A stretch of 34,304 nucleotides of DNA from Ferruginibacter sp. (GTDB lineage: Bacteria; Bacteroidota; Bacteroidia; Chitinophagales; Chitinophagaceae). Under the pieces are notes generated by a model. It was not told where the DNA came from. It saw only the letters and a list, made by a program, of their open reading frames with translations, and searched no databases. Below, piece after piece: positions 1-34,304 of this stretch. Numbering within the stretch: the first letter of the stretch is position 1; each line of letters opens with the position of its first letter. The DNA is taken from assembly GCA_019638635.1 (NCBI GenBank), contig JAHBTM010000021.1, forward strand, positions 1 through 34,304, written 5' to 3'. The position numbers and the translations under genes are program-made.

Positions 1-1361
1 GGCCGTGGCGCGCCGCTCAAGATTGCATGTTGCGCCTGCAAGCCGCCAACCGCCTTGAACTGATACATAAAGTGGTGGTGCTGTTGTATGGTTCGCTCGC
101 AAAAACAGGAATTGGTCATGGTACAGATATTGCCGTTCAGCTCGGCCTCAGTGGAGATGATCCAGTAACTTTTGATGTAAATGCCATTCAGCCTAAAATT
201 CAGTACATACGGGAAAATCATCAACTCACCTTAGCGGGTACACGAAAAGTTCGTTTTCATCCCGAAGAAGACATTGTGTTTTTATATACCGAATCACTGC
301 CGTTTCATCCTAATGCGATGAGCATTCTGGTGAGTTTTGAAGATGGTCAGTCGGAATCTTTTACGTATTATTCTATCGGGGGTGGTTTTATTCAGCGGGA
401 AGGTGAGGATACGAATAGTGCAGCCCATTCGGTAGAATTGCCCTTTCCGGTAAATACAGCGGCAGATTTATTACACTGGTGCAGAAAGACCGGGCTCAAC
501 ATTTCAGAAGTAGTGAACGAAAATGAACAAGCCTGGCGCCCGGCGGAAGATACCCGTGCCGGTGTATTACGCATTTTTGAAGTAATGAAACAATGTGTGT
601 ACCGTGGCTGCCATACAGAGGGAGAATTACCCGGAGGGTTGCAGGTTAAACGCAGGGCCGCTACATTGAATAAAAAGCTGTTGAAAGGGGTTACGTATAA
701 CAGTTATGAAGAATGGCTGAATTTTGTAAAACACTCCGGGTATACGTTCAGAAATATATTAGATTGGGTGAGTTGTTTTGCCCTCGCAGTGAATGAAGAA
801 AATGCAGCCTTTGGCCGTGTGGTTACCGCACCTACCAACGGTGCTGCCGGGGTTATTCCGGCCGTATTGATGTACTATATTATTTTTGATGATAAAGAAA
901 AAACAGAGGATGATATTATCCATTTTCTTTTAACCGCTTCTGAAATCGGAAGTATTTTCAAAAAAGGAGCTACCATTTCTGCTGCTATGGGTGGATGCCA
1001 GGCTGAAATCGGTGTAAGCAGTGCCATGGCGGCAGCCGCACTCACCGAAGCCATGGGCGGCACACAACGTCAGGCATTGATGGCCGCCGAAATTGCAATG
1101 GAACATCACCTGGGCATGACTTGCGATCCTATTGCCGGGCTGGTACAAATACCATGCATTGAACGCAATGCGATGGGAGCCATCAAAGCTATTACGGCCT
1201 CACAACTCGCTCTTCAGAGTACGCCCGATTTTGCACGGGTAAGCCTGGATGGAGTGATTAAAACCATGTGGGATACGGCCAAGGATATGAACTCCAAATA
1301 CAAGGAAACAGCCGATGGCGGGCTGGCAGTGAACGTACCATTGAGTTTAAGTGAATGTTGA
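1..1361 (+). CDS. sdaA: L-serine dehydratase (L-serine ammonia-lyase), iron-sulfur type, 5' end missing
   Basis: Deaminates L-serine to pyruvate and ammonia in the cytoplasm. The open frame runs in from the left edge: before the first ATG (base 27) it reads PWRAAQDC, which continues the family's SSHT-x-GPxxAA substrate-binding motif, so about 20-30 N-terminal residues lie outside the window and base 27 is not the true start. The beta domain comes first, then the alpha domain with [14 protein letters not shown], the [12 protein letters not shown] segment (Cys codon at 996-998), MTCDPIAGL and [11 protein letters not shown]. These three cysteines are the expected ligands of a catalytic [4Fe-4S] cluster. 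The protein ends in Cys directly before the stop, matching the single-chain bacterial enzymes in which the C-terminal Cys is the fourth ligand. The family assignment is firm; the symbol is by family. Confidence 0.93.
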
Positions 1362-1386
1362 TAATGGGTGATTGTACAAAGCTTCT

Positions 1387-1824
1387 TTACATCTTATAAC
1401 TTCTGCGTATATCCCTTTCCGTTTCCCGGGCTTTAATGGTTTCGCGTTTATCGAAGTTTTTCTTTCCTTTACCCAATCCGATTTCTAATTTAAAATAACC
1501 ACTATCTGCAAGGAATAATCTCAAGGGTACTATGGTATATCCTTTCTCTTTGCTTTTGGCTTCCAGTTTTCGCAACTCCCTTTTGGTTAGCAATAATTTT
1601 CTTTCTTGTAAAGGTTCATGATTGGTGTATGTTCCAAACGCATACGGTGAAATGTGCAGGTTTTTTACGTACAGTTCCCCTTGGTGGAAGATGCAATAAC
1701 TGTCTACAAAACTGGCCCGCCCCGCACGTAGGGATTTGATTTCCGTACCACTCAACACCATGCCTGCTGTGTATCGCGCTTCAAAGAAAAAATCGTGTGT
1801 GGCCTTTTTGTTATTGATTTCCAT
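1387..1824 (-). CDS. smpB: SsrA (tmRNA)-binding protein SmpB
   Basis: SmpB binds tmRNA and delivers it to stalled ribosomes for trans-translation. The 145-residue product starts MEINNKKATHDFFF and has the family core: EARYTAGMVLSGTEIKSLRAG, then the YVKNLHISPY region, the RKLLLTKREL stretch, and a basic C-terminal tail GKGKKNFDKRETIKAR that enters the ribosomal A site in this family. The frame could begin 15 codons earlier (base 1869), but those codons lie over a promoter box (1838-1845), so the internal ATG is preferred. It is divergent from the downstream permease gene. The length is normal for SmpB. The tmRNA gene itself is not in this window. Confidence 0.95.
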   Translation of the reverse strand: MEINNKKATHDFFFEARYTAGMVLSGTEIKSLRAGRASFVDSYCIFHQGELYVKNLHISPYAFGTYTNHEPLQERKLLLTKRELRKLEAKSKEKGYTIVPLRLFLADSGYFKLEIGLGKGKKNFDKRETIKARETERDIRRSYKM

Positions 1825-1837
1825 AAATGTAGTGATG

Positions 1838-1845
1838 CAAAAATA
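1838..1845 (-). promoter_or_regulatory. Bacteroidota -7 promoter box for smpB
   Basis: TATTTTTG on the minus strand matches TAnnTTTG exactly and continues as GCATCA. It lies 13 bases before the preferred smpB ATG. No exact TTG box is found 19-20 bases upstream. Confidence 0.55.
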
Positions 1846-1949
1846 GTGAATAAAAACCGGCCTGTACATTTCCCGGGATCTGGTTTTTTGTACACATGGA
1901 GGCCTCTGTACGAGCCGTATTGATTAACTTCAATCAAAATACTCATGCC

Positions 1950-3020
1950 ATGGCAACTACCAATCCAACTTCTCCATTATCCAAAACAGTTCAGTTGTTA
2001 TTGTTGTTCATCCTGGTGACGGTGGTGTTGTATTATTCGAAAGCACTATTAATTCCCATTGCTTTTGCCGGATTACTGGCGATGGTTTTATTGCCCCTCA
2101 ACCGTTGGTTAGAAATGAAAAAGATGAAACGTATTTGGGCTGTATTGTTATCCACCGTTGTTTTTATATTGGGGGTTGTAGGTGTTATATGGTTGGTGTC
2201 CTGGCAAATTGGCAATGTGGCCAGTGATGCATTTAAGATGGAGGGTAAACTGGAGGAAATTATCCAGAGCATTCAGCAAATGATTAAAGATACATTGGGC
2301 ATCTCCAAACAAATGCAGGAGCAGATGGTTCAACAAAACAAAGAGAAAGGTGCTGCTACGGTTGGAAAAGGGCTGGTTGGTGTGGCGGGTTATATATGGA
2401 CTTTCCTCATTGATTTTGTGTTGGTGGCGGTGTACCTTTTTTTATTTCTGTATTATCGTTCTCATATTAAGAAATTTATTTTGAATGTTTCAGCATTTGG
2501 CCACAAGGATAAAACGGAAAATGCTTTAGAGCAATCTACTCAGGTGGGGCAGCAATACCTTACCGGACTTTCATTGATGATTCTTTGCCTATGGGTGATG
2601 TATGGTGTGGCATTCAGCATAATTGGTGTAAAGTATGCATTATTCTTTGCCATATTATGTGGATTGCTGGAGATGATTCCATTTGTTGGAAACCTAACCG
2701 GTACTTCACTCACGGTACTGTTTAGCCTAAGTCAGGGTGCAGATATTCGAATGGTGATTGCCATCATTGTTACGTACGCACTGGTTCAGTTCATACAAAC
2801 CTATCTGATTGAACCCCTGGTGGTTGGTGCCAAAGTGAACATTAATCCCTTATTCACCATATTGGTATTGGTAGCGGGTGAAATGGTTTGGGGCATTCCG
2901 GGTTTGGTGCTGGCTATTCCGCTGCTGGCTATCCTTAAAATTATTTTCGATCATTTTGAGCCACTGAAACCTTATGGTGAGTTGATAGGTGAGGTAAAGA
3001 AGAAAAAGATGAAGAAGTAA
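1950..3020 (+). CDS. AI-2E family transporter / PerM-like permease
   Basis: This is a 356-residue polytopic inner-membrane protein of the AI-2E (TqsA/YdiK/PerM) family. Hydrophobic segments lie at about residues 13-50 (two), 62-85, 145-168 and four more between 210 and 335. A hydrophilic, helical stretch at about 90-140 (KMEGKLEEIIQSIQQMIKD) precedes TM4, as is usual in the family. The C-terminal half carries the family features GLLEMIPFVGNLTG and LIEPLVVGAKVNINPLFTIL. Substrates vary or are unknown (autoinducer-2, or ions by proton exchange in some members), so no specific cargo is claimed. The frame is open from base 1896, but the hydrophobic region begins shortly after the ATG at 1950 and the earlier 18 residues look unlike a leader; that start is a judgement. 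It is divergent from smpB. Confidence 0.85.
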   Translation: MATTNPTSPLSKTVQLLLLFILVTVVLYYSKALLIPIAFAGLLAMVLLPLNRWLEMKKMKRIWAVLLSTVVFILGVVGVIWLVSWQIGNVASDAFKMEGKLEEIIQSIQQMIKDTLGISKQMQEQMVQQNKEKGAATVGKGLVGVAGYIWTFLIDFVLVAVYLFLFLYYRSHIKKFILNVSAFGHKDKTENALEQSTQVGQQYLTGLSLMILCLWVMYGVAFSIIGVKYALFFAILCGLLEMIPFVGNLTGTSLTVLFSLSQGADIRMVIAIIVTYALVQFIQTYLIEPLVVGAKVNINPLFTILVLVAGEMVWGIPGLVLAIPLLAILKIIFDHFEPLKPYGELIGEVKKKKMKK

Positions 3021-3452
3021 CCGGAGGCTGGTGTATAGTAATGGCTTCGGGAACTTAAGTCTTCAACCGGTATGTAACTTCTAACTTCAAATATTTTTTT
3101 TCTGTTGTCGTTGCAACTGAAGTTGTGATTTCTTATACATTAGTGAAAACAAATTCCCGCGAAACACCGCAAAAATTGCGCTGAATTACCGCAGAGGTGT
3201 ACCAATCAAATTCAGCGAACATCCGCGAAAATATCAGCTTGACTCTGGGGGATTAAAGATTCATCTCTTTCTGTTTTATTTTCTTAATGACATAGAAAAA
3301 AAATACATCAACCAGTTTATGTAATTCCAAATTTTCAAAAATACACTAGTTGGTGTAACAAAAATAAAAGTAACGAGGAGTAACAAACGCACGCAGTGTA
3401 TAGATTACTCAGGTTAAAAAATGTATTGTAGTCAGATAATCATCGTATGTAC
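3021..3452. other. Intergenic region without a recognised gene
   Basis: About 430 bases with no convincing reading frame. The first half contains several degenerate CCGCGAAA/CCGCAAA words (about 3155-3230) and a perfect 9-bp inverted repeat, CGCTGAATT (3179-3187) with AATTCAGCG (3209-3217), around a 21-base loop. The rest is AT-rich and featureless up to the accD terminator. Confidence 0.5.
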
Positions 3453-3482
3453 AAAAAAAGGGAAACCACCGGCTCCCCTTTT
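3453..3482 (-). terminator. Intrinsic terminator downstream of accD
   Basis: Read on the minus strand, AAAAGGGGAGCC pairs with GGTTTCCCTTTT (two G-U pairs) around a three-base loop and runs into seven T residues. It lies 20 bases beyond the accD stop. Confidence 0.75.
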
Positions 3483-3503
3483 AATAATATAATTTTTGTT
3501 TTA

Positions 3504-4418
3504 TCAGCTTTTAAACAACAAAATCAACTGGGCAATTTTGTCTTTTAGATCTTTACGTGCTACAATGAAATCTAAAAAACCGTGCTCCAGCAAAAATTCA
3601 CTGCGCTGGAAACCTTCCGGTAAATCTTTCTTAATCGTTTCCTTGATAACCCTGGGGCCTGCAAAGCCAATCAACGCATCGGGTTCACCAATAATGATAT
3701 CGCCCAGCATAGCAAAAGATGCCGTGGTGCCTCCAAACGTAGGATCGGTACATAGAGAAATATACGGCACTTTAGCATCGCTCAATTGCTTCAACTTACC
3801 CGATGTTTTCGCCAGTTGCATTAAAGAAAAAGCACTCTCCATCATGCGCGCGCCACCACTTTTATTGATAATCATAAATGGTATGCGGTGCTCAATGCAA
3901 TAATCACAACCCCGACTGATTTTTTCACCCATTACGCTGCCCAAACTTCCTCCGATAAATTCAAAATCCATACAGGCTACTACTAAGTCTTGTCCGTGTA
4001 CCTTACCATGTGCAACGGTTATCGAATCATGTATGTCTGTTTTGGAATACGTTTCTTCTAATCGCTTGGAGTAGGGCTTGAGGTCAACAAAACCTAAATG
4101 GTCTTTAGATTTGATGTTGGCAAACAGTTCCACAAATACATTATCGTCGAATAAAATCTGAAAATACTCATCGCTTCCAATGCGGTGGTGGTATTCGCAT
4201 TTCGGACAAACATATTTGTTTTCGTCGAGTTCAGTTATGGTACAGGTGTATTTGCAGGAAGGGCATTTGGTCCATAAACCCTCGGGCGCATCTTTTTTCT
4301 CCTTGGTAGAAGTTAAGATGCCCTTTTTTATGCGTTTGAACCAACTCGTTTTTTCCTCACCTTCCAGTTGCGGATCATCTCCCGCAAGGTTTGCTGAAAA
4401 ATCCTCTTCTTGTTTCAT
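3504..4418 (-). CDS. accD: Acetyl-CoA carboxylase carboxyltransferase subunit beta
   Basis: AccD with AccA transfers the carboxyl group from biotin to acetyl-CoA to give malonyl-CoA, the first step of fatty acid synthesis. The 304-residue length is typical. The N-terminal zinc ribbon is intact, with Cys pairs at residues 52/55 (CPSC) and 71/74 (CPKC). The carboxyltransferase core follows: [21 protein letters not shown], then [20 protein letters not shown], then [19 protein letters not shown] and [11 protein letters not shown]. accA is not next to it in this window, as is common. It lies 67 bases downstream of fbaB on the same strand, but a strong hairpin sits between them, so it probably has its own promoter (TAATTTG lies about 6 bases before the ATG). 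Confidence 0.96.
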
Positions 4419-4436
4419 CCGTTCAAATTAGGCGTT

Positions 4437-4477
4437 GAAATAAAGGGGGAACACACCCAATGGCAACGGTTCCCCCC
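4437..4477 (-). terminator. Intrinsic terminator downstream of fbaB
   Basis: Bases 4445-4452 (GGGGGAAC) pair perfectly with 4469-4476 (GTTCCCCC). On the minus strand the stem is followed by TTTATTT. On the plus strand the same stem is followed by six T residues at about 4479-4484, so it may act in both directions. Confidence 0.7.
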
Positions 4478-4485
4478 ATTTTTTA

Positions 4486-5541
4486 CTATGCAATAGTAAT
4501 GCTTTTATCCAGATAAACATCCTGAATGGCGTTCAGCAGTTCAATGCCTTCACCCATGGGTTTCTGGAAAGCTTTTCTACCACTGATCAGCCCCATACCG
4601 CCGGCACGTTTGTTCACCACGGCGGTCGTTACGGCTTCTGCCATATCGGTAGCCCCCATGCTTTCTCCACCGGAGTTTATCAATCCTACACGGCCCATGT
4701 AGCAATTGGCCACTTGGTAGCGTGCCAGATCAATCGGATGATCGGTCGTTAATTTTTCATATACCAACTTGCTGGTTTTACCATGCTTGGTTGCCAGGTA
4801 TCCGCCATTGTTGGTAGGTAATTTTTGTTTGATGATATCTGCCTGAATAGTAACCCCCAGGTGATTGGCCTGACCGGTAAAATCAGCCGCTGCGCTGTAA
4901 TCCACACCATCTACTTTAAAAGCATTGTTCCGTACATAGCACCACAATACGGTCGTCATGCCCAACTCATGTGCCAGTTCAAAAGCTTGAGCCACTTCCT
5001 GCAACTGACGGCCACTTTCGTGGCTTCCCCAATAAATGGTAGCACCTACAGAACAGGCACCCATGTTCCAGGCATCTTTTATCTGGCCGAACATCACCTG
5101 ATCAAACTTGTTAGGGTAACTCAAAAATTCGTTGTGGTTAATCTTTACCATCATCGGAATTTTGTGTGCATACTTACGGCTCACACTGGCCAATACACCG
5201 TAGGTAGATGCCACGGCGTTGCAACCGGCTTCAATAGCCAGTTTTACTATATTTTCAGGATCGAAATAAATGGGGTTAGGAGCGAACGATGCACCACCAC
5301 TGTGTTCAATGCCCTGGTCAACCGGAAGAATAGATACATAACCCGTACCGGCCAAGCGGCCGTGGTGTAACATGGCATGTAAGCTGCGCAGGGTTTGATT
5401 GCTGCGGTTGCTATCCATCCATTGTTCTACATGGTTCGGACCGGGAAGGTGTAATTGGTCTTTAGAAATGGTTTTACACTCGTGGTTCAGCAGGTGGTCT
5501 GCATTTTTACCGAGTAACTCAACAATTTTGCTGTTAGCCAT
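4486..5541 (-). CDS. fbaB: Class I fructose-bisphosphate aldolase (FbaB/DhnA type)
   Basis: Cleaves fructose 1,6-bisphosphate to dihydroxyacetone phosphate and glyceraldehyde 3-phosphate through a Schiff base, without a metal. The 351-residue product has the family motifs PVDQGIEHS (residues 73-81), [40 protein letters not shown] and, late, [17 protein letters not shown] with GLISGRKAF (phosphate-binding loops of the TIM barrel). Lys238 in [10 protein letters not shown] aligns by context with the Schiff-base lysine of the family; that residue call is inference. It has a TAnnTTTG box close upstream and a terminator downstream, so it appears to be monocistronic. Confidence 0.94.
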
Positions 5542-5558
5542 GGTATATAAAATTTTGG

Positions 5559-5566
5559 CAAAAATA
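5559..5566 (-). promoter_or_regulatory. -7 promoter box for fbaB
   Basis: TATTTTTG on the minus strand matches TAnnTTTG exactly and lies 17 bases before the fbaB ATG. No clear TTG box is found at the expected distance. Confidence 0.5.
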
Positions 5567-5591
5567 CGGAACCCAACGGTTTAAAGTACAT

Positions 5592-6362
5592 CTATATGGC
5601 ATTGCCTGATTTGGCACGCAGTTCCTTGAAATACGGAAAGGCAAGGGCCATTCGTGAACCATACCAGCTGAAATATTCACCGTCTGCTAAAATGGTTTGT
5701 TGTTCAGGAAAGTTTTCACGAAAATATGCGAGGTGTTTCTCACGGAAAGGATAGGGTTCGCTGGATAGGAGGATGTATTGCGCCCCGCTGTTGCGTATAT
5801 CCTCGTCAGTTATTTCAGGATAACGGATTTGATTTTCAAAACAATTGCTGAAACCAGCCACACGCATCATATCATTGATAAAAGTATCTCCGCCGATTGT
5901 CATGAACGGATCTTTCCAAATCAGGTATACTGCAGGAATGGGGTCGGGCAGGGTGGAGGGTATTTCTTTTTGAATTCGTTGTATCCATTCCTCAGCCAGC
6001 GCATCACGGTGAGTTAGCCTACCTATATGATCTATCATTTGTAGTGCCTGGGGAATATTATGGATATCGGTTAGCCATACGGGGAATTCCGATGCCAGTG
6101 TATTGATTTGCTCCTGTACATTTTCTTCGCGGTTGGCGATGATTAGATCGGGCTGAAGCGCACGCACTTTTTCAATATGTACTGTTTTGGTGCCTCCTAC
6201 GCGGGGTTTACTGCGAAACCATGTTTCGGGATGTACACAAAATTTGGTGATGCCTGCGGTTTCGGCTTCCAGGTGCAAATTGTACAACAACTCTGTAACC
6301 GAGGGTACCAGCGAAACAATGCGTTGAGGAGGATCGGGCAGGGTGGGAAGTGATAAGAACAT
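5592..6362 (-). CDS. BtuF/TroA-like ABC-type substrate-binding protein (helical backbone metal receptor)
   Basis: A 256-residue protein of the class III periplasmic-binding-protein fold that binds cobalamin, haem or ferric chelates in characterised relatives. Family features: PPQRIVSLVPSVTELLYNL at the start, GITKFCVHP, GGTKTVHIEKVRALQPDLIIAN, IWKDPFMTIGGDTFINDMM and PEITDEDIRNSGAQYILLSSEP. No lipobox and no good signal peptide is seen after the chosen start, as in several Bacteroidota relatives that carry no transporter genes alongside. The frame extends 15 codons further to 6407, but those codons overlap the terminator hairpin of the RNA-like locus at 6373-6415, so the ATG at 6362 is preferred. 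The ligand cannot be told from sequence. No cobalamin-riboswitch box GCCACTG is seen upstream. Confidence 0.8.
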   Translation of the reverse strand: MFLSLPTLPDPPQRIVSLVPSVTELLYNLHLEAETAGITKFCVHPETWFRSKPRVGGTKTVHIEKVRALQPDLIIANREENVQEQINTLASEFPVWLTDIHNIPQALQMIDHIGRLTHRDALAEEWIQRIQKEIPSTLPDPIPAVYLIWKDPFMTIGGDTFINDMMRVAGFSNCFENQIRYPEITDEDIRNSGAQYILLSSEPYPFREKHLAYFRENFPEQQTILADGEYFSWYGSRMALAFPYFKELRAKSGNAI

Positions 6363-6372
6363 GATGCAAAAT

Positions 6373-6415
6373 AAAAAAACTTCCGGGCTATTCATCTGAA
6401 TGAACAATCCGGAAG
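6373..6415 (-). terminator. Intrinsic terminator of RNA locus A
   Basis: On the minus strand CTTCCGG (6415-6409) pairs with CCGGAAG (6386-6380), with an inner TTCAT/ATGAA stem, followed by seven T residues and TATTTT. No protein gene lies upstream on this strand, so it terminates a non-coding transcript, or acts as a leader terminator for the BtuF-like gene that starts 11 bases downstream. Confidence 0.7.
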
Positions 6416-6878
6416 CAATGTATTTCGGATGCCAACTTTAACCCATATCAGTTGGTTTTTCAGGATGGACTTTAACTTTCAGAGGGGGTCTGTATGTTAA
6501 ATAAGTTTATCCTGGTTTCAGTAGGTCTTTTCGCCGGGGTGGGTAGCCGCGGGTTTAGGATAATGGATTACGGTTTTAGGAATCTGGATCTTTCCGGTTC
6601 TTCTCTGTTTCGCTTTCGCGTAACCGTTAGGATATTGGAAGCGGTTATTGGATTTATCTCTCGGTTTTTCGAAGGATGTTGGTCAAAGGATTTGGATGCG
6701 TTGGTCTTTTCTAAGGATATCGTTTATTCACCAAATACTCAAAAAACAAAATAGATAGAAGTTGACTGATATCGGATTTTTGTAGCTTTTCTAAATTGGA
6801 TATTGGAACTACTTTTCTTTTGGCTTTATCAGGATTCTTGGATATTGATTGATATTAATTCGTATCAATCAACTTCTG
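6373..6878 (-). ncRNA. Putative long non-coding RNA, locus A (about 500 nt), paralogue of the locus at 8645-9481
   Basis: The minus strand here has a promoter-like block at one end, a GC-rich intrinsic terminator at the other and no credible reading frame between. The expected 5' end, AGAAGTTGATTGATA, can pair locally with TATCAATCAA about 8 bases on, or over a longer range with ATATCAGTCAACTTCT (6772-6757); the two pairings exclude each other. The 3' third carries ACTGAAACCAGGA, then CCTGAAAAACCAAC followed by a short loop and AGTTGG. All of these blocks recur in the same order in the second locus, while the sequence between them diverges and keeps repeated CCAATATCC words. The RNA would be A/C-rich and G-poor. 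The strand was chosen from promoter and terminator strength; expression is inferred. Confidence 0.55.
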
Positions 6879-6881
6879 ATA

Positions 6882-6912
6882 CAAAGATGCGACGCTTTTA
6901 GGCCTGAATCAA
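6882..6912 (-). promoter_or_regulatory. Promoter-like block of RNA locus A with an overlapping dyad
   Basis: On the minus strand TTG (6912-6910), 20 bases, then CATCTTTG (6889-6882) fits the Bacteroidota TTG-N19/20-TAnnTTTG promoter except for the first base. The TTG overlaps one arm of an inverted repeat AAGAGC/GCTCTT (6911-6928). The same TTG, 20-base spacing, CATCTTTG and dyad occur at locus B. Confidence 0.55.
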
Positions 6913-6929
6913 GAGCGAAATTGCTCTTT

Positions 6930-7418
6930 TTTCGCAATGTCGAAATTGCACATTGCATCGTATATCGGCTATCTTTCACGTAGGGATACTACCTTTTGAC
7001 CTCTCGTATTTTTACGATTTTACGTATAAAACACATTAAAATACCCCTCATATATCAAAAAAATATCAGTTCGTTGCCTCACGCTTGCGGAAAGCACGCA
7101 ACATTTTTTTTCATTTTTCTTACTTTCAAAAGGTTGATTTTTCTTCAATCATCCTCTTTTCCTACCATACATGTTGCACAAAATTCAATCGTGTACCCAT
7201 AATACAGATGATGCTAGCTGAATAAAAAGAAAATGAGACATTAAAAACCTTTGGATGAAGGGCTGCCGGATTGAAGTGGTGCTGCGCAGCAGCTAAACGG
7301 AAAGCCGGAACTAAAGAAGATGAAAGTACTGAAGCCCACAGCCCCAAAGTCTTTAAAATATTATTGCTGTGCTGTTACCTATAATATCCTGCACATCTCA
7401 TCCTCATTCATTAAACAA
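6930..7418. other. Intergenic region upstream of the serine hydrolase
   Basis: No gene can be supported. The region is T-rich, and its short open frame at 6996-7202 has no family features. It contains a hairpin with a T run at 7073-7111 and a short palindrome GCTGCGCAGC at about 7281-7290. Confidence 0.45.
7073..7111 (+). terminator. Orphan terminator-like hairpin
   Basis: GTTGC (7073-7077) pairs with GCAAC (7098-7102), with an inner GCTT/AAGC stem, followed by A and eight T residues. No plus-strand gene precedes it, so it may end a short unannotated RNA or be chance. Confidence 0.35.
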
Positions 7419-7426
7419 TATCTTTG
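7419..7426 (+). promoter_or_regulatory. -7 promoter box for the serine hydrolase gene
   Basis: TATCTTTG is an exact TAnnTTTG match, 28 bases before the ATG at 7455. Confidence 0.5.
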
Positions 7427-7454
7427 CTGAGAGGTCTACTCCCAAATTTTTTTT

Positions 7455-8555
7455 ATGCTTAAATCTATTCAACTTCCCTTGAAGTGGTTGTTGTGTTTAT
7501 TGGTTTGCAGTGCGTGTTCAAAAGACAACAACCCGAATGCGCCCGAACCACCGCCAGCAGAATTTATGTATTTTCCACCGGTTGGCGGGAATGAATGGCA
7601 AACAAAATCGCCGGTTGCATTAGGATGGGATACAGCGCAGTTGAGTGATTTATATCAATACCTTGATCAGAAAAACACCAAAGCGTTTATTATTTTACAC
7701 AATGGCAAAATAGTAGTTGAAAAATATTTTGATGCCTTTACGGCCGACAGTATCTGGTATTGGGCATCTGCCGGTAAAACCGTTACTTCTATGCTGGTGG
7801 GCATTGCACAACAGGAAGGCTTATTAGATATTAATCAAAGCACATCGCAGTATATAGGAGCGGGGTGGACCAGCTTACCATCCGACAAAGAAAATCTCAT
7901 ACAGGTGAAACATCAGCTCACCATGACAACCGGGTTGAATGATGGCGTGGCAGATCCCGACTGTACATTACCGGAATGCCTAACCTATACGGCCGATGCG
8001 GGCACACGATGGGCCTATCACAATGCCGCCTACACGCTGTTGGATAAAGTGATTGAGCAAGTCAGCGGGTTAACGTTCAATCAATACTTTCAACAAAAAA
8101 TACGGAACCGGATTGGGATGAACGGAGTGTGGATTAAAACGCCCAATGCAAACAATGTGTATTTCAGTAATGCACGCAGCATGGCCCGTTTCGGTTTACT
8201 GATGCTCAACCGCGGTACATGGAACACTGAAAATATACTGAACGATTCTGTGTATTTTAATCAGATGATACACACTTCTCAAAACCTCAATGCCAGCTAT
8301 GGTTACCTAACCTGGTTGAATGGACAATCAGGACATATGCTGCCGGGATTGAGGATGGTGCTCTCCGGCTCCATCATTCCCGGAGCGCCCAACGATATGT
8401 ATGCGGCCCTGGGCAAAAACGATCAGAAACTCTATGTAGTTCCATCAAAAAAATTAGTCGTGATTCGGATGGGAGAATCGGCCGGGGCCATTCATTTTGC
8501 ACTGAGCGATTTTGATGATGAAATCTGGAGCCGGTTAAATAGTATCATGCCTTAA
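7455..8555 (+). CDS. Lipoprotein serine hydrolase, beta-lactamase (class C) family
   Basis: A 366-residue exported protein. The N-terminus (KWLLCLLVCSAC, then SKD) is a signal peptide with a lipobox-like CSAC, predicting lipidation at Cys21. The body is a serine beta-lactamase-like/penicillin-binding fold: SAGK at residues 105-108 is the SxxK nucleophile motif, YHN at 188-190 the YxN motif, and LTMTTGLNDG the usual segment between them. Family members include esterases, D-aminopeptidases and 6-aminohexanoate-dimer hydrolases, so neither substrate nor antibiotic resistance can be inferred. The gene sits alone between the two related RNA-like loci, with its own TATCTTTG promoter box. Its 3' end converges on the terminator of locus B. 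Confidence 0.88.
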   Translation: MLKSIQLPLKWLLCLLVCSACSKDNNPNAPEPPPAEFMYFPPVGGNEWQTKSPVALGWDTAQLSDLYQYLDQKNTKAFIILHNGKIVVEKYFDAFTADSIWYWASAGKTVTSMLVGIAQQEGLLDINQSTSQYIGAGWTSLPSDKENLIQVKHQLTMTTGLNDGVADPDCTLPECLTYTADAGTRWAYHNAAYTLLDKVIEQVSGLTFNQYFQQKIRNRIGMNGVWIKTPNANNVYFSNARSMARFGLLMLNRGTWNTENILNDSVYFNQMIHTSQNLNASYGYLTWLNGQSGHMLPGLRMVLSGSIIPGAPNDMYAALGKNDQKLYVVPSKKLVVIRMGESAGAIHFALSDFDDEIWSRLNSIMP

Positions 8556-8644
8556 AAATGGCACTGAAGATACGTATGATTGCATGTGGCAAACAGTAGG
8601 ATTGCATGTGAGCAAACTTTTTTAATACAACCTCACCTACTGGC

Positions 8645-8694
8645 AAAAAAAAACTCCCGCACTGCACCTTTGGGGAAATACAGCGTCGGGAGTT
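8645..8694 (-). terminator. Intrinsic terminator of RNA locus B
   Basis: On the minus strand AACTCCCG (8694-8687) pairs with CGGGAGTT (8659-8652), the stem continuing after one bulged A as CGCTG/CAGTG, followed by nine T residues. Its stem sequence differs from that of locus A while its position after the conserved 3' block is the same. Confidence 0.75.
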
Positions 8695-8876
8695 CAACAT
8701 GTTCTTCCAACTTTTGAGGGTTGGTTTTTCAGGATTGAATTTCTTAAGCGGAACGTTTTCCGATTAAAATGAGTTGTCCTGGTTTCAGTGTTTGGTTTTT
8801 CGCTGCTCAGGAACCAGCAGACGTAGGATACTGTGAATCAAATCCTGTTTTCTATGGGTTTGAATCAGGGTTTTTG

Positions 8877-9268
8877 CCATCATCGCTTTTTAGGGCATAG
8901 GCAGGATATTGGTTTGGTTTTGGTCTTTCGCGCCATCATCGCTTTTTAAGGCATAGGCAGGATATTGGTTTGGTTTCGGTCTTTCGCGCCATCATCGCTT
9001 TTTAAGGCATAGGCAGGATATTGGTTTGGTTTCGGTCTTTCGCGCCATCATCGCTTTTTAGGGCATAGGCAGGATATTGGTTTGGTTTTGGTCTTTCGCG
9101 CCATCATCGCTTTTTAGGGCATAGGCAGGTTATTGGTTTGGTTTCGGTCTTTCGCGCCATCATCGCTTTTTAGGGCATAGGCAGGATATTGGTTTGGTTT
9201 CGGTTTTTCGCGCCATCATCGCTTTTTAAGGCATAGGCAGGATATTGGTTTCATTTTCGGTTTTTCTT
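8877..9268. repeat. Seven tandem 56-bp units inside RNA locus B
   Basis: Each unit begins CCATCATCGCTTTTTA on the plus strand, at 8877, 8933, 8989, 9045, 9101, 9157 and 9213, exactly 56 bases apart, and contains GGATATTGG (GGTTATTGG in one unit). Units differ at only a few bases (GGG/AGG, GGTTTTGG/GGTTTCGG, GTCTTT/GTTTTT), and the last decays at its 3' end. There are no unique spacers, so it is not a CRISPR. Fifty-six is not a multiple of three, so it does not encode a protein repeat. Confidence 0.95.
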
Positions 9269-9483
9269 GTGGTATCGAATTTCTCGATCGTTTTCATAGG
9301 GATTTATACATTTAGCTTTTCAGCTTTGAGTTCTTTGGGGTTACCGCGATGTCAAGGATCTTAAAAAGTAGAAGTTGACTGATATTGGATTGGGTTCTTC
9401 TGGTTCGGATATTGGAACCTCTTGTGGTTCTTTGGATTTTTGGATAATGATTGATAAAACTTCCTATCAATCAACTTCTGGTA

Positions 9484-9514
9484 CAAAGATGCGACGGGTT
9501 TAGTCCTCCATCAA
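9484..9514 (-). promoter_or_regulatory. Promoter-like block of RNA locus B with an overlapping dyad
   Basis: On the minus strand TTG (9514-9512), 20 bases, then CATCTTTG (9491-9484), identical in spacing and -7 sequence to locus A. The inverted repeat AAGAGC/GCTCTT overlaps the TTG here too, with a different loop. Confidence 0.55.
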
Positions 9515-9640
9515 GAGCGATAATGCTCTTTTTACACATTGCAGTTTATACCGCGGCACTCGTAAATAAAACATGAAACAGCCGCGACAGATACGCGCCC
9601 CGCGTTCGTAGATTTACGATACATTGGATGCGTTCGCTCC

Positions 9641-9676
9641 AAAAAAAAGTGCCGCATTCTTTTAAAATGCAGCACT
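9641..9676 (-). terminator. Intrinsic terminator downstream of the cystathionine beta-synthase-type gene
   Basis: On the minus strand AGTGCTGCATT pairs with AATGCGGCACT (one G-U pair) around a short loop, followed by eight T residues. Confidence 0.75.
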
Positions 9677-9714
9677 GTACTATGTTATAAGCGCTTCGTA
9701 GAATTCCCGAAGGG

Positions 9715-11070
9715 TTATTTGGCTAAACTGCGGATGATGTCATATTTAGTAACAATGTGATAAGTACCACTGTCATCTTTGCTTAAAACCGCACCATTTT
9801 CTTTTGAAATAAATCCGCTTAAACGTTCCACCGGGGTATTAAATGCCACTTCAGGATAGGCTTTTTCCATTACATCACGCACGGTTTTCTGTTTAATATC
9901 CGGCGATTCCATAATCTTCGTGAACAATCCACCCGCAGAAATAGAGCCGGCGTTCAGGCCTGCCTCAAATACCGGAACATTTTCAATGTCATACTTCTTC
10001 ATCAGTTCCATTGCGGTTTCAACGGTATCATCGGGTGTAACGCTAATTAATTTTTGTTTTCCGCGGCCTCCAATAATGTCTTTAAACGTTTTCACATCTA
10101 AAAATCCGCGTTCCAGCATCCACTCATCGTTGTAAATTTTACCTACATAGCGGCTGCCGTGGTCGTGGAAAATACACACCACCACATCATCCGGTTTCAG
10201 GGTATCTTTCAGTTGAAAAACGCCTTGCAGGCAACTGCCTGCGCTGTATCCGCAAAACAAGCCTTCTTCCTTGGCAATTCGGCGAGCCATAACGGCACCG
10301 TCTTTATCGGTTACTTTAGTGAATGCATCAATGACGCTCATATCATAATTCTGAGGCACAAAGTCTTCCCCAAAACCTTCACTGATGTATGGATACACCT
10401 CGTTCATATCAATTTCACCCGTTTCAAAGTATTTAGCGAGCAAAGAGCCATAACTATCTATAGCCCATACTTTTATGTTGGGATTTTTCTCCTTCAGGTA
10501 GCGAGCCGTACCTACAATGGTTCCACCGGTACCGGTAGCCACCACCAGGTGGGTAACCTTCCCTTCAGTTTGTGCCCATATTTCAGGACCAGTTTGTTCG
10601 TAATGTGCCTGACGATTGGCCAGGTTATCGTATTGGTTTACGTACCAGGAGTTGGGCACTTCGGTGGCCAGCCGCTTCGATACAGAATAATAAGAGCGTG
10701 GATCTTCAGGCTCCACATTGGTTGGGCACACAATCACCTCTGCGCCCACGGCTTTCAAAATATCCACCTTTTCTTTCGATTGTTTATCAGTTGTAGTGAA
10801 TATACATTTATAGCCCTTCACCACTGCTGCCAAAGCCAGGCCCATTCCGGTATTGCCGCTGGTACCTTCAATGATGGTGCCACCCGGTTTAATTTTGCCC
10901 TCTTGTTCAGCTACTTCCAGCATTTTCAGCGCCATTCGGTCTTTAATAGAGTTACCCGGATTGAAATATTCCACTTTTGCCAACACGGTAGAAGGCAGAT
11001 CCTTCGTGATGTTGTTCAGTTTAATCAGTGGAGTATTACCAATCGTTTCTAAAATGTTATTCAACCACAT
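9715..11070 (-). CDS. Cystathionine beta-synthase-type PLP enzyme with C-terminal CBS domain pair
   Basis: A 451-residue cytosolic enzyme of the fold-type II beta-family, expected to condense serine and homocysteine to cystathionine or make cysteine from an activated serine. The catalytic domain shows Lys43 in NPGNSIKDR (PLP Schiff base), TSGNTG at 70-75 (substrate loop) and GTGGT at 180-184 (phosphate loop). From about residue 335 a pair of CBS domains follows (MKKYDIENVPVF and KYDIIRSLAK), the regulatory module of cystathionine beta-synthases. The frame opens at 11106, but MWLNNILETIGNTPLIKL at 11070 is the standard start. The domain layout favours cystathionine beta-synthase over plain cysteine synthase; no neighbour settles the reaction. 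Confidence 0.88.
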   Translation of the reverse strand: MWLNNILETIGNTPLIKLNNITKDLPSTVLAKVEYFNPGNSIKDRMALKMLEVAEQEGKIKPGGTIIEGTSGNTGMGLALAAVVKGYKCIFTTTDKQSKEKVDILKAVGAEVIVCPTNVEPEDPRSYYSVSKRLATEVPNSWYVNQYDNLANRQAHYEQTGPEIWAQTEGKVTHLVVATGTGGTIVGTARYLKEKNPNIKVWAIDSYGSLLAKYFETGEIDMNEVYPYISEGFGEDFVPQNYDMSVIDAFTKVTDKDGAVMARRIAKEEGLFCGYSAGSCLQGVFQLKDTLKPDDVVVCIFHDHGSRYVGKIYNDEWMLERGFLDVKTFKDIIGGRGKQKLISVTPDDTVETAMELMKKYDIENVPVFEAGLNAGSISAGGLFTKIMESPDIKQKTVRDVMEKAYPEVAFNTPVERLSGFISKENGAVLSKDDSGTYHIVTKYDIIRSLAK

Positions 11071-11460
11071 ATTGTAAAATTTTGCGCAATTTAAGGAAAT
11101 TGGCACGGATAGGTTTAGTGTATGTAAATACTGGCATCTGAAATGTGCTCTATATCATATTCCACATCAGCGAATCATTCATAGGAAAAAACAGATGCGA
11201 CAAGGGCTGTGCACTTCAGTAACCACATGCAACATAACTTCCGGCCATCTATTGTAAGTCAGGCCCCGAAAGCATTCCGGATCCGGCAGCACCTATTCTT
11301 TATGGTACGATACGAGTGGTTTACGCGGATGTGCACTGCGGAGGCAGAGGTGTAGATAACGAAAAAATCCTGAAAGATACCAAGCTACTGTTGTTGATGA
11401 ATCGGTATTGAGCATTTATATAAGGTTTGTGTGCATTCAATAGAAATACTGATTGCTAAG
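11071..11460. other. Intergenic region with a possible decayed reading frame
   Basis: No intact gene. Bases 11238-11411 on the plus strand form a 57-codon open stretch without a start codon (LPAIYCKSGPESIPDPAAPI, continuing to a TGA at 11409-11411). Base composition there is more GC-rich than in the array that follows. It may be the remnant of a gene, but no family was recognised. Confidence 0.3.
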
Positions 11461-11580
11461 ATTTAATGTAAGAAGAAATTAAGATTGAATAGGGTAATGG
11501 ATAAATCCATTCATAAAATTTGAATATACATCATCGCCAATAAAAGAATTTACACCCATGCCCACGAATTAATTCGTGGG
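11461..11580 (+). repeat. Direct repeat, leader of copy 1
   Basis: Aligns without gaps to 12701-12820 (constant offset 1240) with about four mismatches in 120 bases. This is far more conserved than the arrays that follow, suggesting a functional end sequence or a recent duplication. Confidence 0.9.
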
Positions 11581-11586
11581 CATGGG
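11555..11586. repeat. 32-bp perfect palindrome at the array start, copy 1
   Basis: Each arm is 16 bases, with the centre between 11570 and 11571 (GAATT|AATTC). The right arm is the beginning of the tandem array, so the array starts with an inverted copy of part of its own unit. Confidence 0.9.
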
Positions 11587-11970
11587 TTCATAAATGAATT
11601 TGATGGCATTGGTGCATGAATGAATTTGAGGGCATTGTTTCATGAATGAATTTGATGGCATTGGTGCATGAATGAATTTGAGAGCATTGTTTCATAAATG
11701 AATTTGATGGCATTGGTTCATAAATGAATTTGATGGCATGGGGTTCATAAATGAATTTGATGGCATTGGTGCATGAATGAATTTGAGGGCATTGATGCAT
11801 GAATGAATTTGAGGGCATTGGTTCATGAATGAATTTGAGGGCATTGATGCATGAATGAATTTGAGGGCATTGTTTCATGAATGAATTTGAGGGCATTGGT
11901 TCTTGATTGAATTTAATGGCATGGGGTTCATAAATGAATTTGATGACATGGGTTCATGAATGAATCAATA
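11579..11970 (+). repeat. Tandem array of 26-bp units, copy 1 (14 units plus a partial)
   Basis: The consensus unit is GCATTGGTTCATGAATGAAT followed by TTGAGG. A few units are 27 bases (GCATGGGGTTC variants). Variation is concentrated at the GGT/GAT/TTT positions after GCATT and at G/A in CATGAATG. No spacers are present. Minus-strand open frames across it are repeat-encoded artefacts. Confidence 0.93.
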
Positions 11971-12222
11971 CTGCATAAAAAAGTATCATCTCATAACATC
12001 TGAATTTATTCATGGGTTAATCAATCCGGTATAAAAATGTATGACCACATAACCCAAAAAGTACACGAGAGATAAACAAATGAAATCGATAAATCCACTA
12101 ATTTTTCAACAATTGTACTGGTAGTCCGCGTTTAAATCCTCGGTTGAAATTGTGGGAATAACGCAAAACCAATTCCACGATTTGGTAAGCTAGAATATAA
12201 AACATGAATTAAAGAATTGAAT

Positions 12223-12636
12223 ATGTCACATTCAATCAACACAATATGGATACATGCTATTTGGGCAACCAAATATAGAGCACCATTAATTCACCCATCT
12301 ATTGAAAAAAATGTGTACCATTTTATTTCTGAGCAATTGCGTGGACAAGGCTGTCCTGTTGGTATAATAAATGGCATGTCCGACCATATTCATTGTTTGT
12401 TTCTACTAAACCCCAAGAAATCCATAGCAGAGGTTATCAAACAAATAAAAGGAAGCAGCTCGCACTATATAAATCAAAATAAACTGATTGCTGACAAATT
12501 TGCATGGCAAACAGGTTATGCTGCCTTTTCAGTATCGAAATCTGTAGTTGACAAAGTGTTTCGATACATCCAAAACCAAAAGCAACACCATTCAAAGAAA
12601 ATATTTCAGAAAGAATACGAAGAATTTTTTAAATAA
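12223..12636 (+). CDS. IS200/IS605-family (REP-associated-type) Y1 HUH transposase
   Basis: A 137-residue single-domain Y1 transposase that would cut and join single-stranded DNA through a 5'-phosphotyrosine. The metal-binding HUH motif is H55-I-H57 in MSDHIHCLF, and the catalytic tyrosine is expected at Y115 in FRYIQNQKQHH. The segments TKYRAPLI, INGMSDHIHC, IKQIKGSSSHYIN and FAWQTGYAAFSVS are typical of the Bacteroidota branch. The product appears complete and undamaged. The frame opens at a TTG (12217), but the ATG at 12223 gives the usual MSHS start. It has no TnpB partner. Its flanks are the two array copies, which makes them the likely substrates (inference). Confidence 0.9.
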   Translation: MSHSINTIWIHAIWATKYRAPLIHPSIEKNVYHFISEQLRGQGCPVGIINGMSDHIHCLFLLNPKKSIAEVIKQIKGSSSHYINQNKLIADKFAWQTGYAAFSVSKSVVDKVFRYIQNQKQHHSKKIFQKEYEEFFK

Positions 12637-12700
12637 TATAAGATTAACAATGATAGTTAACACAAAAACCAATTAGCCCAATTGGTTTATCATCTCAATA

Positions 12701-12820
12701 ATTTAACGCAAGAAGAAATTAAGATTGAATAGGGTAATGGATAAATCCATTCATAAAATTTGAATATGCATCATCGCCAATAAAAGAATTTACACCAATG
12801 CCCACGAATTAATTCGTGGG
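12701..12820 (+). repeat. Direct repeat, leader of copy 2
   Basis: Ungapped match to 11461-11580. In this copy the plus strand also reads, up to a TAG at 12730-12732, QLAQLVYHLNNLTQEEIKIE, which looks like the C-terminus of a type IIG restriction-modification or adenine methyltransferase protein. Confidence 0.88.
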
Positions 12821-12825
12821 CATTG
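12796..12825. repeat. 30-bp perfect palindrome at the array start, copy 2
   Basis: Each arm is 15 bases, centre between 12810 and 12811. Compared with copy 1, the pair 11557/11584 (C:G) is replaced by 12797/12824 (A:T), so pairing is kept despite the change. Confidence 0.9.
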
Positions 12826-13408
12826 ATGCATGAATGAATTTGATGGCATTGTTTCATGAATGAATTTGATGGCATTGTTTCATGAATGAATTTGAGGGCA
12901 TTGGTTCATGAATGAATTTGAGGTCATGGGTGCATGAATGAATTTGATGGCATGGGTTCATGATTGAATATGAGGGCATTGATTCTTGAATGAATTTAAT
13001 GGCATTGATGCATGAATGAATTTGAGGGCATTGGTTCATGAATGAATTTGATGTCATGGGTTCATGAATGAATTTGAGGGCATGAGTTCATGAATGAATT
13101 TGAGGGCATGGGTTCATAAATTAATTCGTGGGCATTGATGCATGAATGAATTTGATGGCATTGGTGCATCAATGAATTTGAGGACATTGGTTCTTGAATG
13201 AATTTGATGGCATGGGGTTCATGAATGAATTTGAGGGCATTGGTTCATAAATGAATTCGTGGGCATTGATGCATGAATGAATTTGAGGGCATTGGTTCAT
13301 GAATGAATTTGATGTCATGGGTTCATGAATGAATTTGAGGGCATGGGTTCATAAATGAATTTTTGGACATTGGTTAATAAATGAATTTGTGGGCAAGGGT
13401 GCATGAAT
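12818..13408 (+). repeat. Tandem array of 26-bp units, copy 2 (22 units plus a partial)
   Basis: Same unit as copy 1. Two units keep the palindrome-type ending AATTCGTGGGCAT (about 13125 and 13257). Three successive units at 13002-13079 are identical to 13263-13340, showing a higher-order duplication within the array. Confidence 0.93.
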
Positions 13409-13500
13409 AAATCAATTCTATAAAAAAAATCGCACCATCTCATATCCCGTGAATTTATTCATGGGTTAATGCGTACATGAATCAATTCGTGGGCATTGGG
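13409..13500 (+). repeat. Conserved tail of copy 2 and a terminal partial unit
   Basis: Matches the tail of copy 1 (11962-12022) in AATCAAT, the A run, CATCTCATA and GAATTTATTCATGGGTTAAT. CCCGTGAAT (13446-13454) can pair with ATTCATGGG (13457-13465). A last unit-like piece, AATTCGTGGGCATTGGG, ends the region. Confidence 0.75.
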
Positions 13501-13517
13501 AGCACTAGTTAGCTGTT

Positions 13518-14357
13518 TTATAGGTATGCTTCATTCTTTGCATCCAATCGTTCAAAGTGTTTCCCATTGAATTGAAGTACAAAACTTTTGGTTTCATCAT
13601 AGCGTATACCCCGGATCATTTCATACAGCTTCACCGACGATACGCTATCGTTGGCATAGTGCCGGTATTTGTCGGGGTATGTAAAAACTTCATCAATCCG
13701 CTCACGGATTTCCCTTTGAAACATTAATTGTTTTGTGTGTTGGTTGTAAGTGTATGCACCATTGTAAAAGTTCAAAAAAGGCCTGTTTATGAATGCGGGG
13801 TAGTGTATATCAATCGTATCCGTGATTTTGACCATATAGGCGATATGTGCGTATGCGCTGCTGTAAGCCTTATCACCTCCTAAGAGCAAAAACAATGAGT
13901 CGTTCAGTGGTATGATACTGTCGAATCGTGCCTCAATTTCACTGGAAATATTCGCAGCATAGAACCGGTTGTCTTTTTGTACTGTTAGGATGGAATAGGT
14001 GATAAACCCCCTGGTGCCGCCCGACCAATAGCCATAACTATAAGTGCTGATATTTTCAAAGATTGCATTCTTTTCCAAACCTTTAATGTTTTCGGGGTTC
14101 GTTTGTTGATTATTAATGAAGTGAACCAATTCCTGTGTGGTGGCTTCGGTATGTGCCGTTATATTGAAGGTGGAATGTGGATCCGAAATATAAATTGTAC
14201 TACTATCGATTATCATTTGAATACGTTGCTCCAATTGCATAGATGCTTCTGTATTAACAGAAGTCGGATTTGGTGTATCAGCGTATGGGTTGGTGTCCGT
14301 TGCGTTTGGGTTACAGGAAATCAGCGAAATTGTTACAAATAAAACAATGAATTTCAT
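13518..14357 (-). CDS. Hypothetical lipoprotein
   Basis: A 279-residue protein with a short signal peptide and a lipobox LISC, predicting lipidation at Cys15 and anchoring to a membrane, probably the outer one. After it comes a low-complexity stretch rich in Asn, Thr and Pro (about residues 16-40), then a mixed alpha/beta domain with aromatic-rich segments (FENISTYSYGYWSGGTRGF, HIAYMVKITDTIDIHYPAF). No known family was recognised and no catalytic motif stands out. It is the first gene beyond the transposase arrays and is followed on the same strand by nothing but the array. Confidence 0.75.
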   Translation of the reverse strand: MKFIVLFVTISLISCNPNATDTNPYADTPNPTSVNTEASMQLEQRIQMIIDSSTIYISDPHSTFNITAHTEATTQELVHFINNQQTNPENIKGLEKNAIFENISTYSYGYWSGGTRGFITYSILTVQKDNRFYAANISSEIEARFDSIIPLNDSLFLLLGGDKAYSSAYAHIAYMVKITDTIDIHYPAFINRPFLNFYNGAYTYNQHTKQLMFQREIRERIDEVFTYPDKYRHYANDSVSSVKLYEMIRGIRYDETKSFVLQFNGKHFERLDAKNEAYL

Positions 14358-14462
14358 TGGGATTGTTCGTGTGTTCTAATATAAATCAACAAGTTTGAGG
14401 ATTACAAACTTAAGAAATCGGGCTTGTCTGGTATTGCTTTGAAGGAACGATGGGGTTAGGAA

Positions 14463-14666
14463 TCATCGGCTAAACAAATGATTATTCCGAAAGAAAATAT
14501 ACACGAAACTGGAAAGGATTGGATAGGAATACAAAAAGTTAACCCAGCGTCTGCGTTGCTTTAGGTTAAAGGTGCGATTTCTATGCACATGTATTACGGA
14601 GTACAAGTACATACACAACAAAGTCAGTAACCCGGAAACAAATAAAATAGGTGCCAGTTCAAGCAT
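14463..14666 (-). CDS. Small predicted membrane protein
   Basis: A 67-residue product with two hydrophobic segments (about residues 5-24 and 44-58) separated by a basic loop (HRNRTFNLKQRRRWVN). The layout resembles small two-helix PLDc_N-like proteins of Bacteroidota, but the match is not strong enough to name. It stands between two minus-strand genes with about 105 bases downstream and 32 upstream. The even hydrophobic/charged pattern supports a real gene, but its shortness keeps confidence moderate. Confidence 0.5.
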   Translation of the reverse strand: MLELAPILFVSGLLTLLCMYLYSVIHVHRNRTFNLKQRRRWVNFLYSYPILSSFVYIFFRNNHLFSR

Positions 14667-14698
14667 ACATGAATAGATTGGAAATGATTGAACGTAAG

Positions 14699-15088
14699 TT
14701 ACATTAATCTTACAAGTTTCCCCTTTCTTTTGATGAGGTTTTTATAATCCCATTGTATGGTTCTGGCTTTTTGTAACCATCGCATTAATGCTTCAGTATC
14801 TATTTCTTTTACATTGCTGTATCTTTTTTCTGCAGCCTTAAAGGTGCCTTCATTTTGTAATTCAGGTTCGTCGAAGCTTTGTCCGCTCCAAAACAACAAA
14901 CGCACACAATGTTTAAGTTTGCTATATCCTACAATCGGGTTCCCGTCAATAAACCACACAGGGTGGGCATGCCATATTTTTGATTCAACATCATGAAATG
15001 CTGTGTGAATGGTTTTGTAGAGTGTGTCGGCAATAGCCTTATCGGCAGCCTCTAGTTTCTGATGATATGCTAATATGTCTTGTTGCAT
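14699..15088 (-). CDS. DUF1801-type (YdhG-like) protein
   Basis: A 129-residue cytosolic protein. Its central part (ESKIWHAHPVWFIDGNPIVG and VRLLFWSGQSFDEPELQNEG) and the C-terminal RTIQWDYKNLIKRKGKL match the pattern of the DUF1801/YdhG family, small folds of unknown function. The frame is open back to 15184, but the first 32 residues are unlike the family, and MQQDILAYHQKLEAADK at 15088 is the natural start. Confidence 0.72.
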   Translation of the reverse strand: MQQDILAYHQKLEAADKAIADTLYKTIHTAFHDVESKIWHAHPVWFIDGNPIVGYSKLKHCVRLLFWSGQSFDEPELQNEGTFKAAEKRYSNVKEIDTEALMRWLQKARTIQWDYKNLIKRKGKLVRLM

Positions 15089-15259
15089 TGCGAACTGTTT
15101 TTTAACTCGTTTAGAAGTGAAAATATATGAAATTGTTGATAAGTATCTGTCAGGTTCTTTAAATGTGATATATGAGTTAATCACATCATTGTGGTATAGG
15201 CATGAACAGAACCTAATCTAATTTCACCAAATCATTTCTAACCCACTAAAACATTTCAT

Positions 15260-15919
15260 ATGTTCAAGCATATTTTAAAAAGGCTGACAGGAGTTATTTC
15301 CATCGTTTTATTATTGAATGCCTGTTCTAAAGATGATCAGGGTCCTATTCAATTCTCAAGTGATTCTATTCAAGGTATGTTGTATTATTATGAGGATGAA
15401 TCACTCGGTCGAATTCGCTTGCTAGATTTAGAGTCCGGAATCAGAAGAGGATATACCTTAAATGCATCTGCAGGAGTAACCCTTCAGGCAATTTGTGATG
15501 ACCGTTCACAGCTAGTGTTGAAAGCATACAAAGCCCCAACGATAAGTCCGGCTTTTAATGACGGAGCACGGTTTGTTAAACCTTACCAAGGCGAGAGTGG
15601 ATGGATGTTTACTTCCAATGTGATTCCCGGTTTGATATCCGTAGATGATGACGATTGGTATGATATACACATGAACCCCGACAAATTCCATGCGTTTAAG
15701 TTCCACGAAATGGGCGAGGTAAATGGCGAAAAGGAATACGCTATTGAAAGTATACATTTCCCTGGCCATTATATTGCATATAGCGGTCACCCGATACAAG
15801 GAACAAATACCATAAGCTATGTGGAGTTTCCTGAATTAGACGATGCTCCACGCTGGAGATTGTTTAAACCTGCAGGAGCGTATTTGGAGGGGAATATAAA
15901 TCTAATTAGTACTCCATAA
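15260..15919 (+). CDS. Hypothetical lipoprotein, possible beta-trefoil (AbfB-like) domain
   Basis: A 219-residue exported protein with a signal peptide and the lipobox LNAC (lipidated Cys22), followed by SKDD, typical of Bacteroidota surface lipoproteins. The C-terminal part contains IESIHFPGHYIAYSGHPI and a late aromatic repeat APRWRLFKPAG, reminiscent of the FPGHYIR-type strands of AbfB-like beta-trefoil carbohydrate-binding domains. That resemblance is weak and is inference. It has no paralogue or operon partner in the window, and its 3' end faces the S41 protease gene, which is convergent. Confidence 0.68.
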   Translation: MFKHILKRLTGVISIVLLLNACSKDDQGPIQFSSDSIQGMLYYYEDESLGRIRLLDLESGIRRGYTLNASAGVTLQAICDDRSQLVLKAYKAPTISPAFNDGARFVKPYQGESGWMFTSNVIPGLISVDDDDWYDIHMNPDKFHAFKFHEMGEVNGEKEYAIESIHFPGHYIAYSGHPIQGTNTISYVEFPELDDAPRWRLFKPAGAYLEGNINLISTP

Positions 15920-15963
15920 TCAGAGGGAAAAGGTCTTCAAAATAAAGCGGGTCAGTGCATTCA

Positions 15964-17544
15964 TCATCGTTTGTGTAAAATTTCCAATGCTTTCTGCACC
16001 GCTTCATCACCGGCGTTTTGCACACGATAATAACCTTCATTGCGCCATAACTGTCGTGCAATTCCGTTTTTCATACTATTCATCAGGAATGTCATTTCAG
16101 ATGGCGTTAATGTAGAAGTATTGACTGAATCTTTTAATATATTCTGATTGAAAAAACGAAGGGCATTTTCGTCTACGCTGTACTGTTGTCTGAAGGCATC
16201 CGGTGTTTTGTATTTGTTGAATACAGTAGGATTCGAAGTGGGGTAGAGATAAGTGAACTGGTTTACCAGACGATTGCCATACATATAAGCCATAGCATAC
16301 GAAATGCTGCTGGTGTCGGAGGCCACCCAAACATCGGGAGCAATACCTCCGCCTTCATATAATGTTTTACCTCCGGCGGTTTTAAATTTCCTGCCGGTGG
16401 TATCCACTGCGGCGGAGTCTGAATGAAAACCAGGATCGTGAATTTCATTGAAATAATCTTTATTCCCCGGTTGGTAGGTACGCTGTATACTCCTGCCCAG
16501 TGGTGTATAATATCTTGATACGGTTAAACGAAGAGCACCGCGGTTGCTTAAGTTGAATTGTTCTTGTACCAATCCTTTCCCAAAAGTGCGTCTACCCACT
16601 ACCGTAGCACGGTCCCAATCCTGTAAAGCGCCAATTAATATTTCACTGGCACTGGCTGTTCCTTCATCAGCCAACACCACGAGTTTTCCAGTTTCAAACA
16701 TACCGTTGCGGCGGCATCGGTACTCTTCTTTTTTCTTATGTGCGCCTTCTGTATACGTAATGAGTTTATCACCTGATAAAAATTCATCGGCAATCTCAAC
16801 AGCCGCATCCATGATGCCTCCACCATTGCCACGTACATCCAGTATGAGTTGTTTCATTCCGCTTTCCACCAGTTTCTCCAGTTCAATCATAAACTCACGA
16901 TACGTAGGTTGAGAGAAACGGTCGAGGTGAATGAATCCGGTTGAATCATTGATCATATATGCTGCGGTAACGCTGTTCACTGCAACGATGTCTCTTTTTA
17001 CTTCTACTGGTAGTTTTGTGCCGCCACGTAAAACCTGTAACCGAATGGCCGAACCCCGGTTCCCTTTCAAAACCGAGCGAACATATTCTGCGGTTTTCTC
17101 TCTGCCGGACAGTATACTGTCTCCTGCAGCAAGGATCCTGTCCCCGTTTTTCAAGCCGGCTGTCGCTGCCGGTCCGCCGGGGATAATCTGCACCACATGC
17201 AAGGTGTCATCGATCATGTCAAACTCAATACCAATACCATAAAACGAACCGGCAATATCATCATTCGCGGATTCCAGTAAATTCGGTGGTATATACTGCG
17301 TGTGGGGGTCAAGGCGAGTGAGCATCGAAAGTATGGCGGTATCCATCAACTCAGCGGTAGATACTTCATCTACATATTTCTCCCGTATCAAATCAACCAC
17401 TTCCTGTAAGGGCTGGCTTTTTTCCAATGCAAAGAAATGTCGGGTAGGGAAGGCGTCCCTCATTTTATATCCCAGAAATAACCCGCCAATCATTGACAGG
17501 GCAAATAGAAAAGGGAGCCAGATGTTTAACTTTTTTCGTTCCAT
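15964..17544 (-). CDS. S41 family C-terminal processing peptidase with PDZ domain
   Basis: A 526-residue periplasmic protease (CtpA/Prc family) that trims exported or envelope proteins. The N-terminus is a signal anchor (KLNIWLPFLFALSMIGGLFLGY). A tail-specific-protease N domain (LIREKYVD, LDPHTQYIPP) is followed by a PDZ domain at about residues 98-185 (GSFYGIGIEF, GPAATAGLKNGDRILAAGDS). The catalytic core has LDVRGNGGG and GTASASEI, with nucleophile Ser298 and general base Lys323 in FGKG, 25 residues apart as in the family. The C-terminal 150 residues are a Bacteroidota-type extension. The frame opens at 17589, but the basic MERKKL start at 17544 fits the signal anchor. It is divergent from the kinase gene. 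Confidence 0.9.
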   Translation of the reverse strand: MERKKLNIWLPFLFALSMIGGLFLGYKMRDAFPTRHFFALEKSQPLQEVVDLIREKYVDEVSTAELMDTAILSMLTRLDPHTQYIPPNLLESANDDIAGSFYGIGIEFDMIDDTLHVVQIIPGGPAATAGLKNGDRILAAGDSILSGREKTAEYVRSVLKGNRGSAIRLQVLRGGTKLPVEVKRDIVAVNSVTAAYMINDSTGFIHLDRFSQPTYREFMIELEKLVESGMKQLILDVRGNGGGIMDAAVEIADEFLSGDKLITYTEGAHKKKEEYRCRRNGMFETGKLVVLADEGTASASEILIGALQDWDRATVVGRRTFGKGLVQEQFNLSNRGALRLTVSRYYTPLGRSIQRTYQPGNKDYFNEIHDPGFHSDSAAVDTTGRKFKTAGGKTLYEGGGIAPDVWVASDTSSISYAMAYMYGNRLVNQFTYLYPTSNPTVFNKYKTPDAFRQQYSVDENALRFFNQNILKDSVNTSTLTPSEMTFLMNSMKNGIARQLWRNEGYYRVQNAGDEAVQKALEILHKR

Positions 17545-17586
17545 GAAGGGATTGATTAGCCTGGTTGGTTGCTTCGAATAAGGTTG

Positions 17587-17594
17587 CAAAATTA
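17587..17594 (-). promoter_or_regulatory. -7 promoter box for the S41 peptidase gene
   Basis: TAATTTTG on the minus strand matches TAnnTTTG exactly and is followed by CA. It lies 42 bases before the chosen ATG and overlaps the first codons of the longer frame, which supports the internal start. Confidence 0.5.
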
Positions 17595-17671
17595 GAGGTT
17601 TGTAGCCGATGCACGATTTTTTTTCGTGGGATTAACAAGTTTGTTCTAACTTAATATCCAATTCCATTACA

Positions 17672-18526
17672 ATGTCTGTAAAACTTATTGCCGATAGTGG
17701 TTCTACCAAAACCGAATGGTGTTTGATTTCGGGTGGCAAACTTAAAAAAACCGTGATTACCCAGGGGATAAGTCCTTATTTCCTGAATGAACATCAAATT
17801 ACATCATTGATTCAAAATGAACTTTTACCTGAACTCCAGTCTAAACCCGCTGAAGTGTTTTATTATGGCACCGGCTGTGGAACCCCATCGCATGTAAAAT
17901 TGGTTACCCGTGCTATTCAAAAAGTGTTCCCGTCAGCCTCCATAATGGTAAAACACGATTTGTTTGGTGCTGCACGGGCACTATGCGGCGACGGGAAAGG
18001 GGTGGTGGCTATACTGGGTACCGGTTCCAATTCGGGGTATTTTAACGGGCAAAGAATTGTGCGCAATAACCCCGGTCTGGGTTTTATTCTTGGGGATGAA
18101 GGAAGTGGAGCTTACCTGGGCAAAAAGGTGATCCAACACTATTTGTACAACACTTTTGAACCGGATATTATGCTGCGCTTCGAACAAAAATATAAAACCG
18201 GTGCGGCAGACATCCTCGATGCAGTGTACAAAAAACCACTTCCCAACCGCTATCTGGCCAATTTCACAGGCTTCCTGGTGGAGAACCGCGGGCACTTTAT
18301 GATTGAAAATATAATTGAAGACGGACTGAACGATTTTTTCTTTAACCATATTTATAAATACCCCGAAAGCTGGAAAATGCCCATACATTTTACCGGAAGC
18401 GTAGCCTGGGGGTTCAGGGATGTGTTGCAGGATCTATGCAATGCGTATGAACTGCAATTAGGCAAAGTGATGAAAAACCCAATGGAAGGATTGATCCGTT
18501 ATCATTGCCGTAAAAAAAACGTGTAA
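17672..18526 (+). CDS. N-acetylglucosamine kinase-like ATPase (BadF/BadG/BcrA/BcrD family)
   Basis: A 284-residue cytosolic sugar kinase of the ASKHA fold. The first phosphate loop is LIADSGSTKTEW (residues 5-16), the second is GTGSNS (116-121), and GDEGSGAYLG (141-150) is the segment that follows in N-acetylglucosamine kinases of Bacteroidota. Length and motif order are normal. Its likely role is phosphorylating N-acetylglucosamine salvaged from the cell wall or environment; specificity is inferred from the family. It is divergent from the S41 peptidase (127-base gap), with CAAGTTTG as a candidate promoter box. Confidence 0.85.
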   Translation: MSVKLIADSGSTKTEWCLISGGKLKKTVITQGISPYFLNEHQITSLIQNELLPELQSKPAEVFYYGTGCGTPSHVKLVTRAIQKVFPSASIMVKHDLFGAARALCGDGKGVVAILGTGSNSGYFNGQRIVRNNPGLGFILGDEGSGAYLGKKVIQHYLYNTFEPDIMLRFEQKYKTGAADILDAVYKKPLPNRYLANFTGFLVENRGHFMIENIIEDGLNDFFFNHIYKYPESWKMPIHFTGSVAWGFRDVLQDLCNAYELQLGKVMKNPMEGLIRYHCRKKNV

Positions 18527-18608
18527 AAATTATAACATATCTTTAAGGGTCGTGTGCAAAAATGTTGTATATTAGTCTCTCGAAAATTCACCCCTAAATA
18601 TTGCCTGT

Positions 18609-19871
18609 ATGAACATCAAATTTTTACTAACCACCACATGTATCGCCACTGCATTATCTGCCACCGCGCAAAAAGCCGACGTAGGATATGCAATTACCGG
18701 AGACGGTAACAAAGATTTTATCTGGATGAATATCCGCGAAGTGGATTTGAACACCGGTACCATCACCAAAACACTGTTTGAGCGCAGTAAAACGCCTTAT
18801 CAATTGATTGATGTGAATACCAAAAAGGTAACCACCGCAGATGCTATTAAAAATGGTAATATTTTTTCAACAACCGATTATCCTACATCCACATTTGTGG
18901 CAGCCGCTGCGCTGGATGCCAGAGGTAAAAAACTTTATTTCACGCCTATGCGTATGGGAGAATTGCGCTGGCTCGATTTGAATATCAAGAATGGCACTCC
19001 CACTTTCTTCACCCTGCGTTCAGAAGTGCTGAATTTCAGCAATACCATGCATTCGGCAGACGAGGCTAAAAACATTACCCGCATGGTCATTGCACCTAAC
19101 GGTAAAGGATATGCCGTTACCAATGATGCCAGCCACTTTATTGAATTTACAACCGGCAAAATGCCCGTAATCAAAGACCTGGGAAGCCTCATTGATGCCG
19201 AAGAAAACAAAGGGATTTCCATTACCAATAAATGTACCAGTTGGGGTGGCGATATGATTGCAGATGCCTTCGGTAAACTGTATATCATCTCCGCCAATAA
19301 AAATGTATTCGTAATAGATCCTGAAACACGCATTGCAACACACAAAGGTGCCATTAAAGGGTTACCGGTTCAATACACTGCTAATGGTGCAGCGGTTTCT
19401 GCCGATGGCGACATCATAGTTACCAGTGCCAATTTCTTTGAAGGATATTACAAAGTGAAACTGGCCGATTTAACCGCTGAAAAAATGGAAGGTTCCGATG
19501 TGAAATACAACGCAGCAGATTTGGCCAATGGTCGCTTCCTCTTACAAAAAGAAGCCGACAAAACCAATCAACTGGAGCCGTCTGATTTACCTGCTCCCGT
19601 GTTTACCGGTACCGAATCAAAAATTTACCCTAACCCGGTAACCAATGGCCAGTTCTATGTTTCCCTTGAAGGACAAAAAGATGGTCGCTACCATGTGCTG
19701 ATTACCGATCTGGCCGGTAGAACATTACAATCTACTCCGGTACAGGTAGCTAAAGGAAAACAAATGGTACGCGTTGCCGTTACCGGTCGCCCCGTAAAAG
19801 GTATGTACATGGTAAAAGTGGTGAACAGCGATAAACAAACAGTTATTACAGATAAAATTATTATCGAATAA
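18609..19871 (+). CDS. Secreted protein with type IX secretion system C-terminal sorting domain
   Basis: A 420-residue protein with a cleavable signal peptide (FLLTTTCIATALSATAQ). Residues about 25-325 show repeated beta-strand segments with propeller-like phrases (GKKLYFTPM, NGKGYAVTND, FGKLYIISANKNVFVIDPET, DGDIIVTSANF), suggesting a surface or secreted beta-propeller. From residue 338 (KIYPNPVTNGQFYV) to the end (GMYMVKVVNSDKQTVITDKI) is a type A sorting domain, which directs transport across the outer membrane by the type IX (Por) system. No secretion-machinery gene lies in this window. It is followed by a strong terminator, so it is transcribed alone or with the upstream kinase gene. Confidence 0.85.
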   Translation: MNIKFLLTTTCIATALSATAQKADVGYAITGDGNKDFIWMNIREVDLNTGTITKTLFERSKTPYQLIDVNTKKVTTADAIKNGNIFSTTDYPTSTFVAAAALDARGKKLYFTPMRMGELRWLDLNIKNGTPTFFTLRSEVLNFSNTMHSADEAKNITRMVIAPNGKGYAVTNDASHFIEFTTGKMPVIKDLGSLIDAEENKGISITNKCTSWGGDMIADAFGKLYIISANKNVFVIDPETRIATHKGAIKGLPVQYTANGAAVSADGDIIVTSANFFEGYYKVKLADLTAEKMEGSDVKYNAADLANGRFLLQKEADKTNQLEPSDLPAPVFTGTESKIYPNPVTNGQFYVSLEGQKDGRYHVLITDLAGRTLQSTPVQVAKGKQMVRVAVTGRPVKGMYMVKVVNSDKQTVITDKIIIE

Positions 19872-19895
19872 ATCGTCTTTGGGTTTTTAAGTCAC

Positions 19896-19926
19896 GAGGC
19901 TGCAACAACTGCAGCCTCTTTTTTTT
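19896..19926 (+). terminator. Intrinsic terminator after the T9SS cargo gene
   Basis: GAGGCTGCA (19896-19904) pairs perfectly with TGCAGCCTC (19910-19918) around a five-base loop, followed by eight T residues. Confidence 0.9.
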
Positions 19927-19981
19927 GGTGCATTCTTCGTACATTGCATATATCGTCTGTACCTGATTGAAATGCACCCTG

Positions 19982-20533
19982 ATGCAGGATATTGAACCAT
20001 ATTATAACTGGCGGCACCTCTATACCGCAGAAGAAGATCCGCTATCACCTTTTTACAAAAGGGAATACTCAGAATTTGAATATTCGCAAACAATTTACAA
20101 TTACTATATACATCCTCAATGGGACGATTTCGGTTCAAGAACCCTTTATATGAAGTTACTGATGGCCGACTATGAAAATGGTTTCGCTATCATTGAACTG
20201 ATTGGAGAATGGAATGATGCTATTGAAAATGACATCATGACCATCCGTCGCGAGGTTACCGATCATCTGTTTCAACGTGGTATCTACAAGTTTGTACTGA
20301 TTGCAGAAAATGTACTGAACTTCCACAGCAGTGATGACAGCTATTATGAAGATTGGAAAGAACAGTTGGTGGATGAAGGCGGTTGGGTGGCTGTGGTGGA
20401 TTTACCCGGACAAAGCCAGTACGATTTTGTACGCGCCGGCCTACCCCGGTATGTCACACTCATAGAACTCGAACAGTGGCGTACAATGAAACCGGAGGCT
20501 TTAATTCAGGCAGTGGAGGAAAGTATGCAATAG
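19982..20533 (+). CDS. Conserved hypothetical protein upstream of sdhC
   Basis: A 183-residue soluble, acidic protein starting MQDIEPYYNWRHLY; the frame also allows MKCTLM five codons earlier (19967). It is rich in Tyr, Asp and Glu with no membrane segment or signal peptide. Segments such as ENGFAIIELIGEWNDAIEND, FQRGIYKFVLIAENVLNFH and GGWVAVVDLPGQSQYDFV suggest an alternating alpha/beta fold. I believe relatives occur in Chitinophagaceae, but no function is known to me. It precedes sdhCAB by 82 bases on the same strand; a promoter box between them argues against a strict operon. Confidence 0.75.
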   Translation: MQDIEPYYNWRHLYTAEEDPLSPFYKREYSEFEYSQTIYNYYIHPQWDDFGSRTLYMKLLMADYENGFAIIELIGEWNDAIENDIMTIRREVTDHLFQRGIYKFVLIAENVLNFHSSDDSYYEDWKEQLVDEGGWVAVVDLPGQSQYDFVRAGLPRYVTLIELEQWRTMKPEALIQAVEESMQ

Positions 20534-20584
20534 GGTATGCACATGTGTTAGAATCATTTTTTTCAGATTATAGTGGTTGTGAAG

Positions 20585-20592
20585 TATTTTTG
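20585..20592 (+). promoter_or_regulatory. -7 promoter box for the sdhCAB operon
   Basis: TATTTTTG matches TAnnTTTG exactly and is followed by CATA. TTC lies 20 bases upstream as a near match to the TTG box. The sdhC ATG follows 23 bases later. Confidence 0.55.
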
Positions 20593-20615
20593 CATACCAA
20601 AAAATTCAAAGGCTT

Positions 20616-21281
20616 ATGACTTGGAAACAGTTTTTCTCCGCATCGGTTGGTAAAAAATTTACAGTGGCACTCACCGGTATCTTTCTGATTTTGTTCCTGA
20701 TTGTGCACGCCGGTGTGAATTCTGCCATCTTTGTAGGTCGTGACGATTTCAATAACATCGCACACTTCATGAGCCACAACTATATTGTACGCATACTCGA
20801 AATCGGGTTGTTTGTAGGAATATTTTTGCATATCATTCAGGCATTGATTGTGTGGCGCCAGAATGCAGCAGCACGCCCTGTGGGATATCACATGAGTAAA
20901 GCCAACAAAAACAGCACTTGGTACAGTCGTTCCATGGGTTTGTTGGGTACGCTCATTCTGTTGTTCCTGATTATGCATATGTCACACTTCTTTGTGGGAA
21001 CAAAGGTTGCCCTGTATCTGGAAGACGATGCCCCACACGATTTATATGAGAAAATGCGTGAAGTGTTCTCCAATGGATACATTGTAATCATTTACCTGAT
21101 TAGCCTTGTAGCCCTCTTCTGGCACCTGATGCATGGATTTCAGAGTGCATTTCAAACGCTGGGCCTGAATCATAAACGATTTACACCGCTGATTAAAACT
21201 ATCGGTGTCGGATACACGATAATTATTACATTGTTGTTTGCATCCATGCCACTGGCGTTTTATTTTAAATGGATTGAGTAA
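20616..21281 (+). CDS. sdhC: Succinate dehydrogenase cytochrome b subunit (b558 type)
   Basis: Membrane anchor of complex II, carrying haem and passing electrons from succinate to menaquinone. The 221-residue protein has five hydrophobic segments (about residues 14-36, 55-80, 107-125, 150-172 and 192-215), the layout of the single-subunit, di-haem anchors of Bacteroidota and Bacillus type. His residues placed to bind haem occur in VHAG, FMSHN, FLHIIQ, IMHMSHFF and FWHLMHGFQSAF. It is the first gene of sdhCAB, 56 bases before sdhA. Confidence 0.93.
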   Translation: MTWKQFFSASVGKKFTVALTGIFLILFLIVHAGVNSAIFVGRDDFNNIAHFMSHNYIVRILEIGLFVGIFLHIIQALIVWRQNAAARPVGYHMSKANKNSTWYSRSMGLLGTLILLFLIMHMSHFFVGTKVALYLEDDAPHDLYEKMREVFSNGYIVIIYLISLVALFWHLMHGFQSAFQTLGLNHKRFTPLIKTIGVGYTIIITLLFASMPLAFYFKWIE

Positions 21282-21337
21282 TTCATTGCAGTTTGTATAA
21301 TTATCAACCCAAACGGTCACACTACAAAATATAAAAA

Positions 21338-23317
21338 ATGATGTCTTTAGATGCTAAGATTCCGCAAGGCAATATGAGTGAGAAATGGAGCGCTTACAAG
21401 GGCAATGTGAAACTGGTGAACCCTGCCAACAAAAGAAAAATTGAAATCGTAGTTATTGGAACGGGTTTAGCCGGAGCATCCGCGGCCGCATCGTTGGGCG
21501 AACTCGGTTATAAAGTGAAGGCATTCTGTTTTCAGGATAGCCCGCGACGTGCACATAGCATTGCCGCACAAGGAGGTATCAATGCTGCAAAAAACTATCA
21601 GAATGATGGAGACTCTGTGTATCGCCTGTTTTATGATACCGTGAAAGGTGGCGATTACCGCGCACGTGAAGCCAATGTGTATCGTTTGGCAGAAGTAAGC
21701 GCAGCCATTATCGACCAGTGTGTGGCTCAGGGAGTTCCTTTCGCCCGCGAATATGGCGGATTGCTCAGCAACCGCTCTTTTGGAGGTACTCAGGTTCAAA
21801 GAACATTTTACGCTGCCGGCCAAACCGGACAACAATTATTACTCGGCGCTTACAGTGCCCTCGAACGCCAGGTTGCACTAGGTAACGTAACCATGTATAG
21901 CCGTCATGAAATGCTCGATATTGTAAAAATCGACGGCAAAGCACGCGGAATCATCGCCCGAAACCTCGTGTCCGGTAAACTGGAAAGACATTTCGGACAC
22001 GCGGTACTGTTATGCTCAGGTGGCTACGGAAACGTTTTCTACCTAAGCACCAATGCCATGGGCAGCAACGTTACAGCCGCATGGAAAGCACATAGAAATG
22101 GCGCCTACTTTGGCAATCCCTGCTTTACACAAATTCACCCTACCTGTATTCCCGTAAGCGGAGACCATCAAAGTAAACTTACACTGATGAGTGAAAGTCT
22201 TCGTAACGATGGTAGAATTTGGGTACCCAAGGCAAAAAATGATAACAGAAAAGGAAAGGATATACCGGAAGACGAAAGAGACTATTACCTCGAACGTCGT
22301 TACCCGGCCTTTGGTAACCTCGTACCCAGAGATGTGGCCTCACGTGCTGCAAAAGAAAGATGCGATGCCGGTTATGGAGTAGGTACTACCAAAATGGCCG
22401 TGTACCTCGATTTTGCAGACGCAATCAAACGGTACGGAAAAATTGAAGCCGGTAAAAATGGAATCATCAATGCTGATCAGGATACCATCATCCGCCTTGG
22501 AAAAGACGTGGTGAAAGAAAAGTATGGTAACCTCTTCGATATGTATGAAAAAATTACCGGTGAAAATCCATACGAAACCCCCATGCGTATTTACCCTGCC
22601 GTACACTACACCATGGGTGGCTTGTGGGTTGATTACGAATTACAAACCACTGTTCCCGGTTTGTACGCTTTGGGCGAAGCCAACTTCAGTGACCACGGTG
22701 CCAACCGCCTCGGCGCATCCGCATTGATGCAAGGACTGGCCGACGGATACTTTGTGATTCCTTATACTATAGGAAATTACCTATCGAATGAAATTGCAAC
22801 AGCAAGCATTCCTGTTTCACATCCGGCGTTTGAAGCTGCTGAAAAATCAGTGCAGGATCGATTAAATCACTTGATTCAAATTAATGGAACCGAATCGGTT
22901 GAAAGCTATCATAAAAAGTTGGGTAAGATTATGTGGGATAAGTGCGGGATGGCCAGAAACGAACAAGGCCTCCGTGAAGCGATTGCTGAAATACGTGCCT
23001 TACGCGAAAGTTTCTGGAGTAATGTGAAAATACCGGGTAGGGTAGATGAAATGAACAACGAACTCGATAAGGCCGGACGAGTAGCCGATTTCCTTGAACT
23101 TGGTGAACTGATGTGCATGGATGCACTCGATAGAAAGGAAAGCTGCGGCGGACACTTCCGTGAAGAAAGCCAAACTCCCGATGGCGAAGCACAACGTGAT
23201 GACGAAAATTACAGCTATGTGGCGGCCTGGGAACTGACCGGAAACAATCAATGGACCCTGCACAAAGAAAAATTGCAATTCGAAATTGTAAAACCTACGC
23301 AGCGATCTTATAAATAA
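21338..23317 (+). CDS. sdhA: Succinate dehydrogenase flavoprotein subunit
   Basis: Catalytic subunit that oxidises succinate to fumarate. The 659-residue protein has a Rossmann FAD-binding motif GTGLAG at 41-46, and HSIAAQGG with His73 as the expected site of covalent FAD attachment. Later come [21 protein letters not shown], the substrate-binding [11 protein letters not shown] region, [12 protein letters not shown], and [25 protein letters not shown] with the catalytic Arg region. The C-terminal helical domain includes [11 protein letters not shown]. Length and motifs match the menaquinone-linked type found with a b558 SdhC. A second Met follows the first directly, and either could be used. 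Confidence 0.96.
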
Positions 23318-23336
23318 TCACTTCTAAATTATTGCT

Positions 23337-24098
23337 ATGGAACACTATAACATGAACCTGACGTTGAAGATTTGGAGACAAGCAAACTCCGGTGCAAAAG
23401 GTAGCTTCGAAACCTATCAGGTGAAAGATATTTCCTCCGAAATGAGTTTTCTGGAAATGTTTGATGTACTCAATGAACAATTGATAGCTGAAAATAAAGA
23501 ACCGATTGCATTCGACCACGATTGCCGCGAAGGTATCTGCGGTATGTGTAGTATGTACATCAACGGACAGCCCCATGGTCCCTGGAAACAAAACACTACT
23601 TGCCAACTGCACATGCGCGCTTTCAAAGACGGCGATACGATTGTGGTGGAACCCTGGAGAAGTCGGGCTTTTCCGGTGATTAAAGACCTCGTGGTGGATC
23701 GCACGGCATTCGACAGAATCATTCAGGCCGGTGGATATATTTCAGTGGATACCGGAAATGCACAGGATGCCAATGCACTACCCGTGCCCAAGAAAGATGC
23801 AGATAACGCTTTTTTGGCGGCTGCCTGCATCGGTTGCGGAGCCTGTGTAGCGGCTTGTAAAAACGGAAGCGCCATGTTGTTTGTAGGCGCTAAAGTTTCT
23901 CAATTGGCTTTATTGCCACAGGGTAAACCCGAAAGAGAAACCCGCGTATTGAACATGGTAGCGCAAATGGATAAAGAAGGTTTCGGTAACTGTACCAATA
24001 CCTACGCTTGTGAGGCCGAATGCCCTAAAGGGATTTCCGTGGCCAACATCGCCCGGTTAAACCTTGAATATATCCACGCCGGATTAAACTCAGAATAA
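23337..24098 (+). CDS. sdhB: Succinate dehydrogenase iron-sulfur subunit
   Basis: Electron-transfer subunit of complex II. Eleven cluster cysteines are all present in the 253-residue protein: C63, C68, C71 and C89 for the [2Fe-2S] centre; C164, C167, C170 and C174 ([11 protein letters not shown]), and C219, C225 and C229 ([12 protein letters not shown]) for the [4Fe-4S] and [3Fe-4S] centres, with a proline after the last. It starts 19 bases after sdhA, completing the operon, and is followed by a strong terminator. Confidence 0.96.
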
Positions 24099-24120
24099 TA
24101 GGTATACAATACATTTTTTG

Positions 24121-24153
24121 AAAGGAGGTTGTACAGCTACGCCTCCTTTTTTT
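24121..24153 (+). terminator. Intrinsic terminator of sdhCAB
   Basis: AAAGGAGG (24121-24128) pairs with CCTCCTTT (24142-24149), followed by a T run to 24153. Confidence 0.85.
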
Positions 24154-24261
24154 ATATACCATCACCTGAAAATATGCGTTAATATACAATGAGATTTACC
24201 CCGCAGAAGGTTGTGTTTTAATCTCTTTCTGCAGATATTCCAGTAAATTCATGCTGTCCAA

Positions 24262-27200
24262 TTGAAGCACAAGTACTCATACCTGATCCTAACCCTGTTG
24301 TTGTTCTCGCTCGCATCAACAGCACAACCGCAAACATCCACCTTGCGTAAAAAAATCATCCCCGTTACCCAATCACTCCAAATAGACTCATTATCCATTG
24401 TTCCTAATTCGTTTTCAATTGAAGGCATTCCTGCCACAGAATACAGTGTAGATCCCGTAACGGCCACTCTCACCTGGCTGCGTTTCCCTGCTCAGACTGA
24501 AGTGGAAATCACGTACCGCATCATGCGCTCCAGACTCAATGCACCGGAAAGCCGTTTTAATTATGATAGTATCCGGTTTAATTTTATTGCCGGTAAACCT
24601 TCAACGGTTCGTGCATCGGGTAGCACACCACCTCCATTATTTGATTTCGGCAAGATTGAATCTTCCGGTAGTTTCGGAAGAGCCATCTCTTTTGGAAACA
24701 ATCAGGATGCCGTGGTCAATTCAACCATGAACCTGCAATTGAATGGTTATTTTGGTGACAGCCTGGAATTAACAGCCGCCATCACAGATAATAATCTTCC
24801 CATTCAACCGGAAGGAAATACGCAGGACCTGCGGGATTTCGACCGCATTTACTTACAGGTAAAGAAAAAAAACTGGCAAACCAGTTTTGGAGATATCGAT
24901 ATTCGGGAAAGCAAGAACTATTTCCTGAATTTTTATAAAAGACTTCAGGGCGCATCCTTTCAAATCAGCAATAAACTTTCCAGTAAAACGCAAAATGTTT
25001 TCTTTGCCAGTGGTGCTATTGCCAAAGGAAAATTTAACCGGCATATCCTAGTACCCATAGAGGGCAATCAGGGGCCATATCGTTTACGCGGTGCCAACAA
25101 TGAATTGTTCTTCATCATCCTTGCCGGAACCGAACGCATTTTTATTGATGGTGAAATGTTGCAACGAGGAGAAGATCAGGACTATGTCATCAATTACAAC
25201 ACGGCAGAAATTACGTTCACGCCCAAACAGATGATTACAAAAGATAAAAGGATTCAGGTTGAATTTGAATATGCCGACAGAAACTACCTGAATTCTCAAA
25301 TCTATGCTGCCAACGAAATGAACTTCAATAATAAACTCCTGTTGAACGTGGCATTTTATAATAATATGGATGCGAGGAATAGTACCATTGATCAAACACT
25401 GGATAACCAGCAAAAACAATTCCTGTCTAACATTGGCGATTCCATTCAAAATGCATACTATCAGAATGCGGTGAAGGACACTTTCGCACCGGGAAAAATT
25501 CTCTATAAAAAGATTGAAGTGATTTACAACGGTGGTATCCGCGATTCCATCTTTGTCATTTCTTCCGACCCCAATGATGTACTGTATAATCTTTCTTTCA
25601 CTTACCTCGGCCCCGGCAAAGGCAATTACAAACAAATGTTGAATGCGGTAAACGGACAAGCCTTTGAATGGGTGCAACCCGGACCGAATAACGAAAAGCT
25701 CGGGGATTGGGAACCGGTAACCTTGTTGATTACTCCTAAGCAATTACAGGTATTGTCGCTAGGCGCTATATATCAGTTGAACAAACAGGGGAAACTCTCT
25801 GGCGAAGTGGCAATGAGTAAGTACGATGTGAATTTGTTCTCATCTAACGATAAAGCAAACGACAACGGCTTTGCCGCCAAGGTGCGATATGATCAATCGA
25901 ACCGTACACTTCAATTGTTGGGTAAACCTTCGCAAATGTCATTTCATACAGGTTATGAATTTGTATCCGGAAAAATTAAACCCCTGGAGCGTTTGAGGAA
26001 CGTGGAATTTTACCGCGACTGGAGCCTTCCGTTGGAGCAATTGCCTGCAGATGAACACATCGCATCCGCATCTATTCAATTTTCACGCAGTGTACAAAAA
26101 TTACGTTATGAAATAAATGTGTACAACCGAAGCGATAGCTACAACGGTACACGCCACATTGCTGAATGGGCACATCAGTTGAAGGGATGGGCCATAACAA
26201 CCCGCATGAATTATACAGGATTTAAAGGCCCGCAACAATCCGGGTCTTTCATCAGGCCGTTTGCAGATATCAGCAAAACACTGAATCATTTTAATAAGAT
26301 GCAACTGGGAGTAAGGTACACCGGTGAAATCAACACCATACGTCCTGAAAATACCGATACACTCACTGCAACCAGTTTTGCGTTCCATGTATATGAGGCA
26401 TACATTAAATCAAACCCCGCCCTGCGCAACAAGTGGGGATTACATTATACCCGCCGCGAAGATTTATTGCCATATCAAAACAAACTCCTGAAAACCGATT
26501 TGAGTAATAACTATACAGTAACATCAGAATGGTTGAAAAGCGATTTGCGACAACTGAAGCTGAGTGTAACCTACCGCGATTTGAATGTGCTTACCACAGC
26601 AAGGCCTTCACTTCTGAAACCGGAGGAAAGTGTATTGGGCAGACTGGAATATGCAGCAACGGAATGGAAAGGGTTCGCAACGGCAAATTTTTTGTATGAA
26701 ATTGGAACAGGGCAGGAGCAACGCCGTGAATTTACCTATCTGGAAGTGCCGGCAGGACAGGGCGAATATGCCTGGTTCGATTATAATCAAAATGGCATTC
26801 CTGAACTGAATGAGTTTGAAGTAGCTGTGTTTCAAGACCAGAAACGATACATCCGTGTCTTTACTCCCGGTAGTCAGTATGTAAAGGCCAATTACCTCCA
26901 GTTTAACTACAGCATTCAGTTAGACCCATCCGTTTTGATGGGGGCTGCAACTTCCGGCTTCAAAAAAGTGTTGAGTAAAATGACAACGAGCTCAGCTCTG
27001 CAAATCAATAAGAAAAAAATTGCAGCCAATGGTTTTCTATTTAATCCGTTTATCAAGGAACTGATAGATACGAATTTGGTAGCGTTGAATTTGTTTATGT
27101 CGAATACGCTGTTTTTCAATCGTGCCAATCCAAAATGGGGCATGGAAGTAACCCAGAGTCAGTCGGGTACGAAAGCATTATTGGCGTATGGTTTTGAAAG

Positions 27201-27309
27201 TCGTGATATTCGTCAATGGAATGTAAAAGGCCGTTATGCTATGAACAAATCATTTCAAACCGGAATTAGTATGAGGCTGCAGGGAAATGATCTGGCAACC
27301 ACGGGTTGA
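24262..27309 (+). CDS. Large outer-membrane-type protein, 5' part, ended by an in-frame TGA
   Basis: A 1015-residue product with a TTG start: no in-frame ATG lies between the upstream stop (24244) and the signal peptide KHKYSYLILTLLLFSLASTAQ. The mature N-terminus (RKKIIPVTQSLQIDSLSIVP) and the central block (FIDGEMLQRGEDQDYVINYN, then AEITFTPKQMITKDKRIQVE) match a Bacteroidota pattern of large conserved surface proteins of unknown function. The second half alternates aromatic and polar residues in strand-length runs, suggesting an outer-membrane beta-barrel. The stop at 27307-27309 lies inside that barrel; the same frame continues for 145 further codons. The break may be a true nonsense mutation or a base error. 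The function is not known. Confidence 0.75.
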   Translation: MKHKYSYLILTLLLFSLASTAQPQTSTLRKKIIPVTQSLQIDSLSIVPNSFSIEGIPATEYSVDPVTATLTWLRFPAQTEVEITYRIMRSRLNAPESRFNYDSIRFNFIAGKPSTVRASGSTPPPLFDFGKIESSGSFGRAISFGNNQDAVVNSTMNLQLNGYFGDSLELTAAITDNNLPIQPEGNTQDLRDFDRIYLQVKKKNWQTSFGDIDIRESKNYFLNFYKRLQGASFQISNKLSSKTQNVFFASGAIAKGKFNRHILVPIEGNQGPYRLRGANNELFFIILAGTERIFIDGEMLQRGEDQDYVINYNTAEITFTPKQMITKDKRIQVEFEYADRNYLNSQIYAANEMNFNNKLLLNVAFYNNMDARNSTIDQTLDNQQKQFLSNIGDSIQNAYYQNAVKDTFAPGKILYKKIEVIYNGGIRDSIFVISSDPNDVLYNLSFTYLGPGKGNYKQMLNAVNGQAFEWVQPGPNNEKLGDWEPVTLLITPKQLQVLSLGAIYQLNKQGKLSGEVAMSKYDVNLFSSNDKANDNGFAAKVRYDQSNRTLQLLGKPSQMSFHTGYEFVSGKIKPLERLRNVEFYRDWSLPLEQLPADEHIASASIQFSRSVQKLRYEINVYNRSDSYNGTRHIAEWAHQLKGWAITTRMNYTGFKGPQQSGSFIRPFADISKTLNHFNKMQLGVRYTGEINTIRPENTDTLTATSFAFHVYEAYIKSNPALRNKWGLHYTRREDLLPYQNKLLKTDLSNNYTVTSEWLKSDLRQLKLSVTYRDLNVLTTARPSLLKPEESVLGRLEYAATEWKGFATANFLYEIGTGQEQRREFTYLEVPAGQGEYAWFDYNQNGIPELNEFEVAVFQDQKRYIRVFTPGSQYVKANYLQFNYSIQLDPSVLMGAATSGFKKVLSKMTTSSALQINKKKIAANGFLFNPFIKELIDTNLVALNLFMSNTLFFNRANPKWGMEVTQSQSGTKALLAYGFESRDIRQWNVKGRYAMNKSFQTGISMRLQGNDLATTG

Positions 27310-27744
27310 AACTTTAACAATCGGAACTATCGCATACGCCAGTGGCATACCGAGCCCACGGTCACGTATTTGTATAAACAGGCATTTCGGGCCATCCTGA
27401 GTTACGGGTACACGCAAAAAGAAAATACCATTGATTCACTGGAACAATCTACACACCACACCTTAACGGCTGATCTGCGTTATAATGCGTTGGCCAATAG
27501 TAGCATTACAGCAAAGTTTACTTATAATCAAATTGATTTCAGGGCGTATCCCGGAGCGGCAAGTTCTACCGTTGGGTTTGTAATGCTCGATGGATTATTA
27601 CCCGGCAAGAATTTTTTATGGAATATTGATCTCACCAAAAGGCTGGCAGGGAACCTTGAACTCAGTTTACAGTATGAAGGAAGAAAACCGGGAGATACTA
27701 AAGTTATCCATACCGGACGTGCGGCGATTCGGGCATTGTTTTAA
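27310..27744 (+). pseudogene. 3' part of the interrupted outer-membrane protein
   Basis: The frame of the preceding gene continues directly after the TGA as NFNNRNYRIRQWHTEPTVTY and stays open to a TAA at 27742-27744. It has the same barrel-like strand pattern (ANSSITAKFTYNQIDF, NLELSLQYEGRKPGDTKVIH). It lacks its own start or promoter, so it is best read as the C-terminus of the gene at 24262. The full product would be about 1160 residues if the TGA were a sense codon. Confidence 0.75.
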
Positions 27745-27749
27745 AAGAT

Positions 27750-27772
27750 AACGGCACCGTGTAGGTGCCGTT
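27750..27772. terminator. Hairpin between convergent genes
   Basis: AACGGCACC (27750-27758) pairs perfectly with GGTGCCGTT (27764-27772) around a five-base loop. T-rich sequence follows on both strands (GTATTT on plus, ATCTTTT on minus), so it may serve both convergent genes. Confidence 0.65.
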
Positions 27773-27822
27773 GTATTTGAATTAGGATATTTACTGTTTG
27801 CCGGTTCTTGGATAGTATTGGA

Positions 27823-28824
27823 TTAGCTAAAAAGTCCGCCTTTTTTAAGAGGCCTGTTGGCTTCGCCTACTTTGAAGCCGTTGTTATACACTTCAATTTT
27901 ATAGTTTCCGGTAGAGAAATCTGTATTCTGTTTCCAGTCGAAACTAACGGTTTGTTTCTTATTTTGCTCATACTGAACATCCAGCTTTTGAGTGTAGATT
28001 TTTTCTTCACCTTCGCGTGTGTTGAAGATGCCGGAACCCAGTGCTTCTACAGCAATCGGTTTGCCATCGGGGGATGTAATCACCACATAAATTTCTTTGT
28101 TACCCGATGGAGCTATCATGTTTTCATCCAGCTCAAAGGATACACGTAATTTATCCACACGTTTAGCCTTATCTGTTACTTTCTCTTTTCCGCCACTTTT
28201 TTCATTGATACCTACAATGTTGAAGTTGGTGGCTTTCAGTGTTGAGCCCACATCAATGATGTTCTCCTTTTCTGTTATCACCACTTTGGCGGAATCAAAA
28301 TCGCGCATTACACGGTCGCGCTCACGGGTCACTACCATTTTCTCTTGTGCCAGCTGAACTTTTTGTCCTTCAAGGATTTCAATCTGTTGTTGATATCCTT
28401 CCAGATCGCGGTTCAATGATGCAATCAGTTGACGAGCTTCAGCCAGTTCTTTCTGTGTGGCGTTGGATTTTGCGAGCAAAGACTGTATTCGGGACTGCTT
28501 TTCTTCAATCTCGCGGTCTTTGGCCGTAATGGCGCTGTCTTTTTTGGAATTAGACGTTTTGAGCATGTCGTACCGCATGGTAGCATCGGCTAACTCTTTC
28601 TGCAGTTCATCACGCTGTGTGGTCGTAGATGTAATTACATTCTCTTTTTGGGCAAGCGTTTCACGCGTGTTGTTTTTATCCCAGATAATATATCCCCAGG
28701 TTCCCAGTAATGCAGCTACCAGTACTCCGGTGAGTATTCCACGTGTCTTGTTAGACGACTGTGTGGTTTTTGTTTCTGTTGGAGGTGGCGTTTTGCCTGA
28801 CTCCGGAAAATTTTCAAATGCCAT
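27823..28824 (-). CDS. Membrane-anchored coiled-coil protein of unknown function
   Basis: A 333-residue protein. A short Pro/Thr-rich cytoplasmic head is followed by one transmembrane helix (about residues 29-48, GILTGVLVAALLGTWGYIIW), then a long heptad-rich coiled coil (about 55-200) and a C-terminal beta-rich domain (DKLRVSFELDENMI, KEIYVVITSPDGKPI, GNYKIEVYNNGFKVGE). The tail probably lies in the periplasm. No enzyme motif is present. The frame also allows a start two codons earlier. The terminal domain pattern recurs in Bacteroidota hypotheticals; the role is unknown and a scaffold function would be a guess. Confidence 0.78.
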   Translation of the reverse strand: MAFENFPESGKTPPPTETKTTQSSNKTRGILTGVLVAALLGTWGYIIWDKNNTRETLAQKENVITSTTTQRDELQKELADATMRYDMLKTSNSKKDSAITAKDREIEEKQSRIQSLLAKSNATQKELAEARQLIASLNRDLEGYQQQIEILEGQKVQLAQEKMVVTRERDRVMRDFDSAKVVITEKENIIDVGSTLKATNFNIVGINEKSGGKEKVTDKAKRVDKLRVSFELDENMIAPSGNKEIYVVITSPDGKPIAVEALGSGIFNTREGEEKIYTQKLDVQYEQNKKQTVSFDWKQNTDFSTGNYKIEVYNNGFKVGEANRPLKKGGLFS

Positions 28825-28985
28825 AATCATTGTTTTTAAATGAATGATATTTTTCTTGTGTCAGTGGCTACAAGGCCCGGAAGCTTCAAATTCACTTCCG
28901 GAACTATATTTACAAAAAACTGTGCCAAACTTAAACATGGGACAGGATTAACATTTTGTTTCACTGGTTTACACAGAGGGAGGTT

Positions 28986-29009
28986 GGTGCAATTTAAGTA
29001 CATTGCACC
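28986..29009. promoter_or_regulatory. Inverted repeat directly upstream of holA
   Basis: GGTGCAAT (28986-28993) and ATTGCACC (29002-29009) are a perfect 8-bp dyad with an 8-base spacer, ending 8 bases before the ATG. It overlaps a weak promoter-like TACATTG (28999-29005). It could be an operator or an mRNA hairpin. Confidence 0.4.
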
Positions 29010-29017
29010 TCACATTT

Positions 29018-30022
29018 ATGAGCGCTGCAGAAAAAATATTAACATCCTGGAAAAAGAAAACATTCAAACCTCTGTATTGGTTTCAGGGAGAAGAAGATTA
29101 TGAAATTGACATGTTGGTTCAATATGCCGAACATCATATCCTCACCGAGGAGGAAGCTGCATTTAACCTGAATATATTGTATGGTAAAGATGCCGAATGG
29201 AATGACGTAATCAATACCTGTCGCTCCCATCCGATGTTTGGTTCCCGTCAGTTGATTATTCTGAAAGAGGCCCAGTTGATGAAAGATATCGAAAAACTGG
29301 AACCTTATTTTCAGCAACCCCTGAACTCTACAATCCTGATTGTAGCCTATAAAGGGAAGTCGCTGGATAAACGGAAAACCTTTACAAAGGTGGTGGTAAA
29401 AACCGCAGAAGTGGTAGAAACAGCTAAGATTAAAAACGATGGACAAGTTTTAGCCTGGATTGAAGATTATGCCCATCGGAAAGGTTTTGATATGAAACCC
29501 AAAGCAGTAGCCTTATTATTTGAACATATAGGGAATGACTTAAGCCGCATCAGTAACGAAATTGATAAGCTTACACTGAATATCAGGGATAAAAAACAGG
29601 TAGATGAGTCAGATATTGAAAAATACATTGGCATCAGCAAAGAATACAATGTGTTTGAGTTGCAGGGGGCTATTTCCACGCGAAACCTGACAAAGGCGTT
29701 ATCTATTATCCGTTATTTTGAGTCTAATCCTAAAGCAGGGCCTATACAACTGGTCATCCCCACTTTATATGCCTTTTTCAGCAAAGTGTATGTGGCTCAT
29801 AATTTAAGCGATACGAGTGTAAATGGATTGAAAGCGGCTTTCGGCAATTACTATACAGCCGGTGATGTAAAAACGGCAATGGCGAAATATAACTTCGCAG
29901 AAACAGAAAAGGTGATTCTACTGTTGAGTCAATACAATCTGAAAGCAGTGGGCATTGGCAATCCCGGTGTTTCCGATGGTTCGCTGATGAAAGAGATGGC
30001 ATCTAAAATAATCTTAGGGTAG
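29018..30022 (+). CDS. holA: DNA polymerase III subunit delta
   Basis: The delta subunit opens the sliding clamp as part of the clamp loader. The 334-residue protein starts MSAAEKILTSWKKK and shows the family's order: KPLYWFQGEEDYEIDMLVQ (N-terminal clamp-binding domain), SHPMFGSRQLIILKEAQ, LIVAYKGKSLDKRKTF, and the C-terminal domain with KEYNVFELQGAISTRNLTKA. The frame extends five codons upstream to a TTG (29003), but those codons lie in an inverted repeat, so the ATG at 29018 is chosen. It converges on ribF and the two reading frames overlap by nine bases. Confidence 0.9.
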   Translation: MSAAEKILTSWKKKTFKPLYWFQGEEDYEIDMLVQYAEHHILTEEEAAFNLNILYGKDAEWNDVINTCRSHPMFGSRQLIILKEAQLMKDIEKLEPYFQQPLNSTILIVAYKGKSLDKRKTFTKVVVKTAEVVETAKIKNDGQVLAWIEDYAHRKGFDMKPKAVALLFEHIGNDLSRISNEIDKLTLNIRDKKQVDESDIEKYIGISKEYNVFELQGAISTRNLTKALSIIRYFESNPKAGPIQLVIPTLYAFFSKVYVAHNLSDTSVNGLKAAFGNYYTAGDVKTAMAKYNFAETEKVILLLSQYNLKAVGIGNPGVSDGSLMKEMASKIILG

Positions 30023-30946
30023 GCCTTGCAGTAAGTTATTCACCCGGTTGCGATCGGTCTCTAATTGCTTTTTTAAAGCGTCCAAATCCGGGAAGCGTTG
30101 TTCGTCTCTTAACTTATGTAACAAACTCAGCTCAATCGTCATTCCGTAAATATCACGATTGAACTCCAGGATGTGAACTTCAATGGTGGTGTGTGTGCCG
30201 TTCACTGTTGGACGGGTGCCAATGTTGAGCATGCCATTGTACATCTTCCCGTCAACCAGCACCCTTACCGCATACACTCCATGTGCAGGAATTAACTTTT
30301 CACTATGGGCAATTTTTAAATTCGCTGTAGGAAAGTGAATGGTTCGTCCTTTCTGTGCTCCTTGTACCACCTCACCTGATAACTTGTACGGATAACCCAG
30401 GTATTCCGCTGCTTTTTCCACATCTCCCTGCAGTAATGCCGCACGAATTCTGGTACTGCTGATCGACACATGTTCCAACACTTCTGCCGGTATTTCTTTA
30501 ACACGGTATTGGAATTTCTTGCCCAAATCTTCTAACAATGTATAATCTCCTTTACGCCCCTTACCAAATTTATGGTCATACCCGGTGATGATGGTGTGAG
30601 GGTTAAAATATCGTACCAGAAAATGTTCAATATAGTCCTCGGCAGATTGTTCGGCAAATGTTTTGTTGAATGGAATTTCCACTAAATGATCAATGCCCAC
30701 ACGCTCTAACATAGTGTATTTCTCTTCCTGCGTGGTTAATAATCCTATCGGGGCTTCGCCCTCAATCACATGCCTGGGGTGTGGATAGAAGGTAATAACA
30801 ACCGTTGTGCCCCCAATGTCAGCGGCCGTTTGTATCAGTTGTTGCATGATACGCGCATGGCCGAGGTGTACACCATCGAAGGTTCCAATGGTTAGAACGG
30901 CTCTCGATAATTGCGGAAGTGCCTCTATGTTTCTGTGTATTTGCAT
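30014..30946 (-). CDS. ribF: Bifunctional riboflavin kinase / FAD synthetase
   Basis: Makes FMN from riboflavin and then FAD, supplying cofactor to flavoproteins such as the SdhA encoded nearby. The 310-residue length is standard. The N-terminal nucleotidyltransferase domain has GTFDGVHLGH (21-30), TFYPHPRHV, GYDHKFGKGRKGDY and ISSTRIRAALLQGD. The C-terminal kinase domain has GRTIHFPTANL, GVYAVRV, MLNIGTRPTVNG and LHKLRDEQRFPDLDALK. It has its own promoter box and is divergent from purM. Confidence 0.95.
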   Translation of the reverse strand: MQIHRNIEALPQLSRAVLTIGTFDGVHLGHARIMQQLIQTAADIGGTTVVITFYPHPRHVIEGEAPIGLLTTQEEKYTMLERVGIDHLVEIPFNKTFAEQSAEDYIEHFLVRYFNPHTIITGYDHKFGKGRKGDYTLLEDLGKKFQYRVKEIPAEVLEHVSISSTRIRAALLQGDVEKAAEYLGYPYKLSGEVVQGAQKGRTIHFPTANLKIAHSEKLIPAHGVYAVRVLVDGKMYNGMLNIGTRPTVNGTHTTIEVHILEFNRDIYGMTIELSLLHKLRDEQRFPDLDALKKQLETDRNRVNNLLQGLP

Positions 30947-30956
30947 GAAAGTGATG

Positions 30957-30964
30957 CAAATGTA
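30957..30964 (-). promoter_or_regulatory. -7 promoter box for ribF
   Basis: TACATTTG on the minus strand matches TAnnTTTG and continues as CATCA, as at smpB. It lies ten bases before the ribF ATG. Confidence 0.5.
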
Positions 30965-30995
30965 AATTGAAAATGGTTTATTCGGCTTTGCCAGT

Positions 30996-31003
30996 TAGTT
31001 TTG
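30996..31003 (+). promoter_or_regulatory. -7 promoter box for purM
   Basis: TAGTTTTG matches TAnnTTTG and continues as CA. The ATG follows only four bases later, so transcription would begin at or next to the start codon (a leaderless message). Confidence 0.5.
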
Positions 31004-31007
31004 CACT

Positions 31008-32177
31008 ATGAGTTTGTACAATAAAAGAGGTGTTTCAGCTCAAAAAGAAGAAGTACACCAGGCAGTGGCCCGCCTGCATCAGGGCCTTTTTCCAAAAGCA
31101 TTCTGCAAAATCTATCCCGATTTTCAGGGTAAAGATGAAAACTTCGTCAATGTAATGCATGCCGACGGTGCCGGCACTAAAAGCGTCTTGGCCTATCTGT
31201 ACTGGAAAGAAACCGGTGACTTGTCCGTTTGGAAAGGAATCGCCCAAGATGCTGTTGTGATGAACCTCGATGATTTACTCTGTGTGGGAATTTTTGATAA
31301 TATTTTATTCAATTCTACCATCGACCGCAATAAACACCTGATACCCGGAGAGGTGTTGGAAGCCATCATCAATGGAACACAGGATGTCTTTAACACCCTT
31401 GCCACTTTTGGTATTCATATTCACTATCTCGGAGGCGAAACAGCAGATGTAGGCGATGTAGTACGTACCATTGCCGTAAACGGAACAATGGCATCCCGGT
31501 GGCCGGTTAAAAAACTTATAACCAATGAACGTATTCAGGCAGGTGATGTGATAGTAGGACTGGCCGGATTTGGGAAAACGAATTATGAAACCGAATACAA
31601 TAGTGGCATTGGAAGCAACGGATTAACGAGTGCACGACATGATGTGCTCAGCAATTATTACGGTAAGGCATATCCGGAATCGTATAATCCGGTGTTGGAT
31701 GAAACAGTGGCCTATATTGGGAAAGCCAGGCTCACCGATACCATCACAGTGGAAGATGGCTCTCAACAGGTTGTTGGTAAACTCCTGTTAAGTCCAACCC
31801 GTACTTTCGCTCCACTGATGAAAGTATTGTTGAGCAATCACTTTGAGGATATTCATGGCTTGGTGCATTGTAGCGGAGGCGGACAAACAAAATGTATGAA
31901 ATATTTACCGGCTCCGTTTACCATCATTAAGGATAATCTCTTTGAACCACCGGCCGTATTCAAATTGATTCAGCAAAGCAGTGGAAGCAACCACCGTGAA
32001 ATGTACGAAGTGTTTAACATGGGCACACGCATGGAAATTTACTGTAGCAAAGAAAAAGCACCGGTGTTTATCGAAGAAGCAGATAAGCTCGGTATTGCCG
32101 CCCGAATCATTGGCAGGGTAGAGGCCGGTGAACAAAAATTGTTCATTCAACAGGGAGATGTTGAAATTGTGTACTAA
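31008..32177 (+). CDS. purM: Phosphoribosylformylglycinamidine cyclo-ligase (AIR synthase), Bacteroidota type
   Basis: Closes the imidazole ring in purine synthesis (FGAM plus ATP to AIR). The 389-residue protein has the AIR synthase signature HADGAGTKS (residues 51-59), VVMNLDDLLCVG, HYLGGETADVGD and, in the C-terminal domain, GLVHCSGGGQTKC. The sequence is longer and more divergent than proteobacterial PurM, as is usual in Bacteroidota. No other purine gene is adjacent. The very short distance between promoter box and ATG suggests a leaderless transcript. Confidence 0.9.
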   Translation: MSLYNKRGVSAQKEEVHQAVARLHQGLFPKAFCKIYPDFQGKDENFVNVMHADGAGTKSVLAYLYWKETGDLSVWKGIAQDAVVMNLDDLLCVGIFDNILFNSTIDRNKHLIPGEVLEAIINGTQDVFNTLATFGIHIHYLGGETADVGDVVRTIAVNGTMASRWPVKKLITNERIQAGDVIVGLAGFGKTNYETEYNSGIGSNGLTSARHDVLSNYYGKAYPESYNPVLDETVAYIGKARLTDTITVEDGSQQVVGKLLLSPTRTFAPLMKVLLSNHFEDIHGLVHCSGGGQTKCMKYLPAPFTIIKDNLFEPPAVFKLIQQSSGSNHREMYEVFNMGTRMEIYCSKEKAPVFIEEADKLGIAARIIGRVEAGEQKLFIQQGDVEIVY

Positions 32178-32239
32178 GAATCGTTAATTCCGAACACAGA
32201 AAAACAAAATGTTGTAGCTTCGGCAAAATCATTAGTAAT

Positions 32240-32926
32240 ATGTCTCAGTCAATTATAGAATTAAGAAACGTAAATATTTATCAGGGAAAAAGTATGGTGC
32301 TGGGAAACGTAAATATTTCTCTTGATAAAGGTGAATTTGTGTACCTCGTGGGCAAAACCGGAACAGGAAAGAGCAGTCTCCTTAAAACACTCTATGGTGA
32401 TTTGGAATTGAGGGAAGGTGAAGGTTGGGTGGTGGGGCATGATTTGCGTCATCTTACATGGAAAACCGTTCCGTTTCTCAGGCGGAACCTCGGGGTAGTG
32501 TTTCAGGATTTTCAATTACTGACTGATAGAAACGTAAACGAAAACCTCAAGTTTGTACTAAAAGCCACCGGTTGGAAAGATGAAAAGCTGATGGACGAAA
32601 AAATTGCGGATGTGCTTGAAAAAGTAAACCTGAAAACCAAAGGATTTAAAATGCCTTTTGAATTGAGTGGTGGAGAACAGCAAAGGGTTGATATAGCACG
32701 TGCATTATTGAATTCACCTAAATTGATTCTGGCCGATGAGCCTACCGGTAACCTGGATCCGGAAACCAGCGATGAAATCATGCAGCTGCTGTTCCATATC
32801 TCCAGAGATTATAATACAACCATCCTGATGGCCACACATGATTATCTCGTGATTAAAAAATTCCCGGCCCGTACCATTAAAACAGAGGCGGGTAAGGTTT
32901 GGGATAATGCGGGAATAGCCATGTAA
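32240..32926 (+). CDS. ftsE: FtsE-like ABC transporter ATP-binding protein
   Basis: A 228-residue ABC ATPase. Walker A is GKTGTGKS at 38-45, the Q loop is VFQDFQLL, the signature LSGGEQQR at 142-149, Walker B LILADEP at 162-168, and the H loop is ATHD. The phrases [20 protein letters not shown] and [16 protein letters not shown] are those of FtsE, which with FtsX controls peptidoglycan hydrolases at division. No ftsX is adjacent in the window, so a related lipoprotein or permease-type ABC partner is possible. The 3' end overlaps the convergent glycosyltransferase gene by 50 bases. Confidence 0.85.
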
Positions 32927-34022
32927 TTAACTGGCGGATATTTTTCCCGGCATCGTATATTTCAGGCAACAATTTCTTTCGGGCATGTATATGCGCATCT
33001 GTAAAAGGTGTGTTGATCAGCTGATCAACCAATGCCCCCAACGCATCCCAGTCTGTAAACACATTACACAACCCGGCTTCACGCATACCTTCTGTTGCCA
33101 TGCTGTTGGTAATACAGTGCCTCCCCATAAACAAGGCATGAATCAGTTTGAGTTTTACTCCTGTGGCATTCAGTGAAGGAACGAGTTGGATATGTGCATC
33201 CAGAATCAATTCGTTCATCTCCGATTCTGACGGATTACTGATTAACTGCACATTTGAATATTGCGAAAGAAAGGCTGCCAGTTTTTTATTAGGGGCATGC
33301 CCGGCAACTACCAAAGGAATGTTTCGCTTTCCAAAACAATGTGCTACAAGCATCCTCACGGCACGGTCATTTTCGTTCACGGATAAATTACCATGATACA
33401 AACAATATTCACCGGAGCCGGCTTTGCTCTGTACCTCTTCAAAGGGTACAATTACCGGAAGAAACCGCACATCATCTGCACCCATTATTTCACTGAAATA
33501 GATTCGGTCTTTTTCGCTAACCGCCAGAAGGGTTGCCCTGTTTGCAATGGAAGTTTCGTATATGTTTAATAACGACGCCTCTCTTGAAAAATATAATTTC
33601 TTTAAAGGGTGGTTTTCGTATTGTGCAAGGTGAGTATAGTAAATGTGTTCTGTATTATGTAACCGAATGAATGTTCTCGTTCTCGGGATTAAGTTTTTAT
33701 ATACTCCGTAAGTACAATGCATACCTTCCAGCAATATGGGATGATCGTCTTGTTGCAATCTCTCCCATAATCTATTGTTGTTGCGCGAACCTACAATATA
33801 GGGTATGCGTAATGGTAAGTGAAATTTTCTGGGATAGTAATGAACTTCTTCGCACAGTGTTTCAAGTATTGGTACCGGCTTCCTGGTAGTGTGAAAACAG
33901 TGTAGGATGATTTTTATATCTTCCTGATGTAGCATACGGAGGGTGTGAAACAAATCGAAGTAGCCACCATGGGTTACCGGCCATGGAATATCGTGGCAAA
34001 CTATATGTACATACCTATCCAA
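32877..34022 (-). CDS. Glycosyltransferase, GT4-like fold
   Basis: A 381-residue cytosolic or membrane-associated glycosyltransferase. The N-terminal Rossmann domain starts HIVCHDIPWPVTHGGYFDLF, the typical acceptor-side glycine loop of GT-B enzymes. The C-terminal donor domain includes CLYHGNLSVNENDRAVRML, PLVVAGHAPNKKL, VQLISNPSESEMNELILDAH and GVKLKLIHALFMGRHCITN, with the usual late E (MATEGM). The sugar and acceptor are unknown; surface polysaccharide or glycan synthesis is likely. It starts eight bases inside the 3' end of the upstream glycosyltransferase gene, so the two are co-transcribed and may be translationally coupled. Confidence 0.85.
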   Translation of the reverse strand: MDRYVHIVCHDIPWPVTHGGYFDLFHTLRMLHQEDIKIILHCFHTTRKPVPILETLCEEVHYYPRKFHLPLRIPYIVGSRNNNRLWERLQQDDHPILLEGMHCTYGVYKNLIPRTRTFIRLHNTEHIYYTHLAQYENHPLKKLYFSREASLLNIYETSIANRATLLAVSEKDRIYFSEIMGADDVRFLPVIVPFEEVQSKAGSGEYCLYHGNLSVNENDRAVRMLVAHCFGKRNIPLVVAGHAPNKKLAAFLSQYSNVQLISNPSESEMNELILDAHIQLVPSLNATGVKLKLIHALFMGRHCITNSMATEGMREAGLCNVFTDWDALGALVDQLINTPFTDAHIHARKKLLPEIYDAGKNIRQLITWLFPHYPKPYPPLF

Positions 34023-34304
34023 TGTGCTCTTGATAATAATTTATTAAAGTCTGCGATTCTGTCTGCCAATTATATACAGCGGCCGCTTTAATACAGGCTT
34101 CCCTCATCCGGGCTGCAGCCGAAGGATGATCGAGTATCTGGTTCACTGCTGCGGCTATGCGTTTGGGTGACACATCCTCAATCAGCACTCCAATATTAAA
34201 TTGATTGTAGATTTCACGATAGGCCGGGTAATCTACACAAACCTGAGGCACTCCTGCGTGTATGTAATCGAAAAACCGGTTGGCGAGGGAATAATAATTG
34301 CTCT
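34015..34304 (-). CDS. Glycosyltransferase, C-terminal part, cut by the right edge
   Basis: The minus-strand frame enters from the right edge reading NYYSLANRFFDYIHAGVPQV and continues through RIAAAVNQILDHPSAAARM to YNWQTESQTLINYYQEHIG. This is the donor-site end of a GT4-type glycosyltransferase, with the N/K-FFDY-x-x-AGVP motif. Only about 96 codons are inside the window. It overlaps the next gene by eight bases and forms an operon with it. Confidence 0.85.
   Translation of the reverse strand, partial: SNYYSLANRFFDYIHAGVPQVCVDYPAYREIYNQFNIGVLIEDVSPKRIAAAVNQILDHPSAAARMREACIKAAAVYNWQTESQTLINYYQEHIG

Follow-up and report, generated by a model that had tools for sequence, protein, structure and literature searches.

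Among described systems, the closest to the RNAs analysed here are CsrB/CsrC and RsmX/Y/Z of the Gac/Rsm and BarA-UvrY circuits. These RNAs are untranslated, carry repeated hairpins or words and often occur as several paralogues per genome. Upstream lies a conserved promoter element, partly palindromic, and a response regulator of the NarL type is linked to them in the genome. Within Bacteroidota, 6S-Flavo RNA (RF01685) is non-coding, and FopS/GibS of Bacteroides are multicopy paralogous RNAs made from sigma-A type promoters. ROOL, GOLLD and OLE are large ornate RNAs, long and non-coding. FopS measures about 65-70 nt and comprises a single-stranded 5′ part plus a terminator, as described in PMC11697453.

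Two minus-strand loci of Ferruginibacter sp., at 6373-6912 and 8645-9514 of the window (the whole analysed stretch of 34,304 nucleotides), share features with each of these systems. Comparative analysis supports them as paralogous non-coding RNA genes with a common promoter, a 15-bp 5′ helix (P1) and a 3′ domain. Used as a query against its own genome, the long locus retrieves the short one (77% identity, E 2.1e-31) and no third copy with E <0.1, which bears out the paralogy proposed in the preliminary description; a script placed all the blocks listed there at the same positions. Along the minus strand, each gene presents the promoter TTG (6912-6910 in the short gene; 9514-9512 in the long one), a downstream CATCTTTG box (6889-6882; 9491-9484), the 5′ strand of P1, AGAAGTTGATTGATA (6877-6863; 9479-9465), its distal strand, TATCAGTCAACTTCT (6771-6757; 9384-9370), the blocks ACTGAAACCAGGA (6522-6510; 8789-8777) and CCTGAAAAACCAAC (6464-6451; 8733-8720), and the terminator U-run (6379-6373; 8653-8645). 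From promoter to U-run the short RNA spans about 510 nt and the long RNA about 840 nt. This length, together with the 15-bp helix and the succession of 5′ domain, middle and 3′ domain, sets them apart from FopS/GibS. They also differ from ROOL, GOLLD and OLE by variable length, sparse structure and the lack of an Rfam match.

In Rfam 15, the window has no match at or above the gathering score, in line with the earlier statement that neither RNA belongs to a known family; at E up to 10, only a lncRNA is matched on the minus strand within these genes (E 5.1). 6S-Flavo RNA has no match in the window and none in the own genome, yet in the latter search the control matched nowhere either. The absence of a credible reading frame also holds, since no open frame on the sense strand exceeds 19 codons in one locus and 52 in the other. 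Among the 104 of 182 family elements with a predicted end at 250-1000 nt, the median open frame is 40 codons versus 42 in shuffled sequence (shuffles in the scripted tests are first-order Markov samples), and five lie above the 95th percentile of shuffles made from the same element. A protein-coding reading was rejected because these open frames are no longer than those of shuffled sequence.

A covariance-model search of related genomes and a base-pair covariation test had been proposed as checks. A model of the 5′ domain matches 54 of the 396 sampled genomes of the order, with 1-9 copies per genome, and all 54 belong to Chitinophagaceae by the names on the matching contigs. At class level, four of 395 genomes carry the RNA, all in this same family and including the own genome. 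Compensatory changes were found in the 5′ helix, the repeat hairpin and the terminator. On this comparative evidence the elements almost certainly constitute an unlisted RNA family, whose genes are presumably transcribed and whose predicted length varies severalfold. Beyond what had been described, the analysis adds a family-wide multicopy RNA, modular-array middles in some members, a conserved promoter and an association with a response regulator.

The 5′ domain (6757-6879 in the short RNA, with UCC words in the loop; 9370-9481 in the long RNA; minus strand) is closed by P1. Model R1, which contains the window sequence, matches the two domains at E 3.7e-16 and 2.0e-15. In alignment A2 (70 of 116 representatives, from 150 extracted domains), P1 hardly varies, partly because the exact pattern used to retrieve loci L059-L176 covers its 5′ strand. 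Covariation is uninformative there, and the divergent set A4 was therefore used. A4 is aligned to the structure of the model and leans towards it; in it, both sides are changed in 19 cells, where shuffles give 5.4 and none of 500 attains 19. The word AUCCAA is strongly enriched in the domain, with 113 occurrences versus 17.6 expected in 61 domains of the window type and 263 versus 38.8 in 135 domains of other genera. GGA, the repeated word of the Csr/Rsm RNAs, is slightly more frequent than in shuffles (about 0.8 versus about 0.5 per domain) but stays below one per domain. The repeated word here is UCC/AUCCAA, and the many loop GGAs of the Csr/Rsm RNAs are not seen.

Between these ends, the middles had been regarded as simply free to change. 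Conservation of the ends is upheld, but this view of the middles is not, as the long copy holds a covarying seven-copy hairpin repeat whose module is common to other members. Each module comprises CCAAUAUCC, a hairpin (stem, CUAUGC, N8, GCGAUGAUG, stem) and GAAARACC, with a period of 56 nt. The array lies at 8863-9266 on the minus strand, where TRF reports 7.0 copies with 96% matches (8876-9266) and model R2 gives seven matches (8863-9249). The middle of the short RNA (6524-6756, minus strand) is A/C-rich, with AUCC and GAAAACC-like words, and contains no full hairpin module (no R2 match). Repeated modules are thus a trait shared with the Csr/Rsm RNAs, supported by covariation and word enrichment; the CUAUGC/GCGAUGAUG apex and a module consensus devoid of GGA are not.

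Among the supported helices, the repeated hairpin has the strongest covariation support. In alignment A5, 66 of the 90 modules with distinct stem halves were picked for diversity, which raises variation, and not for pairing; 88.7% of cells are paired. Both sides are changed in 77 cells; shuffles give 30.8, with none of 500 attaining 77, and slid controls give 3-21, whereas two of the five measures (pairs with both-side change and pair types) do not exceed shuffles. The search pattern imposed the apex letters, with up to one mismatch, and not the stems. Family elements carry 0 to 7 strict modules once any following copy is cut off; a count of eight for one element extends into the following copy. 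The strict module is missing from 115-116 of the 190 elements, some of them truncated at a contig end, and since this is more than half, the array cannot be a universal functional part. In 12 genomes, one of them without any match, 66 module matches all fall in RNA loci except two marginal ones; occurrence in mRNAs was considered and not found in this sample.

The 3′ domain and intrinsic terminator occupy 6373-6523 in the short RNA and 8645-8790 in the long RNA (minus strand). An RNAalifold analysis of 23 of the 48 recognised 3′ domains (A7) shows covariation in the terminator. Common to 48 of 190 elements, this structured domain with its terminator is predicted to end the RNA in the members where it is recognised.

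The promoter regions (6880-6967 for the short RNA, 9482-9569 for the long RNA, minus strand) belong to a gapless 88-column alignment of 55 of 57 promoters (A6), and the promoter model matches them at E 1.1e-16 (own genome) and 2.3e-15. In 12 genomes, every match at E <1e-4 lies either at one of these RNA genes or at a locus of RR-A, a NarL/LuxR-type response regulator. The upstream consensus is TACGA followed by GTAATTAC, where the Csr/Rsm genes have the GacA box (TGTAAG-N6-CTTACA), and GTANNTAC occupies its fixed position in 90 of the 178 promoters. Both window promoters have a degenerate GTAATTAC site. That of the short RNA comprises TACGA, this degenerate copy, a GAGC-N6-GCTC palindrome overlapping the -33 TTG, and the CATCTTTG -7 box. 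All four pairs of the palindrome are present in only 57 of 178 promoters and three pairs in 73.

The RNA is present in 54 of 65 genomes with an RR-A ortholog and in 0 of 331 without, counts which are inflated by shared ancestry and rest on a cut-off (1e-80) chosen once a gap in the match list was apparent. All RNA-positive genomes thus carry RR-A, and 11 RR-A-positive genomes have no RNA found. In nine of the 30 best RR-A loci, from several genera, a short family member lies divergent from the RR-A gene; the other 21, the own genome's among them, have no RNA element beside it. In four loci, a short member lies divergent from a second paralogue. The best NCBIfam matches of RR-A include UvrY/SirA/GacA, far below cut-off. 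The RNA promoters are candidates for control by RR-A. CsrA itself (PF02599) was not found in 59 genomes of relatives, the own genome included (the control matched in three of 14 known genomes), and a CsrA sponge was rejected on this ground; the Csr/Rsm RNAs also belong to another phylum.

A cystathionine beta-synthase-like gene adjoins the RNA in 89 of 159 loci (21 window and fetched stretches, 118 from a pattern scan and 20 from a model search, some contigs appearing twice). This recurrent neighbour does not support a mobile or viral element. The scan of viral contigs, made with one exact pattern, gave a single match (L177) which has the 22-nt pattern but neither promoter nor distal strand, by eye and by script.

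Our best reading, held tentatively and short of probable, is that these are trans-acting titration (sponge) RNAs, comparable to CsrB/RsmZ under GacA/UvrY but with another partner. Each RNA gene would have its own conserved sigma-A type promoter, probably switched by RR-A. The RNA would fold a 5′ domain closed by the 15-bp helix and expose many single-stranded AUCC/UCCAAU words, joined in many Ferruginibacter members by hairpins with one conserved apex. Words and hairpins would capture a single partner in many copies, most likely a protein that binds RNA, and under active RR-A the RNA would withhold this partner from its mRNA targets. The range in module number was counted for this reading because a titrator tolerates such variation. 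It counts against a structural or scaffolding role within a dedicated ribonucleoprotein whose assembly sites would be the modules, as do the severalfold variation in length and the many elements without a strict module. We consider such a scaffold improbable, even though in the 12 genomes searched the modules are nearly confined to the RNA loci, covarying stems share one apex (whose letters the search pattern had in part fixed) and 48 elements have a common 3′ domain.

The enriched words would also be expected of base-pairing regulatory RNAs, in which repeated words are conserved as well. In such a FopS-like scheme, single-stranded AUCCAAU words would act as seeds for UUGGAU-type sites in many mRNAs and the hairpins would only space them; PMC11697453 documents multicopy paralogous mRNA-pairing sRNAs in the phylum. 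However, the words (CCAAUAUCC, CCAAUUAUCC and CCAAUGUCC among members) vary more than expected for pairing with a single fixed target site, the covarying stems indicate that structure is kept as well, and tandem modules are unlike FopS, which makes this reading rather doubtful. The same variation weighs on an antisense action against the GTPase-associated centre of 23S rRNA, interfering with ribosomes, which we regard as highly improbable. CCAAUAUCC can pair with GGAUGUUGG of 23S (sequence present in L179) with one wobble, but the adjoining GAUGAUGGC has no complement in a same-genus 23S stretch, which reads GCCACTCAT there; the idea was dropped on this partial test, much of the rRNA being masked. 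A cis-acting leader or attenuator of the downstream BtuF-like binding-protein gene would use P1 and a U-run as terminator and an overlapping proximal hairpin as antiterminator. Of 156 elements, 137 have a run of at least four Ts within 10 nt past the distal strand, a feature of 6.5% of control 10-mers. An alternative pairing of the 5′ strand with a proximal strand is supported in the 70-member set, where 92.7% of cells pair and eight are changed on both sides versus 1.6 in shuffles, but some members of the divergent set form a different hairpin there that does not overlap, and a family-wide RNA switch is not claimed. Of 159 loci, 54 have the BtuF-like gene downstream in the same orientation (for the short window RNA, the ATG at 6362 comes 10 nt past the U-run), and no such frame is seen in the other 105, where some stretches are cut. 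The long window RNA converges on the serine hydrolase gene between the two loci and so leads into no gene, and tandem copies each have their own promoter and terminator (e.g. L039 and L042). We therefore judge cis control unlikely.

Being unlisted and strongly covarying, the family would be fit for a new Rfam entry even without a mechanism. Few global post-transcriptional regulators are known in Bacteroidota. It is possible, albeit doubtful, that a complete Gac/Rsm-like circuit with other components operates in Chitinophagaceae: a response regulator of the NarL type, a palindromic-site promoter, a multicopy modular sponge and a global RNA-binding protein reading AUCC/GAAAACC words, of which the Ferruginibacter array would be an amplified high-affinity version. 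The RNA, modular, multicopy and linked to a single response regulator, offers its modules as ready-made bait for the partner. Should the sponge reading prove true, the design of Gac/Rsm would have evolved anew out of unrelated components.

On the minus strand at 6373-6912 (the predicted short RNA) and 8645-9514 (the predicted long RNA), flanking a serine hydrolase gene, all the sequence blocks listed in a preliminary description were located by reading and by script. The two loci are indeed paralogous, as had been claimed: with the long copy as query, the own genome (2.57 Mb) returns the short copy with E 2.1e-31 and no further copy, the remaining matches all having E >0.1. Both elements begin with TTG and a CATCTTTG box, which apart from its first letter is the Bacteroidota sigma-A -7 consensus, given as TAnnTTTG in PMC9723704, and both end in an intrinsic terminator. 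Fold energy lies below that of shuffled sequences (z -3.75 for 100 shuffles, -2.51 for 20). The RNAs had been said to match no nameable family, and no Rfam match reaches the gathering score. A permissive Rfam search of 6300-9650 listed four matches, three with E >5 and one sub-threshold match to the Flavo-1 RNA (28.3 bits against a gathering score of 42) at 7257-7315 on the plus strand, between the serine hydrolase gene and the short RNA. The window also holds two arrays of one common 26-bp head-to-tail repeat, at 11566-11965 (15.3 copies) and 12806-13412 (23.3 copies).

The earlier statement that neither locus carries a credible reading frame holds for the family. Across 104 members, the median length of the longest open frame on the sense strand is 40 codons, compared with 42 after shuffling. 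In five members this frame exceeds the 95th percentile of the member's own shuffles, and member lengths are evenly distributed modulo 3. The family is non-coding.

Searching 98 genomes with 201 nt of the short copy gives matches in 50, the own genome counted. These matches all fall within Ferruginibacter, bar one weak 22-nt match, and multiple copies per genome are common, often in tandem. An exact-pattern scan of the public genome collection gave at least 118 matching stretches; the matches listed include Ferruginibacter, Flavisolibacter, Flavihumibacter, Terrimonas, Niastella, Longitalea, Ginsengibacter and Flaviaesturariibacter, as well as metagenome-assembled genomes (MAGs) labelled only as Chitinophagaceae, Chitinophagales, Sphingobacteriales, Bacteroidia, Bacteroidetes or Bacteroidota bacteria. 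Two elements (L164, L092) lie on contigs titled as Streptomyces griseus and Chitinophaga pinensis MAGs, record names which look wrong. A covariance-model search over relatives, proposed in the preliminary description as a check, was carried out with R1, a model of the 5′ domain. Of the 396 genomes sampled from the order, 54 hold homologues; these belong to 20 of 164 genera, none outside the own family, with 1-9 matches per genome. Over the class, 4 of 395 genomes are positive, the own genome counted, again all in the own family. Both searches used stricter filters, by which weak matches are lost, and many of the genomes searched are MAGs. The family was not found in titles and abstract openings of the papers listed by a full-text collection with few subscription titles, on small or non-coding RNAs with Chitinophagaceae or Ferruginibacter, on structured RNAs with Niastella, on Flavobacteria with Chitinophagaceae, and on candidate structured RNAs of Bacteroidetes. 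Of 159 loci, 89 have a same-strand upstream gene from the cluster of the window's cystathionine beta-synthase-like gene, and 54 a downstream gene from the cluster of its BtuF-like protein; some of these loci entered from one contig via two tools and are not independent. These conserved neighbours argue for an orthologous chromosomal locus rather than a mobile one, and point to a mostly vertical family.

The 5′ domain is closed by P1, a 15-bp helix pairing AGAAGUUGAUUGAUA with UAUCAGUCAACUUCU. In the first alignment, of 70 members, 97.9% of P1 is paired and the helix is nearly invariant, so that this set carries no covariation information. In 36 divergent matches, mostly from other genera and in an alignment fitted to the model, 95.1% of cells are paired, and base-pair covariation appears: both partners differ in 19 cells over five pairs, compared with 5.4 after shuffling, a value attained in 0 of 500 shuffles, and slid controls give 0-2. 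The loop of the domain is rich in AUCCAA (113 occurrences against 17.6 expected in 61 domains of the window's type; 263 against 38.8 in 135 others). Past the distal strand, four or more consecutive T occur within 10 nt in 137 of the 156 elements where this strand was found, compared with 6.5% of control 10-mers, an arrangement that resembles a terminator. An alternative pairing of the 5′ strand with the proximal UAUCAAUC can form in 92.7% of cells of the 70-member set, with 8 both-side cells against 1.6 shuffled. Some members of the divergent set show another small hairpin at this position, and a family-wide RNA switch is therefore not claimed.

Seven copies of a module, repeated every 56 nt, make up the middle of the long RNA; this period preserves no reading frame. 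Each module comprises CCAAUAUCC, a stem half, the apex CUAUGC-N8-GCGAUGAUG, the second stem half and GAAAGACC. Under this single apex different stems take one another's place (for example GCC/GGC, GCU/AGC, GUC/GAC, CACC/GGUG, GGUU/AACC). Covariation is again visible: across 66 modules, both-side changes at the five outer pairs number 77 cells against 30.8 shuffled and 3-21 in slid controls; the counts of pairs that vary and of different pair types show no excess over shuffles. Strict-pattern modules number 0 to 7 per element, and 115-116 of 190 elements have none. The module model R2 gave 66 matches in 11 of 12 same-genus genomes. Two marginal ones (E 0.03 and 0.04) fall outside any known element; the remainder lie on contigs carrying elements according to other searches, and the own genome's seven all lie within the long RNA. 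Thus the module did not turn up as a motif of mRNAs in these 12 genomes. A pattern search recognised the 3′ domain in 48 of the 190 elements; in an alignment of 23 of them, both-side changes occur at six terminator pairs, and the CAGG/CCUG helix varies on one side only. In L098, L075, L138, L172, L222 and L226 (Flavihumibacter, Longitalea, MAGs) the element ends in a hairpin pairing CCUCCUGC-like with GCAGGAGG-like sequences (anti-SD and SD-like), with no U-run immediately 3′. The body of another variant (L059, ~2630, minus strand) is a simple array of ~25-nt units AAUCCGAAACCUAAAAAAACCAAUU.

Promoters of the window's genus (55) align without gaps across 88 nt upstream, in the order TACGA, GTAATTAC, AAAAAGAGCAAT-NN-GCTCTTG and, 20 nt further, CATCTTTG; GTAATTAC is degenerate in both window copies. 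Among 178 promoters from all sources, GTA occurs in 145, GTANNTAC at its fixed place in 90, the -33 TTG in 133 and YANNTTTG in 175. At E <1e-4 (weaker matches are numerous), the promoter model R3 finds in 12 genomes the RNA genes and four other places. Two of these (L287, L288) carry a second class of short element, GUUGAUUGACA...UGUCAAUCAAC, divergent from the gene of a response regulator; at L289 there seems to be a remnant of such an element, and the place in genome G038 is a short element beside that genome's response regulator.

This regulator, RR-A, has 221 aa with predicted receiver and LuxR-type domains. Its best NCBIfam matches (MctR, PRK15369, UvrY/SirA/GacA) all score far under curated cut-offs, and on sequence RR-A is therefore classed here as NarL-type without a named subfamily. 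At E 1e-80 or better it is present in 65 of 396 genomes of the order. The RNA occurs in 54 of these 65 and in none of the 331 others (Fisher 4.8e-56, inflated by shared ancestry); within the own family, counting only tool-listed genomes, 54 have both, none the RNA only, 11 RR-A only and 30 neither (p 7e-16, likewise inflated). Among the 30 best RR-A loci, a short element is divergent from the gene within ~700 nt in 9 and absent in 21. GTAATTAC-like sites upstream of RR-A number 17 against 2.9 expected from shuffles; the 21 loci without element contribute 13 against 2.2, nine of them having one. In the own genome RR-A (G000:C50, 88% identity) has such a site upstream and no element alongside. 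Four loci (L160, L227, L218, L225) hold a second NarL-type paralogue, 44-48% identical to RR-A, with its own divergent short element. The suggested link between RNA and response regulator is comparative; P1 covariation and much of this linkage come from other genera, the modules mostly from Ferruginibacter. Beyond RR-A and the short element is encoded a protein of 215-245 aa, hydrophobic by eye (L287 2198-2935, L288 2317-2973, L302 2866-3513; in L302 the short element is absent), with no Pfam match in L287 and L288 and no NCBIfam match in L287.

In the Csr/Rsm systems, CsrA is sequestered by a non-coding RNA that offers it multiple binding sites, and synthesis of this RNA is driven by BarA-UvrY (PMC7652899). 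The present family resembles them in having several RNA paralogues, repeated words and hairpin modules, and a promoter of its own with palindromic sites, which a NarL-type regulator may likewise control. It differs in having no GGA array and a palindrome of other sequence, GacA requiring an upstream TGTAAG-N6-CTTACA (PMC4950607). CsrA, a part of Csr/Rsm, was not found in the 59 genomes searched. Given these part-by-part differences, a CsrB-like way of working is proposed, and membership of the CsrB family is not. The main rival remains a family of base-pairing small RNAs, because multicopy pairing RNAs, FopS, are described in the same phylum (PMC11697453). By analogy, we propose that the RNAs of this family would act as CsrB does while standing outside the CsrB family, and that the partner which they would sequester may be a putative RNA-binding protein other than CsrA.
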